From Pseudoclavibacter helvolus (GTDB taxonomy: Bacteria; Actinomycetota; Actinomycetes; Actinomycetales; Microbacteriaceae), in contig NZ_JACHWJ010000001.1 in the NCBI RefSeq assembly GCF_014191305.1, positions 868,001 through 932,000 on the forward strand: DNA of 64,000 bases, written 5' to 3'. Below the pieces are notes generated by a model that saw only the letters and a list, made by a program, of their open reading frames with translations, was not told the origin of the DNA and did no database searches. This document shows positions 1-64,000 of this stretch, in pieces. A program made the position numbers and the translations under genes. Every line of letters starts with the position of its first letter. Position 1 is the first letter of the stretch.

Positions 1-25
1 CACCGGCTACAGGCATGGCGATAGG

Positions 26-967
26 TCAGGAACGGCGTCGCTCCCTGCGCAGGAGGGAGCGCAGAGTCTCGGCGTTCGCGTAGCCGACCCGTAGCGCGAT
101 CTCGGCGGAGGTGAAGTCCGTGGTTGCTGAGAGGTGCCGAGCTCGTTCGATGCGAAGCCGTTGGACGAAGCCGAGCGGAGTGAGGTTGAGCGCCGCACGG
201 ACTCGTCGTTCGAGGGTACGCCGGCTGGTGCCGAGCGACTGCGCGACGAAGGCGACGTTGAACGGTTCGTCCAGGCGGGCGCGCACGAAGCGTTCGAACT
301 CGACGACGATCGGGTCCTCGTGCCGGAGATGTTCGTAGGCGACGAAAGCCGCCTGCGACGGGCGCTCGTCGATGATGAGGAGCTTGGCGACATGTTGGGC
401 CAGGTCGGGGCTGATCGATCGCACGAGTGAGAGCGCGAGGTCGATGTGGGCGAAGGCGGCGCCGGCGGTGACGAGGTTCCCGTCGACCACGACCATGGTG
501 TCGAGATCGAGGGCGACGGTCGGATAGCGCTTCAGGAACTCCGGCCCCAGGAACCAGCTGGTCGTCGCCCTCCGATGATGCATCCGTCCGGTCTCGGCGA
601 CAGCGAACACGCCGGTACACGCCGCGGCGATCCGGGTGGTCGCCTCGTCGAGGCGCCCGAGCGAGGCGATGACCGAACGAGCATCTCGGCTCTGGAGGGC
701 GTCGTGGGTCGCGGCGGCCGTAAGGGTTCCAAGCGCAGGGACGACGACCACGTCGAACTCTCCGGACTCCGACAGCGGGTGGTCCACCGACAGGGTCATC
801 GATGCCGTCGTGGTCACTCGCCGTTTCGGTCCGAGGATGGCGAGTTCGATCGGGTCGATCCGCGGGTCGACATCGCCGCGGGCTCCGTCGGCCACCCGCA
901 CGATGTCGATGATCGACGCGATAGCCGAACCGAAGCAGCCGTCGATCGCGATCAGTCCGATACGCAT
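26..967 (-). CDS. GlxA/FtrA-family AraC-type transcriptional regulator
   Basis: The 313-residue protein has two parts. Residues about 1-170 form a DJ-1/PfpI-like domain with a nucleophile-elbow-like AACTG motif near residue 116. The C-terminal ~95 residues form an AraC double helix-turn-helix (FVAQSLGTSRRTLERRVR, then a second helix pair around ALRVGYANAETLRSLLRR). Family members bind a small ligand with the amidotransferase-like domain and activate adjacent catabolic genes. I chose the ATG at 967 (MRIGLIAIDGCFGSA); the frame stays open upstream to 1030, but that extension does not resemble the family N-terminus. It is divergent from the small monooxygenase at 1076, its most likely target. 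The ligand cannot be told from sequence. Confidence 0.88.
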   Translation of the reverse strand: MRIGLIAIDGCFGSAIASIIDIVRVADGARGDVDPRIDPIELAILGPKRRVTTTASMTLSVDHPLSESGEFDVVVVPALGTLTAAATHDALQSRDARSVIASLGRLDEATTRIAAACTGVFAVAETGRMHHRRATTSWFLGPEFLKRYPTVALDLDTMVVVDGNLVTAGAAFAHIDLALSLVRSISPDLAQHVAKLLIIDERPSQAAFVAYEHLRHEDPIVVEFERFVRARLDEPFNVAFVAQSLGTSRRTLERRVRAALNLTPLGFVQRLRIERARHLSATTDFTSAEIALRVGYANAETLRSLLRRERRRS

Positions 968-1075
968 GACGTAAACAATAGCAATACTGCCGTATACGCC
1001 ACTCCCCACCGGCCCTCGCTCGTCATACACTGAACTCGCCCCACAAAGAACCCCGACTTCAAGGAGAACCCCCTT
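968..1075. promoter_or_regulatory. Divergent intergenic region between GlxA-type regulator and monooxygenase
   Basis: This 108-base gap must hold both divergent promoters. The stretch just upstream of the regulator start (968-1000) is AT-richer than its surroundings. The monooxygenase start is preceded by a strong AAGGAGA ribosome site about 10 bases upstream. I see no clear palindromic operator. Confidence 0.4.
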
Positions 1076-1387
1076 ATGTCCATACCCGCATCACTTCCGT
1101 ATGCCTTCGTCGCCAAGATCGTCGCGGCCGATGGACAGCACGACGCGCTCGCCGATCTGCTCGCCGGCGCTGTCGCGCTCGCCAACGAAGAAGTAGGAAC
1201 GATTGTCTGGTTCGCGGTCAGGACCCACGCCGACACCTTCTGGATCTTCGATGCATTCCCCGACGAGGCCGCTCGCGACGCCCACGCCAACGGCGCCATC
1301 GTCGCAGCCCTGATGGCCAACCAGCACCTCCTCAGCGCAGCACCCGAGATCCTGGCGGCCGACGTCCTCGCGTCCAAGCTCCCGTAG
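1076..1387 (+). CDS. Putative quinol monooxygenase (ABM domain, YgiN-like)
   Basis: This 103-residue protein has the size and pattern of single-domain antibiotic-biosynthesis monooxygenases. They are dimeric ferredoxin-like folds acting on quinols or small aromatics without cofactors. Supporting features are an N-terminal strand (AFVAKIVAADGQHDALADLL), the central TFWIFDAFPDEAARDAH segment typical of the family, and a C-terminal strand after residue 90. The ATG has a strong AAGGAGA ribosome site. The divergent GlxA-type regulator next door suggests inducible expression. The substrate is unknown. It lies immediately upstream of the ISL3 transposase, so whatever followed it originally may have been displaced. 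Confidence 0.75.
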   Translation: MSIPASLPYAFVAKIVAADGQHDALADLLAGAVALANEEVGTIVWFAVRTHADTFWIFDAFPDEAARDAHANGAIVAALMANQHLLSAAPEILAADVLASKLP

Positions 1388-1437
1388 TCCGCCAACGCAC
1401 GCGACGATCGCGCCCCGCCGAGTCGGTCCGCAGATAG

Positions 1438-1496
1438 ACGTCGAGGTCTCCCGACGATGGAGGTTCCTACGCCATCCATCCGAAAGACCTCGACGT
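1438..1496 (+). repeat. Long inverted repeat folding over the transposase start codon
   Basis: ACGTCGAGGTCT (1438-1449) and AGACCTCGACGT (1485-1496) are perfect 12-base inverted arms. An inner pair GATGG (1456-1460)/CCATC (1472-1476) allows a longer stem-loop. The 3' arm ends inside the GTG start codon (1495-1497). In a transcript entering from outside, the hairpin would hide the start and limit transposase translation, a common IS strategy. It could also be a DNA site for the transposase. Confidence 0.6.
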
Positions 1497-2820
1497 GTCC
1501 GACGCTACCCCGCCGGCCGGCTTCGGCCGCCCTGACCTGACCGCCTTCGCTCGACTCGACGGCCTCGGTCTGAGCGTGATCGGGCAACGACTTGAACCGG
1601 ATCGTGCGGTCCTCGCGTGCCGCGTGGTGGAACCAGATCAGTGGTGCCGACGGTGCGGCAGCGAAGGCGCCGCTCGTGACACCGTGATCCGGCGGTTGGC
1701 CCACGAGCCGCTGGGCTGGCGACCGACCGTGCTGGAGGTTGTAGTGCGCCGCTACCGCTGTGCCGACTGCGGACACGTGTGTCGCCAAGACACCAGCGCC
1801 GCGGCGGAGCCACGCGCGAAGCTCTCGCGCACCGGGCGGCGGTGGGCGCTGGAAGGGATCGTGGTCGCACACCTCACCGTCGCCCGTGTCGCCGAGGGAC
1901 TCGGGGTCGCGTGGGACACCGCCAACAACGCGGTCCTGGCCGAAGGCAAGCGGCTGCTGATCAACGACCCCACGCGGTTCGAGGGCGTGAAGGTCATTGG
2001 CGTCGATGAGCACGTCTGGCGCCACACCAGGCGTGGCGACAAGTACGTCACCGTGATCATCGACCTCACCCCGGTCCGCGATGGCGCCGGCCCAGCAAGG
2101 CTGCTGGACATGGTCGAGGGCCGATCGAAGGCGGCGTTCAAGACCTGGCTCGCCGACCGCGACGACGCCTTCCGTGACGCCGTCGAGGTGGTCGCGATGG
2201 ACGGCTTCACCGGGTTCAAGACCGCCGCTGCGGAGGAGATCCCGGACGCGGTCACGGTGATGGATCCCTTCCACGTCGTGCGCCTGGCCGGTGACGCCCT
2301 CGACAGGTGCCGGCGCCGGGTCCAACTCGCGATCCACGGGCACCGTGGGTTCAGGGACGATCCGCTCTACAAGTCGCGGCGCACGCTGCACACCGGCGCG
2401 AACCTGCTCACCGACAAGCAGAGCGACAGGCTACGCGCGCTGTTCGTTGATGACGCTCACGTCGAGGTCGAGGCGACCTGGGGTGTCTACCAGCAGATGA
2501 TCGCCGCCTATCGCCACGAGGACCGGCAACGTGGCCGCGAGCTCATGGAGAAGCTGATCACCGACCTCAGCGCCGGCGTCCCCAAGGTCCTCACCGAGCT
2601 CACCACCCTGGGCCGGACCCTGAAGAAGCGAGCCGCCGACGTGCTCGCCTACTTCGAACGACCCGGCACCAGCAACGGGCCGACCGAGGCACTCAACGGA
2701 CGGCTCGAACACCTGCGCGGCTCCGCACTCGGGTTCCGCAACCTGACCAACTACATCGCCCGAAGCCTGCTCGAGACCGGCGGCTTCAGACCCCAACTCC
2801 TACACCCCGATTGGGATGAG
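1495..2820 (+). CDS. ISL3-family transposase, no stop codon of its own
   Basis: It shows the N-terminal zinc-binding domain (CRRCG near residue 50, CADCGHVC near residue 89) followed by the ISL3 DDE-type catalytic core (GVDEHVWRH, then VAMDGFTGFK and VMDPFHVVRLA). The C-terminal signature is GPTEALNGRLEHLRG / FRNLTNYIARSLLETGGFRP. The GTG at 1495 matches the usual family start. The family normally ends a few residues after LLHP. Here the codon after LLHPD is TGG, one base from a stop. The frame stays open for another 500 codons, crossing the IS end and joining in frame with the binding-protein gene at 3010. The end given is the approximate IS border. The core looks intact, but mobility is doubtful without a recognisable left end. 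Confidence 0.85.
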
Positions 2821-2922
2821 CCTGATAACGACTTAGTGAACGGCGTGAAGGAACTCATGTGTTCGTGTACGCTCCAAAAGCGCACGGCATTTCCACACGC
2901 AGATCTCAGGAATGCAGTGCTC

Positions 2923-2980
2923 GAACCGTTGCGTTCCAGCAACGCTTCCCGGGCAATGACTGCCCGGAACGACGGTTCGC
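2923..2980 (+). promoter_or_regulatory. Nested hairpins in the leader of the sugar ABC transporter
   Basis: Two adjacent stem-loops precede the transporter. The first is CGTTGC-6 bases-GCAACG (2927-2932/2939-2944). The second is CCGGGCA-ATGAC-TGCCCGG (2949-2955/2961-2967). An outer pair GAACCGT (2923-2929) and ACGGTTC (about 2971-2977) can enclose both. A strong GGAGG ribosome site follows before the ATG at 3010. This could be an operator for the LacI-type regulator at 9847, an attenuator, or an insulator against read-through from the IS. I cannot tell which. Confidence 0.45.
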
Positions 2981-3009
2981 TCGCAGTCAAGGACTTAAGG
3001 AGGAGTTCA

Positions 3010-4326
3010 ATGACAACATCCACGAAGCGGCGCGCCGCAACAGCGGTTGCCGCACTCGCAGTCGCCGGTCTCGGGCTGACAGCCTGTTCCGGTGGTCCCG
3101 GTGTGCAGACAAACGAGGGCGGCCCCAGCGATAACAAGGTCACCATCTACGGCACGATCGTCGACGCCGAGGCAGAGCTCCTCGAGCAGTCGTGGGCAGG
3201 CTGGGCAGAAGAAAACGGCATCGAGATCGTCTACGAGGGCTCCAAGGAGTTCGAGACCCAAATCTCGGTCCGCGCGCAGGGCGGTACCCCGCCCGACGTC
3301 GCGATCTTCCCGCAGCCTGGGCTCATGGGCGACCTCGCCAGCACTGGGCTTCTCACCGAAGCGCCAGAGGGCGTCGTCAGCAACCTGGAAGAGTACTGGT
3401 CGGAAGACTGGAAGACGTACTCCTCGCACGACGGAACCGTCTACGGCGCGCCACTCATGGCGAACCTCAAGGGCTTCGTCTGGTACTCCCCGAAGTTCTT
3501 CAAGGACAACGGCTACGAAGTACCGAAGACCTGGGAAGAGCTCGTCACACTGACGGGCGAGATCCAGAGCAAGACCGGAACCGCACCCTGGTGCGCCGGC
3601 TTCGGCTCCGACGCCGCCACCGGCTGGCCAGGAACTGACTGGATCGAAGACCTCGTCATCCGCATGCACGGTCCGGAGGTCTACGACCAGTGGGTCGCCA
3701 ACGAGATCCCCTTCACCGACGAGCGCATCCAGGCGTCGTTCGAAGAAGCCGGCAAGATCCTCACCAATCCTGACTACGTCAACGCTGGCTTCGGCGACGT
3801 GCGCTCCATCAACTCGACCGCATTCGGCGACGTGGCCCCCAAGCTCGTCGACGGCACGTGCGCGCTCCACCACCAGGCTTCCTTCTACGACGGCTTCATT
3901 ACAGAGGCCGGCGGAACCGTGGGCGAAGACGGCGACGTCTGGGCCTTCATGACCCCTCCTGCTGAGGGTAAGGAACAGGCAGTCACCGGCGGCGGCGAGA
4001 TCGTCGGCTCGTTCAACTCGGACGAAGACACGGTCAAGGTGCTCGAGTACCTGTCCAGCCCGGAGTGGGCCAACAGCCGCGTCGCCCTCGGCGGCGTCAT
4101 CAGCGCCAACACGGGTCTCGACCCGGCCAACGCGAAGAGCCCGATCCTGCAGGAGTCCATCCAGATCCTCCAGGACCCCGAGACGACCTTCCGCTTCGAC
4201 GGTTCTGACCTCATGCCTTCGGCAGTGGGCGCAGGCACGTTCTGGAAGGGAATCATCGACTGGATCAACGGCACGGACGTCAACACCGTGACGACCCAGA
4301 TCGACTCCGGCTGGCCCTCCAGCTAA
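3010..4326 (+). CDS. Sugar ABC transporter substrate-binding lipoprotein (alpha-glucoside AglE-like)
   Basis: This 438-residue family-1 extracellular solute-binding protein is a surface lipoprotein that captures an oligosaccharide or glucoside for the two permeases downstream. It begins MTTSTKRRAA, has a hydrophobic h-region and a lipobox LTAC with the modified cysteine near residue 26. A Ser/Gly/Pro/Asn linker precedes the bilobed binding fold. Recognisable segments include TPPDVAIFPQPGLMGDLA and the hinge segment NLKGFVWYSPKFFKDNGYEVP. ATG 3010 is chosen because of its strong AAGGAGG site and the signal peptide. The same frame extends upstream, without a stop, into the ISL3 transposase, which is highly unusual. 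Neighbours indicate uptake of alpha-glucosides, but the substrate is inferred. Confidence 0.9.
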   Translation: MTTSTKRRAATAVAALAVAGLGLTACSGGPGVQTNEGGPSDNKVTIYGTIVDAEAELLEQSWAGWAEENGIEIVYEGSKEFETQISVRAQGGTPPDVAIFPQPGLMGDLASTGLLTEAPEGVVSNLEEYWSEDWKTYSSHDGTVYGAPLMANLKGFVWYSPKFFKDNGYEVPKTWEELVTLTGEIQSKTGTAPWCAGFGSDAATGWPGTDWIEDLVIRMHGPEVYDQWVANEIPFTDERIQASFEEAGKILTNPDYVNAGFGDVRSINSTAFGDVAPKLVDGTCALHHQASFYDGFITEAGGTVGEDGDVWAFMTPPAEGKEQAVTGGGEIVGSFNSDEDTVKVLEYLSSPEWANSRVALGGVISANTGLDPANAKSPILQESIQILQDPETTFRFDGSDLMPSAVGAGTFWKGIIDWINGTDVNTVTTQIDSGWPSS

Positions 4327-4332
4327 GCACCC

Positions 4333-4368
4333 GTGTGGAGCATCCGGCAGTCGACGGATGCTCCACAC
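4333..4368 (+). terminator. Strong intra-operon hairpin between binding protein and permease
   Basis: A perfect 14-base stem (4333-4346 pairs with 4355-4368) encloses an 8-base loop, 7 bases after the binding-protein stop. No T-run follows, and the permease genes continue 66 bases later. It most likely stabilises the upstream mRNA or partly attenuates transcription, so that binding protein exceeds permease. Confidence 0.8.
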
Positions 4369-4434
4369 GCATTCCACCGCACGGACGACGTCGTCCCCCG
4401 CGAACGTGCTTTTCTGCCACCCCGGAAGGTCACA

Positions 4435-5565
4435 ATGGCAAGTTTCTTCACGTGGCTGGCCCAACTGCCGCCACTTCTGCAAGTCCCGATCGTCATCATC
4501 GCGTTTCTCGCGGTGGTCGCGCTCATCGTCTACTTCGTTGAGCTCGCGCCAAGGCCCGGTACCAAGTACACGGTCCTGCGCCTCGTAGTCTGCATCGCAG
4601 TCCCGGTTGCGCTCGTCTTCATCCTCGGCACCTACACATGGGCGGCCATCGTCGCCATCGTGCTCGGTGCCCTGCTCTTCTGGCTCGATCACCGGTCGCG
4701 CGAAGGCGCCGGCTACCTGATCGGCCTCATCGGCTTCCTCGCACCAGCGCTGGTCCTCGTCATCATCGGTCTGATCGTGCCGAGCATCCAGACCACTGGT
4801 CAGGCGTTCACCAACAAGGCTGGCGACTTCGTAGGCCTCGAGAACTTCATCTGGATCTTCACCCAGCCAAGCGGCATCCGGACGGTCCTCAACACGATCA
4901 TCTGGGTCGTCGTCACGCCGATCCTGTCCACGATCGCAGGCCTCGCCTACGCCGTGTTCATCGACAAGTCACGCGGCGAGAAGTTCCTCAAGGCGCTCGT
5001 CTTCATGCCGATGGCCATCTCGTTCGTCGGCGCGTCGATCATCTTCAGGTTCATGTACACGGCCCGCCCGGCCGACCAGGACCAGATCGGCCTCCTCAAC
5101 CAGATCATCGTCTGGTTCGGCGGGCAGCCATACGACTTCCTCGCCGAGTCGCCGCTCAACACGTTCTTCCTCATCATCGTCCTCATCTGGGTGCAGACCG
5201 GTTTCGCCATGGTCGTGCTGTCCGCAGCCATCAAGGGTGTACCGATGGACCAGATCGAGGCTGCGTCGCTTGACGGCGCGAACCCGTGGCAGCGTTTCAT
5301 CAACGTGACTGTCCCCGGAATCCGCTCGTCGCTGGTGGTCGTCGTGACGACGATCTCGATCGCGTCGCTGAAGGTCTTCGACATCGTTCGCACGATGACC
5401 GCAGGCGCCAACGACACGAGCGTTATCGCCAACGAGATGTACACGCAGTTCAAGACCTTCGAGACCGGACGATCGGCCGCCTTCGCGGTTGTGCTGTTCA
5501 TCCTCGTGCTGCCGATCATCATCTACAACGCGAACCAGATGAAGAAGCAGAGGGAGATCCGATGA
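4435..5565 (+). CDS. Sugar ABC transporter permease (AglF/MalF-like)
   Basis: This 376-residue membrane protein is one half of the importer channel. It has two or three N-terminal hydrophobic segments (LLQVPIVIIAFLAVVALIVYF; then VALVFILGTYTWAAIVAIVLGALLFW; given here as separate spans) before the usual six-helix permease core. The ATPase-docking EAA loop is clear: EAASLDGANPWQRFINVTVP near residues 275-295. The ATG at 4435 has a GGAAGG site; an upstream in-frame ATG at 4333 lies inside the hairpin and is unlikely. The stop overlaps the next start (ATGA), so the two permeases are translationally coupled. The extra N-terminal helices fit the alpha-glucoside/trehalose importer group of actinobacteria. 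Confidence 0.9.
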   Translation: MASFFTWLAQLPPLLQVPIVIIAFLAVVALIVYFVELAPRPGTKYTVLRLVVCIAVPVALVFILGTYTWAAIVAIVLGALLFWLDHRSREGAGYLIGLIGFLAPALVLVIIGLIVPSIQTTGQAFTNKAGDFVGLENFIWIFTQPSGIRTVLNTIIWVVVTPILSTIAGLAYAVFIDKSRGEKFLKALVFMPMAISFVGASIIFRFMYTARPADQDQIGLLNQIIVWFGGQPYDFLAESPLNTFFLIIVLIWVQTGFAMVVLSAAIKGVPMDQIEAASLDGANPWQRFINVTVPGIRSSLVVVVTTISIASLKVFDIVRTMTAGANDTSVIANEMYTQFKTFETGRSAAFAVVLFILVLPIIIYNANQMKKQREIR

Positions 5566-6524
5566 GCGCCATCGTTCCAGTTGAACTTCCCGTCGACACC
5601 AAGACGGCGGAGCAGCTCGCGCGAGGCGAGAAGACCACAAGCGGCAAGGTGAAGAAGAACCTCACCAGCCGCTGGGCCACCGTTGCGGCGATTGCGATCG
5701 CCGTTGTCTGGACCATCCCGACCTTCGGACTCTTCGTCTCCTCGTTCCGCCCCAAGGCGGAGGTCGTCAGCACCGGATGGTGGACGATCTTCGAGAACTG
5801 GGGCTTCACCTTCGACAACTACGTCGAAGTGCTCGCCTCAGGCAACACGCAGCTGACGATGGCCCAGGCCTTCCTCAACTCGATCGTGATCGCCCTCCCA
5901 GCGACGGTCATCCCGCTCGCGATCGCCCTCCTCGCTGCCTACGGCTTCGCGTGGATGGACTTCAAGGGAAAGAACTGGCTGTTCATCCTGGTCTTCGCAC
6001 TGCAGGTCGTGCCGATCCAGATGGCGCTCGTTCCGCTGCTTCAGCTTTTCGCTCGCGGCGAGATCTTCGGTGTCCCGGTAATCGCCGCTTTCGGGGCGGA
6101 TGCTGGATTCGCGCAGGTATGGATCGCTCACTCGATCTTCGCCATGCCACTCGCGATCTTCCTGCTGCACAACTTCATCGCGGAGATCCCGCGCGAGGTC
6201 ATTGAAGCAGCTCGGGTCGACGGCGCCAGCCACGGCCAGATCTTCTTCCGCATCATTGTCCCGCTGACGCTTCCCGCCGTGGCATCGTTCGGTATCTTCC
6301 AGTTCCTCTGGGTCTGGAACGACCTGCTCGTCGCGCTTGTGTTCGCCGACGGTGCTGTTGCGCCGATGACGAAGCTGCTCGCTGAGATCACGGGCTCCCG
6401 TGGTCAGGAATGGCCGCTGCTCACGGCTGGCGCGTTCCTGTCCATCCTGGTCCCGCTCATCGTGTTCTTCTCGCTGCAGCGCTACTTCGTGCGAGGCCTC
6501 CTGGCGGGCTCCACGAAGGGCTAG
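5562..6524 (+). CDS. Sugar ABC transporter permease (AglG/MalG-like)
   Basis: This 320-residue second channel subunit overlaps the previous stop by ATGA (start 5562). It has a cytoplasmic N-terminus of about 45 residues (Lys-rich around GKVKKNLTSRW), a first helix VAAIAIAVVWTIPTFGLFV, then the MalG-type core. The EAA loop is EAARVDGASHGQIFFRIIVP near residues 215-235. It ends with a membrane helix and RYFVRGLLAGSTKG, typical of carbohydrate permeases. The cognate ATPase is not in this operon; the convergent MsmK-type gene at 6771 is the obvious partner, a common arrangement with one shared ATPase. Confidence 0.92.
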   Translation: MSAIVPVELPVDTKTAEQLARGEKTTSGKVKKNLTSRWATVAAIAIAVVWTIPTFGLFVSSFRPKAEVVSTGWWTIFENWGFTFDNYVEVLASGNTQLTMAQAFLNSIVIALPATVIPLAIALLAAYGFAWMDFKGKNWLFILVFALQVVPIQMALVPLLQLFARGEIFGVPVIAAFGADAGFAQVWIAHSIFAMPLAIFLLHNFIAEIPREVIEAARVDGASHGQIFFRIIVPLTLPAVASFGIFQFLWVWNDLLVALVFADGAVAPMTKLLAEITGSRGQEWPLLTAGAFLSILVPLIVFFSLQRYFVRGLLAGSTKG

Positions 6525-6561
6525 GCCAAGGCCGGCACCACCACGTGCCAGCACTACTTTT

Positions 6562-6587
6562 GAGGGGGAGCCGAAAGGCTCCCCCTC
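6562..6587 (+). terminator. Rho-independent-type terminator of the sugar importer operon
   Basis: An 11-base perfect stem GAGGGGGAGCC/GGCTCCCCCTC with a GAAA tetraloop lies 38 bases after the second permease. The bases after the stem are ATT rather than a full T-run. On the opposite strand the stem is followed by AAAAGTAG. Confidence 0.85.
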
Positions 6588-6710
6588 ATTCGTGTCTCCG
6601 CTCGCTGCGTCCACAGCGGCACCGCCCGTTGACGTCGTGAGAAGCCTGTGCCAGGTGCGTGCGGAGCGGACAGCAATGCGGACCAGAAGCCGCAGACAGC
6701 GCGGACAGCA

Positions 6711-6750
6711 GAACGCCCTCCGCAGATCGTGTGATCTGCGGAGGGCGTTC
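6711..6750 (-). terminator. Terminator of the msmK-type ATPase gene
   Basis: A perfect 18-base stem (6711-6728 pairs with 6733-6750) with a 4-base loop lies 21 bases downstream of the ATPase stop on the minus strand. It carries no clear T-run, like many actinobacterial terminators. The two convergent operons each have their own hairpin. Confidence 0.85.
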
Positions 6751-6770
6751 CGATCTCCTCGGAGGAGTTC

Positions 6771-7919
6771 CTAGCTAGCTGCGCCGCTTGCGAGAGCGTC
6801 GTTCGCCTCCTGGACGCGGATAGCTTCGGTGAGGGCACCGCTGATGCGCTGCTCGGTCTCCGGGCCGAAGATGTGGATGTGGTCGTTGTCGGTCGTGACG
6901 TAGATCGTCTCGCCGACCTCGGGGTGGCTGCGACCGTCGACACGGGCGACGATGTCCGTGCGCTTCCCGTCGATCATCGAGTGACCATACAGGTAGCCCT
7001 CGGCGCCGAGCTCCTCGACGAGGTCGACCTCAACCTTGAGTCCAGGCTTCTCCTCGCGCGAAATGATGATGTCATCCGGGCGAACGCCGACAGTTGCGGT
7101 GCCCGTCTTGAGCTTCGCCAGCGTTGCACGCTCGAGTGGAATGACGTCGGTCCCAAAACGCACACCCTCTGAAGTGAGGTCGGCGCCGAAGATGTTCATT
7201 GACGGGCTGCCGATGAAGCCTGCAACGAAGACGTTCTTGGGCTTCGCGTACAGTTCACGCGGCGTTCCGACCTGCTGCAGGACGCCATCCTTGAGGACAG
7301 CGATGCGGTCACCCATCGTGAGGGCCTCGGTCTGGTCGTGCGTCACGTACACGGTGGTGACGCCGAGACGGCGCGTGAGGCTCGCGATCTGCGTGCGGGT
7401 CTGCACGCGCAGCTTGGCGTCGAGGTTCGAGAGCGGCTCATCCATGAGGAAGACCTGGGGGCTACGCACGATGGCGCGGCCCATTGCGACACGCTGACGC
7501 TGACCGCCGGAGAGCGCCTTCGGCTTCCGGTCGAGGTAGGGCTCGAGGTCGAGGATCTTGGCGGCCTCGAGCACGCGCTTGGCGCGCTCTTCCTTGTTGA
7601 TACCAGCGATCTTGAGCGCGAAGCCCATGTTCTCGCCGACTGTCATGTGCGGGTAGAGCGCGTAGCTCTGGAACACCATGGCGATGTCGCGGTCCTTGGG
7701 CGGGAGGTGCGTGACGTCGCGGTCGCCGATCAGGATGCGGCCGCGGTTCACCTCTTCGAGGCCCGCAAGCATGCGGAGCGACGTGGACTTGCCGCAGCCG
7801 GACGGGCCGACGAGGACGAGGAATTCTCCATCGTCGATCTCGAGGTCCAGGCTGTCCACCGCTGGGCGAGCGCCCTCGGTGTAGATGCGCGATGCGCTTT
7901 CAAAGGTCACAGTTGCCAT
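6771..7919 (-). CDS. Multiple-sugar ABC transporter ATPase (MsmK/UgpC/MalK family)
   Basis: This 382-residue CUT1-type ATPase energises one or several sugar importers. Motifs in order: Walker A GPSGCGKST (residues ~38-46), Q-loop MVFQSYALYPHMTV, signature LSGGQRQRVAMGRA, Walker B VFLMDEPLSNLDAKL, H-loop VTHDQTEA. A C-terminal OB-type regulatory domain (residues ~240-370) is typical of MalK/UgpC. Length is standard. It is convergent with the AglE/F/G-like operon, which lacks its own ATPase. In actinobacteria such ATPases commonly serve several importers, so the pairing is likely but may not be exclusive. The GGAGTACTCC palindrome just upstream contains the ribosome site. Confidence 0.93.
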   Translation of the reverse strand: MATVTFESASRIYTEGARPAVDSLDLEIDDGEFLVLVGPSGCGKSTSLRMLAGLEEVNRGRILIGDRDVTHLPPKDRDIAMVFQSYALYPHMTVGENMGFALKIAGINKEERAKRVLEAAKILDLEPYLDRKPKALSGGQRQRVAMGRAIVRSPQVFLMDEPLSNLDAKLRVQTRTQIASLTRRLGVTTVYVTHDQTEALTMGDRIAVLKDGVLQQVGTPRELYAKPKNVFVAGFIGSPSMNIFGADLTSEGVRFGTDVIPLERATLAKLKTGTATVGVRPDDIIISREEKPGLKVEVDLVEELGAEGYLYGHSMIDGKRTDIVARVDGRSHPEVGETIYVTTDNDHIHIFGPETEQRISGALTEAIRVQEANDALASGAAS

Positions 7920-7937
7920 AGGAGTACTCCCTCATTA

Positions 7938-7955
7938 CCGGCAGGTACGTGCCGG
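7938..7955. promoter_or_regulatory. Palindrome upstream of the sugar ATPase (possible operator)
   Basis: CCGGCA-GGTACG-TGCCGG, an 18-base interrupted palindrome, sits about 19 bases upstream of the ATPase start. It is suited to a dimeric repressor such as the LacI-type protein at 9847, though I do not find the same sequence before the binding-protein gene. The rest of the 150-base gap to 8069 shows no gene. Confidence 0.4.
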
Positions 7956-8069
7956 ACGATCCGTAGTAATAGGTGAGGAGCAACGATGCGTTTCACTTCA
8001 AGCGACGCCGTCGGCGCTCCGCCACTGAGTATGTCAGAACTCAGCGGCGAGCGCGCGACTTCTTTTGCA

Positions 8070-8804
8070 TCAGAGTGAGGATTTCTCCGTGCGCACGAGA
8101 ATCGCCCCGGAGTCCGGGCAGATGACAACGTCGTCTGGCGCGGCTCGCCGGATCTTCTCGAGTTCCGGCCGGTCGAGGGCGACGTTCGTGCCCGTCGTGA
8201 TGATGCCGATGAGCTCGGCAGCTCCGACACCGTAGCGTTCGCGCTGCTTCTCGTAGAGCGCGACGAGGTCCGCGGGGAGCGGGCCGAGTACGCTCGCTCG
8301 CTGCTCGGCAAGCACACGGTACTCGCCCTTCAAGTTGTCGCGGGCTGCGTCACGCAGCACCGTGAGCTCACTGGCGCGATCCTCCACGCCCCGCTGCGAC
8401 TCGAGCGCGCCCTCGTGGGCGGCCGTCTGCTCTTCGACGCGCTGCATGACTTCTAGCTCGCCGTCTTCAAGGATCGTACGGCGTCGCTGAAGGACTTCGA
8501 TCTCCCGCTGCAGGGCTTCGATGTCCTTGCGGCTCGACGCCCCCTGGAGGCGCTCATTGTCGCGCTTGAGGCGGGCCTCGACCGTCTCCACGTCTGACTC
8601 GATCTTCCTGAGCTCGCTGCGCGAGTCTTCAAGCTGCCCGAGTAGCTGCACGACCTCGGCACGGTGCTGAGTTCGCTCCTCGTCGAGGGCGTTCAGGTGG
8701 TGCTGTTCCGGCAGGTTCTTCGCGACGTGCTGCACTCGCCGCCGTTTCGTGTCGATATCGGCGAGTTCGAGCAGACGACGCTGGTCCGCCTCGCTGGCCT
8801 TCAT
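8070..8804 (-). CDS. CT398/zinc-ribbon-family coiled-coil protein with a degenerate ribbon
   Basis: The 244-residue protein is largely a long coiled coil (residues ~10-175, for example ALQREIEVLQRRRTILEDGE). It ends in the position of the C4 zinc ribbon that defines the family (PF02591). In usual members that domain carries CxxC...CxxCG. Here the matching region (IGIITTGTNVALDRPELEK ... VVICPDSGAILVRT) keeps only one of four cysteines, so zinc is probably not bound. The gene follows the Nif3-like gene in the same direction, a widespread conserved pairing. Function is unknown; the family has been linked to RNA or protein metabolism on weak evidence. Confidence 0.82.
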   Translation of the reverse strand: MKASEADQRRLLELADIDTKRRRVQHVAKNLPEQHHLNALDEERTQHRAEVVQLLGQLEDSRSELRKIESDVETVEARLKRDNERLQGASSRKDIEALQREIEVLQRRRTILEDGELEVMQRVEEQTAAHEGALESQRGVEDRASELTVLRDAARDNLKGEYRVLAEQRASVLGPLPADLVALYEKQRERYGVGAAELIGIITTGTNVALDRPELEKIRRAAPDDVVICPDSGAILVRTEKSSL

Positions 8805-8906
8805 GCTCGGCCCGTGTTCATGTCTTGGATGGCGTTCATAGTGTCCTCATTCTGTCGTGAAGTCTTGTTGCGCCGGCACAGGGCGCGCGCTCCGCCCGCC
8901 GTGGCG

Positions 8907-9731
8907 TCACTGTGGAATAGCGAAGTCCCATGGATCAGTCCGAAGCTCGGATACCTCGATCTGGAGCTGCGGGAATGCAGATTGGAGCTCCTGGGCGGCG
9001 TAGCCCAGCCACAGCCATTCGCTCGCCCAATGCGAGGTGTCGATCAGGGCGGGGCCGGTTCCGCGGGCGATCGACTGCTCGAGGGACTCAGAGGCTGGGT
9101 GGTGGCGGAGATCGCTCGTGATGTAGACATCGGCGCCGACGACGGCAGGGTTATCGAGGAGCGAGTCGCCTGCTCCCCCACAGAGCGCAACGGTCTTGAC
9201 GACCCGGTCGAATGACCCAGCAGCTCGAATGCCCGTTGCGGTCGCGGGAAGTATGCCCGCGAGCCTGCGGGCGAGCGCACCGAGCGTCATCGGTTCAGGA
9301 AGGACGCCGATTCGGCCGAGACCTCGACCCGGATCTGTGGCTGCGGGGACGATCGGTGTCGACCCCGCGAGGCCAAGCGCCGTGGCGAGCGCAGCCGAAG
9401 TGCCCGTCTCGACGACGTCGGCATTGGTATGCGCGGCGACAAGAGCGACATCGGCTCGAATGAGCTGTGCAAGCAGTGAGCCCTTCCCGGTGCTCTCTGC
9501 CACGGTCGTGATCCCCCGGAGGAGCAGCGGGTGGTGGACGAGGAGCAGATCCGCCGAGGTCTCCACGGCTTCCTGCACCGTCAGCTGAGCCGCATCGACC
9601 GCAACAAGGATGCGGCGGATTTCCGCGTCGGGAGCGCCCGAGACAAGGCCGACCGAATCCCAGGACTCCGCCCCTGACAATGGCCACTTGTTCTCTACAA
9701 ATTCGAGCACGTCGCGAAGTCGGGTCACCAT
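8907..9731 (-). CDS. Nif3-like dinuclear metal-centre protein (GTP cyclohydrolase I type 2 homologue)
   Basis: The 274-residue protein of the Nif3/YbgI/DUF34 family forms toroidal hexamers with a two-metal site; the reaction in vivo is not settled. Visible motifs: GAESWDSVGLVSG at the N-terminus, the metal-binding LLVHHPLLLRG (His-His), VAAHTNADV (His...Asp) and the C-terminal LIDTSHWASEW, where the family has GHxxSE. Here the glycine is replaced by Ser, but His, Ser and Glu are kept. It forms a two-gene unit with the zinc-ribbon protein (gap 102 bases) and is divergent from the LacI gene. Confidence 0.88.
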   Translation of the reverse strand: MVTRLRDVLEFVENKWPLSGAESWDSVGLVSGAPDAEIRRILVAVDAAQLTVQEAVETSADLLLVHHPLLLRGITTVAESTGKGSLLAQLIRADVALVAAHTNADVVETGTSAALATALGLAGSTPIVPAATDPGRGLGRIGVLPEPMTLGALARRLAGILPATATGIRAAGSFDRVVKTVALCGGAGDSLLDNPAVVGADVYITSDLRHHPASESLEQSIARGTGPALIDTSHWASEWLWLGYAAQELQSAFPQLQIEVSELRTDPWDFAIPQ

Positions 9732-9804
9732 AGGGCGATCCTAGTTGCGGCGTTGGGGGAATCCGCCGGACTTTCCGCGTAGAGTGAGCACTTCATTGCT
9801 CCTT

Positions 9805-9858
9805 CCCCCGGGAGTCCTTCTATCAGAGTTTCCCCCAGGAGACCTCTTGTCAGAACAT
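9805..9858 (+). repeat. Imperfect 27-base tandem duplication at the lacI-type start
   Basis: Two adjacent 27-base units (9805-9831 and 9832-9858) share about 20 positions and stay in frame, encoding PPGVLLSEF and PPGDLLSEH. Each contains a GGGAG or AGGAG ribosome site. Only the second has a usable start codon (TTG 9847; the first has CTA). It looks like a duplicated translation initiation region. Confidence 0.7.
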
Positions 9859-10893
9859 CAGCGCAATGCTGTCCCGAATTCCGTAAAGCGTCCAACTATT
9901 CGCGACGTGGCAGCGGTGGCCGGCGTATCCAAATCTCTTGTCTCGCTCGTGTACAGCGACCCGGAGAAGGTCAGCGAAGCCAGGAAGAGTCGAGTGCTCG
10001 CGGCCGCCGAGGAGTTGGGCTTCCGCCCGAACCTGCTCGCTCGCTCGCTCGCTACGAACATGAGCGACTTCATCGGCATTCTCGTCGCCGACCCCGTGAA
10101 CCCGGTCTTCGCCGAGATCATCGAGGCGGCGAGCCTCGAGTTCGATCGCGCTGGCCGGCGTGGTCTCATGACAACGGCAGTGTTGCCGCAGGCAGGGACC
10201 GTGCGTCGTCTCAACGAGGAGACGATAGCTACACTCAGCGATCTTCGCCCGAGGAGTGTCCTCATCGCAGGCTCCCTTCCCGACGTCGCGTCACTCGGCT
10301 CGCTCGCAGAAGATCGCCCCGTGGTCGTGGCCTCAGGCCTCACGGAGGGCCTCCCGAATGCCGGCAGCGTCCGGACCGATGACCGGAAGGGCCTCGCTCT
10401 CCTGGTCGAACACCTCGCGTCTCTCGGGCACAGCGACATCGTTCACCTCGGCGGCCTGACGGCCGTCGGTCGGAGCAGAGCTGACGCGTACGAGGACGCA
10501 ATGACGAAGCATGGCCTCGGAAGCTACGTGCACGTCCAGGACAGCGACTTCACGGAGCTCGGTGGCTACATGGCCGCAACGAGCGTGCTGGCTCGCGCGA
10601 CAAGGCCGACGGCCATCATCGCTTCCAACGACCTCGCCGCCCTCGGGGTGCAGCGTGCCCTCGACGAACGCGGGCTCACGCCGGACGACGTCGCACTCAC
10701 CGGTTACGACAACTCGTTCCTGGCGTCGATCGCGGGAGTCTCGTTGACCTCCGTCGATCCGCACAACGCCGTCATCGGTCGCGAGGCCGCGCGTTGGCTC
10801 ATCGAAGCCGAGGCCGGCAAGGACTCGCTCCCGAGCGAGCTGCTCGTGGAGCCGCGTCTCGTGGTCCGGCGCTCATCCGGCAAGGGCATCTGA
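9847..10893 (+). CDS. LacI-family transcriptional regulator
   Basis: The 348-residue repressor has an N-terminal LacI helix-turn-helix (TIRDVAAVAGVSKSLVSLVYSDPEKVSE), a hinge helix (ARSLATN) and a periplasmic-binding-protein-like ligand domain. It ends with the usual GREAARWLIEAEAG and VEPRLVVRRSS segments. I chose TTG 9847 because AGGAG lies 6 bases upstream and it gives the normal distance to the helix-turn-helix; the frame is open from 9745. It lies near the sugar importer, its ATPase and aldose epimerase, so it probably controls sugar uptake. The ligand is unknown. Confidence 0.9.
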   Translation: MSEHQRNAVPNSVKRPTIRDVAAVAGVSKSLVSLVYSDPEKVSEARKSRVLAAAEELGFRPNLLARSLATNMSDFIGILVADPVNPVFAEIIEAASLEFDRAGRRGLMTTAVLPQAGTVRRLNEETIATLSDLRPRSVLIAGSLPDVASLGSLAEDRPVVVASGLTEGLPNAGSVRTDDRKGLALLVEHLASLGHSDIVHLGGLTAVGRSRADAYEDAMTKHGLGSYVHVQDSDFTELGGYMAATSVLARATRPTAIIASNDLAALGVQRALDERGLTPDDVALTGYDNSFLASIAGVSLTSVDPHNAVIGREAARWLIEAEAGKDSLPSELLVEPRLVVRRSSGKGI

Positions 10894-10996
10894 GCCGAAG
10901 CCTGCGCGACACGGCTGCTCGCGCTGGTCTTTCGGGGCCCGCCGAGGCCCGAGCCCTCCGAGTGGGCGAGCCCTCCTAGCTAGCTGGTGAGCCCTG

Positions 10997-11923
10997 CTAG
11001 CTACTGAACCTGACACCCCAGGCGGCGCTCCACGTCTCGCCTGAGCCGATTCCGATGAGGTCGGTGCCCGAGTTGAGGGCGTCAGGCGGAGCCGTCATGG
11101 GCTCCGCGGCGAAGGCGAGACCGGTGCCCCCGTGGTGCCCGTCTGGACGCGGGAAGTCGCTCGGCGTGTAGAGCTGCAGGTGACGGAAGGCCTCGTCTCC
11201 CCAGACCTCGAGTCGCGCGCCGGTTCGAGACTCGAGCGCGAGCAGTACCCGATCACCGCTTGGGCGGACGCGGAACGCGTAGTTGAGGTCGAGCTGACCG
11301 ACCTCGCGTCCTCTGGTCAAGTCGAATGCGCCCCCGGGCTCGATTGGCTCCGTGCCGATGGGAAGCAGCCGGTCGTCCAGAAGGACGCGCTCGAGGAGGT
11401 CCGAGGTCACGACGAGTTCGGCGATGGGTTCTTCGCCGATCCGGAAGTACGGATGCGCGCCAAGGGCGAACACGGCCTCACGAGTCCCGAGGTTGGTGAC
11501 CGTATGGGTGACCTCGAGCCCATCCTCGATTGCCCGGTACTTCACGCAGTGGCGGAGCGTGAACGGCCACCCGTGTTGCGGAAATACGGTGGCGCCGAGC
11601 TCGATGCTCGAGCCGTCCTTCTCGAGTACCGCGTACTCGGTGTTTCGGAGGAGCCCGTGCGAGGCGTTGCCCTTGCTGGGCTCAGTGATGTCGAGCTGCT
11701 GGGTCTTGCCGTCGAGGCTCCAATTGCCGTCGCGCACTCGGTTGGGCCACGGGAAGAGCGTGATGCCGGCGCCGAACGGCGGGAGGACGTCGTCCCCGAA
11801 GTCCTCGACGAGCTGAATGCCGTCGACTTCGAGCGAGCGCAGGACGCCGGCGACCGCGCCGACCGCGACGCGGACGCCGTCGTTCTCGAGCTCGTGACGG
11901 GTTCCGGTGACGGGTGGATGCAT
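10997..11923 (-). CDS. Aldose 1-epimerase family protein
   Basis: The 308-residue galactose-mutarotase-fold protein probably interconverts alpha and beta anomers of a hexose. Supporting motifs are TLFPWPNRVRDGNWSLDG (sugar binding), the catalytic histidine region NASHGLLRNTEY, FALGAHPYFRIG, and the late acid region LQLYTPSDFPRPDGHHGGTGLAFAAEPMT, of which only parts are quoted as conserved. ATG 11923 gives the standard length. It is the last gene of the minus-strand run starting at 17321, 29 bases after the FAD oxidoreductase, so it may be co-transcribed. It suits the sugar-uptake setting on its other side. Confidence 0.88.
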   Translation of the reverse strand: MHPPVTGTRHELENDGVRVAVGAVAGVLRSLEVDGIQLVEDFGDDVLPPFGAGITLFPWPNRVRDGNWSLDGKTQQLDITEPSKGNASHGLLRNTEYAVLEKDGSSIELGATVFPQHGWPFTLRHCVKYRAIEDGLEVTHTVTNLGTREAVFALGAHPYFRIGEEPIAELVVTSDLLERVLLDDRLLPIGTEPIEPGGAFDLTRGREVGQLDLNYAFRVRPSGDRVLLALESRTGARLEVWGDEAFRHLQLYTPSDFPRPDGHHGGTGLAFAAEPMTAPPDALNSGTDLIGIGSGETWSAAWGVRFSS

Positions 11924-11952
11924 GGATCCACCGTAGCGGCCGGCGCCGTCGT

Positions 11953-13380
11953 CTACGTGCTGCGGGACCAATCGCGGAGCACCGCGCGTGCCGCGTGCAT
12001 CCCTGGCATGCCGTGGACACCGCCGCCGGGCGGGGTCGAAGAGGAGCACACGTACAGCCCGCGGCGGCCCGCTCGGTACGGGTGGAGCGTTGGTGCTGGC
12101 CTGAACAGTTGCTGCGTTCCCGCGAGCGTCCCTCCCCCGATGTCGCCGCCGACGAGGTTGGGGTTCCACGTCTCGAGCGCGCTCGGCGACCACTCTCGGC
12201 GTTCGAGGATGACGTCGCCGAAACCTGGGGCGAAGCGCTCGATCTGCGCTTCGAGCAGGGGCCGAACGTCATGCGCCGTCCCGTTTGGGACGTGCGCGTA
12301 GGTCCAGAGCACCTGCTTGCCGGCTCGCGTGCGGCTCGGGTCGGCGTTTGACTGCTGCGTCACCATGACAAACGGACGGTCCGGCATGCGACCTCGGTTC
12401 ACCGCCCGTTCGGCGGCGACGATCTCCCCCATCGTTCCGCCGACGTGCACGGTCCCCGCGCCGGAGACCCGAGCGTCGGCCCACGGCACGGAGCCGTCGA
12501 GCAGGTAGTCGATCTTGTGCACGCCAACCCCGTACTTCCACCGCGCGAGGTGGGCCGCGTATCTCGACTCAAGCTGGTCCGGGGCGATCTTAAGGATCTG
12601 CTTCGGGGTGAGGTCGAGGAGCACTGCGTCAGCTGACGGGAGGTCACGGAGATCCAAGATCTCCGAGTTCGTCTCGATGCGCCCGCCGTTGTCGACCAAG
12701 ACCTTGGCGAGAGCCTCGACGATGGCCGAGGAGCCTCCCCGCGCGACGGGCCAGCCAGTGCTGTGTCCCAGCGCGCCGAAGGCGATGCCAAAAGCGGCCG
12801 TCAGAGGTCGGGTCAGCGGCAGGGTGGGGTGCGCCGAGGAGCCAGCGAAGAGGGCCTTGGCCGCGCCGCTCCTGAACAGGAGCCCAGCCAAGGTCGCTGC
12901 CGGAAGAGCGCCCGGAAGACCGAGCCGCACCATGTCGATGGGATGCGGCGGGATGCGCAGGAGCGGCCCCATGGCGTTCTCGACGGTCTCGATCGGGTGA
13001 CGCGAGAAGTGCTCGTGCAGCCGACGCCACGCGGGCCCATCGACACCCAGCTCCCCAACCGTCAGCTCGATGTCCCGGTGCAGCATCGCGGCGCGCCCGC
13101 CCGGCAACGGGTGTGCCATCGGGATGACCGGATGCACCCACTCGAGCCCGTTCTGCTCGAGTTCGAGCTCGCGAAACGCGGGGCTTGCGATGCCGAACGG
13201 GTGAGCGGCGGCGCCGAGGTCGCTCACGTAGCCGGGGCCGAAGAGCTCGGCGGACCTGGCTGCTCCCCCAACCTGCGGGTCGCGCTCGTAGACGGTCACC
13301 TCGACGCCTCGCTTCGCGAGGAGCGCCGCGGCGGTGAGCCCGTTTGGTCCACCACCGACGACGATGGCCCGGCGGCTCAC
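11953..13380 (-). CDS. Phytoene-dehydrogenase-like FAD oxidoreductase
   Basis: The 475-residue protein has an N-terminal dinucleotide-binding motif (VVGGGPNGLTAAALLAKRG, then ExxxxxGGAAR) and a C-terminal flavin-binding end (VCSSSTPPGGGVHGMPGMHAA). This is the CrtI-related amine-oxidase group (NAD(P)/FAD-dependent oxidoreductase). No carotenoid genes are nearby, so phytoene is not a likely substrate. Start is GTG 13380, overlapping the previous stop as GTGA. It belongs to the tightly overlapping operon that begins with an acyl-CoA dehydrogenase-like gene, suggesting oxidation or isomerisation of the product made or modified there. Confidence 0.82.
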   Translation of the reverse strand: MSRRAIVVGGGPNGLTAAALLAKRGVEVTVYERDPQVGGAARSAELFGPGYVSDLGAAAHPFGIASPAFRELELEQNGLEWVHPVIPMAHPLPGGRAAMLHRDIELTVGELGVDGPAWRRLHEHFSRHPIETVENAMGPLLRIPPHPIDMVRLGLPGALPAATLAGLLFRSGAAKALFAGSSAHPTLPLTRPLTAAFGIAFGALGHSTGWPVARGGSSAIVEALAKVLVDNGGRIETNSEILDLRDLPSADAVLLDLTPKQILKIAPDQLESRYAAHLARWKYGVGVHKIDYLLDGSVPWADARVSGAGTVHVGGTMGEIVAAERAVNRGRMPDRPFVMVTQQSNADPSRTRAGKQVLWTYAHVPNGTAHDVRPLLEAQIERFAPGFGDVILERREWSPSALETWNPNLVGGDIGGGTLAGTQQLFRPAPTLHPYRAGRRGLYVCSSSTPPGGGVHGMPGMHAARAVLRDWSRST

Positions 13381-13904
13381 TGCGTGGCGCCGGCCTGCGG
13401 TTCCTGTTCGAGGAATCGCTCCTCGACGGAGTCGCGGCTAATGCTCTGGATGAGGTCGATCTGCGTTCGCGCGCGCGACTCGAGCGCCTCGAGCCCCGAG
13501 AGGACTAGCCGCGGATCGCTCGGCTGCACGGCGATGAGTGCCTCCCACATGGAGAGCTTGGCGCGCACCATGCCGGTGAGCGTGTCGAGCTCGAGTTGCG
13601 TGCTTGGCCGCTTGCGGAGGCGAAGGATGTTCACGGGGTTGAAGGTGCCAGCGACCCATGCCGCGTTGGTCAGCCACAGCTTGAGGACGGACTCGCGGTA
13701 GCCGAGCGCCTCGATGAGGGCCAGCAGGTCTCGGCGGTCGGCCGCAATGTGCGTGACGAGCAGCCGCATGGTCTTCTCGTGCGGGGTGCCGTGCCAGGTT
13801 GCGGTCGCGGACTTGAACGCCCGGAGTCCGGCCTCTGAGGCCAGGAGATGGGCGTTGAGGTAGCCCGCGTAGACCTCGTGGTCGAATCCTCGTGCTGTTG
13901 TCAT
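13377..13904 (-). CDS. Conserved helical protein of unknown function in the PIG-L/GT2 operon
   Basis: This 175-residue soluble protein is predicted mostly helical (LNAHLLASEAGLRAFKSAT, LLVTHIAADRRDLLALIEAL, LTGMVRAKLSMWEALIAV). The His/Glu-containing helices recall four-helix, ferritin-like or DinB-like bundles, but I see no convincing metal-site pattern and do not assign a family. It starts at ATG 13904, overlapping the GT2 stop as ATGA, and ends overlapping the FAD gene start. The strict overlaps on both sides mean it is translated with the pathway enzymes. Confidence 0.72.
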   Translation of the reverse strand: MTTARGFDHEVYAGYLNAHLLASEAGLRAFKSATATWHGTPHEKTMRLLVTHIAADRRDLLALIEALGYRESVLKLWLTNAAWVAGTFNPVNILRLRKRPSTQLELDTLTGMVRAKLSMWEALIAVQPSDPRLVLSGLEALESRARTQIDLIQSISRDSVEERFLEQEPQAGATQ

Positions 13905-14713
13905 CCAAAGCTCCTGACGCTTGTCGTGTCTCGATTGTCCCGTGGCCGAAGTTCTGGACCACAAAGGTCACTGAGGAAGCTCGCAAAGCCTCCAGGGGTG
14001 CGGCCGACCCGGCGCGCGGATGTCGTGACGGGGAGCCTCGCGCTCGATCGGATGACTCCCCCGATGGCGGCTATCGCCGCTACGAGGCCGACGTCTTCGT
14101 GCTCGTTCGAGGAGGGGAACTCTCCGGCGTTGAAGTACGTGGATGCTCGGACGCCGAGATTCGCGCCGTGCACGTGCGGGTGGCCTTCGACGCTCTCGTA
14201 TCCCTCGAGCCACCTCGCGCTCGTCTCCAGGTCCTCGGGATCCGGCGCCAGAATCACCGAGCCGAGGAGCAGGTCGACACCGTCGTCGGCGGCCTCGAGC
14301 TGCTTGGTGAGCCAGTCCGTGGGCACCGTCGAGTCTGCGTCCGTCGACGCGATCCAAGTCGCGCGGGTGTCGAGGGCAGGTGCACCGTGAGGAGCTTCGA
14401 GCGAGAGCGCGACACGAACGCCGTCACGCCTGGCGACGCCGACGGAACCGTCTGTCCGCTCGATCACGTGGATGCGCGCGTCGCGGGCCGCCGCGTCCGA
14501 GGCGATGCGGGCGCTCTTGTCGCGGCAGGTGTCGAGCACGAGCACCGTGCGGATACGGACTTGAGCGCCCGAGCCATTGTCGGCGCGCTCCAGGGCGTCC
14601 ATAGCGTCGGTGAGGGCGCTGAGGCAAGCGCCGAGCGTCTGTTCTTCGTCGCGAGCGGGCACCACGACTCGCACATCTCGGATGGGCGGTCGTCGCATCC
14701 GGAGCTCAGTCAC
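13901..14713 (-). CDS. Family 2 glycosyltransferase
   Basis: The 270-residue cytoplasmic GT-A enzyme has the N-terminal nucleotide-sugar segment VVVPARDEEQTLGACLSAL, the DxD-type motif ASTDADSTVP (near residues 133-142) and a later acceptor region with SSNEHEDVGL. There are no membrane helices. It starts at GTG 14713 overlapping the upstream stop (GTGA) and ends overlapping the helical protein (ATGA). GT2 enzymes next to PIG-L and methyltransferase genes suggest assembly of a small glycoconjugate. Donor and acceptor are not evident. Confidence 0.85.
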   Translation of the reverse strand: MTELRMRRPPIRDVRVVVPARDEEQTLGACLSALTDAMDALERADNGSGAQVRIRTVLVLDTCRDKSARIASDAAARDARIHVIERTDGSVGVARRDGVRVALSLEAPHGAPALDTRATWIASTDADSTVPTDWLTKQLEAADDGVDLLLGSVILAPDPEDLETSARWLEGYESVEGHPHVHGANLGVRASTYFNAGEFPSSNEHEDVGLVAAIAAIGGVIRSSARLPVTTSARRVGRTPGGFASFLSDLCGPELRPRDNRDTTSVRSFG

Positions 14714-16254
14714 AGTTTCACCGTCGGCTCAGTCGGTTTTGCTGGCTGCGGCGACTTCGCCGTCGGCCGCGGCGCGTGCTCCTGGTTCGGCTCTCCGCAC
14801 CACTGCGCGAAGCAGCTCTTGCGGGACCCCGGATCCCCGTTCTCGTAGACGTCGATGAGGGTGTCGTCCTGCACGAACGCGGCGAGGCGCCGCATCCCGA
14901 GCCTCGCCGCGAGAGCGTGCACGCGGTCGCCGTCGAGGGGCCAACCGACGATAGGCCCGCGCCAATGGCAGAGCACGAGCGCGCCCGACGGCGCGAGCGC
15001 CCGGCACGACCTGCTGACGAGCTCGCAGAGCTCATCCTCGGCGAGGTAGTAGCCCGTCTCGGAGAGCACTACGAGGTCCAGAGTCCCGTCTGGGACGTCG
15101 AGCATGTCCCACTCGTGCGGAAGCGTCGCGAGCACCAGCTCGACGGACGGGTTGCCCGCGAGTTTGGCCTCGGCGAGCCGGAGCGCGGCCGCGCTGGCAT
15201 CAACAGCGATGAGGCGGGAGGACCTCTCAGCCAGTGCCGCGGTGCTCTCGCCGATCGAGCAGCCGATCTCGAGAGCGTTCGGAGCGTGCGAGTCCGGCAG
15301 CATGGCCAGCAGCATGGCGAGCTTTCGTCGCTCATACCAGCTTGTCCGGAGGGCCCACGGGTCGTCGGCGTCTGCGTGGACACCGTCGAACTCGCTGCTC
15401 GCCGAGGTGGAGTCGCGCGTGGCAGGTGCCGTTACTCGGAAGACCTCGAAGTCTCGCTGGAAGTGCTCGAGCTGAGCCTGGCCCAGCACCGGCTCGTCGC
15501 CCGCGGCGTCCGTGAGTGGCTTGACCTGTGACGCGTGCGCTCCGAGCGCGTCGGACTTGCTCCCAACAGCTCCGGACGCGAGAGGCAGTCGATTCCAGTG
15601 TCGCCATTCCGTGTCGACGTCCGGCTCTGCCCAATGCCAGAACCAGATCGGGAACTCGAGCAGGAGCGCGCCCGCGTCGAGCGCTGTGCGTGCGAGGGCC
15701 TCGCCAACGGCCGCGTGGTCGGGGTGGCCGTCACGCCGATAGGGGGCAGCGACGATCACTCGCTTGCGGTCAGAATCCCGGATGAGCTTGTCCGCCGCTG
15801 CCGCGATCTCGGCGACGGAATCCGAGAGCGAACCATCCCGTAGCCCCAGCTCCACGGCCTCAGCGCGCCCGGGTCGGACGCCTACCGTGCCGGCGATCCG
15901 TCCCGCGCCGCTGCGCAGCTCTCGTAGGGCAGCGTCGAACTCGGCTCGGCGGGTCCCCGCCAGCTGCTCGGCGCTGACACTGGGCGACTCAGGATGCGAT
16001 GCCTCACCGCGGGTGCACAACAGCACCATCACGTCGGCACCAGCGGCGAGCGCCGTCACGATGAGGCCGGCAGCGCCCAGGCACTCGTCGTCGGGATGGG
16101 CGGCACCGACGAGGAGCACTCTGCCAGGACCGAAACTGATTTCAGGAGCCTCGGCATCCAGGACGGGCAAGCCCTCGAGGTCCGCACGACGCCAGTCCGC
16201 CTCGGCAGTCCCCGTCTGCAGGTGCGTGAATCCGGGATGCGCCGCACCGATCAT
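14710..16254 (-). CDS. Fused PIG-L deacetylase and SAM-dependent methyltransferase
   Basis: The 514-residue protein has two enzymes in one chain. Residues ~40-270 are a LmbE/PIG-L zinc deacetylase: VGAAHPDDECLGAAG near residue 50 and the later YRRDGHPDHAAVGEA supplying the second histidines. Residues ~300-480 are a class I methyltransferase of the NodS-like type: motif I LEIGCSIGESTAALAERS and LIAVDASAAALRLAEAK. Start ATG 16254 overlaps the upstream stop as ATGA. PIG-L enzymes remove N-acetyl groups from amino sugars (MshB is the actinobacterial example). Fusion to a methyltransferase, next to GT2, suggests deacetylation followed by methylation of a glycoconjugate. The substrate is unknown. 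Confidence 0.88.
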   Translation of the reverse strand: MIGAAHPGFTHLQTGTAEADWRRADLEGLPVLDAEAPEISFGPGRVLLVGAAHPDDECLGAAGLIVTALAAGADVMVLLCTRGEASHPESPSVSAEQLAGTRRAEFDAALRELRSGAGRIAGTVGVRPGRAEAVELGLRDGSLSDSVAEIAAAADKLIRDSDRKRVIVAAPYRRDGHPDHAAVGEALARTALDAGALLLEFPIWFWHWAEPDVDTEWRHWNRLPLASGAVGSKSDALGAHASQVKPLTDAAGDEPVLGQAQLEHFQRDFEVFRVTAPATRDSTSASSEFDGVHADADDPWALRTSWYERRKLAMLLAMLPDSHAPNALEIGCSIGESTAALAERSSRLIAVDASAAALRLAEAKLAGNPSVELVLATLPHEWDMLDVPDGTLDLVVLSETGYYLAEDELCELVSRSCRALAPSGALVLCHWRGPIVGWPLDGDRVHALAARLGMRRLAAFVQDDTLIDVYENGDPGSRKSCFAQWCGEPNQEHAPRPTAKSPQPAKPTEPTVKL

Positions 16255-17321
16255 GAGTCTCCGCCCTCGCGAGTTGGCGGCCGGTGGGCACCACGCGCCG
16301 CGGCGAGGAGATCGGTGCCGTGAGCTGCGTCGTCCCGTGCACCGTGGTGCTGCCTGAGGTACATGGTGAGGTCGGCGACCCGTCGGGCGTGCTCGGCGTC
16401 GAAGGCAAGCGGGCCCGGGCCGAGCGCCTCCCCGCAGATCTCGAGGATGCGCCAGCAGGTGTTGGCGGTGTTGCCCCTGACGCTCTGCGCGAGCGCCCAA
16501 TCTGACGTGCCGGCGTCGATCCGGTCGGCCGCGTCATCGAGCTGGACACGCAGCCCGCGGAGCAAGCGATCAGTCTCGCCGAGCCAGGCGAACCCGAGCT
16601 GGTCGGGCTCTCGAGTCTCGGCTGCCCTCAGCAGGGTTCGCCCGAGAGAGACCGTCGCGCCGAACCACACGGCAGCGACGCCGATGCCGCCCCACGCGAA
16701 GCCTGGCCGTGACGTGTACCAGTCGGGTCCGTCGCCGATGACGTGCGCCCGCGCTCGCGTGAGGTCGACGGGGCCGCTTGGAACACCGCGGAGTCCCGTG
16801 ATCGGCGCACCGCCCTCCCTCGGTGCGACCGAGTCCTGCCCGAGGTCGAGCACAAACATCCACTCGCCCTGGTCATCCGAAGCCGTCACGAGGGCCCGGT
16901 CGAGGTGCGCGGCAAGCGAGCACCAGCGCTTTGTCCCCGACAGCGCAGCGTCGCGATCGCTGGCGCGCGAGTGCGGGGCCTCCGCCGGTACCCACCGGAT
17001 CGAGACTGGCGATGCAGAGGCGAAGACGCCCCAGGTGGCCCCTGACTCCACGGAGGCACCGGACTGCTCGATGATCGCCGCCGCGTCGAAGTGCGGCTCG
17101 ACGACGCGGGCCGCGGTGAGGTCAAGCCCGCCGAGACGCGCGAGCAGTCCCAGGAGCGGACGTGTGCTGCCTCGTCCGGGAACTGGTGGCGGCGGCAGCT
17201 TGCTCAGGATGCCGAGAACGGGCGCGGCATCACCGTCGCACGTCGCTGCCACCTCGAGGAGGTCAACGGCACCGTCCCAGAACTCAGCCTCGACGTCGGT
17301 CGGGCCCAGGAGCTCAGACAT
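16251..17321 (-). CDS. Acyl-CoA dehydrogenase-like protein, first gene of the PIG-L/GT2 operon
   Basis: The 356-residue protein belongs to the acyl-CoA dehydrogenase superfamily, shown by the middle beta domain (SGTKRWCSLAAHLDRALVTA) and C-terminal helices (RGNTANTCWRILEICGEALG ... MYLRQHHGARDD). It is shorter than ordinary acyl-CoA dehydrogenases and lacks an obvious catalytic glutamate region, so it may hydroxylate or oxidise an unusual substrate. ATG 17321 has an AAGGAGGG site; the ATG at 17363 lacks one. It heads an operon in which every gene down to 11953 overlaps the next by 4 bases, and it is divergent from the GH15 gene. Confidence 0.75.
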   Translation of the reverse strand: MSELLGPTDVEAEFWDGAVDLLEVAATCDGDAAPVLGILSKLPPPPVPGRGSTRPLLGLLARLGGLDLTAARVVEPHFDAAAIIEQSGASVESGATWGVFASASPVSIRWVPAEAPHSRASDRDAALSGTKRWCSLAAHLDRALVTASDDQGEWMFVLDLGQDSVAPREGGAPITGLRGVPSGPVDLTRARAHVIGDGPDWYTSRPGFAWGGIGVAAVWFGATVSLGRTLLRAAETREPDQLGFAWLGETDRLLRGLRVQLDDAADRIDAGTSDWALAQSVRGNTANTCWRILEICGEALGPGPLAFDAEHARRVADLTMYLRQHHGARDDAAHGTDLLAAARGAHRPPTREGGDS

Positions 17322-17409
17322 GTGCCCTCCTTCCCGGAAGCCTCTGTACCGCGGGCGGCGCACACCCGGATCCCAGCACGCTACGCACCTCGAGAGGGAG
17401 GATCCGGGA

Positions 17410-17441
17410 GGGTTGACATGGCCTGATCAACCCGGTACCTG
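17410..17441 (+). promoter_or_regulatory. Candidate promoter/operator in the divergent gap before GH15
   Basis: TTGACA at 17413-17418 is a consensus -35 box, but the -10 hexamer 17 bases later (TACCTG) is weak. GGGTTGA (17410-17416) and TCAACCC (17427-17433) form a perfect 7-base inverted repeat overlapping the -35. The 209-base gap 17322-17530 otherwise shows no gene. A small AGGGT-CGTC-ACCCT stem lies just before the GH15 ATG and covers its ribosome site. Confidence 0.35.
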
Positions 17442-17530
17442 CGCGCGCTCACGAGTAGCCGCCGACGCTCAGGCACGCGGAGCAAACTCCCACGGAGTCG
17501 CCCGGGCAGTCCCGTAGGGTCGTCACCCTC

Positions 17531-19336
17531 ATGACGAAGACTCCCCCCGGACTTCCCCTTCGCGACTACGCCGCCATCGGCGATGGCCGCACCGTCGCCC
17601 TCATCGCGCAAAATGGCCGCGTCGACTGGCTGCCGCTGCCGAACCTCGACTCCCTCCCCGTCTTCGCCCGACTCCTCGACGAAAAAACCGGTGGATGCGT
17701 CGAGCTGCAGCCCGTCGACGACTTCGACTCGTCGAGGCGCTACATCGAACGCACCAACGTGCTCGAAACCATCTTCACGACTAAGAACGGCGTCGCCCGG
17801 GTCACGGACGCGATGGTCACCGGTGTCGCGGGTCGGCTCCCCTGGGCAGAGCTCGCGCGCCGAGTCGACGGCATCGAGGGGTCTGTCGAGTTCACCTGGC
17901 GCGTCACGCCAGGAACGATGCTCGGCACGAGATCCCCATGGCTCGATCGAGTTGGCGACCATACGATCATCCGCTGTGGGGAGCTGTCCATGGCAGTGGT
18001 CGGCACCGATCACAGCCCCGCGACCGCCGATCCGACCAGCTCGGGCCCAGCCCAGCTGCACGGTCGATTCACCGCCTCCGCCGATTCACGCCACCTGATT
18101 GTTCTCACCGCCACCGAGGGTGAACCGCTGCGCGTCCCTGATCCGCGACGGGTCGACACGGGTATCGACCGGACCATCGCGAGCTGGCTCAGCTGGTCAG
18201 AGGAGTTCTCCTACGACGGCCCGTGGGCGGAACAGGTGCAGCGCAGCGCGCTCGCCCTGAAGCTCCTCATCTTCAGCCCCACCGGGGCGATAGCGGCCGC
18301 CGCGACGACCTCGCTCCCCGAGAACCCGGCAGGCGGCAAGAACTGGGACTACCGCTTCGCCTGGATCCGCGACCTCGCCTACACGGCGCACGCCCTCGTC
18401 TGGTTCGGGCTCCGAGAGGAGACGCACGCCGCGATCTCCTGGCTGCTGCGCACGATCCGGGAGCAGAGCCCCGACATCTACGTCATGTACACGCTCGACG
18501 GGGCGACCTGTGCGGGCGTAGAGAAGTACGACGTGCCCGGCTGGCGTGGCAGCAGCCCGGTGGTGACCGGCAACCCTGCGCAGGGCCAACTCCAGCTCGG
18601 CATCTACGGCGACCTCATCGCGATCAGCCGAACGTACGTCGACGACGGCAACCTGCTCGACGTCGAGACGGCGCGGCTCCTCGCGAAGGTCGCAGACAAG
18701 GCCTGCGATGACTGGCGCAAGCGCGACGCCGGCATGTGGGAGCTCGGCGAAGACGAGCACTACACCTCCTCGAAGATGGGCTGCTGGCAGGCGCTCACCG
18801 ACGCCGTCGCGCTCGCGGAAGGCGCCCACATCGAGGGCGACGTCATTCGCTGGCGAGCCGAGCGCGACCGCATCCGCAAGTGGACCCTCGAGCACTGCTG
18901 GTCGGAGGAACTGGGCAGCTACGTCATGTACCCGGGCTCAGCGCGGCTCGACGCGTCCGTGCTCCTGCACGCGCCGAGCGGGTTCGACCGTGGTGCGCGG
19001 ATGTCATCCACGATCGACGCCCTCACCGCGGAGCTCGGCGAAGGCTCGCTGCTCTACCGCTATTCGGGCGTTGCCTCCGAGGAGCACACGTTTGTCGCGT
19101 GCGCCTTCTGGCGGGTCTCCGCACTCGCCTGCGTCGGCCGCCACGAAGAGGCAGTCTCCGCCATGGACGAGCTCGTCACCCAGGCCAACGACGTCGGGCT
19201 GCTCGCCGAGATGGTTGCTGCCAGCGACGGCGCCTTCTGGGGCAACCTGCCGCAGGGACTCAGCCACCTTGCGCTCGTCAGCGCGGCCCTCACGATCAAG
19301 GAACTCGCACCGGAGGAGACCACCGATGGTAAGTGA
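17531..19336 (+). CDS. Glycoside hydrolase family 15 (glucoamylase/trehalase-like)
   Basis: The 601-residue cytoplasmic enzyme has no signal peptide. It carries the family's N-terminal beta domain (LRDYAAIGDGRTVALIAQNG, VDWLPLPNLDS) and an (alpha/alpha)6 barrel with the diagnostic NWDYRFAWIRDLAYTAHAL near residue 275. The second active-site region is near MWELGEDEHYTSSKMGCWQAL (part quoted). Length is typical of actinobacterial GH15 proteins, some of which are trehalases and others glucoamylases, so the substrate stays open. It heads a plus-strand unit with SMP-30 (overlapping) and two SDR genes. Confidence 0.9.
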   Translation: MTKTPPGLPLRDYAAIGDGRTVALIAQNGRVDWLPLPNLDSLPVFARLLDEKTGGCVELQPVDDFDSSRRYIERTNVLETIFTTKNGVARVTDAMVTGVAGRLPWAELARRVDGIEGSVEFTWRVTPGTMLGTRSPWLDRVGDHTIIRCGELSMAVVGTDHSPATADPTSSGPAQLHGRFTASADSRHLIVLTATEGEPLRVPDPRRVDTGIDRTIASWLSWSEEFSYDGPWAEQVQRSALALKLLIFSPTGAIAAAATTSLPENPAGGKNWDYRFAWIRDLAYTAHALVWFGLREETHAAISWLLRTIREQSPDIYVMYTLDGATCAGVEKYDVPGWRGSSPVVTGNPAQGQLQLGIYGDLIAISRTYVDDGNLLDVETARLLAKVADKACDDWRKRDAGMWELGEDEHYTSSKMGCWQALTDAVALAEGAHIEGDVIRWRAERDRIRKWTLEHCWSEELGSYVMYPGSARLDASVLLHAPSGFDRGARMSSTIDALTAELGEGSLLYRYSGVASEEHTFVACAFWRVSALACVGRHEEAVSAMDELVTQANDVGLLAEMVAASDGAFWGNLPQGLSHLALVSAALTIKELAPEETTDGK

Positions 19337-20216
19337 ACCCACAGTCTTCCGCGAACTCCGCTCGATCTTGGTCGAGAGCATCTGGTGGGACGCCCGCACC
19401 GAGGAGCTCGCGTGGGTGGACATCACCGAGGGCACCTTCCACCGTGGCAGCCTCGACGGCCCCCGAGACGGTTCGTGCGACCGCGTCGCTGCGCTGCCCG
19501 CACCGGTCAGCGCGGTGCAGCCAGCCGCGGGCGGCGGTTTCGTCGCCTCGCTGCAGGACCGCATCGTCGAGCTCGACGCCGACGGCATGCTGACGAAGAC
19601 CATCGCTTCCGTCGAGCACTCGCACGGCGGCGTCCGCTTCAACGAGGGCAAGGTCGACCCGTTCGGGCGGTTCGTGGTCGGGTCGATGAACACGACCTCG
19701 CCAGCGGCCGACGGTGCCCTCTACACGTTTGACGCCGATGGCACGGTGCGGATGCTGCTCGGCGGTTTCCACACGACCAACGGCCTGGAATGGAGCGAGT
19801 CGGGCGACACGATGTACGTCACCGACACCTCGACGCAGACCATCTACAGAGCGCCATACGGACCTGAGCCGGACGATCTCGGGGAGCTCGAGCCGTTCAT
19901 CCGGGGTAGAAACTCCGATGGCCTGGCTCTTGGCGTGGATGGCACGTTCTGGAACGGCATCTACGGAGCCGGGCGCGTGGCTCACTGGAGCTCCGACGGG
20001 AACCCGCTCGAGGATCTCGCCCTGCCAGCCCCGAACGTGACCTCGGTCGCGTTTGGGGGTGGCAACCTCTCGACGCTCTTCGTCGGGACGGCGCGTGAGA
20101 ACCTCACCGAGAGTGACCTCGTAGACGCTCCGCTCAGCGGCTCGATCTTCGGCTTCGAGGCCGCAGGGCGCGGACGAGCGGCTTACGAGTTCGGCGCCGC
20201 TGCGGGCCAGCGGTAA
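19326..20216 (+). CDS. SMP-30/gluconolactonase family protein
   Basis: The 296-residue six-bladed beta-propeller probably hydrolyses a sugar lactone using one divalent metal. Visible signatures: an early Glu in LVESIWWDARTEELAWVDI, RFNEGKVDPFGRFVVGSMN (N and D metal ligands), FHTTNGLEWSESGDTMYVTD and GRNSDGLALGVDGTFWNGIY (DG metal ligand). ATG 19326 lies inside the end of the GH15 gene (11-base overlap), so the two are coupled. With the following dehydrogenases it could form a sugar oxidation route (sugar, lactone, acid). Confidence 0.88.
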   Translation: MVSEPTVFRELRSILVESIWWDARTEELAWVDITEGTFHRGSLDGPRDGSCDRVAALPAPVSAVQPAAGGGFVASLQDRIVELDADGMLTKTIASVEHSHGGVRFNEGKVDPFGRFVVGSMNTTSPAADGALYTFDADGTVRMLLGGFHTTNGLEWSESGDTMYVTDTSTQTIYRAPYGPEPDDLGELEPFIRGRNSDGLALGVDGTFWNGIYGAGRVAHWSSDGNPLEDLALPAPNVTSVAFGGGNLSTLFVGTARENLTESDLVDAPLSGSIFGFEAAGRGRAAYEFGAAAGQR

Positions 20217-20296
20217 CCCGAAGTCGCCACCTCACCAATCACTACTTCACCGACCAACACGCCACATTTCGCAGCACCGCGACGGGAGACAGGAAC

Positions 20297-21097
20297 ATGG
20301 ACCTAGGCATCACCGGCAAGAAGGCGCTCATCACGGGTGGCGACTCAGGCATCGGCTGGGAGACCGCCAAGCAGCTCCTCGAAGAGGGTGCGATCGTCGT
20401 CCTCAGCGACCAGGACGCGGACTCGCTCGCCGAGGCCGCGGCCAAGCTCGACGCCCCGGAGGGCAAGCTCTTCGCCCACGCCGCCGACATCACGAAGCTC
20501 GACGAGCTCGCCGAGCTGCACGGTTTCGTGCAGGAACACGTCGGCGACATCGACATCCTCGTCCAGTCCGCCGGCATCACCGGCGCACAGGGCCTCTTCC
20601 ACGAGATCGACGACGATGGCTGGACCAAGACCGTCGAGATCGACCTCCTCGGGCCGGTGCGCCTCGTGCGCCAGTTCCTGCCGTCCCTCCGCAAGGGCGG
20701 CTGGGGGCGCATCGTGTTCCTCGCGTCAGAGGACGCCGTGCAGCCCTACGACGACGAGCTCCCGTACTGCGCGGCGAAGGCCGGCATCCTCGCGCTCTCC
20801 AAGGGGCTCTCGCGCAGCTACGCCTCCGAGGGGCTGCTCGTCAACGCCGTCTCCCCGGCGTTCATATCGACGCCCATGACCGACGCCATGATGGAAAAGC
20901 GCGCCAAGGAGCTCGGCACGAGCGTCGATGAGGCCATCGAGTCGTTCCTCGACGAGGAGCGTCCCTACATGGAACTCGGTCGCCGCGGCGAGCCCAGCGA
21001 GGTCGCCTCCGTCATCACGTTCCTCTGCTCCGACCGAGCCTCGTTCGTGAACGGCTCGAACTACCGAGTCGACTCCGGCTCGGTCGCGACCATCTAG
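20297..21097 (+). CDS. Short-chain dehydrogenase/reductase
   Basis: The 266-residue Rossmann oxidoreductase has cofactor motif ITGGDSGIGWETAKQL, with Asp after beta-2 (LSDQDA), which favours NAD over NADP. It also has the active-site Tyr-Lys (YCAAKAGILALSKGL) and the usual C-terminal NGSNYRVDSGS. The residue at the catalytic Ser position lies in FLASEDAVQPY. An Asn-Ala-Gly motif reads QSAGITG, a mild deviation. ATG 20297 follows GGGAGACAGGAAC. It sits 80 bases after SMP-30, probably co-transcribed. The substrate is unknown; a polyol or sugar alcohol is plausible from context. Confidence 0.9.
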   Translation: MDLGITGKKALITGGDSGIGWETAKQLLEEGAIVVLSDQDADSLAEAAAKLDAPEGKLFAHAADITKLDELAELHGFVQEHVGDIDILVQSAGITGAQGLFHEIDDDGWTKTVEIDLLGPVRLVRQFLPSLRKGGWGRIVFLASEDAVQPYDDELPYCAAKAGILALSKGLSRSYASEGLLVNAVSPAFISTPMTDAMMEKRAKELGTSVDEAIESFLDEERPYMELGRRGEPSEVASVITFLCSDRASFVNGSNYRVDSGSVATI

Positions 21098-21178
21098 GAG
21101 CGGACAGCCGAGCCGTTGCCAGCATCCCGCATCCTGCATCCCCCCACCTCGAAGACCCAACCCCCAAGGAGTCTCACC

Positions 21179-22072
21179 ATGGCAAATCAGTACACCTTCA
21201 CCGACCCGACCAAGCTCTACAGCGAGATCGAGCCTAACTCCGACGACCAGACAGAGCCGGGCCTCGACTCCAAGCTGCGTGACACCGCCGACCTCGGCGA
21301 GAGCACCTACGAGGGCACCGGTCGCCTCCAGGGCCGCCGCGCGCTGGTGACCGGTGGCGACTCCGGCATCGGCGCGGCGACGGTCATCGCGTTTGCCCGC
21401 GAGGGCGCCGACGTCGCCATCGCCTATCTGCCAGAAGAGCAGGAGGATGCGGACCGCGTGACCGCGATCGCGCAGGATGCCGGCGTGAACGTCGTGCAGC
21501 TCCCCGGCGACTTGACGGATGAGAAGTACGTCAAGGGGCTCGCGGATGCTGCGGTCGCAAAGCTGGGTGGCCTCGACATCCTCGTCAACAACGCGGGCAA
21601 GCAGATCTACAACGAGGATCTGACGACGCTCACGAGCGAGCAGTTCGATGAGACGTTCAAGGTGAACGTGTACGCGATGTTCGAGATCTCGAAGGCCGCC
21701 ATCCCGCACCTCCCGCCGGGATCGACGATCATCAACACGACCTCGATCCAGGCGTACTCCCCTGCGGCGATCCTCGTCGACTATGCGTCTACCAAGGCGA
21801 CGATCAACGCGTTCACGAAGGCGCTTGCTCAGCAGCTGGCGCCGAAGGGCATCCGCGTGAACGCGGTCGCCCCTGGCCCCATCTGGACCCCCTTGCAGGT
21901 GACGGACGGCCAGCCGCCGGAGAAGGTCGAGCACTTCGGCGAGGACACGCCGCTCGGGCGCATGGGTCAGCCCGCGGAGCTCGCTCCCGCTTATGTCTTC
22001 CTGGCCTCGCCTGAGTCGAGCTATGTGCTCGGCGAGACGCTCAACGTGAACGGCGGTATGCCCACGCCGTAG
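21179..22072 (+). CDS. YghA-type short-chain dehydrogenase
   Basis: The 297-residue SDR has the long N-terminal extension (FTDPTKLYSEIEPNSDDQTE, about 45 residues) seen in the YghA/general-stress SDR group. Motifs: TGGDSGIGAATVIAFAREG, NNAG (ILVNNAGKQIY), catalytic Ser in NTTSIQAYSP, Tyr-Lys in YASTKATINAF, and PGPIWTPLQV. ATG 21179 has AAGGAG ten bases upstream; earlier in-frame starts lack one. Such proteins are often induced by osmotic, ethanol or oxidative stress. It closes the GH15-SMP-30-SDR unit and is convergent with the histidine-kinase-like gene. Confidence 0.9.
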   Translation: MANQYTFTDPTKLYSEIEPNSDDQTEPGLDSKLRDTADLGESTYEGTGRLQGRRALVTGGDSGIGAATVIAFAREGADVAIAYLPEEQEDADRVTAIAQDAGVNVVQLPGDLTDEKYVKGLADAAVAKLGGLDILVNNAGKQIYNEDLTTLTSEQFDETFKVNVYAMFEISKAAIPHLPPGSTIINTTSIQAYSPAAILVDYASTKATINAFTKALAQQLAPKGIRVNAVAPGPIWTPLQVTDGQPPEKVEHFGEDTPLGRMGQPAELAPAYVFLASPESSYVLGETLNVNGGMPTP

Positions 22073-22108
22073 CAGCCACGTCGCGCCGCGCCGACGAACG
22101 CCCGGGCC

Positions 22109-23146
22109 TCAGACCCTGGCGACCGTGTGCGTCTCCGTAGTTTCCCCGGAGCGCGTCGGGCAGGTGACCGTGACCGTCGTCCCTGTCTCGTCCGTCTGGA
22201 AGCGGATGCGCGCGTGCACCAGCGCGGCCCGCTGCCGCATCGACGCGACCCCAAAGGTGCTTGCCGACAGCTCCTCGAGCGGCGCGGATGCGCCGGCTCC
22301 GTCGTCGCTGATCGTGAGCACAATCGTCGACGTGCGCCAGAGAAGCACGACGTTGATCCGGTTCGCGTCGGCGTGGCGCCTCGCGTTCCGGACGGCCTCG
22401 AGCGCTATGGCGTGCAGCTCATCACCGGCCGCGGCCGAGACGTGGCCGCGGTCCCCGATCTCCGTGACCTCGACGGGAGTCAGGACCGGCTGCGAGTGGG
22501 CGGCGTACGCGATCAGAGCATCCGGGAAGCCGGCGGGCGCCGCCTGTTCCAGATCCCAGCTCATCGCCTGAACGCGCGCGGACGCCCGAGCGGATTCCGG
22601 GCCGGACAGTTCCGGGAGGACCGTCTCGCGCAGCTGACGCGCGAGTCGGTACTGAGCTACGCGCTCCACGCTCGACAGCTGCGTGCGAAGGGTCTCCGCG
22701 TAGGCGAGCGCGCCAGGCACGAATCTGCCGAAGATGCTGGCGTGGAGCACCTGCGCGGTGGTCACCGTCGAGACCGGAAGCCGCGCGGCGAACGCGGGAA
22801 GCGCTGCCTCGAACAGCACGTTCGCGGACACGATCGGCTGCGCCGGGTGCAGACCCTGCGTGAGGAGCACGTCGGCCGTGGCCTGCATGAGCCCGAGATC
22901 CATCGCGGCGCGGGCCTGGAGGTGCCCGAAGTCGCGCAGCCCCGCCAGCCTGGTCCAGGCCTCTGTGAGAATTCCCACGACGTGCGTGCGGAACACCGGG
23001 TCGAGCTCGCCGTCATCTATGGCGGCGTCGCCGCGTTCAAGGAGCAGCGCGGTCGCCGCCTCGAGCACCTCGTCGATAGCCTCGGCGAGCCCTGACTCGG
23101 CGGAAGGGGGATTACTGCGGTCGCGAAGGAGGGAATCGTCGGTCAC
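22109..23146 (-). CDS. Orphan histidine-kinase-like ATPase (LiaS/NarL-partner type)
   Basis: The 345-residue protein has a helical N-terminal half (residues ~1-200, with LYRLARQLRETVLPEL-like helices near 170; the exact visible text is YRLARQLRETVLPEL). A C-terminal HATPase domain follows: N-box AIALEAVRNARRHADANRI and G1 box ISDDGAGA, then FGVASMRQRAALVHARI. This is the ATPase of NarL-partner sensor kinases. There is no membrane segment and no clear phosphorylatable His motif. No response regulator gene is adjacent. The region upstream of its start has been taken by an IS630 element inserted 11 bases away, so its native promoter, and possibly a partner gene, may have been displaced. Confidence 0.75.
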   Translation of the reverse strand: MTDDSLLRDRSNPPSAESGLAEAIDEVLEAATALLLERGDAAIDDGELDPVFRTHVVGILTEAWTRLAGLRDFGHLQARAAMDLGLMQATADVLLTQGLHPAQPIVSANVLFEAALPAFAARLPVSTVTTAQVLHASIFGRFVPGALAYAETLRTQLSSVERVAQYRLARQLRETVLPELSGPESARASARVQAMSWDLEQAAPAGFPDALIAYAAHSQPVLTPVEVTEIGDRGHVSAAAGDELHAIALEAVRNARRHADANRINVVLLWRTSTIVLTISDDGAGASAPLEELSASTFGVASMRQRAALVHARIRFQTDETGTTVTVTCPTRSGETTETHTVARV

Positions 23147-23156
23147 GGTCCCGATC

Positions 23157-24230
23157 CTAGTGTCGCGTTTCTGAAGTTGGTTGACGGTTCGCTTTCGCGA
23201 GGATCTCGTCGCTGGTCTTGGTCCAGACGAATGGGTGCTTTCGGTCGTTCCAGCCAGTGATGAACTGCCGGATCTTCGCGTTGAGGTCTTTCACCGAGGT
23301 GAAAATCCCGCGACGGATCGCTTGCCGGTCGATGATCCCGAACCACACCTCGACCAAGTTCAACCACGACCCGGACGTCGGCGTGAAATGAACGTGGAAG
23401 CGGGGTCGTTTCTCGAGCCAGGTCTTGACCTCTGGCGTTTTGTGGGTGGCGTAGTTGTCCATCACGAGGTGCAGGTCCCGTTCCGGGTAGGCGCGGTCGA
23501 GTTGCCGGAGGAACGAGAGGAACTCTTGCCGGCGATGCTTGGGTTTGACCGCTCCGGTGACGTGTCCGGTCGCGACGTCTAATGCAGCGAACAGTGTGGT
23601 CGTGCCGTGGCGCTTGTAATCATGCGTGCGCTTCTCGGTGTCCCCGATCCGCATCGGCAGCATGGGTGCGGTCCGGTCAAGGGCCTGGATCTGGGACTTC
23701 TCGTCCACGCAGAGCACGATCGCGTTCTCGGGCGGCGCGAGATACAAGCCGACAACGTCGGTGACCTTCCCGACGAGCTCCGGGTCGGTCGAGAACTTGA
23801 ACGTCTCCGACTTCCATGGCTGCACCCCGTACTCCCGCCACGCCCTGGCCACCGTCGCGTTCCCAACCCCCAGGCGCTGCGCGAGCAGGCGCGAGGACCA
23901 ATGTGTCACGCCGTACTTCTTCGGCGGGGCCGTCAAGGTCGCTGCCACGATCTCGGCATGATCGAGATGCTTCGGCCGGCCAGAGCGCGGCGCATCGGAG
24001 AGCCCCGCAATTCCGGCCTCGGCATACCGTTTCCGCCACTTCCACACCGAGGTCGTCGTAGTCCCAACCTCGGCCGCGATCCGCGAGTTCGCGACACCTT
24101 CCGAGGCGAGCAGCACGATCCGCGCTCGCATCGACAGGCCCGCACGAATACTCGTCGACCGAGCCCACGACACCAACTCAACACGATCCACGTCAGGGAG
24201 TAGCAGAGCCGCAGCAGGAGAATTCGCCAT
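23157..24230 (-). CDS. IS630-family transposase
   Basis: The 357-residue transposase has an N-terminal helix-turn-helix pair (RIAAEVGTTTTSVWKWRKRY; LGVGNATVARAWREYG) and a DDE core of the IS630/Tc1 type. The core shows VLCVDEKSQIQALDRT, HLVMDNYATHKTPEVKTWL and FTPTSGSWLNLVEVWFGI as the D, D and E regions. ATG 24230 has an AATGTGGA upstream context; the frame reaches back to 24251. The TAG stop is formed by the target-site TA plus the flanking G on this strand, so the element does not carry its whole stop codon. The reading frame is intact. Confidence 0.95.
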   Translation of the reverse strand: MANSPAAALLLPDVDRVELVSWARSTSIRAGLSMRARIVLLASEGVANSRIAAEVGTTTTSVWKWRKRYAEAGIAGLSDAPRSGRPKHLDHAEIVAATLTAPPKKYGVTHWSSRLLAQRLGVGNATVARAWREYGVQPWKSETFKFSTDPELVGKVTDVVGLYLAPPENAIVLCVDEKSQIQALDRTAPMLPMRIGDTEKRTHDYKRHGTTTLFAALDVATGHVTGAVKPKHRRQEFLSFLRQLDRAYPERDLHLVMDNYATHKTPEVKTWLEKRPRFHVHFTPTSGSWLNLVEVWFGIIDRQAIRRGIFTSVKDLNAKIRQFITGWNDRKHPFVWTKTSDEILAKANRQPTSETRH

Positions 24231-24280
24231 TCCACATTCTCCCAAACACAAACCGTTTAGGAACTAACGACACGCAGCAC
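23160..24280 (-). mobile_element. Complete IS630-family element with TA target duplication
   Basis: The element is 1121 bases and flanked by TA at 23158-23159 and 24281-24282, within CTAG on both sides. The terminal inverted repeats are imperfect but long: about 25 of 35 positions match between the left end (from CTAGTG at 23157) and the reverse complement of the right end (to CACTAG at 24283). This is the expected IS630 pattern of TA duplication at CTAG sites. Ends and frame look intact, so it may be recent and active. Confidence 0.92.
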
Positions 24281-24291
24281 TAGGAGCGCGT

Positions 24292-24316
24292 GTCAGCCTC
24301 GCGGTCCTAGGCTGAC
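24292..24316. promoter_or_regulatory. Palindrome before the Pr6Pr-family gene
   Basis: GTCAGCCT (24292-24299) and AGGCTGAC (24309-24316) are perfect inverted 8-base arms separated by 9 bases, ending 4 bases before the ATG. It may be a repressor site or an mRNA stem hiding the start. It lies next to the IS630 right flank, so the natural promoter of the gene may be gone. Confidence 0.4.
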
Positions 24317-24320
24317 GCAG

Positions 24321-24983
24321 ATGACGGGCACAGCGACACGACCAGACGAGACCGCGACGGCGCGCGGAGCAGTGGGGGTTCTGCGCATCGGCGTCGGGCT
24401 GGCCATCATCGCCCTGCTGGGCTTCACCTACGCCGGGCGCATCGAGGTCGGCGACGGAAACCCCTTCGACTTCTTCGGCTACTTCACGAACCAGACGAGC
24501 CTCATCACGAGCATCCTCCTCATCGCCGCCGGGGTGATCGCCCTCCTCGGTCGCGACGCTCCTCCTTGGCTCGCTGCTCTCCGCGGCGTCGCCACAAGCT
24601 GCATGATCATCGTCGGCGTCATCTACAACACGCTTGTGCCAGGGACAGGCTCCGCCCCTCCGTGGGTGAGCGCCATCCTGCACGTCGTGTTCCCGGCCTA
24701 CGTGGTCCTGGACTGGCTGCTGGTCGGCGATCATCCCCGTCTCCCGTGGCGGCGGCTCTGGCTTGTGCTGCCCTACCCGCTGCTGTGGATGCTGGTAGTT
24801 CTCGTGCGTGGCGCTACGGACGGGTGGGTGCCATACGGGTTCCTGCTGCCTGAGCACGGGCTCACGTCCCTCTCACTGCACGTCGTCGGATTACTCGCCG
24901 CGCTCCTGGCTGCCGCCGCGCTCGTCTGGAGCGCAACCCGCGCTCCGGGCCTTCTGCTTCGTGCCGAGCGCATCCGTGAGTAG
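24321..24983 (+). CDS. Pr6Pr-family multi-pass membrane protein
   Basis: The 220-residue integral membrane protein has about six hydrophobic helices. Family signatures are FFGYFTNQTSLITSILLI, GVIYNTLVPG, HVVFPAYVVLDWLLVGDH and the later WVPYGFL. This matches the Pr6Pr/FAR-17a-like group, common in actinobacteria and without established function. The conserved Asn-Gln-Thr and His-x-x-x-Pro motifs are present. It stands alone just right of the IS630 insertion. Confidence 0.82.
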   Translation: MTGTATRPDETATARGAVGVLRIGVGLAIIALLGFTYAGRIEVGDGNPFDFFGYFTNQTSLITSILLIAAGVIALLGRDAPPWLAALRGVATSCMIIVGVIYNTLVPGTGSAPPWVSAILHVVFPAYVVLDWLLVGDHPRLPWRRLWLVLPYPLLWMLVVLVRGATDGWVPYGFLLPEHGLTSLSLHVVGLLAALLAAAALVWSATRAPGLLLRAERIRE

Positions 24984-25049
24984 TCAGACACCGACGAGGC
25001 GTCCCGAATGCGCAGATTTTGTGCCGGTTCGAGGCCGCTGCACACCGAG

Positions 25050-25499
25050 CTAGCCCGCGGGGGCCAGCCTCGCGACCGCCCAGCGGCAGACTGCAACGGC
25101 CTGCTCGGCGACCCCAACCGCCTGCTGAACTGTTCGCGCCGCAACCTCGGGCACGAAGATGCAGAGGACGCCGAGGGTAGCGGCGAGTGTCACGACGGTG
25201 ACCGCGAGCAGGAAGCCGGCCGCCGCGAGACGCGGGTAACGCACCGAGGAGGTCACCGGTTTGGGCTGCATCCACCAGACGGGCGCGCGCCTGCTGGCCG
25301 CGGCTCGGCTCGGTCGTTTTGACGTCGCCAGCCGCCCTCCCGTCCGCGCGGCAGCTGCGCCCGCGGGCTGGCGCTTCCGTGCGGGAGTTGCGCCACTTCG
25401 CGACGACGCCCGAGACGTTCGCGCGGTCGGGGCCGCTGGCTTGCGCTTGGCGTGGCTCTTGCTTGCGCTGTGACGCTTCTTGGGCGACGGGCGAGTCAC
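25050..25499 (-). CDS. Hypothetical basic protein with one membrane segment
   Basis: The 149-residue protein of no recognised family has a low-complexity Lys/Arg/Ala/Ser-rich N-terminal half (PSPKKRHSASKSHAKRKPA). One membrane helix follows near residues 95-120 (AAGFLLAVTVVTLAATLGVL), then a short C-terminal segment with helix AVGVAEQAVAVCRWAVARL. I chose GTG 25499, which has TAGGAGCG upstream, over the ATG at 25553. The basic tail would lie in the cytoplasm and could bind nucleic acid or phospholipid. Function unknown. Confidence 0.62.
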   Translation of the reverse strand: MTRPSPKKRHSASKSHAKRKPAAPTARTSRASSRSGATPARKRQPAGAAAARTGGRLATSKRPSRAAASRRAPVWWMQPKPVTSSVRYPRLAAAGFLLAVTVVTLAATLGVLCIFVPEVAARTVQQAVGVAEQAVAVCRWAVARLAPAG

Positions 25500-25614
25500 G
25501 GGCGCTCCTACGTGATGGGGGTTCCCCAAATGTAGCCGCTCGCGGTACGCCACAAGGCTACGTTCGCGTCACGGTCTGGACGCCCGCACAGAGAGGCTTG
25601 TTAGCTTGGCCGCG

Positions 25615-26280
25615 ATGTTCTCGGACCGGAAGCGAAAGCGCGCCGCCAGTCGGGTGCGTCCGAGCGACGGCCACGAACTCAAACGCTACCGGTGGTGGCA
25701 GCCGTTCTCGAGGGCCCTCTTCCATCTGCGGCTCCCCGAGAATGACGGGCTCCAGCACCTGTGGTCGGTGGATGTGCAGCTCTGGGGTGACTCTGACGGC
25801 GAGATCGTCGCAGGGCTCTACCGAGACGGGCGCCACGTGTCGCAGTCGAAACTGCCGACCATCTTCGAGGTCCCTGGCGGGCGATTCGAGGTCGTCAACA
25901 GCGGCTAAGGACTCAAGCGATGCCACTTCGTCGCAGCGGACGGGCGCGAGCGGCAGCTTGTCCCGGAACCGGCGTCCGCCGAGGGGCGGCGAGCCCGCCT
26001 CCAACGCGACAGGCCGGGGGTGAGCCGCCTCATCGGCGCTGCATCCGTCAGCGTCCTCGTGGTCGCGCTTGTGCTGGGCGTACCGCAGATCATTGAGCAG
26101 CTGACGAACATCCAGCTGGTGGCTGAGCGCGTCGGAACGTTCGCGTCACCCATCCATCTGCCCTCCTGGCTCAATATCTCGCTGCTCGTAGCGAGCTTGG
26201 TTGCGAGCAGCGAGCGCGCGCTCCGGCTCCGCTACAACTGGCTGCTCGACGGTGGGCTCTTCGATGGAGACGACTCATGA
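25615..26280 (+). pseudogene. Conserved membrane protein gene interrupted by one in-frame TAA
   Basis: One reading frame runs from ATG 25615 to the stop at 26280 except for a TAA at 25906-25908. Before it: MFSDRKRKRAASR ... DGLQHLWSVDVQLWGD ... FEVVNSG. After it in the same frame: GLKRCHFVAADGRERQLVPE, then SRLIGAASVSVLVVALVLG (helix) and LNISLLVASLVAS (helix), ending in WLLDGGLFDGDDS. The post-stop half retains coding character and membrane helices, so the original product was about 220 residues: a soluble N-terminal domain plus two C-terminal helices. One base change (for example TAC to TAA) explains the break. It may be a recent mutation or a sequence error. Confidence 0.8.
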
Positions 26281-26287
26281 GACTTCT

Positions 26288-26313
26288 GTTGTGCACAACT
26301 GAATTGTGTGCAA
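26288..26313. promoter_or_regulatory. Probable OhrR operator
   Basis: GTTGTGCACAAC (26288-26299) is a perfect 12-base palindrome. TTGTGTGCAA (26304-26313) repeats its half-site 14 bases later. The pair lies directly upstream of the OhrR-type gene (start 26324), in an AT-richer patch. OhrR regulators control themselves and ohr from such sites. The assignment rests on position and symmetry. Confidence 0.6.
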
Positions 26314-26323
26314 GTCTTTGGGT

Positions 26324-26782
26324 ATGCCAGTGACCGACGACATGATCTGCTTCTCGCTCTACGCGGCGAGCCGAGCAACGACCCAGGCGTACCGCAAACT
26401 GCTCGAACCGTTCGGGCTGACATACCCGCAGTACCTCGTCCTCGTTGTCCTCTGGAATGACGGCGAGCAGTCGGTGCGGTCGCTTGGCGACGTCCTGCAG
26501 CTCGATTCCGGCACGCTCTCGCCGCTCCTGAAGCGCATGGAGGAAGCGGGTCTGATCGGCCGCGAACGCCGCACCGGCGACGAGAGAGTCGTGTACGTCA
26601 CCCTCACTGAGCGGGCCGTCGCGCTCCGCGCAGAGCTCTCCCACATCCCGTCCCGCATCGCGGCGGGAACCGGCCTCGGGGGTGAGGAATCGGGTGCCGC
26701 ACTGCTGCGCACTCTCCAGCACCTGACCGAGACCATGCAGGCCACCGCCGCACAGGCGGACACACAAGGAAAGAAGGACTAG
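26324..26782 (+). CDS. ohrR: OhrR-type MarR-family organic hydroperoxide sensor
   Basis: The 152-residue winged-helix repressor has the redox cysteine in the conserved N-terminal context DDMICFSLYAASRATTQAYR. It also has TYPQYLVLVVLWN, the recognition region LQLDSGTLSPLLKRMEEAGLI and the wing RRTGDERVVYVTLTERA. Cysteine oxidation by organic hydroperoxide releases DNA in this family. ATG 26324 gives the family length. It is followed 2 bases later by ohr, which carries an internal stop, so the sensor now controls a broken gene unless that gene is read through or restored. The quinone reductase at 27210 may be in the same transcript. Confidence 0.9.
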   Translation: MPVTDDMICFSLYAASRATTQAYRKLLEPFGLTYPQYLVLVVLWNDGEQSVRSLGDVLQLDSGTLSPLLKRMEEAGLIGRERRTGDERVVYVTLTERAVALRAELSHIPSRIAAGTGLGGEESGAALLRTLQHLTETMQATAAQADTQGKKD

Positions 26783-26784
26783 CT

Positions 26785-27207
26785 GTGGACGTGCTCTACA
26801 CCGCCGAAGCGCTCTCAACCGGCCAGGGATGAGACGGTCGCGTCGTCACGAGCGACGGGACTCTCGACCTCACGATGGCAATCCCGAAGGAGATGGGAGG
26901 GTCCGGCTCGGGCGCGAATCCAGAGCAGCTCTTCGCAGCTGGCTACGCAGCCTGCTTGCATTCGGCGCTCAACGCCGTGGCGCGGGCGCAGAAAGTCGAC
27001 GTCGGCGACTCCAGCGTCGGCGGGCGCGTGCAGATCGGGCCGAACGGCGAGGGCGGCTTCCAGCTCGCTGTTCTCCTCGAGGTCGTCATCCCGAACCTCG
27101 GGTACGACGAAGCTCAGGCACTCGCAGACGCCGCACACAAGGTCTGCCCCTACTCGAACGCCACTCGCGGCAACATCGACGTCACGATCACGGTCTCGGA
27201 GGACTGA
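26785..27207 (+). pseudogene. ohr: Organic hydroperoxide resistance protein (Ohr) with internal TGA
   Basis: The 141-codon OsmC/Ohr frame starts at GTG 26785 (DVLYTAEALSTGQG) and continues unchanged to TGA 27207, except for a TGA at 26830-26832 (codon 16). Family members usually have Arg there (GxGRDG pattern), and CGA to TGA is one C-to-T change. Everything downstream is intact: AIPKEMGGSGSGANPEQLFA, first catalytic Cys in GYAACLHSALN, second in VCPYSNATRGN. An internal ATG at 26875 could make a 110-residue fragment missing the first strands, unlikely to be active. Ohr reduces organic peroxides with lipoyl partners. A real mutation, suppression or sequence error are all possible. Confidence 0.88.
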
Positions 27208-27209
27208 AC

Positions 27210-28187
27210 ATGCGCACCATCACCCACACCACTTTCGGCGAACCACAGGACGTCCTGACGGTCGAAGAGCACGAGCTGCCGCAACCCGGTGCAGGCCAGG
27301 TGCGCCTGCGTATCCTGCTCTCCCCCATCCACAACCACGACTTGTGGACCGTACGCGGCACCTACGGTTTCAAGCCGGAGCTCCCAGCCCGCGCCGGAAC
27401 CGAGGCCGTCGGTGTCGTGGATGCACTTGGCCCCGACGTCGAGGGCCTGGAAGTCGGCCAGCGCGTCGCCACTGGCGGCTCGTTCGGCGCCTGGGCTGAA
27501 TACGTCACGACCCCAGCAGCGGGACTCATCCCCGTGCCGGACAGCGTGTCGGACGAGGCCGCGGCGCAGCTTGTTGCCATGCCGTTCAGCGCCATCAGCC
27601 TGCTCGAGTCGCTCCACCTCGAAGCCGGTGACTGGCTCGTGCAGAACGCCGCGAACGGTGCGGTCGGCCGCATGGTGGCGCAGCTTGCCGGCGCACGTGG
27701 CGTGAACGTCATCGGCCTCGTGCGCCGTGCCGAGGGCGTCGAGGAGCTCCGTTCGCAGGGCATCGAGCGTGTTGTTGCCACGAGCGTCGATGGCTGGCGC
27801 GACGAGGTCGCCGCGCTTACGGGCGGCGCACCGATCAAGGTCGGCGTCGAGTCCGTTGGCGGGAAGTCCGCCGGCGAGGTGCTGTCGCTCCTTGCCGAGA
27901 ATGGCGAGCTTGTCGTCTTCGGCGCGATGGCCTCGCCGACGCTCGAGCTCTCCTCGGGCGACGTGATCTTCAAGCAGGCGACCGTTCGAGGGTTCTGGGG
28001 CAGCAAGGTCAGCCAGTCCATCGACGCCGGCCTCAAGCAGCGGCTTTTCGGGGAGCTGCTCCAGCACATCGGCTCGGGCCAGCTGACGCTTCCCGTTGCC
28101 GGCGTGTTCCCGTTCGAGCAGATCACGGACGCCGTCGAGGCGAGCATGACCGCCGGTCGCGTGGGCAAGGTGCTCCTCCGCCCGTAA
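27210..28187 (+). CDS. Zinc-binding-type alcohol dehydrogenase / quinone oxidoreductase
   Basis: The 325-residue MDR-superfamily enzyme of the quinone oxidoreductase or 2-enoyl reductase type has an N-terminal GroES-like domain (SPIHNHDLWTVRGTYGFKPELP, AGTEAVGVVDALGPDVEGL). The Rossmann motif is NAANGAVGRMVAQLAGARG near residues 150-168. There are no structural zinc cysteines. ATG 27210 follows the ohr stop by 2 bases with GGAGGA upstream, so ohrR-ohr-this gene probably form one peroxide-response operon. It may detoxify reactive enals or quinones. Confidence 0.88.
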   Translation: MRTITHTTFGEPQDVLTVEEHELPQPGAGQVRLRILLSPIHNHDLWTVRGTYGFKPELPARAGTEAVGVVDALGPDVEGLEVGQRVATGGSFGAWAEYVTTPAAGLIPVPDSVSDEAAAQLVAMPFSAISLLESLHLEAGDWLVQNAANGAVGRMVAQLAGARGVNVIGLVRRAEGVEELRSQGIERVVATSVDGWRDEVAALTGGAPIKVGVESVGGKSAGEVLSLLAENGELVVFGAMASPTLELSSGDVIFKQATVRGFWGSKVSQSIDAGLKQRLFGELLQHIGSGQLTLPVAGVFPFEQITDAVEASMTAGRVGKVLLRP

Positions 28188-28212
28188 TCCGGCCGAGCAA
28201 CCGGGTTCTCGA

Positions 28213-28246
28213 GAGTCCCGCCCCCGCTGCGCGCGGGGCGGGACTC
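28213..28246 (+). terminator. Terminator of the ohrR operon
   Basis: A perfect 12-base stem (28213-28224 pairs with 28235-28246) encloses a 10-base GC-rich loop, 25 bases after the quinone reductase stop. There is no strong T-run. Confidence 0.8.
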
Positions 28247-28300
28247 GCTCGTTGGTGATTCTCCCTGGGCCCGCTCAACTGCGCCGGGCATTCTGGGGAA

Positions 28301-29017
28301 ATGTCGCACCTGTCGCAGCTCCTGACCCCGAAGCTCCCAGCCGGACTGGCCATCCCCGATCCCCTCGAACGCGCCTGGCTATGGATGGAGGCGCAGGGCT
28401 GGGGTTTCGAGAACCGCAATGGATACTTCCTGACGCCATACGCGGGCACGGCTGAGCTCGGCACCGTCTTCTCCCCCACCGAGTCGCTCACAGGCTGGTT
28501 CGAACCGGGCGAGCCAGGTCACGATCGCTTGCTCCCGCTTGGACAGAGCGACGGAACCGGCAGCTTCGCGGCACTTTGGCTGGACCCGTCGGACACCATC
28601 CGCTTCGTCGTGCTCGGCTCTGAGGGTGAGCGTCTTTACCTCGCCGACGATGCGGTCGACTTCCTCCGCCTCCTCGCGATCGGCTACTTGGAGCTCAACA
28701 CCTACGCGCTTCCGGAGGAGCCTGCGGAAGAAGACGAGGAGTCGGTCGTAGCCCTCGCGCCCTTCCGGGCCTGGGTTGAGGCGGAGTTCGGCGTCGAGGT
28801 GCCGCCGCGCTGGGCGGTTCCCGAACCGGACCCCTTCGACGCGTGGGTCGCTGAGGTGAAGAACGAGGAGCCTGAGCCTGCCCGTGTCGCACTCCCGTTC
28901 GTCGATCCCGATGCGGATGCCAGCGATGTGATCGCGGCCTGCTCAGACCTGGTCGGGAGCCCTCAGATTGCCGCCGTCGTGTCTCCCGCAGCCGTCGACG
29001 AGCAGGAGAGGTTCTAG
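28301..29017 (+). CDS. Hypothetical acidic protein, first of a coupled pair
   Basis: This 238-residue soluble protein of no recognised family has an N-terminal part (LERAWLWMEAQGWGFENRNGY, then LDPSDTIRFVVLGSEGERLYL) that looks like a globular beta-rich domain. It recalls SMI1/KNR4-like or SUKH-type proteins in spacing (FLRLLAIGYLEL), but I cannot claim the family. The C-terminal half is Glu/Asp/Pro-rich (EEPAEEDEESV). The next gene begins 5 bases after its stop, so the two are probably co-expressed. A role as an immunity-type or regulatory protein is only a guess. Confidence 0.7.
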   Translation: MSHLSQLLTPKLPAGLAIPDPLERAWLWMEAQGWGFENRNGYFLTPYAGTAELGTVFSPTESLTGWFEPGEPGHDRLLPLGQSDGTGSFAALWLDPSDTIRFVVLGSEGERLYLADDAVDFLRLLAIGYLELNTYALPEEPAEEDEESVVALAPFRAWVEAEFGVEVPPRWAVPEPDPFDAWVAEVKNEEPEPARVALPFVDPDADASDVIAACSDLVGSPQIAAVVSPAAVDEQERF

Positions 29018-29021
29018 GCTC

Positions 29022-29444
29022 ATGCCGACCACCTCCGCCGCTGGCGCATCTCGTCTCACCGTCGACCTCGCACGCCTGGACCTCGGCGATGCCTGGTATC
29101 GCTGGTGCGACGCCAAGCGCGACTGGTCAGCCGAGTCGACGCGGCCTTTCGAGGGCGACGACCTCACGACCACCAGAGGGGGCTACGACGCGCTGTCTCT
29201 CGCGGAGTTCATGGACGCGTTCAGGGATGCCGGGGCCACGGTCTCCAAGGGATCCTGGTTCACGAGCGGGCGAAACCGGTCCTTCACGGTGAAGGTCGGT
29301 GCGGGCGATGAGGAGTGCGCCCTGGCCGTCCAGCTTGGACGCGGGCTGAACTCGATGGAGTGCAGTCTCCGGCTCTTCAGTTCGGGTGAGCCAGTGAACG
29401 ACGCTGAGCTGCTGCACTCCGTCGCACGCCGCATCCTGCACTGA
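29022..29444 (+). CDS. Hypothetical protein, second of a coupled pair
   Basis: This 140-residue protein of no recognised family has no signal or membrane segment. It has Trp-rich stretches (LGDAWYRWCDAKRDW), the segment YDALSLAEFMDAFRDAGATV, and a beta-rich C-terminal half (SFTVKVGAGDEECALAVQLG) ending in a helix (AELLHSVARRIL). ATG 29022 follows the upstream stop by 5 bases, with GGAGAGG in the previous gene as ribosome site. The pair may act together. The 151 bases after its stop contain a possible further short frame, listed among the findings. Confidence 0.68.
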   Translation: MPTTSAAGASRLTVDLARLDLGDAWYRWCDAKRDWSAESTRPFEGDDLTTTRGGYDALSLAEFMDAFRDAGATVSKGSWFTSGRNRSFTVKVGAGDEECALAVQLGRGLNSMECSLRLFSSGEPVNDAELLHSVARRILH

Positions 29445-29595
29445 ACGGCCGGGCTGACCCCGACCCGCGACTGCCCTACCCGCGGCCGATCATCGGCAGC
29501 CGAAGTCAGCTCGAAGTCGTGTCGCACGAGCTCGTCGACATGATGCGCGCGCTGGCAACGGCACGCGACGATGACCGTGACGTAGTGTTGGCACG

Positions 29596-29802
29596 ATGAC
29601 ACCTGAGCAGTCGACCCTCTCCGCCATCTGGTTCAGCATCGCGTTGCTCGCGGCTGGATACGCGCGATCTCGCGGCCGCTCCGCCTGGACCTGGTTCCTG
29701 CTCACCCTCTTGACCGGCCCGATCGCGGTGTTCCTCCTCGTCGTCTGGCCGGCACGGACACCAAAGCGGGCAGACGACGCGGTCTCGCCCACGCAGCGAT
29801 GA
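29596..29802 (+). CDS. Small membrane protein (68 residues)
   Basis: It has two hydrophobic segments (LSAIWFSIALLAAGYA; WTWFLLTLLTGPIAVFLLVV) separated by a basic turn (RSRGRSA) and a hydrophilic C-terminal tail. This resembles the small superinfection-exclusion-like or phospholipase-D-nuclease-N-terminal-like membrane proteins common in actinobacteria, but a family cannot be assigned. The segment WFLLTLLTGPIAVFLL is typical of small actinobacterial membrane proteins. Its stop codon is the first part of a strong terminator stem. Confidence 0.65.
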   Translation: MTPEQSTLSAIWFSIALLAAGYARSRGRSAWTWFLLTLLTGPIAVFLLVVWPARTPKRADDAVSPTQR

Positions 29803-29840
29803 CGCGGACGACGCGCCACTGTAGGCGCGTCGTCCGCGTC
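29801..29840 (+). terminator. Long terminator hairpin starting in the stop codon
   Basis: A perfect 17-base stem (29801-29817 pairs with 29824-29840) with a 6-base loop ACTGTA overlaps the stop codon of the small membrane protein. The 12-base string ACTGTAGGCGCG occurs in the loop region and again immediately after the stem (29841-29852). The remaining sequence to 29939 shows no gene. Confidence 0.85.
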
Positions 29841-29939
29841 ACTGTAGGCGCGGCCCACTCCTTGGAAGGCCGGTAGCGTCGATGCGCGCCTACGGAAGTT
29901 CCTAGCCGCCACGTCAGCGAGGGCGTCTACCGTGGGCGG

Positions 29940-30449
29940 ATGTCGAAGCTCACGTACTCCGAGGTCGGAGCGACCGCCGGTCAGCTGCCGAGCGGCTACC
30001 ACCACGTGCGCGAATCGCTGATCATCGGGCACGGGCAAGACACGTTCGAGCGAGCAGCCACAGAATTGCTCGCGGGGCGCGCGCAGGCCCGGGCCGGCGC
30101 CAGCGTCGAGCTGTCGGAAGTCCCGCTCCGTGAAGGTTCACATGTGCTCATGCGGCTCCGACTCGGGCCGCTGCTCTTCCGGATCCCCTGCCTCGTGGTC
30201 TGGGCGGAACGCACCCCGACCATGTGTGGGTTTGCCTACGGGACGCTGCCCGGCCATCCGGAGCGCGGCGAGGAGCGTTTCGAACTTCGCCTCGCCGACT
30301 CGGGCGAGGTCGTGTTCAGCATCGTCGCTTTCTCGGCCCCGGCGCGCTGGTTCACACGCCTCGGCGGACCGATCGCGCGGCTCGTGCAGACACGGATGAC
30401 CCGGCGGTACCTCGAAGCGCTGATAACCCGGGACGAACGCAGTGCATGA
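29940..30449 (+). CDS. DUF1990 family protein
   Basis: This 169-residue protein matches the DUF1990 pattern: an N-terminal LTYSEVGAT, ESLIIGHGQDTFERAATEL, RIPCLVVW, GFAYGTLPGHPERGEERFEL, then FSIVAFSAPARWFTRLGGPI near the C-terminus. Members are widespread in actinobacteria and of unknown function; the fold is thought to be a lipid-binding-like barrel. It stands alone. Length and all family blocks look intact. Confidence 0.85.
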   Translation: MSKLTYSEVGATAGQLPSGYHHVRESLIIGHGQDTFERAATELLAGRAQARAGASVELSEVPLREGSHVLMRLRLGPLLFRIPCLVVWAERTPTMCGFAYGTLPGHPERGEERFELRLADSGEVVFSIVAFSAPARWFTRLGGPIARLVQTRMTRRYLEALITRDERSA

Positions 30450-30476
30450 GTCCGGCCCTGTGTCTAGTCAGGATCT

Positions 30477-31021
30477 CTAAAGCTGGTGCGGGATCCCCAG
30501 ACGCGCCCTCACCTCTGGAATGTGCCACGGAGTCGTCGCGACTTCCTGTCGCAATGTCTTCCGCGGCCTCCCTCTGCGGTTGACAGGCACCTCGAGATCG
30601 ATGCTCGCTGATGTGGTGATCGCCTCGATCACGGTGCCGACGCCCGCCAGTGAAGCCATGCCCGATTCGATCATGACCAGCAAAGGTGGCCCCCGCCGCT
30701 TTGAGCACGCGTTCACGTTAGCGCCGCCCTCGATGAGATGTGCTGTGAGCAGCCCTGCTCGGTTGAGATCGTGCTCTCGGTTCGAGAACAGCAGGTGCAG
30801 GGCGTTGAGTCCGGAGCCAGCGCGACTGATGCACCCGCGCCGTCGTCGAGGAGACGTTCGGCGATGCCGTAGCGGGCCGTCAGATCCGGAATCAACATGG
30901 CTCGCAGGAGTGGAGTGTCGCCCTTGGACAGCGAGAACCTTGCCTCGTCGGCCGTGTAGTCGGCGAGAAAGTGCTCAAGAGAGTCTTCCTCGGCGCGATG
31001 TGCTCGGTTCGGCACGGTCAT
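30477..31021 (-). pseudogene. Ankyrin-repeat protein gene with one frameshift
   Basis: Two frames on the minus strand add up to one ankyrin protein. From ATG 31021 (MTVPNRAHRAEED) the frame reads LSKGDTPLLRAMLIPDLTA and AERLLDDGAGASVALAP, then loses sense. Adding one base near 30811-30818 continues as GLNALHLLFSNREHDLNRAG, LLTAHLIEGGANVNACSKRRGPPLL (quoted in parts) and SGMASLAG to the stop at 30477, which is classic ankyrin text. The product would be about 180 residues. A TTG at 31048, overlapping the stop of the small upstream gene, is an alternative start. Either decay or a sequence error. Confidence 0.75.
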
Positions 31022-31044
31022 CTCCGCTGTCGGGTGGCGCTCAA

Positions 31045-31149
31045 TCAAAGCGTGGTGATGACGACAGTGACCACCGTCACGAGTACAACTACGGCGATGC
31101 CGGCGCCGCAGCCGATGGCTGCAATCGCGCCGTAGCCGAGGCGTGACAC
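31045..31149 (-). CDS. 34-residue membrane peptide
   Basis: A short frame starts at GTG 31149 with AGGAG 7 bases upstream and reads VSRLGYGAIAAIGCGAG followed by a strongly hydrophobic IAVVVLVTVVTVVITTL. It ends TGA at 31045. It is almost entirely one membrane helix with a short basic start. Its stop overlaps the possible TTG start of the ankyrin gene. Valine/threonine richness and good ribosome site suggest a real gene rather than chance. Function unknown. Confidence 0.55.
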   Translation of the reverse strand: MSRLGYGAIAAIGCGAGIAVVVLVTVVTVVITTL

Positions 31150-31203
31150 GCGCGCTCCTGACTGGCGTGATGCTTCGAGAAAGAGTGGGCCACCTCCTGC
31201 GCT

Positions 31204-31578
31204 CTAGGAGTTCGCGGCTGAGATTTGGTTCCGGAGCGCCCCGAAATCTGCTGCAGCCCCCGCACCCGGACGATCCAGAATCCCTGCGACAGCCCCTGCC
31301 GTGCTGTATCCCAGTGCCCGGGTCACGGCACTCGGGTCAGCGAGGAGCAGGTGCTTCTGGCCTCCAACGGAGAGACGGATGTTCTGCGCGCTTGATCTCA
31401 CTATTACGTCCTGCGCCGGCGCGCGGAACACGAGCCTCCACCCGACCGGAGCCAAGGCCCAGAGCGTCACCCAACCGTCGCTGACTTCGGCATTCGCGGG
31501 CACGTATCCTCCGTCGGGGGTACTGAGGGCACCGGAGAAGATCGCTCGAGGGAGGGGCAGCGGAGACGTCACCCCCAT
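31204..31578 (-). CDS. Hypothetical protein (124 residues)
   Basis: I do not recognise a family. The protein is beta-rich, with no signal peptide or membrane segment: VSDGWVTLWALAPVGWRLVF, APAQDVIVRSSAQNIRLSV, KHLLLADPSAV, followed by an Ala/Gly-rich tail. This pattern recalls small PH/GRAM-like or YokE-like domains, but that is a weak impression. It is the first of three minus-strand genes (this one, the 34-residue peptide, the ankyrin pseudogene). It is divergent from the peptidase-like gene at 31672. Confidence 0.6.
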   Translation of the reverse strand: MGVTSPLPLPRAIFSGALSTPDGGYVPANAEVSDGWVTLWALAPVGWRLVFRAPAQDVIVRSSAQNIRLSVGGQKHLLLADPSAVTRALGYSTAGAVAGILDRPGAGAAADFGALRNQISAANS

Positions 31579-31671
31579 AGGTTAGAAGCCGCAGCGGTCG
31601 GGCCGAGTGTGCTCCACGGCATTTCAGGACCGTCCGGCGCTCAGAACCGGAATCACACGACGAGGGGATTC

Positions 31672-32857
31672 ATGACGGACGCGGATCGGGATCGGATCGC
31701 GGCGAGGACCGTCGGTACACCACCCGAAGTGCTGACCGACATCGCCCTGCGCCGCCCGGACTTGCACGCCAACATCGCTGAACCCAGGAGCAACACCGGA
31801 GCTGATCCGGTGGATCAACGGCGTGCGGCCGACCCGCCGACCGCAACCACGGGCTCCCCAGCTGACGCAGCGTCCGAGTGGTGCGCAGTACCCCAATCCG
31901 CGCAACGCCTCTTATGAGCCACCCAGCGGGAGTACCCACTGGCGCCATCCGCAGAACGCGCCCTTCGCCGTTCCGAAGAAGGGGAAAGTGGGCGGCTGGT
32001 TCGCCGGATGCGGCTATCTGGTCGTCGTCGCCTTCATCGGGCTCTTCGCGTTCGCCGGTCTTGGCGGAGTTCTTGGGCTGAGTGACTCGGAGTCCGCACC
32101 GAGCCCGTCGGTGGAGACCACCCCGGAGAGTGACGACGCCGCGGACCTCACCGAGCACCTCGAGCTCTACGAACAGGAACGGACGAGGATCGACGAGCTG
32201 TCGGTCGCGCTCGACGGAAACCCCGTCAAGCCCCTCGTGGCGCTGTTCGACTGGATGGAGGACCAGGATGCCAAGATGGCGGAGCCGAACGTCACGGTGT
32301 GCTCCGCGGAGAGCATCGCCGCCCAGATGAGCACCTTCCGCGCGGACCTCGAGCAGAGCATCGCTGATGCGGAAGCCCGCCGCGGGAATGCGAGTGGGTC
32401 GTTGAGCGAAGGCCTCGTCGATGCGGCGGGGAATGGCTTCATCGACGTACAGTTTGACGCCGCGACGGCCTGCGACACCCATGCGAACGCAGACCAGGGC
32501 TACCGGACGACTGGATGCGTCAATGGCGGAAGCCCGCTGGTCGTGCACCTCCTGCCGGCAGGCGAGCTCACCGAGTGGCACAGCAAGATCAACACCGTGC
32601 ACGAGCTCGCGCACGTGTTCCAACGGGCAGACGACGTCCGGTATCCGGACGACAACGGTGGCTACGAGGTCCTCCTGGCGCAGGGACTGTTCCAGGGAAG
32701 CGAAGAGGCGATGGCCGACTGCTACGCACTCACGTACTTCAACGAGTGGACCCTCAGCGACGGGGTCACGGAGAGCGGCTACGGGTACATCTGCGGCGAT
32801 AACGAACGTCAGGCCATCCGAGACTGGGCGGCGGGTATCAACGCGCCGCTTGGATGA
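31672..32857 (+). pseudogene. LRV-repeat/transmembrane zinc-peptidase-like gene with N-terminal frameshift
   Basis: ATG 31672 has a GAGGGG site and opens MTDADRDRIAARTVG ... EVLTDIALRRPDLHANIA, a variant-leucine-rich-repeat start. The frame then fails. Removing one base at about 31779 continues as NPGATPELIRWINGVRP, then the long frame to 32857. That frame has one membrane helix (FAGCGYLVVVAFIGLFAFAG) and an extracellular domain with HELAHVFQRAD (HExxH) and a downstream GSEEAMADCYALTYF, the layout of a zincin metallopeptidase. Conserved Cys residues suggest disulfides. The product would be about 394 residues. With the frameshift the catalytic domain has no good start, so it is probably silent. 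Confidence 0.78.
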
Positions 32858-32903
32858 TCCGCCGGAGGCGTTTCAGCGAGGCCAACACAAGACAGGCGAA
32901 GAG

Positions 32904-32979
32904 TGGTGGGCCCGGCCGGGATCGAACCGACGACATCCACGGTGTAAACGTGGCGCTCTACCAGCTGAGCTACAGGCCC
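32904..32979 (-). tRNA. tRNA-Val (anticodon TAC)
   Basis: Read on the minus strand: acceptor GGGCCTG pairs with CGGGCCC, the D-arm contains GCTCAGCTGGTAGAGC, the anticodon stem CCACG/CGTGG encloses loop TTTACAC (anticodon TAC), the T-loop is TTCGATC, and CCA is encoded. All arms pair. The 5' end overlaps the last 10 bases of the upstream peroxiredoxin gene on the same strand. Confidence 0.97.
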
Positions 32980-33512
32980 TCAGCCAGCAAGTGTAGCGCG
33001 GCCGCGTGCTCCGATCGACCACGGGCCTCGCCGGGGCGAGCGGATGCGACGAGACAGTAACTCCCGTCAGGTCGCACGAGGAACGATTTGCGCGTAGCTG
33101 TCCCGGCGGACTCGTCGAACGCGTCGTACGCACGAGCCGCGCGCCCGTGCGGCCAGAAGTCGCTGCATCCGCTGACGACCGAGGCGACCCCGAGCTCATG
33201 CAGCCAGACGCGCAGCGTCGCGGAGGTGTCGGTCGACACCACCAGAACTTCCGGCTGCACAAACGAGGGAGGAGCCGATGCCGCCTCCCGAGCCTCGGCA
33301 ACCAGCTGAACGAGCGTCCCGATCTCGTCGGCGCACACTGGCGTGAACGCCATCGGAACGAACATGACAAGCCGTGCGGACGCCGCCGCACCCGCTACAA
33401 GACGCATCCCGCCTCGATGATCGACAAGAGAAATCGATTCGAGTGGCTGCGCGAATTCGCTCACGATCAGGCCCTCTCCGGTGACGATGTTCGGTTGTGC
33501 GCGCTTCGACAA
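32970..33512 (-). CDS. AhpC/TSA-type peroxiredoxin
   Basis: The 180-residue thioredoxin-fold peroxidase has its peroxidatic cysteine in FVPMAFTPVCADEIG (near residue 60; the usual PxxxT/SxxC pattern reads MAFTPVC). A second cysteine in VVSGCSDFWPHGRAARAYD could act as resolving residue. The fold end is RKSFLVRPDG. It is most like the AhpE group of actinobacteria. TTG 33512 with AGGGG upstream is the only good start. Its final codons and TAG stop are encoded by the first bases of tRNA-Val, an unusual overlap. Divergent from aceE. Confidence 0.85.
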   Translation of the reverse strand: MSKRAQPNIVTGEGLIVSEFAQPLESISLVDHRGGMRLVAGAAASARLVMFVPMAFTPVCADEIGTLVQLVAEAREAASAPPSFVQPEVLVVSTDTSATLRVWLHELGVASVVSGCSDFWPHGRAARAYDAFDESAGTATRKSFLVRPDGSYCLVASARPGEARGRSEHAAALHLLAEGL

Positions 33513-33632
33513 GGATTCCCCTCAACCTGCGTGTGCATCGCACAAACCATAGATAGGCTAGCGGGTGGACTGCGCGTCATAAACTGGCGTGCGCCATAGA
33601 CGTGACGAACCCGGAACGAAATGAGGTCGACG

Positions 33633-36377
33633 GTGGCTGTTAACAACCAGGATCCGTACTCAGAGCATTACGTTGACAGCGACCCCGAGGAGACCGCCGA
33701 ATGGCGCGAATCGCTCGATGCGGTCGTAGACGCTCAGGGACACCAGCGCGGACGAGACATTATGCTCAGCCTTCTTGAGCGGTCTCGGGAGCGCCACCTC
33801 GGCGTTCCCATGGTTCCAATCACCGATTACGTGAACTCGATTGCGCCCGAGGACGAGCCAGAGTTCCCAGGTGACGAGTCGCTGGAGCGCACTTACCGCT
33901 CGTGGATCCGCTGGAACGCGGCCATGACGGTGCAGCGCGCGCAGCGCGAAGGTGTCGCCGTCGGCGGCCACATCTCCTCATACGCTTCGCAGGCGACGCT
34001 CTACGAAGTGGGTCTGAACCACTTCTTCAAGGGCTACGACCACGCGGAGGGGCCCGACCAGGTCTTCTTCCAGGGCCACGCCTCCCCCGGCAACTACTCG
34101 CGCGCCTTCCTCCAGGGCCAGATCAGCGCCGAGCAGCTCGACGGCTTCCGCCAGGAGCAGTCCGCTGCTCCGTTCGGCATGCCCTCGTACCCGCACCCGC
34201 GCCTCATGAAGGACTTCTGGCAGTTCCCGACGGTCTCGATGGGTATCGGACCGCTCAACGCGATCTGGCAGGCACAGTTCAACAAGTACCTCACCAACCG
34301 CGGCATCAAGGACGCCTCCGGTTCGCGCGTCTGGGCTTACCTGGGCGACGGCGAGATGGATGAGGTCGAGTCGCGCGGTCAGCTGCAGGTCGCCGCCAAC
34401 CAGAACCTCGACAACCTCACCTTCGTCGTGAACTGCAACCTGCAGCGCCTTGACGGCCCAGTTCGCGGAAACGGCAAGATCATCCAGGAGCTCGAGAGCT
34501 TCTTCCGTGGCGCCGGCTGGCACGTCATCAAGGTCGTCTGGGGTCGCGAGTGGGACTCGCTGCTCGAGCGCGACAACAAGGGTGCGCTCCGCACGCTCAT
34601 GAACGAGACGCCAGACGGCGACTTCCAGACGTACAAGACCGAGTCTGGTGGATTCGTCCGCGAGAACTTCTTCGGGCGTGACCCCGAGGCGCTCAAGCTC
34701 GTCGAAAACTACAGCGACGACGAGATCTGGGGCCTCAAGCGAGGCGGCCACGACTACCGCAAGGTGTACGCGGCGTACAAGGCGGCCACCGAGCACAAGG
34801 GCCAGCCGACCGTCATCCTCGCCCACACGATCAAGGGCTATGGCCTCGGACCGCACTTCGAGGGCCGTAACGCGACGCACCAGATGAAGAAGCTCACGCT
34901 TCCCGACTTGAAGGCGTTCCGCGACCAGTTGCACATCCCGATCTCGGATGCAGCGCTCGAGGCTGACGTCTACCAGCCGCCGTACTACAACCCGGGCCCC
35001 GACAACGAGGCGATCCAGTACATGCAGGAGCGACGCCGCGAGCTCGGCGGCTTCGTACCGGAGCGTCGCTCGAAGTTCACGCAGATCGCGGTTCCTGAAG
35101 ACAAGACGTACTCGTCCATCAAGAAGGGCTCCGGAACGCAGGAGATCGCTTCGACGATGGCGTTTGTCCGCCTCCTCAAGGACCTCATGCGCTCGAAGGA
35201 CTTCGGCGCACGCATCGTCCCGATCATCCCGGACGAGGCCCGCACGTTCGGCGTCGACGCGTTCTTCCCGACCGCGAAGATCTACAACCCCAACGGCCAG
35301 CACTACATGTCGGTCGACCGTGAGTTGCTCCTCGCCTACCGCGAGAGCGAGCAGGGTCAGATCAACCACGTCGGCATCAACGAGGCCGGCGCCATGGGCG
35401 CGTTCACGGCAGCAGCCACGTCGTACTCGACGCACGGCGAAGCCATGATCCCGATCTACATGTACTACTCGATGTTCGGCTTCCAGCGCACGGCAGACGC
35501 CATGTGGGCGGCGGCCGACCAGCTCTCGCGTGGCTTCCTCATCGGAGCCACCGCAGGGCGCACGACGCTCGCCGGCGAAGGACTGCAGCACATGGACGGC
35601 CACTCGCCGATCATCGCCGCGACCAACCCGGCAGTCGTCACCTACGACCCCGCGTACTCGTACGAGCTGGCACACATCATGCAGGCCGGAATCGAGCGGA
35701 TGTTCGGCCCGGACTCCCAGTCGGAGAACCCGAAGCAGGACCCGAACGTCATGTACTACCTCACGGTGTACAACGAGCCGATGGTGCAGCCAGCCGAGCC
35801 GGAGAACGTCGACGTCGAGGGCATCCTCAAGGGCATCTACTACCTCAAGGGAACCGAAGCTTCCGGCCCGCGCGTGCAGCTGCTCGCGTCGGGTGTTGGC
35901 GTGCCGTGGGTTCTCGAGGCTCAGGAGATCCTCGAGAAGGACTGGGGAGTCGCAGCCGAGGTTTGGTCGGTCACGTCCTGGAACGAACTCCGTCGAGACG
36001 GCCTCCGTGCCGAGGAGTACAATTGGACGCACCCGAACGAGGAGCCGAAGGTTCCGTTCGTCACGGACAAGCTCCAGGCATCCGAGGGCCCTGTCATCGC
36101 GGTGAGCGACTTCTCGCACGCCGTGCAGGACCAGATCCGTCCGTTCGTGAAGAACGACTTCACGACGCTCGGTGCCGACGACTTCGGAATCTCCGACACG
36201 CGTCCGGCAGCTCGTCGCTACTACCTGATCGACAGCCACTCCGTTGTCGTCCGCGCTCTCGAGCGCCTCGCGACGCAGGGCAAGCTCGACCGCTCGGTCG
36301 TGCAGGAGGCTATCGACAAGTACGACCTGCACAACCCGAAGGCCGGCACGAGCGGCAGCGCGGGCGGAGACGCTTAA
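33633..36377 (+). CDS. aceE: Pyruvate dehydrogenase E1 component, homodimeric type
   Basis: This protein of about 914 residues decarboxylates pyruvate with thiamine diphosphate and passes acetyl to the E2 lipoyl domain, feeding acetyl-CoA to the fatty-acid operon downstream. The diphosphate-binding motif is [12 protein letters not shown] ... [14 protein letters not shown] near residues 235-265. The family start region [18 protein letters not shown] and the substrate region [16 protein letters not shown] are intact. I prefer GTG 33633 ([10 protein letters not shown]) with GAGG upstream; ATG 33621 is an alternative in the same frame. Actinobacterial AceE also works in a mixed complex with 2-oxoglutarate dehydrogenase components. 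Confidence 0.95.
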
Positions 36378-36416
36378 AAGCGCCCTCCCCTGCTCGCCTA
36401 CTCACAGTTCGGAATC

Positions 36417-37661
36417 ATGCCCGCTCCACGCACTAAGGACCAGACACTCAACTGGCTACGGTCGATCTCGGGAGAGCTCTCGACCGCAACAGTGAAGCGA
36501 TTGGAAGAGACCCTTCCCTGGTTCGGGGACATGCCCCCTGGGCGACGAAGCGCCGTTGGCCTCGTCGCCCAGTCGGGTATCTCCTCTTTCATCGCCTGGT
36601 TCGAAGACCCCACCGCCACCCCGTGGGTGGCGGCGGACGTCTTCGATTCGGCGCCACGTGAGCTCCTGCGCTCGGTGAGCCTGCAGCAGACACTGCAGCT
36701 CATCCGAGTTGTCGTGGAGGTCGTCGAGGAGCGCACCAAGTCGACGGATGGCGACGTGCGCGAAGCGGTGCTGAAGTACTCACGCGACATCGCCTTCGCG
36801 GCGGCGGACGTCTACGCCCGCGCTGCGGAGGCAAGAGGGCTATGGGATGCGCGCCTCGAGGCACTTGTTGTCGACTCGATCCTCACGGGCGAGCACGACG
36901 ATGAGCTCCCGAGCCGCATCGCCGCCCTCGGCTGGCACGGGCACGGCGAGGTGAGCGTGCTCGTGGGAACGACCCCGAGGATCCTCGAGGTCGACCAGAT
37001 CCGCCGCACTGCCCGTCACAACAAGGTCGACCTCCTCGTCGGGGTCCAGGGCGGTCGCCTCGTGCTTGTCATCGGGCGAGCCCACCCTAACGGGGAGGGC
37101 GACGAGGCCGAACAGGTGCCGTTCATGGAGATCGCTGAACGGCTCGAGCCGAGCTTCGGCGACGGCCGTCTCGTGCTCGGCCCACCCGTGCCGAGCGTCG
37201 TCGAGGCATCGCGGAGCGCCCGCGCTGCACTCGCCGGATTCGCCGTAGCCGGAGCCTGGCGCAAGGCACAGCGCCCCATGCTCGCTGACGAGCTCCTGCC
37301 AGAGCGAGCACTCGCTGGCGACCCACTCGCACGGCAGACGCTCGTCGCACGCGTCTTCCGGCCGCTCGCCGACCACCAGAGCGACCTCCTCACCACTCTG
37401 TGGTGCTACCTCGACAACGGACGCTCCCTCGAAGCAACCGCTCGTGAACTCTTCGTGCATCCCAACACCGTGCGCTACCGCCTCAAGCGAGTCAGCGAAG
37501 TCATCGGGTGGGACGCCACTGGTCCGCGCGAGGCGCTCATCCTGCAGTGCGCGCTCATCCTCGGCAACATCGCCGAACCCAAGCAGCCAGACACGCGTCG
37601 ACACTCGGGAACCGCTCCCGCGACGAACGTGGCCCGACGCGGCCGCCGCCCCACGCACTAG
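36417..37661 (+). CDS. PucR-type regulator of fatty-acid synthesis (FasR-like)
   Basis: The 414-residue protein has a ligand-type N-terminal half and a C-terminal PucR helix-turn-helix (DNGRSLEATARELFVHPNTVRYRLKRVSEVIG; parts near residues 325-360). In Streptomyces the PucR-like FasR gene sits directly before fabD-fabH-acpP-fabF and activates that operon. The order here is identical, so the same role is likely. An unfolded Arg-rich tail ends the protein. It lies 39 bases after aceE and 78 bases before fabD. The gap before fabD contains the small palindrome CTGAGGGCTCAG (37708-37719), a possible binding site. Confidence 0.88.
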   Translation: MPAPRTKDQTLNWLRSISGELSTATVKRLEETLPWFGDMPPGRRSAVGLVAQSGISSFIAWFEDPTATPWVAADVFDSAPRELLRSVSLQQTLQLIRVVVEVVEERTKSTDGDVREAVLKYSRDIAFAAADVYARAAEARGLWDARLEALVVDSILTGEHDDELPSRIAALGWHGHGEVSVLVGTTPRILEVDQIRRTARHNKVDLLVGVQGGRLVLVIGRAHPNGEGDEAEQVPFMEIAERLEPSFGDGRLVLGPPVPSVVEASRSARAALAGFAVAGAWRKAQRPMLADELLPERALAGDPLARQTLVARVFRPLADHQSDLLTTLWCYLDNGRSLEATARELFVHPNTVRYRLKRVSEVIGWDATGPREALILQCALILGNIAEPKQPDTRRHSGTAPATNVARRGRRPTH

Positions 37662-37739
37662 GAAACCTCTAATGATCTTTCGAGTTCTTGGGGCTGTTGC
37701 TACAGGGCTGAGGGCTCAGGTGCTGTCATGATGGAATTC

Positions 37740-38663
37740 ATGATTGTCGTCACCTGCCCAGGCCAGGGTTCACAGACTCCAGGATTCCTGCTTCCGTGGA
37801 TCGAGGACACGAGGAACCGGGACACGCTCGACCAGCTGTCCACGTCCTCCGGCATCGACCTCGTCAAGCACGGCACGGAGTCGGACGCCGACACCATCCG
37901 CGACACCGCTATCGCCCAACCGCTCATCGTGGCTGCCGGAATCCTCGCGTGGAACTCACTCATGGACCTCCCTGGCGCAGCTTCCGCTGTGCGCGGGGTT
38001 GCTGGTCACTCCGTCGGCGAGATCACGGCAGCATACGCAGCCGGCATCTTCGACGCAGACACCGCGATGCGCTTCGTCGCCCGCCGCTCCCAGCTCATGG
38101 CCCAGGACGCAGCTGCGACACCAACCAGCATGAGCGCCGTCCTCGGCGGTGACGAGCAGGTTGTCCTCGCGCGACTCGCCGAGCTCGACCTCACTCCAGC
38201 AAACTTCAACGGCGGCGGACAGATCGTCGCCGCAGGAGCCCCGGATGCACTCGACGCTCTCCGCAGCGAGCCGGCCGCCGGCACCCGAGTGATCCCGCTC
38301 AAGGTCGCCGGCGCGTTCCACACGCGCTACATGGAGCAGGCTCGCACCGCACTCGGCGCTGACGCCGAGCTGTTCGAGGTCCGCGACCCCGTACGCACGA
38401 TCTGGTCGAACGAGACCGGCGAGACCGTAACGGACGGCGTCGAGTTCCGGGCCTCCCTTATCCGCCAGCTCGCGCAACCGGTCCGGTGGGATGCCTGCAT
38501 GCGCTCCTTCGCGGAAGCGGGGGTCTCCTCGCTCATCGAACTCGCGCCAGCAGGAACCCTGAGCGGCCTCGCGAAGCGCGCGCTCAGGGGCACTCCGACG
38601 CTTGCGCTCTCCACCCCAGCCGACCTCGACGCAGCGCGCGAGCGCATCAGCGCCGACGCCTGA
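37740..38663 (+). CDS. fabD: Malonyl-CoA:ACP transacylase FabD
   Basis: The 307-residue acyltransferase loads malonyl onto acyl carrier protein. Motifs: PGQGSQTPGF at the N-terminus, active-site serine in VAGHSVGEITAAYAAG near residue 90, Arg-containing FVARRSQLMAQ, and the catalytic His region AGAFHTRYME near residue 200. I chose ATG 37740 (MIVVTCPGQGSQ), the usual N-terminus; ATGs at 37728 and 37731 add only 3-4 residues. It is the first enzyme of the fab operon. Confidence 0.93.
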   Translation: MIVVTCPGQGSQTPGFLLPWIEDTRNRDTLDQLSTSSGIDLVKHGTESDADTIRDTAIAQPLIVAAGILAWNSLMDLPGAASAVRGVAGHSVGEITAAYAAGIFDADTAMRFVARRSQLMAQDAAATPTSMSAVLGGDEQVVLARLAELDLTPANFNGGGQIVAAGAPDALDALRSEPAAGTRVIPLKVAGAFHTRYMEQARTALGADAELFEVRDPVRTIWSNETGETVTDGVEFRASLIRQLAQPVRWDACMRSFAEAGVSSLIELAPAGTLSGLAKRALRGTPTLALSTPADLDAARERISADA

Positions 38664-38718
38664 CCCAGAACTGCCCTGCACCGCCCTGAACAGCCTGGGC
38701 ATCCTCGAGAGGACTCGC

Positions 38719-39729
38719 ATGACCACAGCAACACCAACCCTCGTGCAGTCGACGGGCGCGCAGTTCACGCGCATCCTCGCAATGGGCGCAGCCCGCGGCG
38801 AGCGCGTCGTACCGAACTCGGAGATCATCGAACCGATCAACTCGTCGGATGAGTGGATCCGCCAACGCACCGGCGTCATCACGCGGGTCCGCGCGAACGA
38901 GGACACGAGCGCACTCGACCTCGCGGTAGACGCCTCCCGCGAGGCCATCGAGCGCTCTGGCATCGACCCGAGCCGCATCGGAGCCGTCATCGTCGCGACG
39001 ATCAGCAACGGGATGCAGACGCCGTCGCTCGCTGCTCGCCTTGCTGACCTCGTCGGGACGACTCCCGCCGCGGCGTACGACCTCAACGCCGCATGCGCCG
39101 GCTACTGCTACGCGGTGGCCCAGGCGGATGCACTCGTGCGCACCGGCGTCGCCGAGCACGTTCTTGTCGTCGGTACGGAGAAGCTCTCCGACCTCATCGA
39201 CCCGACCGACCGCACGATCTCGTTCCTCCTCGGGGACGGCGCCGGGGCCGCGATCATCGGGCCGAGCGAGACTCCCGGCATCTCCAAGTCGATCCTCGGC
39301 TCCGACGGATCGCGTTGGGAAGCCGTCTCGATGAACGCCAGCCTGCAGGAGTACCGCCAGGGTGGCTCCGAGTGGCCGACGCTGCGCCAGGATGGCCCGA
39401 GCGTGTTCCGCTGGGCCGTCTGGGACATGGCCAAGGTCGCGCGTCGCGCGCTGGAGGAGGCCGGCATCACCGCCGACCAGCTCTCCGCCTTCATCCCACA
39501 CCAGGCGAACATGCGCATCGTCGACGAGTTCGCGAAGCAGCTGGCACTGCCGGACCACGTTGTCATCGCCCGCGACATCGCGACGACCGGCAACACGTCG
39601 GCCGCATCCGTGCCGCTGGCGACGCACCGTCTGCTCGAGGAGAACCCCGAACTCTCGGGTGGGCTCGCCCTGCAGATCGGCTTCGGCGCGGGCCTCGTCT
39701 ACGGCGCCCAGGTCGTCGTACTCCCATAA
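38719..39729 (+). CDS. fabH: 3-oxoacyl-ACP synthase III FabH
   Basis: The 336-residue condensing enzyme starts fatty acids from acetyl-CoA or branched acyl-CoA primers and malonyl-ACP. The catalytic triad is visible: Cys in DLNAACAGYCYAVAQA (near residue 122), His in FIPHQANMRIVDE, Asn in TTGNTSAASVPLA. In actinobacteria it usually prefers branched primers. ATG 38719 has GAGAGGA upstream. It lies between fabD and acpP, spaced 55 and 89 bases. Confidence 0.94.
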   Translation: MTTATPTLVQSTGAQFTRILAMGAARGERVVPNSEIIEPINSSDEWIRQRTGVITRVRANEDTSALDLAVDASREAIERSGIDPSRIGAVIVATISNGMQTPSLAARLADLVGTTPAAAYDLNAACAGYCYAVAQADALVRTGVAEHVLVVGTEKLSDLIDPTDRTISFLLGDGAGAAIIGPSETPGISKSILGSDGSRWEAVSMNASLQEYRQGGSEWPTLRQDGPSVFRWAVWDMAKVARRALEEAGITADQLSAFIPHQANMRIVDEFAKQLALPDHVVIARDIATTGNTSAASVPLATHRLLEENPELSGGLALQIGFGAGLVYGAQVVVLP

Positions 39730-39818
39730 CGGGCAAAAGAAGTCCCCGCACGCCTCCACCACGCACACCCGCCGACCAATACACTTGGCTCGGTCATTGA
39801 CAATCAAGGAGAAACACC

Positions 39819-40064
39819 ATGGCACTTACCAACGACGAAGTTCTCGCGGGACTCGCTGAACTCGTAAACGACGAGACCGGAATCGCGGCTGACACGGTCA
39901 CGGTTGAGAAGTCCTTCACCGACGACCTCGACATCGATTCGATCTCCATGATGACGATCGTCGTCAACGCCGAAGAGAAGTTCGACGTCAAGATCCCGGA
40001 CGACGAGGTCGCAAACCTCAAGACCGTGGGCGACGCCGTCAACTTCATCGTCGCAGCGTCCTAA
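39819..40064 (+). CDS. acpP: Acyl carrier protein
   Basis: The 81-residue acidic four-helix protein carries the growing acyl chain on phosphopantetheine attached to the Ser in DDLDIDSISMM (near residue 40). It has typical length and composition (NDEVLAGLAELVNDETGI; VKIPDDEVANLKTVGDAV). A strong AAGGAG site precedes ATG 39819. A hairpin follows before fabF, which would favour acpP abundance. Confidence 0.96.
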   Translation: MALTNDEVLAGLAELVNDETGIAADTVTVEKSFTDDLDIDSISMMTIVVNAEEKFDVKIPDDEVANLKTVGDAVNFIVAAS

Positions 40065-40078
40065 GTACGCTCCTCCAT

Positions 40079-40110
40079 TAAGAGTGGGCGGCTTGCGCCG
40101 CCCACTCTTA
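40079..40110 (+). terminator. Intra-operon hairpin between acpP and fabF
   Basis: A perfect 14-base stem (40079-40092 pairs with 40097-40110) with a TTGC loop lies 14 bases after acpP. fabF starts 44 bases later. It is probably a partial terminator or 3' stabiliser giving excess acpP mRNA. Confidence 0.82.
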
Positions 40111-40154
40111 GTGACTGTTTCACCTTCGCCCCAGTTCATTCAGGAGCAGTTGTC

Positions 40155-41396
40155 ATGACCAAGAAAATTGTCGTCACCGGAATCGGAGCGACCTCCCCGC
40201 TCGGCGGAGACGCCCGCAGCACGTGGGAAGCGCTCCTCGCAGGTGAGTCAGGAGCTCGGACGCTCGAGGCCGAATGGGTCGCGAAGTACCAGATCCCCAT
40301 CGAATTCGCCGCGACCGCCAAGGTTCCAGCAAGCGAGGTGCTCCCTCGCCACGAGGCGAAGCGCCTTGACCCCTCAAGCCAGTTCGCGCTCATCGCGGGT
40401 CGTGAGGCATTTGCCGACGCCGGCCTCGCGGTTGGCGATATCCCCGCCGAGCGTCTCCTCGTCGACTGGGCAACGGGCATCGGCGGCGTGTGGACGCTGC
40501 TTGACGCCTGGGACACCCTTCGCGAGAAGGGACCGCGCCGCGTCATGCCGCTCACGGTTCCCATGCTCATGCCAAACGGACCCGGAGCCGCGATCGGGAT
40601 GGACATCCAGGCTCGCGCCGGAGTCCGCACCGTCGTCTCCGCGTGCGCGTCGAGCACCGAGGCCATCACGGACGCCTACGAGCACCTGCAGCAGGGCCTC
40701 GCGGATGTCGTGGTCGCCGGCGGCTCCGAAGCGGCTATCCACCCCCTCCCCGTCGCTTCCTTCGCAGCCATGCAGGCGCTCTCGAAGCGCAACGACGACC
40801 CCTCGCACGCCTCCCGCCCCTACGACGTGAGCCGAGACGGGTTCGTGCTCGGTGAAGGCGCAGCGGCGCTTGTGCTCGAGACCGAAGAGCACGCGCTCGC
40901 GCGCGGCGCCCGCATCTACGCCGAACTCATCGGCGGCGGCGTCACGGCGGATGCGCACCACATCACGGCACCGGATCCCGAAGGCACCGGAGCAGCGCGC
41001 GCCATCAGGGCAGCGCTTGGCCAGGCTGGCGTTGCCGTCGAGGATGTTACACACATCAACGCGCACGCCACGTCGACGCCCGTCGGAGACATCGCGGAGT
41101 TCACGGCCCTCAAGTCCGTGTTCGGCGACCACCTCGCATCGATCCCCGTCTCCGCGACGAAGGCCTCCACGGGCCACCTGCTTGGCGGTGCCGGTGCCAT
41201 CGAAGCGATGTTCACGGTGCTGGCGCTCTCCGAAGGCACACTGCCTCCGACGATCAACCTCAACGAGCAGGACCCGGCGATCCACCTCGACGTCGTCACC
41301 AAGCCCCGGCTCTTCGAGGCCTCCGGCAAGGTCGCAATCTCGACCTCGTTCGGCTTCGGCGGGCACAACGCCGTCGTCGCGTTCCGCGGCGTCTAG
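40155..41396 (+). CDS. fabF: 3-oxoacyl-ACP synthase II FabF
   Basis: The 413-residue elongation condensing enzyme has Cys in VSACASSTEAITDAYEH (near residue 163) and two catalytic His in INAHATSTPVGD and KASTGHLLGGAGAIEA. Nucleotide-free thiolase fold is complete, ending TSFGFGGHNAVVAF. ATG 40155 follows AGGAG. It closes the fab operon and is followed by a strong terminator. Confidence 0.95.
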   Translation: MTKKIVVTGIGATSPLGGDARSTWEALLAGESGARTLEAEWVAKYQIPIEFAATAKVPASEVLPRHEAKRLDPSSQFALIAGREAFADAGLAVGDIPAERLLVDWATGIGGVWTLLDAWDTLREKGPRRVMPLTVPMLMPNGPGAAIGMDIQARAGVRTVVSACASSTEAITDAYEHLQQGLADVVVAGGSEAAIHPLPVASFAAMQALSKRNDDPSHASRPYDVSRDGFVLGEGAAALVLETEEHALARGARIYAELIGGGVTADAHHITAPDPEGTGAARAIRAALGQAGVAVEDVTHINAHATSTPVGDIAEFTALKSVFGDHLASIPVSATKASTGHLLGGAGAIEAMFTVLALSEGTLPPTINLNEQDPAIHLDVVTKPRLFEASGKVAISTSFGFGGHNAVVAFRGV

Positions 41397-41434
41397 AGAC
41401 CTCGCCGTTCGGCCTCTCCAGGGCCCAGACAGAA

Positions 41435-41470
41435 CTGTGGCCCCTCAGGTGAGAACCTGAGGGGCCACAG
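41435..41470. terminator. Terminator shared between fabF and the convergent DUF3145 gene
   Basis: A perfect 16-base stem (41435-41450 pairs with 41455-41470), a GAGA loop and TCTTT immediately after make a good rho-independent terminator for fabF. Being symmetrical and between convergent genes, it can also serve the gene at 41531. Confidence 0.92.
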
Positions 41471-41530
41471 TCTTTGGAGTATCAGAACCGCTACCAGCAA
41501 GCCTTTCGGCTGGCCTTCAGCGTGGCGGAC

Positions 41531-42037
41531 CTAGCCGACTCGGTGGTGCATCCACACGACGGGACTTTCGTCGCCGGCGATGCGGAAAGGCTCCAGCTCG
41601 TCGTCCCATGCCTGCCCAAGCGCGAGGCGCAGTTCGCGGTGGAGCTCAGAGGCGTTACCGCCCGCGATCTCCATCGCGTACCGAACGCGTTCTTCCGGAA
41701 CCGCGACGCCGCCAGAGGCATCCGTCTGGGCGTAGTAGATACCAAGCTCAGGCGTGTGCATCCAACGACCGCCATCGACGCCAGGACGCGCGTCCTCGGT
41801 GACTTCGAAGCGAAGGTGAGCCCAGCCTCGCAGATGCGACGCAATGGCCGCCCCCGCACCAGGCTCGCCTTCCCAGGTGAATTCAGCGCGCAACTGCCCA
41901 GGAATGACCGGCTGGTCAATCCAAGGAAGGTTGACGGCGTACCCGAGGGCGCGACCGACACCCCACTCGACGTGCTGGCAAAGCGCCTTAGGAGAGGAGT
42001 GCACGTAGAGCACCCCTCCTGCGTTCGGTGCAACCAT
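41531..42037 (-). CDS. DUF3145 family protein
   Basis: The 168-residue actinobacteria-specific protein shows all family blocks: GGVLYVHSSPKALCQHVEW, VNLPWIDQPVIPGQLRAEF, TWEGEPGAGAAIASHLRGW, HLRFEVTEDARPGVDGGRW, MHTPELGIYYAQTD and RVRYAMEIA. ATG 42037 has GGAGGAGA upstream. The gene is regularly found beside the fab operon, which suggests a role linked to lipid metabolism, but none has been established. It is convergent with fabF. Confidence 0.9.
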   Translation of the reverse strand: MVAPNAGGVLYVHSSPKALCQHVEWGVGRALGYAVNLPWIDQPVIPGQLRAEFTWEGEPGAGAAIASHLRGWAHLRFEVTEDARPGVDGGRWMHTPELGIYYAQTDASGGVAVPEERVRYAMEIAGGNASELHRELRLALGQAWDDELEPFRIAGDESPVVWMHHRVG

Positions 42038-42152
42038 GAGTTCTCCTCCATTCGTTTGGTGATTCGTCTTCCCCAACGATCACGTGATGAATGGATGCGA
42101 ACTGCATCGTTTACCAGACGTCGACATTTCTGTCGTCTCTTGAATTATGCCC

Positions 42153-42201
42153 GACGGCGGCGTCGAATGACAAGCCTGTCATTAGTTTCGACGCCGCCGT
42201 C
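42153..42201 (-). terminator. Terminator of glgP
   Basis: A perfect 15-base stem (42153-42167 pairs with 42187-42201) carries an inner TGACA/TGTCA stem. It starts 14 bases after the glgP stop on the minus strand. The 115 bases between it and the DUF3145 start (42038-42152) must hold that gene's promoter; I see no gene there. Confidence 0.88.
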
Positions 42202-42214
42202 CTTCAGTGGGCCC

Positions 42215-44764
42215 TCAGGAAGGGAGGCGAACCAGTCCGAGCTCGGCCGGTGCCTGCAGGAACGCGTGCTGAGGCTGCACCCGAACCGTGAAGCCGAGGC
42301 GCCCTGGCGCGTCGATGGGCACCTCGACGACGAAGTCGGACGACCCGTCAGCGACCGGCCGCATCTCGGCGATGCGGGCACCAAGCAGCTCGCCGTCTTC
42401 GTCCGGCGCCCCCACAACGGCCTCGACCAGCACGTCGTCGGACGTCAACTGGCCGAGCGCGAGACGTGCGGAGAGGCGGAGCCCCTCCCCTGTCTTCGGC
42501 TCCGGATTCTCGGCGACGACCGACTCGACCCGCACGCTGGGCCATGCCGCGCGCACATCGCCGAGCCACGCGGCGAACGCACGCGTCGCCGCGACCTCCG
42601 ACGCGACTCGAGCCGAGCGACCGGCGGGCAGATACAGGTCGTTGACGTAGTCGCGGACCATGCGTTCAGCCGCAACCTTCGGCCCCACGACGGCGATCGA
42701 GCGGCGTACCTTCTCGACCCACTCGGTCGGGAGGCCGCGCTCGTCGCGCTCGTAGAAGAGCGGTGCGATCTCGTGCTCCAGGATGTCGTACAGCGCACCG
42801 GCCTCGAGCGCGTCACGCGTGCGCTCGTCGACTCCATGCATGTCTGGGATCGTCCAGCCGACGGAGTCATCGGCCATCTCGTCCCACCAGCCGTCAGAGA
42901 TCGAGAACGTCAGGCACCCGTTCATGACGGCCTTCATGCCAGACGTGCCCGATGCTTCCTGCGGGCGCACGGGGTTGTTGAGCCAGACGTCGCTCCCCGC
43001 CACGAGGTGCTTGGCGATCGTGACGTTGTAGTCGGGCAGGAACACGATGCGGTCGCGCACTCCGGCCTCGTCAGCGAAGTTCACGAGCTGCTGCAGGAGC
43101 TGCTTGCCGCCCATGTCGGCCGGGTGCGCCTTGCCTGCGATCACGAACTGCACGGGACGCTCCGCGTTGTTCAGAATGCGCGCCAGCCGCTCGCGGTCCT
43201 GCAGCATGAGCGTGAGCCGCTTGTAGGTCGAGACGCGTCGCGCGAAGCCGATCGTGAGCCGCTCGGGGTCAAGCACGTCTCGGATCCAGCCGAGTTCCGC
43301 ATCCTGTGCTCCACGCGCCTTCCAGGACGCCCGCACGGAGTCCCGCGCTCGCTTCACGAGCTCCGCGCGGAGCTCGCCGCGGATGCGCCACAGCTCCTCA
43401 GCACCAACCGCGTCCGGGTGATCCCACGTGTTGGAGGTGGCGAGGTCCCTGCCACCGTTCATCGCCTCGATGACCGGCATCATCGACGGGCGCGTCCAGC
43501 TCGGGATGTGCACACCGTTCGTGACGGAGCCGATCGGGACCTCCTCAGCCTCCACTCCCGGGTAGAGCTTGGCGAACATCCCCCGCGACACGACCCCGTG
43601 GAGCTTCGCGACACCGTTGGCGTACTGAGCGAGCCTGAGGCCGAGGTGCGCCATGTTGAAGAGGCCCGGGTCGTCTTCGGCGCCGAGTTCCATGATGCGC
43701 GGGGACGGGACGGCGGGGACCAGGGTGTGGCCGCCGGAGGATCCCAGGTAACGCTGGACGACATGCGAGTCGAAACGGTCGATACCCGCAGGGACGGGCG
43801 TGTGAGTCGTGAAGACGGTGCTCGACCGTACGGTCGCGAGAGCTGTCTCGAAGTTCTCACCGCTCTCCATGAGCTGGCCGATGCGCTCGATGCCGGAGAA
43901 GCCGGCGTGACCCTCGTTGAGGTGGAAGACCGTCGGTTGGGCCCGCCCACGGAGCTTGGTGTACGCCTGGACCGCGCGCACGCCTCCAACGCCGAGCACA
44001 AGCTCCTGCCGGATACGGTGCTCTGCGTCGCCCCCATAGAGGCGGTCGGTGATCGCTCGGAAGTCTTCCGGGTTGGTCGGCAGGTTCGTGTCGAGCAGCA
44101 GCAGCGGGATGCTGCCGACCTGCGCTTCCCACACGGCGATGTCCAGGGCGCGCCCATCGGGGAAGCCGAGCGAGACGTGGAGCTGCACACCATCGGCGTC
44201 GAGAACCGGGTCGACGGCGAGGTCGGTCGGCGGGTGTTCTGTGTAGGCCTCCTGCTGCCATCCCTCACGGGAGAGCGTCTGCGAGAAGTAGCCGTAGGTG
44301 TACAGGAGCCCGATGCCGATGATCGGTGCCCCGAGGTCGCTAGCGCTCTTGAGATGGTCGCCGGCAAGGACACCGAGGCCGCCTGAGTAGACCGGCAGGG
44401 ACTCGGTGATGCCGAACTCCATCGAGAAGTAGGCGACGCTCGTGGCCGCGTCTTCCGTGTCTCTCGTGTGCTTGCGGAACCAACGCTCGCTCTCGAGGTA
44501 CGCCGAGAGGTCCTGGGTCTCCTCGGCAAGACGAGCGAGGAAGTCGTCGTCGGCTGCGAGCTCCGCGACTCGCGTTGCCGAAAGTGAGCGGAGCATCACG
44601 ACCGGGTTACGGCCGCAGGAACGCCAGAGCTGCTCGTCGATGCCTGCGAACAGGCGCTCGGCGCTTGGGTGCCAGGACCATCGCAGGTTCTTGGCGAGGG
44701 TACGCAGAGAAGCGAGCTCTGCGGGGAGAACGGTGGATACGGACAGCGAGTCGTAGGCCTTCAC
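42215..44764 (-). CDS. glgP: Alpha-glucan (glycogen) phosphorylase
   Basis: The 849-residue phosphorylase of the actinobacterial GlgP type releases glucose 1-phosphate from glycogen or maltodextrin. It has the N-terminal NLRWSWHPSAERLFAGID (DUF3417-like), VAYFSMEFGITESLPVYSGGLG, and THTPVPAGIDRFDSHVVQRY. The pyridoxal phosphate lysine lies in EASGTSGMKAVMNGCLTFS (near residue 615), followed by DGWWDE. GTG 44764 gives the normal start (VKAYDSLSVSTVLP); a frame continues to 44869 but does not look conserved. It stands alone with its own terminator. Confidence 0.94.
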   Translation of the reverse strand: MKAYDSLSVSTVLPAELASLRTLAKNLRWSWHPSAERLFAGIDEQLWRSCGRNPVVMLRSLSATRVAELAADDDFLARLAEETQDLSAYLESERWFRKHTRDTEDAATSVAYFSMEFGITESLPVYSGGLGVLAGDHLKSASDLGAPIIGIGLLYTYGYFSQTLSREGWQQEAYTEHPPTDLAVDPVLDADGVQLHVSLGFPDGRALDIAVWEAQVGSIPLLLLDTNLPTNPEDFRAITDRLYGGDAEHRIRQELVLGVGGVRAVQAYTKLRGRAQPTVFHLNEGHAGFSGIERIGQLMESGENFETALATVRSSTVFTTHTPVPAGIDRFDSHVVQRYLGSSGGHTLVPAVPSPRIMELGAEDDPGLFNMAHLGLRLAQYANGVAKLHGVVSRGMFAKLYPGVEAEEVPIGSVTNGVHIPSWTRPSMMPVIEAMNGGRDLATSNTWDHPDAVGAEELWRIRGELRAELVKRARDSVRASWKARGAQDAELGWIRDVLDPERLTIGFARRVSTYKRLTLMLQDRERLARILNNAERPVQFVIAGKAHPADMGGKQLLQQLVNFADEAGVRDRIVFLPDYNVTIAKHLVAGSDVWLNNPVRPQEASGTSGMKAVMNGCLTFSISDGWWDEMADDSVGWTIPDMHGVDERTRDALEAGALYDILEHEIAPLFYERDERGLPTEWVEKVRRSIAVVGPKVAAERMVRDYVNDLYLPAGRSARVASEVAATRAFAAWLGDVRAAWPSVRVESVVAENPEPKTGEGLRLSARLALGQLTSDDVLVEAVVGAPDEDGELLGARIAEMRPVADGSSDFVVEVPIDAPGRLGFTVRVQPQHAFLQAPAELGLVRLPS

Positions 44765-44816
44765 GCCGTACAGCGTAGTCCCGAAATGCGGCCTCGCTGC
44801 GTCGCGCGGATGAACG

Positions 44817-45233
44817 TCAGCGGACGGAAGAAGTGACCGTCGCGATGATCTCGCGGGCGGCAGCGGCACGCCCCTGTAGGTCCTGCCAGATCCACGCTGC
44901 TGAACGCGCGTCCACGGGCACGAAGCTCGTCAGCGTTCCGGCCGGATTCGAGACCCGCACCTCGTAGCCACCGACGACCCGATCCTCCTTGACGAGCAGG
45001 AAGAGCAGGCTGAAGATCGTCAGGACAAAGAAGCCCGCGATGGCGACGATGATGGCCCAGGTCGGGATCGCTCGCTCGACGCGCGACATGTTCGTGACGA
45101 AGACCGTCGAGCCGGCGGTCGGCAGCGAACCATACGGACCAGCAATGCGGTCTCGCGACACCTCGAGCTCACCGAGAAACACTCGGTCGAGGGTTTGCGG
45201 CTGGTTCTCGATGGGCAGTGGGGTGCTGGTCAT
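44817..45233 (-). CDS. Hypothetical protein with one membrane helix
   Basis: The 138-residue protein has an N-terminal ~55 residues likely cytoplasmic (LDRVFLGELEVSRDRIAGPYGSLP; part), one strong membrane helix (TWAIIVAIAGFFVLTIFSLLFLLV, residues ~58-80) and an outside domain (GGYEVRVSNPAGTLTSFVPV). No family recognised; similar architecture occurs in actinobacterial proteins of unknown role. ATG 45233 is preceded by GGGACGATC. It lies between glgP and proA in the same direction, separated from proA by a hairpin. Confidence 0.72.
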   Translation of the reverse strand: MTSTPLPIENQPQTLDRVFLGELEVSRDRIAGPYGSLPTAGSTVFVTNMSRVERAIPTWAIIVAIAGFFVLTIFSLLFLLVKEDRVVGGYEVRVSNPAGTLTSFVPVDARSAAWIWQDLQGRAAAAREIIATVTSSVR

Positions 45234-45306
45234 GATCGTCCCTTCTCGTCTTCCAGAAGGCTACGGGGCGCGCCTGACCAAGCGCGTCATCACCTGGTCT
45301 GATCTT

Positions 45307-45325
45307 CCACCGGTGCGCCCGGTGG
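45307..45325 (-). terminator. Short hairpin after proA
   Basis: CCACCGG/CCGGTGG with a 5-base loop lies 5 bases after the proA stop on the minus strand. The 7-base stem has no T-run. It is weak and may only be a partial terminator. Confidence 0.5.
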
Positions 45326-45329
45326 CTGC

Positions 45330-46649
45330 TCAGGAACGGATCTGACCGTCGCCCGTGACGACCCATTTCGTCGTCGTGAGCTCCTCGAGACCCATAGGCC
45401 CGCGGGCGTGCAGTTTCTGCGTCGAGATACCAAGCTCGGCGCCGAGCCCGAACTGGCCACCGTCGGTGAAGCGAGTGGATGCGTTGACGATCACGGCCGC
45501 CGCGTCGACTTCAGCCGTGAACCGCTCGGCGGCCTGCAACGAGCTCGTGACGATGGCCTCTGTGTGGCCGGTGGAGAATTCGCGGATGTGCTCGAGCGCC
45601 TGATCGAAGTCATCGACGACGCGCACGGCGATCTCGTAGTCGAGGTACTCCGTGGCCCAGTCCTCGTGCGTGGCTTCGAGTACCTCGATGCCGTCAGGCG
45701 CGGCGGCACGCGTCCGGTTGTCACCGTGCAGCCGAACACCGCGGCTGCTGAGCTCCGAGAGGGCCGACGGCAGGAAGTCGCCTGCGGCATCCGCGTGGAC
45801 CAGCAGGGTCTCAGCCGCGTTGCAGACACCGACACGGTGCGTCTTGGAGTTGATGATGATCTCAAGGGCCATGTCCAGTTCGGCCGTGCTGTCGACATAG
45901 ACGTGACAGTTGCCGACACCCGTCTCGATGACAGGCACACGTGACTCACGGACGACAGTCTGAATCAGGCCAGCGCCGCCCCGAGGCACGACGAGATCTA
46001 CGTGGCCTCGGGCACGCATGAGGGCGCGCGCCCCCGCACGACCGTACTCGTCGATCGACTGCACAAGATCGGCGGGGAGCCCGTAGGACTCGAGCGCGTC
46101 GCGCAGCGTTCCGATGATGGCTTGGTTCGACGACTCGGCGGCGGACCCACCGCGGAGCAGCACCGCGTTACCGCTCTTCAGCGCGAGTCCCGCGACGTCG
46201 ACCGTCACGTTCGGGCGCGCTTCGTAGATAACACCGATGACGCCCATCGGCACGCGCAGCTGACGCAGTCGGAGGCCGTTCGCGAGCGTCGACCCTCGAA
46301 CGACTGCACCGACGGGGTCGGGAAGCGCGGCAACTTCGCGGAGAGAGTCTGCGATGCCTCTGATGCGGGTCTCGTCGAGCGCGAGGCGATCCAGCAGGCC
46401 GCCCGACATTCCAGAGGATCGCCCACGCTCGAGGTCCTGGGCGTTCCCAGCGAGGATCTCCGGTGCTGCTGCCTCGAGGGCGTCGGCGAGCGCGAGGAGC
46501 GCGCCGTCTTTCTGCGCACGCGTCGACCGCGCCAGCACTCGCGACGATGCGCGGGCCCGTCCGGCGAATTCGATGATGGCGGCGCTCGCCGCCTCGTCCG
46601 CGTTGCCCTCGTCGACCGTTTCCGCGCGCTCACCCTGCAAGATCGTCAT
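45330..46649 (-). CDS. proA: Gamma-glutamyl phosphate reductase (proline biosynthesis)
   Basis: The 439-residue aldehyde-dehydrogenase-fold enzyme makes glutamate 5-semialdehyde from the ProB product with NADPH. Signatures: [33 protein letters not shown], catalytic cysteine in [17 protein letters not shown] (near residue 283), and the C-terminal [20 protein letters not shown]. The length is normal with a slightly extended N-terminus. It follows proB by 32 bases and both form the first two steps of proline synthesis. Confidence 0.95.
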
Positions 46650-46681
46650 GACAGAGAATTCTACGCCGCGCGGGTCGTCGC

Positions 46682-47827
46682 TCAGTTGACGCGGAGGCCC
46701 TTCGGGCGGACCAGCACGAGGTCGTCGCGGTGAATGACCTCCCGGTCGTAGCCGGAGCCGAGGGACTCGCGCAGGGCGCTCGACGATTGGCCGAGCATCT
46801 CGGGGATCTCCACGGAGTCGAAGCCGCTGAGCCCTCGCGCGATCACGGCGCCGCTCTTCGAGACGAGCTCGACGGGGTCGCCCGCCACGAACTCGCCTTC
46901 GACGTCGACGATTCCCGCCGCGAGCAGCGATGCGCGCCCGCCGAGGACCGCATCAACCGCACCGTCGTCGAGGACGACCTTGCCCTGGACTCGCGCCGCA
47001 TGCGCGATCCAGAGGCGCTTGCGCGAAGAGCGCTTGCCGGTCGGCGCGAACCACGTGCCGACTCGCTCGCCGGCAATCGCCGGCCGTGCGTTGTCGGCCT
47101 TAGTGAGCACAACCGGGATGCCGGATCCGGTGGCGATGGAGACCGATTCAAGCTTCGTGAGCATGCCACCGGTACCGACGTCGCTCCCCCTGCCGGACAC
47201 CTCGATGCCCTCGAGGTCGCTCGGACCGAGCACCTCAGTAATACGCCTGGTGCCCTCCCGGCTGGGCGGCCCGTCGTAGAGCCCGTCGACGTCCGTGAGC
47301 AGCACAAGCGCGTCGGCGCCGACAAGCTGAGCGACGAGCGCGGCAAGGCGGTCGTTGTCGCCGAACCGCAGTTCGTCGGTCACGACGGCGTCGTTCTCGT
47401 TCACGATCGGCACGACGCCGAGTCGGAACAGGCGCTCGAGCGAGCGCTGCGCGTTCTTGTAGCGCGTGCGGCGAACCGTGTCCTCGGCCGTCAGGAGAAT
47501 CTGCCCGACCGTGATCGCCCTGTCGGCGAACGCCTCGGCGTAGCGGGCCACGAGCATCCCCTGACCGACGGACGCGGCCGCCTGGGCGGTCGCCACGTCA
47601 CGGGGCCTTGATGGCAGCCCGAGCGGGCCGATGCCCGCTGCAACAGCGCCAGAGGTCACGAGCAGAGTCTGAAGGCCCAGGTCATGCCGATCGGCGATGA
47701 CCTGCACGAGCGAGCGCAGCGCCTCGAGGTTCAGGTGTCCGTCGGCGCCGGTCAGCGACGAGGAACCGATCTTGACCACGATGCGGTGGGCGGTCAAGAG
47801 CTGAGCACGGGCGGCGATCGGATGCAT
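46682..47827 (-). CDS. proB: Glutamate 5-kinase
   Basis: The 381-residue enzyme has an N-terminal amino-acid kinase domain ([62 protein letters not shown]) and a C-terminal PUA domain (residues ~285-375, [17 protein letters not shown]). It phosphorylates glutamate and is usually feedback-inhibited by proline. ATG 47827 gives the standard start. It is the first gene of proBA. Confidence 0.95.
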
Positions 47828-47894
47828 CCGTCTATTCTCTCCCCATCCTCGGCACATCTCGAACGCCGACTTGACGCCTCACGGCCGACAGCAA

Positions 47895-47924
47895 GACGGC
47901 GCCGCGCTCTCGCGCGACGCCGTC
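47895..47924 (-). terminator. Terminator of the RND exporter gene
   Basis: The outer stem GACGGCG/CGCCGTC with inner GCGC/GCGC arms and a TCTC loop forms an almost continuous hairpin 5 bases after the exporter stop on the minus strand. It separates the exporter from proB. Confidence 0.75.
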
Positions 47925-47928
47925 AGGC

Positions 47929-50900
47929 TCAGCTGGCTGCAGGTGATGCAGTCAGCGCCTTCTTCCGTGCAGCGGCCTCGGCCTTCCTCTCAGCACGTGC
48001 TGCGCGCTTCGCGGCTCGGCGGTCTGCACGCCGCTCCACGCTCGAGTACAGGACGGGCACAAGCACGAGAGTAAGCAGAGTCGAGCTCATGAGACCGCCG
48101 ATCACGACGATGGCGAGCGGCCGTGAGATGAAGACTCCACCACCGGTCAGCCCCAGTGACATCGGCACCAGCGCGAAGATCGTCGCGGCAGCCGTCATGA
48201 GGATCGGCCGTAGTCGCAGTCGTGTTCCGTGCACAATCGCATCGTGCACGCTCGCGCCGCGTTCTCTGATGTGGTTGATGAGGTCGATCAGCACGATCGC
48301 GTTGGTGACCACGATTCCGATGAGCATCAGCAGACCGATGAGCGAGGGCAGACCGAGCGGCGTGTCCGTCAACAGCAGCAGCGCGACCGCTCCCGTGGCC
48401 GCGAACGGCACAGAGACGAGCAGGATCAGTGGCTGCATGAGGCTGCGGAACGTCGCCACCATGATCAGGAACACCAAGACGATCGCCAGCAGCATCGCCA
48501 TGCCGAGCTGCTCGAACGACTCATTCTGATCGGCCGAGGCGCCGCCGACGACAAACGTCACTCCGGCAGGCAGCGTGAGACTGTCGGTTGCCGCGTAGAC
48601 GGACTCGGTGACGGTTCCGAGCTGCCCATCGGCAGGCGTGATCGAGACTGTGACCTGACGGGCTCCGTCGTTGCGCGTGATCGCGCTCGGCGTCGTCTCC
48701 TCCCGGACTGCGGCGATGTCACCGAGTCGGATCGGAGTCGCCTTCGTATCGACGAGTCCCTCCTGCCTTGCCTGCGTCTCCTGCGCCTCGAGCGTCTGAG
48801 CCGCCATATCCTCCTGAGCCTTCACTGCCGCATCGACACCGGCGTTCGCCTGTTCGATGCCCGACTCGGCCTGCGTGATCGCGTCGGTCAACGCCGCGAT
48901 CTGGGCATCCCGCTCGGCCTGGGCAGCCTGCTCTGGCGTCATGGCGGACCCCGCGTCAGGAACCGCCGGAGTCAGCGGGGCAGTCTGGAGCGTCTCCAGC
49001 TGGGTCTGCAACTCAGAGAGCTGGGACGAGACCGTGTCACGCGCCTCAACAGCGTCATTGACCGTCTGCTGCATCTGCTCGGTGGCCTCTGCCTGCTGTT
49101 CTTCTGCCTTCGCCTCCTGCTCGTCCGTGAACGCATCCGTCGCGTCCTGGATGGCACGCTGTTGCTGGACCGCGGTCACGGGCAACTGCATAAGCGCAAG
49201 CTGATCAAGCGCGACTGGTCCCTGGGTCGGAGCGATCACGATGTCACGGTCGACACCCTCGAGCCGCACCGATCCGAGCGGAGTGCCATTGAGGGCGGCG
49301 GAGACGGCCTGGCCGACCGTCGCCTGCGTGTAGCCGAAGCCGGCGGCCTTGCTGCGGTCGACATCTACGACAACGACGTTGCCACCAGTACTGAGATCGT
49401 TGGTGACGGCAGTCACACCAGGGAGATCCTTGACCGCATCGCTGAGCTGTGTTGCGGCCTGGCTCAGCGCATCGGCGTCGTTGCCCTGGATGGCGAGCTG
49501 CACGTCGCTCGCGAGCGCCGAGGACGCCGCCGTCGTGACGGTCACCTCGCCGACGTCGCTGAGCCCGCCGAAGTCCGCCCGAAGGCTGTTGGCGACGGTC
49601 TCTGCATCCTGTCCCTCGACTGGGATGACCGTGATCGACGTGTCTCCCCCGCCACCGGCGAAGGCGCTCGCCCCGCTCGCCCCGATCGAGCTCACGAACG
49701 TCTCCACGCTGTCCTTGGTCGCGAGCACCGCCTCGAGCTTCTCCGCGCTCGCCAGGCTCTGCTCGATCGTGGTTCCCTGCGCGAGCTTCTGCTCCACGAC
49801 GATGGTCTCGTCGCCCATGCTTCCCAGGAAGTCGCTGCGGAGAGCCGTCGCGCCGACTCCGGTCAACAAGAGCAGCGCCAGCGCGGCGGCGATCGTGCGG
49901 CGCGGGTGACGCAGCGTCGCGTCGAGAATCGGGACGAACACCCGCTGCAGGCCGTCGTACGACGAACCCTCCTCGCCGTCGCCACGCGCATGGACAACTC
50001 CGGATGCGGATGCGGGGACAGGCAGCAGCGACTTCCCGCGCTGCTCTCGCTTCGCGTTCTTCGCCTCGAGCTTCTCGGCCTGACGTGCCCAACGGCGCTC
50101 TGCCGACGCCTCCTGGCGAGCCGCCCAGGCGGTCTGTGCCGCACGCGCCCTGATGAACCGCTCGCGCTTCATGGGCTTGGACGGACGACGCAGCATCCAG
50201 TAGGCGAACACCGGAACGATGGTGAGCGCGACAACAAGCGAGGCGATCAGCGCGATCGAAACCGTCACCGCGAACGGCCGGAAGAGCTGGCCGACGATGT
50301 CGCCGACAAACGCGATGGGGAGGAAGACCGCGACCGTCGTCAGGGTCGACGCCGTAATCGCACCCGCAACCTGTCCGACAGAGCCCACGATGCCCTCGAT
50401 AGTGAGCGCGCCGTCCCCCTGCCGTCGCTTGATGTTCTCGATCACCACGATCGAGTCGTCAACCACACGCCCGACGGCGATCGTGAGCGCACCGAGCGTC
50501 AGGATGTTGAGCGAATACTCGCCAACATTCAGGCCGACCATCGTGATGAGCAGCGACATCGGGATGGAGATGGCCGCGACGATGGTGGAGCGGAACGAGG
50601 CGAGGAACAGGAAGATGACGAGCACTGCGAAGAGGAGGCCAAGCCCGCCCTCGACTGAGAGGTCGTGGATGGACTGCTCGATGTATGGGGCCTGATTCTC
50701 GATCTCCGTGAACACCACGTTCGAGGGAAGAGTCGGGGTGATCTCGGTCAGCTTCTCCGTCACACCGTGGGCGACGGACACCGTGCTCGCGTCAGCGGCC
50801 TTGGTGATGCTGAGCGTCAGGGTCTCGGCGCCATTCACGCGGGAGAGGGAGGTCGGCGGTACCTCCTTGAGGTCAACGTCCGCGAACTGAGAGAGGAGCA

Positions 50901-51717
50901 CAGTGGAGTCCTCGGTCGTGAAGGGAAGCGCGCGGATGGCGTCGAGGGTGTCGAGCTGGGAGCCGACCTGCACGGAGATCTCACCGCTGCCTCCCGTCAC
51001 GTCGCCGGCGGGCAGCACAAGACCCGCCGCTGTGAGCGTCGGCTCGATCATCGCCGTGTCGATCTTCAGTGCGTCGACGTCAGCCTGGCGCAGACTGATC
51101 TCGACTCGTTCCTCACGCGCGCCGGAAACCTGGACGTTCTGCACGCCGTCAACCTGCGAGAGGGCGGGGACCACGGTGTCCGTGAGCGTCTTCGAGAGCG
51201 TGGCCGTATCCGTGTCGGACGACGCGCCGAGCGTCAGGACGGGTAGCGCGTCGAGCGAGAACGTCATGAGCTCGGCTGTCGATGACTCCGGACGGACGGC
51301 CTCGGTCGACTCGACTGCTGCGCGAAGATCCGCCTCAACCTGCGACTTGTCGGCGTCGAAGCTCCACGCGACGATGATCTGCGCAAACCCCTCGGAGGTC
51401 GTCGACGTCACCGACTGCACTTCCGAGACCGCGCGAAGAGCATTCTCGATGGGTTCGGTGACCTCGGAGACCATCACGTCCGGAGACGCGCCGTCGAGAG
51501 TCGCGGTGACGAAGCCCTGCGGAATCTCCATGGACGGCATGAGCTCCTGCTTGAGCTGTGCCGTCGAGATGATCCCTGCCGCAGCGATCGCCGCGGTGAG
51601 CAGTCCGATCAGAATTCGATACTTGAGACTCAGACGGGTGAGCACAGACACAGAGGGCCCTTTCGACGCGACACGACGCCGAGCGATGACCTGGCGCCAC
51701 TCAATCTTGTCGCCCAT
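47929..51717 (-). CDS. Large RND-superfamily exporter (HAE1-like) with coiled-coil insert
   Basis: The 1262-residue pump has a 12-helix RND layout: TM1 near residues 34-54, then an external loop with the first porter domain. TM2-6 (around GLGLLFAVLVIFLFLASFRS, with essential VGRVVDDSIVVIENIKRR) come next, then a long cytoplasmic linker with Arg/Lys/Ala-rich text, TM7, and a second loop. TM8-12 include GIVVTNAIVLIDLINHI. The second loop contains an extra segment (residues ~857-985) rich in Gln/Glu/Ala that reads as an antiparallel coiled coil. ATG 51717 with GAGGAAG is chosen; GTGs at 51651/51645 are alternatives. A TetR regulator lies just upstream. Substrate unknown. Confidence 0.88.
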   Translation of the reverse strand: MGDKIEWRQVIARRRVASKGPSVSVLTRLSLKYRILIGLLTAAIAAAGIISTAQLKQELMPSMEIPQGFVTATLDGASPDVMVSEVTEPIENALRAVSEVQSVTSTTSEGFAQIIVAWSFDADKSQVEADLRAAVESTEAVRPESSTAELMTFSLDALPVLTLGASSDTDTATLSKTLTDTVVPALSQVDGVQNVQVSGAREERVEISLRQADVDALKIDTAMIEPTLTAAGLVLPAGDVTGGSGEISVQVGSQLDTLDAIRALPFTTEDSTVLLSQFADVDLKEVPPTSLSRVNGAETLTLSITKAADASTVSVAHGVTEKLTEITPTLPSNVVFTEIENQAPYIEQSIHDLSVEGGLGLLFAVLVIFLFLASFRSTIVAAISIPMSLLITMVGLNVGEYSLNILTLGALTIAVGRVVDDSIVVIENIKRRQGDGALTIEGIVGSVGQVAGAITASTLTTVAVFLPIAFVGDIVGQLFRPFAVTVSIALIASLVVALTIVPVFAYWMLRRPSKPMKRERFIRARAAQTAWAARQEASAERRWARQAEKLEAKNAKREQRGKSLLPVPASASGVVHARGDGEEGSSYDGLQRVFVPILDATLRHPRRTIAAALALLLLTGVGATALRSDFLGSMGDETIVVEQKLAQGTTIEQSLASAEKLEAVLATKDSVETFVSSIGASGASAFAGGGGDTSITVIPVEGQDAETVANSLRADFGGLSDVGEVTVTTAASSALASDVQLAIQGNDADALSQAATQLSDAVKDLPGVTAVTNDLSTGGNVVVVDVDRSKAAGFGYTQATVGQAVSAALNGTPLGSVRLEGVDRDIVIAPTQGPVALDQLALMQLPVTAVQQQRAIQDATDAFTDEQEAKAEEQQAEATEQMQQTVNDAVEARDTVSSQLSELQTQLETLQTAPLTPAVPDAGSAMTPEQAAQAERDAQIAALTDAITQAESGIEQANAGVDAAVKAQEDMAAQTLEAQETQARQEGLVDTKATPIRLGDIAAVREETTPSAITRNDGARQVTVSITPADGQLGTVTESVYAATDSLTLPAGVTFVVGGASADQNESFEQLGMAMLLAIVLVFLIMVATFRSLMQPLILLVSVPFAATGAVALLLLTDTPLGLPSLIGLLMLIGIVVTNAIVLIDLINHIRERGASVHDAIVHGTRLRLRPILMTAAATIFALVPMSLGLTGGGVFISRPLAIVVIGGLMSSTLLTLVLVPVLYSSVERRADRRAAKRAARAERKAEAAARKKALTASPAAS

Positions 51718-51817
51718 GAACTTCCTCGGAATCACCCGAAAGGACGGGTTCCTCGTCGCTCATGCCCTACTTGAGACTGATCTTTGTCCGAAGACCCGGA
51801 CGCGAGCAACGCAGACA

Positions 51818-51840
51818 CCGCCCCTCTGATAATGGGGCGG
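51818..51840 (-). terminator. Hairpin between the TetR gene and the RND exporter
   Basis: A CCGCCCC/GGGGCGG stem (51818-51824, 51834-51840) with a 9-base loop follows the tetR stop by 9 bases on the minus strand. It suggests that the exporter is transcribed mainly from its own promoter within 51718-51817, where a TetR operator could lie. I do not see a long palindrome there. Confidence 0.6.
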
Positions 51841-51849
51841 CACCTCGGA

Positions 51850-52476
51850 TCAGGACTGCGCGGCCGCCCGCCCCGGGGTCGCGAGCGTCACACGGTGGAC
51901 CGCCCACATCTCCCGAACGCGATCGGCAATGCTCCTGCCATCGTTCAGATCATCGATGAGCAACTGAATTCCGACGAGGTTCGCCAAAACCTGCCAGGCA
52001 GCCGCATCCACGTCGATGTCGTCGCGGAGGGCGCCAGACTCACGAGAAGCCTGCAACGCTTCCTTGGTCACTTCGAGCCAGAGGTCGAACGGGCGAGGCA
52101 GCTCTTCCTCGATGAGTTCACGTTCCCGGACGAGCCTGATGGTCGCGCGAATGAGCGCATCGGACTGGAAGCGCTCCGCGATTCTGATCATGAGCGACTC
52201 GAGCTCATCCAGCGAAAGTCCGCGTGCGCGGGACGCCGCGATCTCCTCCTCCCACATCACCGACCAGTTCGCCGTCACCGCCTGCGCGAGGAGCGCTTTC
52301 GTCGGAAAGTGGAAGTAGACCGTGCCCTTGGTCATGCCAAGGCGGTCGGAAATATCGCTGAGTACCGTGGCGGCATAGCCGTTGGCCTCGAACTCGAGCG
52401 ACGCCGCTTCGAGAAGCGCCTGCCTCGTCTGCGCTCGCTGTTCAGCTCGCTTCATCATCCCCTGCTTTTCGTGCAT
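51850..52476 (-). CDS. TetR-family transcriptional regulator
   Basis: The 208-residue repressor has an N-terminal helix-turn-helix (LEFEANGYAATVLSDISDRL, GMTKGTVYFHFPTKALLAQAV; quoted in parts) and a helical ligand-binding domain. The text resembles the ScbR/ArpA gamma-butyrolactone receptor group (YFHFPTKALLAQAV), but homology to true receptors is not certain. The start is ambiguous: ATG 52476, or ATGs at 52458 and 52455 closer to the domain. Its position directly before the large RND exporter, in the same direction, suggests it controls that pump. Confidence 0.88.
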   Translation of the reverse strand: MHEKQGMMKRAEQRAQTRQALLEAASLEFEANGYAATVLSDISDRLGMTKGTVYFHFPTKALLAQAVTANWSVMWEEEIAASRARGLSLDELESLMIRIAERFQSDALIRATIRLVRERELIEEELPRPFDLWLEVTKEALQASRESGALRDDIDVDAAAWQVLANLVGIQLLIDDLNDGRSIADRVREMWAVHRVTLATPGRAAAQS

Positions 52477-52586
52477 GCGGAATCGACGTCGACCCCGCCT
52501 GTGGGGCCTCAGTCTAGACCTGAGAGCGTTCGCCGGGTCGCCTGGCGCACGCAGGAGTGAAATCTGGCTAGAATCGACAGCGCTTG

Positions 52587-52661
52587 GGGCGGTAGCCAAG
52601 CTGGTTAAGGCATCCGGCTCATAACTGGACGATGCGTGGGTTCGAGTCCCACCCGCCCTAC
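52587..52661 (+). tRNA. tRNA with CAT anticodon, probably tRNA-Met
   Basis: Acceptor GGGGCGG pairs with CCGCCCT (one G-U). The anticodon stem TCCGG/CTGGA encloses loop CTCATAA (CAT), the T-arm is GTGGG/CCCAC with loop TTCGAGT, and the discriminator is A. CCA is not encoded. Elongator Met is most likely. A lysidine-modified Ile isoacceptor also has a CAT anticodon and cannot be excluded by eye. Confidence 0.92.
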
Positions 52662-52706
52662 TCAGGTCTCTGCACGAGGGCCCACCGGCGTGGCACGATG
52701 GTGGGC

Positions 52707-53051
52707 ATGATCGTTGCCTTCTCTGTCGCCCCCAGCGGAACTCCGAGCCCCTCAGCCCCGTCTCCAGGGGAGGGCGACGCGTCGCTCCACAACGCCGTCG
52801 CCGCTGCGGTCGCCGTCGTGCGCGCATCAGGGCTCCCGAACCGCACCGACTCGATGTTCACGACGATCGAGGGTGACTGGGATGAGGTCTTCGCGGTCGT
52901 CAAGGCGGCGACGGAGGCTGTCGGGCAGTTCGGGAGCCGCGTCTCCCTGGTGTTGAAGGCAGACATCCGGCCGGGGCACACCGGCGAGCTCGACGGCAAG
53001 GTCGAGCGCCTGGAAGCCGCACTGGAGGCTCGCGAGGAGCAGTCCAGCTAG
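52707..53051 (+). CDS. Thiamine-binding YqgV/MTH1187-family protein
   Basis: The 114-residue protein has the ferredoxin-like family pattern: IVAFSVAPSGTPS at the start, LHNAVAAAVAVVRASGLPNR, the TTIEGDWDEVFAVVKAATEAV block and VSLVLKADIRPG. Members bind thiamine or hydroxymethylpyrimidine-like ligands, usually as tetramers. It begins shortly after tRNA-Met; ATG 52698 is an alternative start. It is convergent with the XRE gene, only 6 bases apart. Confidence 0.82.
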   Translation: MIVAFSVAPSGTPSPSAPSPGEGDASLHNAVAAAVAVVRASGLPNRTDSMFTTIEGDWDEVFAVVKAATEAVGQFGSRVSLVLKADIRPGHTGELDGKVERLEAALEAREEQSS

Positions 53052-53057
53052 ACGGCG

Positions 53058-53351
53058 TCAGCCGGCGGCGCGCATCCCGGTGCCCGTCGCAGCCTCGGCT
53101 TGGCCCTCAGGCTCGCTAATCTGGGACCAGATCTCGTCGAGCGAAATCGACAGGACCCCGGCAATCGCGGCGATCGTCGAGAACGCAGGCGTCGCGACTC
53201 GGCCCGACTCGATCTTGCGAAGCGTCTCAGGCGACACTCCGGCATCGAGCGCTACCCGAAGCATGGAGCGCTCGCCACGCGCACGGCGCAGGAACTCGCC
53301 GAGGCGCTCCCCGCGCTCGATCTCCTCGGGGCTGAGCGGAAGTCTGACCAT
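53058..53351 (-). CDS. XRE-family helix-turn-helix regulator
   Basis: The 97-residue Cro/CI-type DNA-binding protein has the HTH at about residues 15-75 (LGEFLRRARGERSMLRVALD, AGVSPETLRKIESGRVATPA, FSTIAAIAGVLSISLDEIW). A short acidic/Ala tail follows. It is divergent from the methionine aminopeptidase gene, and the shared gap carries a clear palindrome. It probably represses itself and map. Chromosomal XRE plus second map is a recurring actinobacterial pair. Confidence 0.9.
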   Translation of the reverse strand: MVRLPLSPEEIERGERLGEFLRRARGERSMLRVALDAGVSPETLRKIESGRVATPAFSTIAAIAGVLSISLDEIWSQISEPEGQAEAATGTGMRAAG

Positions 53352-53354
53352 GAC

Positions 53355-53394
53355 CCGATACTAATCCGGTATATCTTTACCGGGATACTTATTG
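53355..53394. promoter_or_regulatory. Operator/promoter region between XRE gene and map
   Basis: CCGGTA-TATCTT-TACCGG (53366-53383) is a perfect inverted repeat with 6-base arms. GATACTAATC (53357-53366) and GATACTTATT (53384-53393) flank it as near-direct repeats. The region is AT-rich for this genome, so promoter elements for both genes probably overlap the repressor site. Confidence 0.65.
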
Positions 53395-53428
53395 GGGCAC
53401 GTCGTGGCCTCCCGGCGAAAGGCACCGC

Positions 53429-54211
53429 ATGATCGAGATCCTCAACGAAGCAGAACTCTCACGAGCAGCAGTCACCGGGCAGCTCGTCGGGACGATCCTG
53501 CACGACTTGAAGTCGAGGATCAGAGTCGGCACCAACCTGCTGGAGGTCGACCGTTGGGCGAAGGCCATGATCCTCGAAGCCGATGCGACCTCGTGCTACA
53601 TCGACTACGAGCCTTCCTTCGGACGCGGTCCGTTCGGGTACTACATCTGCGTCGGCGTGAACGATGCCGTCCTCCACGGGAAGCCTCACGACTATCAGCT
53701 TGCAGACGGCGACCTCCTCACGCTCGACCTCGCGGTAGTCAAGGGCGGCGTGGCTGCCGACGCGGCGATCAGCTTCATCGTGGGCTCGACACGGGACCCC
53801 GCTGACGACGCGCTCATCGATTCCACCGAGCGCGCGCTCGCCGCCGCGATCGCCGCAGCGCGTCCAGGTGCACGAATCGGCGACCTCTCTCACGCGATCG
53901 GCAGCGTGCTCGCCGAAGCTGGCTACGAGATCAACATGGAGTTCGACGGGCACGGGATCGGCTCGACGATGCACCAGGACCCGCACGTCGCCAACGACGG
54001 TCGCCCTGGCCGCGGCGTGCGTCTTCGCAGCGGGATGCTGCTCGCGATCGAACCGTGGGTCATGGCCGACACAAACCGACTCGTCACCGACGAGGACGGC
54101 TGGACCCTGCGTAGCGCGACGGGATGCCGGACAGCCCACACCGAGCACACGATCGCGATCGTGGAAGACGGGGCGCGCGTCCTGACCCTGCCGGCGTCGC
54201 CGACGACCTGA
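53429..54211 (+). CDS. map: Methionine aminopeptidase, type I (probable second copy)
   Basis: The 260-residue dimetal enzyme removes N-terminal methionine. Metal ligands are visible: D in LTLDLAVVKGG, D in ADAAISFIVG, H in DGHGIGSTMHQDP, E in LLAIEPWVM and E in AHTEHTIAIVED. The N-terminus has no zinc-finger extension. Control by an adjacent XRE regulator and distance from the ribosomal secY/adk cluster indicate an accessory map, not the housekeeping one. Activity is likely as no key residue is missing. Confidence 0.92.
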   Translation: MIEILNEAELSRAAVTGQLVGTILHDLKSRIRVGTNLLEVDRWAKAMILEADATSCYIDYEPSFGRGPFGYYICVGVNDAVLHGKPHDYQLADGDLLTLDLAVVKGGVAADAAISFIVGSTRDPADDALIDSTERALAAAIAAARPGARIGDLSHAIGSVLAEAGYEINMEFDGHGIGSTMHQDPHVANDGRPGRGVRLRSGMLLAIEPWVMADTNRLVTDEDGWTLRSATGCRTAHTEHTIAIVEDGARVLTLPASPTT

Positions 54212-54227
54212 AGCAGGCGGGCGCTGG

Positions 54228-55481
54228 TCAGTCGAGCGAGTGGTCCTGCTCGTTGATCGAGTCCCGCGCGACTTCCTTCACCGAGGCGCCCCGGTAGAGG
54301 CGCTCGAAGAGCTCGAGCGTGCGATCGATGTCGTGCATGCGCACGAGGTCGAGACCCGCGCGAGCCATCTCCTCACGCTCGGAGGTCGAGAGAGCAAGCG
54401 CCTTCGAGAGCTTGTCTGCGAGGTCGCGTTCGTTGTTCGGCTCGAAGAGGAACCCGTTCTCGCCGTCGTGCACGAGGTGTGGCAGCGCCATCGCATCGGC
54501 TGCGACGACTGGCTGCCCCGAGGCCATAGCCTCCATCGTGGCGATCGACTGCAGTTCCGCGATCGATGGCATCGCGAACACGGAAGCTCGCGTGTACATG
54601 CGACGAAGTTCCTGATCGCTCAGGTACCCGTGGAAGGTCACTCGATCGGCGAGACCGAGCTGCTTGGCGAGCGACTGCAGGTTCTTCTTCTGGTCTCCCC
54701 CGCCGACGATGTCGAGCTGCACGTCGGACGGGAGCAGCGTGAGGGCTCTGAGCAGCACATCGATCTTCTTCTCTCCGGTGACCCGACCCACGAAGAGAAT
54801 GCGCTTGGGCTCGCGTGGCGAGAAGTCGAATGTGTAGTCGGACGTTCGGATGCCGCACGAGATCGCGAGCACGTCTGAAATGCCGCCGTTCGCCTCGAGA
54901 AAGTCGGCTGCGCGGCGCGTCGGGGTCGTGATCGCGGATGCTCGGCCGAGCGTCGAGCGCGCATCTTTCCACCAGATGCTCGCCGCGAGACCACGGAGCG
55001 CCTGCGGCAGCAGCGAGTGGTCGACGAGGTTCTCGATCATGAGGTGGTTCGTGCCGATGATGCGGATGCCGCGCTTCTCGGCTTCGATCGCGACTCCGCG
55101 GCCGATGATGACCGCCGACTGGAAGTGCACGACGTCGGGACGGACCTCGTCGACCACGCGCTGCGACTCGGAGCGGATGTGCCACGGGGGTGCGTAGCGC
55201 AGCCAGTCGTGCGCCCACCAACGGTGAGACTTGAGTCGGTGGGCGGTAATCTTCTGCCCGTCGTACTCTTCCATCCAGGTGCCATGACGCCGACTGGCTG
55301 CCGGGACGATGACGTGCACGTCGTGCCCACGCGCGGCCATGCCGGAAGCGAGGTGCTCCGTGAACTTAGCGGCGCCGTTGACGTTCGGTGTGAAGGTGTC
55401 CCCCGCGATCAGGATCTTGAGCGGCCGCTCGCCGTCAGCTGCGACAGCGGTGGTGCTTGTTGAATGACCTTCATTCGGCAC
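54228..55481 (-). CDS. Family 4 glycosyltransferase (mannosyltransferase-like)
   Basis: The 417-residue GT-B enzyme has an N-terminal acceptor domain (ILIAGDTFTPNVNGAAKFTEHLASGM in parts; DVVHFQSAVIIGRGVAIEAE). The C-terminal donor domain has RILFVGRVTGEKKIDVLLRAL and the EX7E-type SIAELQSIATMEAMASGQPVV (quoted short), as in GT4 enzymes using GDP-mannose or UDP-sugars. The NGAAKFTEHLA and MIENLVDH text is typical of actinobacterial lipid mannosyl- or glucosyltransferases such as those for phosphatidyl-myo-inositol mannosides or glycolipids. The exact product cannot be set. Convergent with map. Confidence 0.86.
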   Translation of the reverse strand: MPNEGHSTSTTAVAADGERPLKILIAGDTFTPNVNGAAKFTEHLASGMAARGHDVHVIVPAASRRHGTWMEEYDGQKITAHRLKSHRWWAHDWLRYAPPWHIRSESQRVVDEVRPDVVHFQSAVIIGRGVAIEAEKRGIRIIGTNHLMIENLVDHSLLPQALRGLAASIWWKDARSTLGRASAITTPTRRAADFLEANGGISDVLAISCGIRTSDYTFDFSPREPKRILFVGRVTGEKKIDVLLRALTLLPSDVQLDIVGGGDQKKNLQSLAKQLGLADRVTFHGYLSDQELRRMYTRASVFAMPSIAELQSIATMEAMASGQPVVAADAMALPHLVHDGENGFLFEPNNERDLADKLSKALALSTSEREEMARAGLDLVRMHDIDRTLELFERLYRGASVKEVARDSINEQDHSLD

Positions 55482-55603
55482 GGGGTGGTGACCTCGATCT
55501 CGTTTCGGGGGCTCGCGACAGATTGTGGTCGTCGCTCGCGGAATCTCACGTCATGGTACTCGCCGCGCCCTGAGGTGCGGCTTCAGCACACGCTGGACAG
55601 CTG

Positions 55604-56614
55604 CTATTGCTCGGTGACTCGCGCCTCTGCGTCGCTGTGACGTCCCTCGAGGTCGAGGGCTCCGCGCCCCTCGACCGCGTTCCGTCGAACGGCTTCGACC
55701 TCGGCGTCCGTCTGCCCGCGCTCGAGCACGAAGACGCCCGTGACGGCGATGGCGCCAGACACGATGAACATGAGGTAGGCGTACCAGGGGGCTGCGCTCG
55801 CTTCCCCGAGGACGGCGATGGCAATGGCGACCGCGATGATCGGGTCGATCACCGTCAGTCCTGCGATGACCATGTCCGGCGGGCCCGACGCGTAGGCGTT
55901 CTGCACGAAGTAGCCACCGACCCCCGTTGCGACGAGCAGCGCGACGAGGCAGATAAGGGTGAGCCACTCGAAGTTGTCGTGCTGGATGCGGTTGATGGTG
56001 ATCTTCGCGAGCGTCGCGACGAAGCCGTAGATGACACCGGCCCCGAGTACGTAGATGAGTGCCTTGAATCGCTTGCGCAGCAGGAAGAAGCCGGTTCCGA
56101 AGACAACGACGACAACTGCGAGCACGACGAGCACTGTTGCGACCTGCTCGTCGGAGATCGCCTTTTCCTTGGCGAAGAGCGCCGCGACGGTGACAAACGC
56201 GCCGACGCCGATGATGCAGAGGGCCACTGCGAAGATCTTCACGTTCGGGAGTCGCTGCCTGATGGCCCGCGCTGTCAGCAGCGTTGTCAGGAGCAGCGAG
56301 ACCACTCCGAGCGGCTGCACGACGATGATCGGCGTGAAGACGAACGATGCGAGTTGCATGACGACGGCAAGTCCGAGCATGACCGTGCCGATGACCCAGG
56401 AGGGTCGACTCACCAGCGCGAGCAGGTGCTTCAGGTTCAGTCCGGCTGCGCCGCTTGTGCCGCTTGCGGCTTCCACCTTGCTCACGCCGCGATGCTGGTA
56501 CATGGCACCGAGTGACATGAAGACAGCACCGATCAAGGCGAGTGGGATGCCGATCATCTGGACCGGAGTGAGCCCTGGGAGCACTGCCAGATCACTGAGG
56601 GGTGCGATGGTCAT
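55604..56614 (-). CDS. DMT-superfamily (EamA-like) membrane protein
   Basis: The 336-residue integral membrane protein has about nine to ten helices, for example IGIPLALIGAVFMSLGAMY, WVIGTVMLGLAVVMQLASF, VVSLLLTTLLTARAI, and VIDPIIAVAIAIAVLGEA near the C-terminus. The repeated EamA pattern and a hydrophilic Glu-rich tail are visible. ATG 56614 is chosen over a frame start at 56695. Such DMT proteins export or import small metabolites. It precedes the GT4 gene in the same direction with a 122-base gap, and is divergent from def. Confidence 0.82.
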   Translation of the reverse strand: MTIAPLSDLAVLPGLTPVQMIGIPLALIGAVFMSLGAMYQHRGVSKVEAASGTSGAAGLNLKHLLALVSRPSWVIGTVMLGLAVVMQLASFVFTPIIVVQPLGVVSLLLTTLLTARAIRQRLPNVKIFAVALCIIGVGAFVTVAALFAKEKAISDEQVATVLVVLAVVVVVFGTGFFLLRKRFKALIYVLGAGVIYGFVATLAKITINRIQHDNFEWLTLICLVALLVATGVGGYFVQNAYASGPPDMVIAGLTVIDPIIAVAIAIAVLGEASAAPWYAYLMFIVSGAIAVTGVFVLERGQTDAEVEAVRRNAVEGRGALDLEGRHSDAEARVTEQ

Positions 56615-56679
56615 GATGGGCAATCCTATTGTGCGGCGCGCGTCGTGAAGGGATGTTGACGCGAAGATACGCTGATGGG

Positions 56680-57255
56680 ATGACAACTCTCCCAATTCGC
56701 ATCTACGGCGAGCCCGTCCTCCATGAACCCGCAGTACCGGTCGACGGGGTCACGGACGAGATCCGCGAGCTCGTCGCCGACATGTTCCAGACCATGGATG
56801 CGGCACCGGGCGTCGGCCTCGCTGGCCCCCAGGTCGGCGTCGGCAAGCGACTCTTCGTCTACTCCTACGAGGAGACGGACGGCACAATCCGCCGTGGCGT
56901 GGCCATCAACCCGGAGTTGTACGTGACGCCCGCTGAGCCCGAGTCGCTCCTGGAGCTCGACGACGAGCTCGAGTCAGAGGGGTGCCTGTCGTTCCCTGGC
57001 GAGCGCTACCCGTTGCGCCGATCCGAGCGTGCCCTGCTGCGCGCCACCGATCTTGAGGGCGAGCAGTACGAAATCGAAGCGGAGGGCTGGTTCGCGCGCA
57101 TCCTGCAGCACGAGTTCGACCACCTTAACGGCATCATCTACGCCGACCGGCTCGAGCACCCCTGGTACAAGGACGCGTTCAAGGTCATGCGGAAGCGCAG
57201 CTGGGGCGGGCCGGGCAAGAGCTGGCTGCCCGGCGTGGACGACCTCGAGGGCTGA
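56680..57255 (+). CDS. def: Peptide deformylase
   Basis: The 191-residue iron/zinc metalloenzyme removes formyl from new proteins. The three deformylase motifs are present: GVGLAGPQVGVGKR (motif 1; usual GxGLAAxQ with Gly for Ala), EGCLSFPGERYPLRR (motif 2, metal Cys), and ILQHEFDHLNGIIYADRL (motif 3, HExxH). ATG 56680 is the normal start. Works upstream of methionine aminopeptidase in N-terminal processing. An IS110 element has landed just after its stop codon. Confidence 0.95.
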   Translation: MTTLPIRIYGEPVLHEPAVPVDGVTDEIRELVADMFQTMDAAPGVGLAGPQVGVGKRLFVYSYEETDGTIRRGVAINPELYVTPAEPESLLELDDELESEGCLSFPGERYPLRRSERALLRATDLEGEQYEIEAEGWFARILQHEFDHLNGIIYADRLEHPWYKDAFKVMRKRSWGGPGKSWLPGVDDLEG

Positions 57256-57287
57256 CCGCGACCGGTCAATGATGCTCCTATTGGTTG

Positions 57288-58490
57288 TCAAGCCGCGGTG
57301 AGCCATTCTCGGTAGGTGTTCGCGAGGTCGTCGTCGCGGTGCGTGCCGCGCTCGAGTTTCGAGATCGTGGCGGGCCAGACGTTGAAGTGTTCCGCGACGG
57401 TCGTGAGGCTCAGTTTCCGTGCCTGTCGCAGCGGGCGAAGGTCATCGGTCACTGGGACCTCGACGATCGTGGTGAGCAGGGTGAACACCTCGCGCGCGAG
57501 CGCTCGCTTCAGGCAACGGATGATCTCCTTGTTGCTGTGGCCCAGCGCGCGTTTACGAGCGACGTAGTCGCGCGTGCGGGGCTCGTACGACATACGAACC
57601 AACGCGATCCGGTGCAGCGCGGCGTTCGCTTGCCGGTCCCCGCCTCGATTCAACCGGTGCCGGTTCGTCTTGCCGGACGAGGCGGGGATCGGGCTGACCC
57701 CGGCGAGAGCCGCGAATGAGGCCTCGCTGCGGAGCCGGTCCGGATTGTCGCCCGCGGTGACCAACAACTGCGCAGCCGTGATCGTGCCGATGCCTTTCGC
57801 CGCGACAAGAGCCGGGTTCGCGGCCGCAGTCAACGCCGCCAGCGCTTGATCGAGGTCGCTGACCTCCTCGCCCAACAGCTGGTGACGCCTCGCGAGCGAT
57901 CGCAGGCCCTGCCCGACCGCGGCGAGTAACGGATCGGTCGAGAGCCGCAACCGGGCCAGCGCCGCGATCAGTGCCTTGTCGCCCAGCGACCGGTAACGCT
58001 CCCGGATCAGGTCCGGAGCCGTGACCAGGAGAGACTTGATCTGGACTATCGCGGCGGTGCGCGCCTTGACGGCGCTGCGACGCGCGACCAGCAGATACCG
58101 GATCGCCTCGACCTGCCCGGCCCCCGCTTTCGGTGTCGCATGCTCCTCCTGGGCGAGCGCCGTGCGGGCAGCGGCGTAAGCATCCAACGGGTCGGACTTC
58201 CCGCGCGTGCGACGGACCTGTCGATTCGGGCGCAACACCTCAGCGACCCCGAACCCAGCCTCCCCAAGATGACGCGCCAGCCCAGCCCCGTAGGAACCGG
58301 TCCCCTCGACCCCGACGCGGACGACCGTCCCGAACGCGGCCATGAACGCGGCCAGCGCCGCGTAGCCGGCCGGTGTGGTCGGGAACTGCGCATCACCGAG
58401 TTGTTTCCCGTTGGAATCGATCACCGCGGCATGATGCGTGTCCGCGTGCGTATCGACACCCGCGAAGATTTTCTCGAGTCTTGTTGTCAT
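57288..58490 (-). CDS. IS110-family transposase with C-terminal helix-turn-helix
   Basis: The 400-residue transposase has a DEDD RuvC-like domain (GVDTHADTHHAAVID, VEGTGSYGAGLARHLG, KSDPLDAYAAARTAL) and a transposase_20 domain (LVAAKGIGTITAAQLLVTAG, FAALAGVSPIPASSGKTNRH with catalytic Ser). It is followed by an extra C-terminal segment, residues ~346-400, reading LRQARKLSLTTVAEHFNVWP, ATISKLERGTHRDDD, which is a Cro/CI-like HTH. No frame damage is seen. It uses an RNA guide in characterised relatives. Confidence 0.95.
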   Translation of the reverse strand: MTTRLEKIFAGVDTHADTHHAAVIDSNGKQLGDAQFPTTPAGYAALAAFMAAFGTVVRVGVEGTGSYGAGLARHLGEAGFGVAEVLRPNRQVRRTRGKSDPLDAYAAARTALAQEEHATPKAGAGQVEAIRYLLVARRSAVKARTAAIVQIKSLLVTAPDLIRERYRSLGDKALIAALARLRLSTDPLLAAVGQGLRSLARRHQLLGEEVSDLDQALAALTAAANPALVAAKGIGTITAAQLLVTAGDNPDRLRSEASFAALAGVSPIPASSGKTNRHRLNRGGDRQANAALHRIALVRMSYEPRTRDYVARKRALGHSNKEIIRCLKRALAREVFTLLTTIVEVPVTDDLRPLRQARKLSLTTVAEHFNVWPATISKLERGTHRDDDLANTYREWLTAA

Positions 58491-58690
58491 GATGGTCCTG
58501 CCCTTCTTGATCGGATCGGCAGCCGACCGGGCGGGCAGACAGGACGTTGATGGGGCCTCTTCGACCAGGCTCCTATGAGGTCATGTCCGCCTGGTCGGCG
58601 CACTCACAAAGCGCCCCGTCCCAGCCGACGGATCAAAGCAAAGACACGAAGTCAGTCGGTGGCAGAGTCAGACCAAAACGAGGCCCTATA
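58491..58690 (-). ncRNA. Candidate bridge RNA region of the IS110 element
   Basis: About 200 bases without a gene lie upstream of the transposase start. On the minus strand it contains ATAGGAGC (58569-58576), identical to the right end of the element (57274-57281). It also contains GAGGCCC (58553-58559), the exact complement of GGGCCTC at the left end (58680-58686). Such paired matches to both donor ends are expected of the donor-binding loop of an IS110 bridge RNA. The RNA borders and target loop are not resolved here. Confidence 0.5.
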
Positions 58691-58726
58691 AGCATCAACG
58701 TCGGTGGCCCCTGCGAGGGTTCCGAC

Positions 58727-59005
58727 ATGACCACAGCGCTTGACGACCCCATCGAGGTCGAACTCGTCGACGAGCTCCCTTCCGTCTTCTGGTGGGAGCG
58801 CTTCGCCTACGTCGTGCACGGGCTGCCGCAAGCCTTCTACCGGCGGGTGCAGCAGCGTTGGTGGGCCGGCGAAGGAGACCCGTCCAGGCTCGACACCGAG
58901 TTCTGGCGAGTCAGTGCGAGCCGAGACGGGCATGACGGCGAGGAGTGCCTGTACGACCTCCGGCGGGATCCTGACGGCTGGCGACTCGTGCTCAGGTGGG
59001 AGTGA
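58727..59005 (+). CDS. DUF6504 family protein
   Basis: The 92-residue small acidic/aromatic protein has the family pattern: a short strand IEVELVDELPSVFWW, AYVVHGLPQAFYRRVQQRWW and the C-terminal LYDLRRDPDGWRLVLRW. Actinobacteria carry it often near dinB/DNA-polymerase-like genes, but none is near here. Function is unknown. ATG 58727 has a GAGGG upstream. It lies immediately right of the IS110 left end and is convergent with hutI. Confidence 0.72.
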   Translation: MTTALDDPIEVELVDELPSVFWWERFAYVVHGLPQAFYRRVQQRWWAGEGDPSRLDTEFWRVSASRDGHDGEECLYDLRRDPDGWRLVLRWE

Positions 59006-59032
59006 CGGGCTCCCAGCAGCGCTGAACGGGAA

Positions 59033-60190
59033 TCAGGCGATGGGCGCCCCCGCCTGCCAGACGGCCTGGGTGAGCTGCATGCCGGGCCGGTACGCGAGGT
59101 GGGTGACCGAAGGCGCGTCGAGCACCTGCAGGTCCGCACGGAAACCGGGAGCCAGGGCTCCGATCGGGAGCGCACCCTCGTGCCTACCCAGGGCTCGCGC
59201 GCCACCCATCGTCGCCGACCAGACGGCTTCCTGCACGGTCATGTGCATCTGCAGCACGGCGGTGGCTACGCAGAAGCCCATCGAGGTTGTGTACGAGGTC
59301 CCTGGGTTGCAGTTGCTGGCGAGTGCGACGGTCGCGCCGGCATCGATCAGGGCCCTCGCGGGTGGGAAAGGCTGTCGCGTCGACAGATCGCAAGCTGGCA
59401 GCAGCGTCGCCACGGTCGTGGATGCTCCGAGGCGTTCGATGTCATCAGCATCAAGGAAATTGCAGTGGTCGACACTGGCTGCACCGAGCTCCACGGCGAG
59501 CTTCACCCCGGGCCCCGGACCGAGCTGGTTGCCGTGGACGCGCAGACCCAGGCCCGCGTCGAGGCCGGCCTGCAGCACTGCTCGCGACTGGTCCTCATCG
59601 AATGCTCCCCGCTCACAGAACACATCGATCCAGGTCACGTGGGGGCGCACGGCATCGAGCATCTTGCCCGTGACGAGCCCCACGTAGTCATCGGCGTCCC
59701 AGCCGTCTGGCACGACATGGGCGCCGAGGTACGTCACGTCCTGCGATACCTCAGCCGCGAGGCGGGCCGATCGCTCTTCGGTCTCGACATTGAGCCCGTA
59801 CCCGGTCTTCGTTTCCAGCCACGTCGTACCCCCGCGGTTCGCTGCGCGGACACGCTCGGCCATGAGCCCTCGCAGTTCCTCGCTGCTCGCGGCACGGGTG
59901 CGCTCGACCGACACCTTGATGCCGCCGGCCGCGTACGACTCTCCTGCCATGCGCGCCGCGAACTCGGCGGACCGGTCTCCCGCGAACGCGAGGTGGGTGT
60001 GCGAGTCGACCCACCCAGGCAACACGGCGCGGCCGTCGACGTCGACTCGCTCGTCCGCGGCGGGGGCGCGCGCGCTCGGGCCGATCCACGCAATCCGTTC
60101 ACCGTCCACGACGAGTGCGGCGTCGTGCAGCACTCCCTCACCACCGTTGGTCGTGAGTTCCCCGATGTTCGTGAAGACGGTCGAGCTCAT
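59033..60190 (-). CDS. hutI: Imidazolonepropionase
   Basis: The 385-residue amidohydrolase converts imidazolone-5-propionate to formiminoglutamate, the third step of histidine degradation. Metal ligands and active site: VDSHTHLAFAGDRSAEF, HGNQLGPGPGVKLAVELGA (His), SVDHCNFLDADDIERLG (His), and ASNCNPGTSYTTSMGF. ATG 60190 overlaps the hutF stop as ATGA. It is the last gene of the overlapping hut run. Confidence 0.94.
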   Translation of the reverse strand: MSSTVFTNIGELTTNGGEGVLHDAALVVDGERIAWIGPSARAPAADERVDVDGRAVLPGWVDSHTHLAFAGDRSAEFAARMAGESYAAGGIKVSVERTRAASSEELRGLMAERVRAANRGGTTWLETKTGYGLNVETEERSARLAAEVSQDVTYLGAHVVPDGWDADDYVGLVTGKMLDAVRPHVTWIDVFCERGAFDEDQSRAVLQAGLDAGLGLRVHGNQLGPGPGVKLAVELGAASVDHCNFLDADDIERLGASTTVATLLPACDLSTRQPFPPARALIDAGATVALASNCNPGTSYTTSMGFCVATAVLQMHMTVQEAVWSATMGGARALGRHEGALPIGALAPGFRADLQVLDAPSVTHLAYRPGMQLTQAVWQAGAPIA

Positions 60191-61530
60191 GAGGTCCCCT
60201 CTGGTCGTGGCGCGGGATCGCCGGCGAAACCAGCCAGCTCAGCTGCGGCGTGCGCGAGCCGCGCTGCGTCACTCGTGCGTTCGTAGACAACGCGTCCCGC
60301 AACGATCGTACGGAGCACATCGCTCCCTGTCCCGGCAAGCACGAGCTGCGCAGGCAGCGCCCCCGCTGTGCGAACGGAGGCCGCGTCCACCTCGACCAGG
60401 TCGAGCAGGCCGCCGACAACAGCGGGCGCCTGCAGCCCAAGCGACGAGTAGCCGGCCGTCGTACCGATGCGCAGGAGCTCCTGCGGCGAGAAGCGGCCTC
60501 GCGTCTGCGAACGGAGCCTCTCCCCCGCTTCGAGGCCGCGGAGTTCCAGCAGCGGGTCGACAACTGCGTTCTGGTCGGAGCCGACCGCCAAGCGAGCGCC
60601 TGCCTCGACGAGTTCCTTGGCGGGGCCTATTCCGTCACCGAGGTCCGCTTCCGTGGTCGGACAGAAGACGGCGTGCACGCCGGCCTCGCCGAGCAACAGG
60701 ATGTCATCTTCGCTCAGGTGAGTGGCATGCACGACGCTCAGCCTGCTCGAGAGGGCACCGGATGCGGCGAGCACCTCAGTTGGGGTCCGCCCGTAAGCCG
60801 CCAGGCTCTGCTCGTTCTCGGCGACCTGCTCTGACAGGTGAATATGGAGCGGCACGTCGGCTGGCAGGCCGAGGACGATTTCGGTGATCGCCGTGGCAGG
60901 CACGGCTCGCACCGAGTGGATGGCGGCACCGAGCACGACGTTCGGGTGCTCAGCAGCAAGGCGTTCCCGCAACGCGGTCCACCGCTCGAGCCAACGCCCG
61001 ACGTCGACGTCCCCGAACCTCCGCTGCTCCGGCGCGAGCTCCTCGCCGATGGAGCCCGTGAGGTAGCAGGTATCGAGCAGCGTCAGGCGAATTCCCGCCG
61101 CGCTGGCAGCTCGCGCGAGCGCCAGTTCCATGTCGTGATCGGGATACGGCTCGCCATCAGCGTGATGGTGGACGTAATGGAACTCTCCGACGGCGCCCCA
61201 TCCGCTCGAAACCATCTCGGTGAAGCTCGCGGTGGCGATCCGCTCGAGGCCCTCCGGAGACAGGGCGCCCGCGATGGCGTACATCTTGTCGCGCCACGAC
61301 CAGAACGTGCCACCGTCCGCGTGTGTCCGCCCGCGCAGCAATCGGTGGAAGACGTGCGAGTGTGCGTTGCCGAAGGCGGGGAAGACCGTGCCGAGCACGA
61401 GGTCGCGCTCGCGAGCAGGTACGCCCACCTGCTCCTCGGCGACCACGCCTGCTTCGTTCCTGAGCCGAACGGACCGAAGCGTGTGGCCACCGCGCACGAG
61501 CGTGTCGATCCAGACCCATCCGACGCTCAT
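60187..61530 (-). CDS. hutF: Formimidoylglutamate deiminase
   Basis: The 447-residue amidohydrolase hydrolyses formiminoglutamate to formylglutamate and ammonia. Zinc ligands: PAFGNAHSHVFHRLLRGRTH (HxH), VPLHIHLSEQVAEN, VVHATHLSEDDILLLGEAG, and the late CPTTEADLGDGIGPA region. The alternative HutG arginase-like route is absent. ATG 61530 overlaps the previous stop (ATGA). Indicates the five-step histidine pathway through formylglutamate. Confidence 0.93.
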   Translation of the reverse strand: MSVGWVWIDTLVRGGHTLRSVRLRNEAGVVAEEQVGVPARERDLVLGTVFPAFGNAHSHVFHRLLRGRTHADGGTFWSWRDKMYAIAGALSPEGLERIATASFTEMVSSGWGAVGEFHYVHHHADGEPYPDHDMELALARAASAAGIRLTLLDTCYLTGSIGEELAPEQRRFGDVDVGRWLERWTALRERLAAEHPNVVLGAAIHSVRAVPATAITEIVLGLPADVPLHIHLSEQVAENEQSLAAYGRTPTEVLAASGALSSRLSVVHATHLSEDDILLLGEAGVHAVFCPTTEADLGDGIGPAKELVEAGARLAVGSDQNAVVDPLLELRGLEAGERLRSQTRGRFSPQELLRIGTTAGYSSLGLQAPAVVGGLLDLVEVDAASVRTAGALPAQLVLAGTGSDVLRTIVAGRVVYERTSDAARLAHAAAELAGFAGDPAPRPEGTS

Positions 61531-62738
61531 CGCAGCACAGCCCTCAGCGTGGTCAGGAGCGCCTCGACGCCCGCGACGATATCGGCGTCGCTGGCTCCTT
61601 CGCTCGGCGCGTGGGAGACGCCGGTCGGGTTGCGCACGAAGAGCATCGCCGTCGGAACGTGCGCTGCAAGCACTCCGGCGTCGTGTCCAGCACCTGTTGG
61701 CAGCGCCGGCACTCCTCCGAGCTCGGCGGCGAGCCTGTCACGAAGCGCAGGATCGAACCGTACCTCGTCGCTGTACGACTCCTCAGTGATCGAGAGTTCG
61801 CATCCTTCTGCCGCAGCGGCCTCCCTCAGTTCGGCCTCAATCTCCCCCACGATCTCGCGCGTGTCCTCGTCGCGTTCGGAGCGCACGTCGAGCCAGGCAG
61901 CGACTCGCGAGGCGATGGCATTCGAACCGCCTGGCACCGGAACGAGCTTGCCGACCGTGGCACGCGCGCCTTCCCTGCTCGCGGCGGAGCGCCTGGCCGC
62001 GAGTATCCCGGCGGCGACGGGGACCAGCGGATCGTGCCGGTCGGCCATCGCCGTGCTGCCGGCGTGATTGCCCTCGCCGCGAACGTCAATGCGCCAACGT
62101 CCGTGCTCCAGGATGCTCGACGCCACCGCGATCGCCTGCCCGAGAGGTTCGAGTGCACGCCCCTGTTCCACGTGGAGCTCGATGAACAGGCCGATGCGCC
62201 CCAGCGCCTCGCTGTCCTGGCCGATGTGCTGGACGTCGAGCCCGAAGGCTGCTGCAGCTTCCCCGAACGTCAGGCCATCACCGTCGCTCAGGGCGAGGGC
62301 ACGCTCTGGCGAGAGCTGGCCCGTCATGAGGCGGGAGCCGAGGCACGCGACCCCGAAGCGGGCACCCTCCTCCTCCGCGAAGACGACGATCGCGAAGGGG
62401 CGAGTGGGTCGGTAGCCCTCCGTCTGCAGCAGAGCCACCGCGTCCAGAGCCGTCGCGACGCCCAACGGTCCATCGAGCGCGCCACCGCCGGGAACCGAGT
62501 CGAGGTGGCTTCCCGTCACAACCGCATCCGGCCCGGCTTTACCCCACCACGCCCAGATGTTGCCGTTCCTATCGACCTCGAGGTCGAGCCCCAGCCCCAG
62601 CGCGCGCTCCGTGAACCAGTCGCGCAGCGCGCGCTCGGCGTCGTCGAACACGTGCCTCGAGAAGCCGCCCCGCTTTTCGTCGACGCCGACGTCGGAGATC
62701 TCGTCGAGGAGCTGGAGCGTGGTGCGCCGCTCGGTCAC
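61527..62738 (-). CDS. M20-family amidohydrolase (allantoate amidohydrolase-like) in the hut operon
   Basis: The 403-residue di-metal amidohydrolase of the hydantoinase/carbamoylase group has [20 protein letters not shown] (His, Asp), [10 protein letters not shown] (Glu-Glu), [14 protein letters not shown] (His) and [17 protein letters not shown] (His). The family labels it allantoate amidohydrolase. Located between hutU and hutF, with 4-base overlaps on both sides, it more likely performs the last histidine step, hydrolysing N-formylglutamate. GTG 62738 overlaps the hutU stop as GTGA. That role is inferred from position. Confidence 0.85.
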
Positions 62739-64000
62739 TCGCCCTCCCACATCGGGACGCGCAGCCCACGCTCCCTCGCGATGTCGGCTGCGTGCTCGTA
62801 GCCGGCATCGACGTGGCGCATGACTCCCGTTCCCGGGTCGTTGGTGAGCACGCGCTCGATCTTCCGCGCCGCGAGCTCGGTGCCGTCGGCCACGATGACC
62901 TGCCCGGAGTGGATGGACCTGCCGATTCCGACGCCGCCGCCGTGGTGCAAGGAGACCCAGGTTGCGCCGGAGGCGGTGTTGAGGAGTGCGTTCAGGAGAG
63001 GCCAGTCGGCGATCGCGTCCGAGCCGTCCTTCATCGACTCCGTCTCCCGGTAGGGGGAGGCAACGGACCCCGAGTCCAGGTGGTCTCGACCGATCACGAT
63101 GGGCGCGGAGAGCTCGCCCGAGGCCACCATCTCGTTGAACTTGAGACCCGCAAGATGGCGTTCCTTGTAGCCGAGCCAGCAGATACGCGCTGGTAGGCCC
63201 TCGAAGTGCACCTTCTCCCCCGCAGCCTTCACCCACCGGTGCAGTCGCTCGTCATCGGGGAACAGCTCGAGGATCGCTCGGTCGGTCGCGGCGATGTCGG
63301 CCGGATCGCCAGAGAGCGCCGCCCAGCGGAACGGGCCGCGCCCTTCCTCGAATTGGGGGCGGATGTGCGCTGGCACGAACCCCGGGAAATCGAAGGCACG
63401 CTCGTAGCCACCGAGCACCGCCTCAGCGCGAATCGAGTTGCCGTAGTCGAAGACCTCGGCACCAGCGTCCTGGAACTCGACCATCGCCTTCACCTGCTTC
63501 GCCATGGATGCGCGTGCGCGCTCGGTGAAGCCGACCGGGTCGCGCTCGGCCTCCGCCTTCCAGTCCTCGACGCTCACGCCCTCTGGCAGGTAGGCGAGCG
63601 GGTCGTGTGCGCTCGTCTGGTCCGTGACCATGTCGATGGGGACGCCACGCTCGAGGAGCAGCGGGAAGATCGTCGCGGCGTTGCCAACGACGCCAACCGA
63701 TCGGGGCTCGCGGGCCTCCTTCGCTGCGAGCACTCGCGCGATCGCATCGTCGAGGTCGTGCGTCATCTCGTCGAGGTACCCATGCTGAACGCGACGCTCG
63801 AGGCGGCTCGCGTCGACGTCGACGATCAGGACGACACCCTCGTTCATCGTGACGGCGAGCGGCTGGGCGCCGCCCATGCCGCCAGCTCCACCCGTGAGGG
63901 TGAGCGTTCCCTCGAGCGTTCCGCCGAAGCGCTTGTCAGCTGCGGCCGCAAACGTCTCGTAGGTGCCCTGAAGGATTCCCTGCGTTCCGATGTAGATCCA
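62735..64000 (-). CDS. hutU: Urocanate hydratase, 5' end outside the window
   Basis: The partial gene covers the last ~421 residues of about 555. The frame stays open to the window edge, reading [20 protein letters not shown], then [20 protein letters not shown] (NAD-binding), [39 protein letters not shown], and [20 protein letters not shown]. The catalytic Cys region [15 protein letters not shown] is present. It uses tightly bound NAD+ as electrophile to hydrate urocanate. It is the upstream gene of the overlapping hut run; histidase is presumably beyond the edge. Confidence 0.95.

Follow-up and report, generated by a model that had tools for sequence, protein, structure and literature searches.

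An overlapping-gene operon of Pseudoclavibacter helvolus joins a putative amino-sugar cassette to a separate accessory gene pair

The window analysed, a 64,000-nucleotide stretch of the Pseudoclavibacter helvolus genome, contains five adjacent genes on the minus strand. The first, g1 (positions 16251–17321; 356 amino acids), encodes a flavoprotein of the "acyl-CoA dehydrogenase"-like type whose family profile lies nearest DszC-type flavin monooxygenases. It is followed by g2 (14710–16254; 514 amino acids), a fusion of a PIG-L domain (metal-dependent de-N-acetylase family) with a NodS-like SAM methyltransferase, and g3 (13901–14713; 270 amino acids), a family-2 glycosyltransferase (GT) with a TDAD motif. 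The last two are g4 (13377–13904; 175 amino acids), which belongs to no Pfam family, and g5 (11953–13380; 475 amino acids), a CrtI/CrtO-like FAD oxidoreductase. We refer to g1–g3 as the core cassette and to g4–g5 as an accessory pair. As a first-pass annotation of this DNA had claimed, every junction of the five-gene operon is a 4-base overlap: ATGA at g1/g2 (16251–16254), GTGA at g2/g3 (14710–14713), ATGA at g3/g4 (13901–13904) and GTGA at g4/g5 (13377–13380), all on the minus strand. The overlaps exceed chance: distant bacteria, as well as four further Pseudoclavibacter, also have 4-base overlaps (ATGA, GTGA or TTGA) at these junctions. Among 59 loci, two of which lacked a measurable pair at each junction, g1 and g2 overlap by four bases in 42/57 and the methyltransferase and GT genes in 36/57. 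The rest of the window has two such overlaps outside the operon, with 27 same-strand neighbour pairs in all as counted by a crude gene caller that missed g3. An aldose 1-epimerase family gene, g6 (10997–11923, minus strand), which was absent from the gene set first described, lies 29 bases downstream of g5; the gene order is the same in four other Pseudoclavibacter, and g6 is probably co-transcribed with g1–g5.

The divergent GH15/SMP-30/SDR unit noted at first pass is real and adjoins g1 on the plus strand. It comprises a GH15 gene with a trehalase-like N-terminal domain (17531–19336), an SMP-30/gluconolactonase family gene (19326–20216) and an SDR gene (20297–21097). The region between g1 and GH15 (17322–17530) contains blocks conserved in five Pseudoclavibacter sequences and is likely a control region. 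Near the cassette, a GH15 gene was found at one of 43 loci outside Pseudoclavibacter; a GH15 copy with 64% identity adjoins the cassette in a genome of another genus (G007), and an SDR copy with 80% identity does so in G111.

The PIG-L half of g2 exceeds its Pfam cut-off (83.6 versus 28.2 bits) and carries the metal-binding motifs AHPDDE and HPDH; in a pattern search of whole open frames, HPDD was present in 54/58 and HxDH in 57/58 PIG-L frames. PIG-L and methyltransferase are fused in 42/58 loci, while in nine the two genes overlap by four bases. The methyltransferase half reaches the Pfam NodS family (45.4 bits, cut-off 24) and stays far below the NCBIfam NodS equivalog model (53.1 bits, cut-off 300). 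Similarly, g3 is assigned to Pfam GT2 (48.6 bits, cut-off 23.3), its DxD motif being present as TDAD; the same pattern search of whole open frames found TDAD in 50/57 GT frames, and for five of the seven frames without the motif, the frame chosen was that of a second GT. The scores of g3 against the mycofactocin GT model TIGR03965 (19.9 bits, cut-off 280) and the arsenosugar GT model TIGR04283 (23.7 bits, cut-off 182) remain well below threshold. At the sequence level, the metal, SAM and nucleotide-sugar site motifs are in place. No clear membrane segment is seen in any of g1–g5, g3 included; a single hydrophobic peak exceeds 1.6, and this lies within the PIG-L domain of g2 and is presumably non-membrane.

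Outside Pseudoclavibacter, g1 adjoins g2 and g3 in 17/18 named actinobacterial loci and g3 is present in all 18, the one locus lacking g1 (L047) starting near a contig end. The three genes also occur together in 25/25 further Microbacteriaceae stretches, rearranged in one (L113), and in 0/32 control stretches taken from 16 of those Microbacteriaceae genomes; since the loci were located via g2, these co-occurrence rates are conditional on g2, which is itself found, fused or split, in 53 of 150 sampled Microbacteriaceae genomes. Unfused counterparts were found in Acinetobacter, Comamonas, Novosphingobium, Bradyrhizobium, Deinococcus and others. The cassette as a whole ranges over Actinomycetota, Deinococcota and three Pseudomonadota classes. 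Several of the alphaproteobacterial and Deinococcus forms have the GT on the other strand or lack it in the stretch. In the phylum of a further locus (L056), methyltransferase matches were obtained in 8/247 genomes, that of L056 included (E values of 6.8e-26 to 1.8e-33). The deacetylase is of another type in some members. The Rubrobacter cluster has an unrelated CE4 polysaccharide deacetylase in the place of PIG-L, while in Sulfitobacter indolifex and Mesorhizobium a single trifunctional protein is made up of GT2, NodS-like and CE4 parts. Because CE4 replaces PIG-L in all three, the combination of de-N-acetylation and methylation seems to be what the cassette conserves.

The surroundings of the cassette in other bacteria suggest a use in oxidative, drying or stationary-phase stress. 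Stress-type genes (catalase, OtsA/OtsB, GlgE, GH65, Ku/LigD, CsbD or Hsp20) lie in the stretch shown for 9/16 annotated full cassettes and none of those listed in the other 7/16, the list having been compiled after the first regions had been read. Far-side stretches from six of the nine stress-linked records contained no listed stress gene (0/6), these controls being drawn from stress-linked and not from negative records. In two Comamonas the order is otsA-flavoprotein-PIG-L-methyltransferase-GT-otsB, with the cassette embedded between otsA and otsB, and trehalose or a relative is a candidate acceptor or partner; OtsA/OtsB were near the cassette in none of 43 actinobacterial loci. Of the 18 named actinobacterial loci, eight have a KatE catalase no more than 10 kb away, and six of these eight belong to two genera (Knoellia, Janibacter); one further locus has a manganese catalase. 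The 32 control stretches are from Microbacteriaceae genomes and not from these 18 loci. Near the 25 Microbacteriaceae cassettes, KatE was found in 0/25, Ku/LigD in 1/25 and Hsp20 in 2/25, no different from the 0/32 controls. The catalase gene of P. helvolus is on a different contig.

The GT, deacetylase and methyltransferase could instead form a cell-surface or polysaccharide set that decorates a polymer or a lipid-linked glycan. In Sulfitobacter indolifex the trifunctional GT2/NodS/CE4 protein adjoins polysaccharide genes. Additional glycosyltransferase genes border the cassette in Novosphingobium and also in Deinococcus gobiensis, where a UDP-galactopyranose mutase accompanies them. In addition, PDB matches of the GT-family profile include undecaprenyl-phosphate sugar transferases, weakly (1.2e-4), and another PIG-L protein stands in a gene table of the Pseudomonas syringae lipopolysaccharide core in the part of PMC8005017 consulted. 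The lack of a clear membrane segment in g1–g5 and the stress-type genes near 9/16 annotated cassettes speak against a surface role, which we regard as unlikely.

The first-pass reading of g1 as acyl-CoA dehydrogenase-like is doubtful. In Pfam, g1 matched only Acyl-CoA_dh_M, below threshold (19.8 bits, cut-off 33.3). Searched alone against the PDB, g1 gave no match at E values up to 1; DszC was reached by a family profile and by one relative. With the profile (25 rows), the best PDB matches were to DszC (3e-17), with the classical acyl-CoA dehydrogenase 2dvl almost equal (9.6e-17) and the N-oxygenases DnmZ and nitrososynthase, whose substrates are amino sugars, far weaker (4.8e-8 and 3e-7). The Novosphingobium relative searched alone matched DszC, TdsC and methanesulfinate monooxygenase and otherwise only three esterases, at 0.37. 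A G-x4-CS-x-[AG] motif, which the family (as CSGA) has in common with DszC, is present in 53/58 g1-family frames; the five relatives without it are all alphaproteobacterial, the Novosphingobium member with the clean DszC match among them. Acyl-CoA dehydrogenases typically carry an ITN-type motif in their middle domain, which was found in 0/58 frames. As judged from these comparisons, the g1 family resembles DszC-type flavin monooxygenases. g1 shares the acyl-CoA dehydrogenase fold family with DszC, methanesulfinate monooxygenase and the N-oxygenases and is shorter than DszC, methanesulfinate monooxygenase, DnmZ and nitrososynthase; unlike in DszC-type systems, no flavin reductase family was recognised in the P. 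helvolus operon. Were g1 instead a true acyl-CoA or acyl-ACP dehydrogenase, the product would bear a modified acyl chain, and indeed some relatives have Acyl-CoA_dh Pfam domains and the profile matches include many dehydrogenases. However, with CS-x-[AG] in place of the ITN-type motif in 53/58 frames, only monooxygenases below an E value of 0.01 in the one single-member search, and none of the six operon genes belonging to an acyltransferase or ACP family, we find this improbable.

The first-pass annotation had also read all five genes as a single pathway, which does not survive a wider survey: g1–g3 stay together, whereas g4–g5 are absent from or apart from the cassette in relatives, the very scattering that the first-pass annotation had named as refuting its reading. 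At E values up to 1e-5, g4 is absent from 50/53 of the Microbacteriaceae genomes carrying g2 (sample of 150). In G119 the cassette lies at 0.31 Mb and g4–g5 at 2.51 Mb of the same 2.67-Mb contig, a distance of about 0.47 Mb should the contig be circular, and G049 has g4–g5 and no g2 match at E values up to 1e-20. Because the pair is thus missing from most g2 genomes, distant in one and alone in another, g4–g5 are, on the sequence evidence, a separate pair that was joined to the cassette in Pseudoclavibacter. An obligate route that takes one modified sugar through the five proteins in turn would fit the retention of all four overlaps and the gene order in four other Pseudoclavibacter. It would also fit Glutamicibacter and Arthrobacter, in which g4–g5 are at most about 1 kb from the cassette, although on the opposite strand, and keep their own 4-base overlap. 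We nevertheless rejected such a route on the genome survey and consider it quite improbable. A Pfam scan found no family for g4. Distant g4 relatives are present in 25/296 Actinomycetota genomes, that of P. helvolus included, and the 55 open reading frames scanned from 19 of their loci revealed nothing that ties them to the cassette; the commonest families, with three each, were ATP synthase and EPSP-synthase. Pfam identifies g5 as an FAD/NAD-binding oxidoreductase; it shares the N-terminal FAD domain of CrtO/CrtI-type enzymes, but scores 103.3 bits against the CrtO ketolase model NF045689 (cut-off 1000), and no carotenoid-synthesis family was among the neighbours scanned.

The enzyme families make the modified-sugar chemistry proposed at first pass plausible, specifically for a modified amino sugar; the probable product of the cassette is an amino-sugar compound that has been methylated and oxidised. 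The most likely chemistry is glycosyl transfer, de-N-acetylation, N-methylation and flavin oxygenation. In the cytosol, g3 would use an activated donor to attach an N-acetylated amino sugar to a small acceptor. The acetyl group would then be removed by the PIG-L half of g2 and the freed amine methylated by its NodS-like half, and the DszC-like g1 would oxygenate the product, plausibly at the N-methylamine. We infer the order of steps, the amino-sugar substrate, N-methylation, the site of oxidation, the acceptor and the role in stress. Taken as a whole, an account in which g1–g3 form a conserved, taxonomically widespread biosynthetic cassette that follows this route, and in which g4–g5 and g6 are additions to the cassette operon in Pseudoclavibacter, is our best explanation, and we hold the chances of its being right to be about even.

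Core synthesis of Nod factors proceeds through NodC, NodB and NodS, NodB being a CE4-type deacetylase. The cassette likewise combines a GT2, a de-N-acetylase and a NodS-family methyltransferase predicted to act on the freed amine, and its trifunctional relatives have a deacetylase of the NodB type. It differs in that the operon has a flavoprotein attached and no acyltransferase, that most members seen use PIG-L and not CE4, that the GT has no clear membrane segment, and that the methyltransferase gives 53.1 of the 300 bits set for the NodS equivalog. Mycothiol and bacillithiol synthesis (MshA-MshB, BshA-BshB) also consists of glycosyl transfer followed by PIG-L deacetylation of a small conjugate; there, the GT is from a different family, and methylation in the cassette would take the place of cysteine ligation. 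That the operon makes a mycothiol or bacillithiol variant with PIG-L as MshB or Mca, as the order GT then PIG-L and matches of the PIG-L half to MshB, BshB and Mca models might imply, was rejected and is highly improbable, given 40.8 bits against the MshB model TIGR03445 (cut-off 224.35), two better MshB-family matches elsewhere in the genome (186.5 and 115.2 bits, both below cut-off) and the lack of a ligase-type family in any of the six operon genes. Anti-phage defence was set aside: in PADLOC, the methyltransferase half matched the mads_2 model (2.9e-12) and the FAD domain of g5 matched a desaturase model (4.1e-7), both only in part.

In line with the first-pass view that no known pathway has this gene set, a search of the open-access literature found no published description of the cassette. 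It is not described in the parts consulted of PMC4101496, PMC8005017, PMC12613277 and PMC12029717; those of PMC12613277 include a passage on pig-L genes with no cassette, and those of PMC12029717 contain no mention of PIG-L.

The cassette is thus widespread yet annotated only piecemeal, and the many records that label the g1 family acyl-CoA dehydrogenase may mislead. The deacetylase swap and the embedding between otsA and otsB make its chemistry directly testable. A bolder and distinctly unlikely version has the product as an N-methylated, N-oxygenated amino sugar of the hydroxylamine or nitrone type on trehalose or a related small sugar, a redox-active protectant that would represent a new class of stress metabolite carried across phyla on chromosomes and plasmids. 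Should the product of the cassette be an amino-sugar conjugate that protects the cell, the cassette would belong to bacterial stress physiology as a shared element that has gone unrecognised.

Five minus-strand genes, g1 to g5, encode a flavoprotein, a PIG-L/NodS-like methyltransferase fusion, a GT2 glycosyltransferase, a protein without a Pfam family and a CrtI/CrtO-like FAD oxidoreductase. They had been described in the first-pass annotation as an operon at 11953..17321 with a 4-base overlap at every junction, and both coordinates and overlaps are borne out by the sequence. The true 4-base overlaps are ATGA at 16251–16254 (g1/g2), GTGA at 14710–14713 (g2/g3), ATGA at 13901–13904 (g3/g4) and GTGA at 13377–13380 (g4/g5). 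Downstream of g5, after a 29-base gap, comes g6, encoding an aldose 1-epimerase (Pfam E 4.3e-31). The divergent unit is likewise present; it encodes an SMP-30 protein, two SDRs and a GH15 whose N-terminal domain is trehalase-like. In the g1-GH15 intergenic region (17319–17533), long blocks are invariant among the five Pseudoclavibacter sequences compared and may form a common control element.

The source genome is close to Pseudoclavibacter, with g2 matches of 85, 68, 68 and 66% in named strains of that genus. The four named loci share one gene order (histidine-kinase-like gene, GH15, g1–g6, LacI, ABC ATPase gene) and keep all four overlaps, with ATG, GTG or TTG starts. At the thresholds used, G136, a small-genome relative in the same genus, gave no g2, g4 or g5 match.

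Outside the genus the operon splits. A genome scan returned 25 loci, including 18 actinobacterial loci outside Pseudoclavibacter (L038–L055) and three with partial g2 matches only (L056–L058). A neighbourhood survey of the five families, as the first-pass annotation had proposed, found g1–g3 staying together but g4–g5 scattered: among the 18 loci, g3 adjoins g2 in all and g1 does so in 17 (the exception, L047, starts near a contig end), whereas g4 and g5 lie near the cassette only in Glutamicibacter and Arthrobacter, where they are encoded on the other strand. Among 150 Microbacteriaceae genomes, source genome included, g2, fused or split, occurs in 53 (E up to 1e-20), g4 in four (E up to 1e-5) and a g5-like protein, mostly at 39–48% identity, in 106 (E up to 1e-60). 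Only the source genome, G073 and G119 have both g2 and g4; on the 2.67-Mb contig of G119 the cassette lies at 0.31 Mb and g4–g5 at 2.51 Mb, about 0.47 Mb apart if circular. G049 lacks a g2 match yet carries g4 and g5; there (L098 8765–12904) a SIR2-domain ORF separates the two, and a Fic-domain ORF is close by. The g4/g5 overlap itself was found in all six loci measured (four Pseudoclavibacter, Glutamicibacter, Arthrobacter). Since g4–g5 are absent, distant or alone in relatives and have an overlap of their own, g1–g3 and g4–g5 are two modules. The proposed single unit of five genes thus reduces to three, g4–g5 being missing or elsewhere in most g2-bearing relatives.

The g4–g5 module is a coupled pair that adjoins the cassette in a few lineages, and one of its members is likely a redox enzyme. 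For g4, neither a Pfam family nor a convincing relative in the PDB was found (best E 0.28). g5 has an FAD domain; the curated model it matches best is CrtO, with a score one tenth of that model's cut-off. Near distant g4 relatives in other Actinomycetota (L078–L096), the ATP synthase and EPSP-synthase families are the commonest neighbours, each at 3 of 55 scanned ORFs.

The core genes occur as a complete set of three in all 25 further stretches from the family and in 17 of the 18 named loci; none of the three turned up in 32 control stretches, which came from 16 of the same family genomes. This co-occurrence is conditional on g2, because the loci were chosen through it. Of 58 loci, 42 have PIG-L and methyltransferase fused, nine have them as genes with a 4-base overlap, and the rest have them apart; G004 (L113) has a rearranged cassette. 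The Janibacter hoylei GT gene (L049 11239–11926) is split across two frames, which points to a sequencing error or else to a disrupted gene. When plasmid records were searched at the protein level, 77 contained a g2 relative; 19 of these are from Acinetobacter, three of the 19 being chromosome-sized. We read 24 annotated stretches of far relatives, and in 16 the flavoprotein, deacetylase and methyltransferase lie together or within a few kb. The other eight hold a GT only (L117, L118, L121, L126), a GT fragment (L125), a trifunctional protein (L167, and L168, annotated as glycosyltransferase only) or methyltransferase and GT (L170). When 25 proteins were compared, the Legionella lytica flavoprotein, annotated as hypothetical, gave an alignment to g1 with E 8e-20. 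The Deinococcus flavoprotein gene has about 780 codons (L172 3145–5484), and genes of 2.3–2.4 kb also occur in L060 and L124; the D. radiodurans protein has no Pfam family match over its first 400 residues, and its flavoprotein portion is C-terminal.

The description of g2 as a PIG-L/methyltransferase fusion holds, with both PIG-L metal motifs present and the Pfam NodS model passed. Against solved structures, its methyltransferase half matched 4isc, named just 'Methyltransferase', at E 1.4e-34 and NodS at 4.4e-8. In Rubrobacter a CE4 polysaccharide deacetylase substitutes for the PIG-L gene within the same cluster, and in Sulfitobacter indolifex and Mesorhizobium GT2, NodS-like and CE4 domains are joined in one protein. 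This occurrence of two unrelated deacetylase families with the same partners is, in our view, the best evidence for the predicted steps of glycosyl transfer, de-N-acetylation and methylation; by analogy with NodS, the methyl group would go onto the freed nitrogen.

The flavoprotein g1 had been called acyl-CoA dehydrogenase-like. Its sole Pfam match is below threshold, and a PDB search with g1 alone gave no hit up to E 1. A 25-sequence family profile placed DszC, a flavin monooxygenase, first (3e-17), followed by a mixture that does include dehydrogenases (acyl-CoA dehydrogenase type 2 proteins, 8.1e-17; 2dvl, named acyl-CoA dehydrogenase, 9.6e-17) and, lower, methanesulfinate monooxygenase (3.4e-14), DnmZ (4.8e-8) and nitrososynthase (3e-7). 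The Novosphingobium member alone matched DszC, TdsC and methanesulfinate monooxygenase, and beyond these only three esterases (0.37). Of 58 frames, 53 have a middle-domain motif, G-x4-CS-x-[AG]; those without it, five in number, are all alphaproteobacterial, the Novosphingobium member among them, so the motif and that member's DszC match are evidence from different proteins. A flavin monooxygenase is favoured for g1, a dehydrogenase being the less probable reading.

Stress-type genes (catalase, OtsA/OtsB, GlgE, GH65, Ku/LigD, CsbD, Hsp20; a list compiled once the first regions had already been inspected) occur in the stretch of nine of the 16 full annotated cassettes (L061–L064, L119, L120, L122, L169, L173) and in none of the other seven (L059, L060, L065, L123, L124, L171, L172), of which L065 carries one gene labelled 'general stress protein'. 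Far-side stretches from six of the nine positive records, the only records from which controls were taken, held no listed gene; one contained an SOS-response peptidase. Among the eight other annotated loci, a catalase gene directly adjoins the GT in three (L117, L121, L126), and in L170 a catalase-family gene lies about 2 kb away. Two Comamonas carry closely packed otsA, flavoprotein, PIG-L, methyltransferase, GT and otsB. On an Acinetobacter haemolyticus plasmid (L061 4257–18731), cassette and otsBA lie between IS elements, with katE close by. A KatE gene is within 10 kb of the cassette in eight of the 18 named loci from Actinomycetota, namely four of Knoellia, two of Janibacter and those of Glutamicibacter and Arthrobacter; Actinopolyspora (L054) has a manganese catalase. 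In the source family KatE is near none of 25 cassettes, Ku/LigD near one and Hsp20 near two, each with 0 of 32 controls; OtsA/OtsB is near none of 43 actinobacterial loci. Within the window, the only pointer to trehalose seen is the GH15 with its trehalase-like domain; in G007 a 64% identical GH15 adjoins the cassette.

An open-access library, searched for the gene set and for its parts, yielded no description of the set, nor was one found in PMC4101496, PMC8005017, PMC12613277 or PMC12029717; within that scope, the statement that no known pathway matches it agrees with our search. The cassette represents a new form of amino-sugar chemistry whose general type is known, and its product is probably a modified amino sugar. 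The operon noticed in the first-pass annotation is real, and points to something larger than was seen there.
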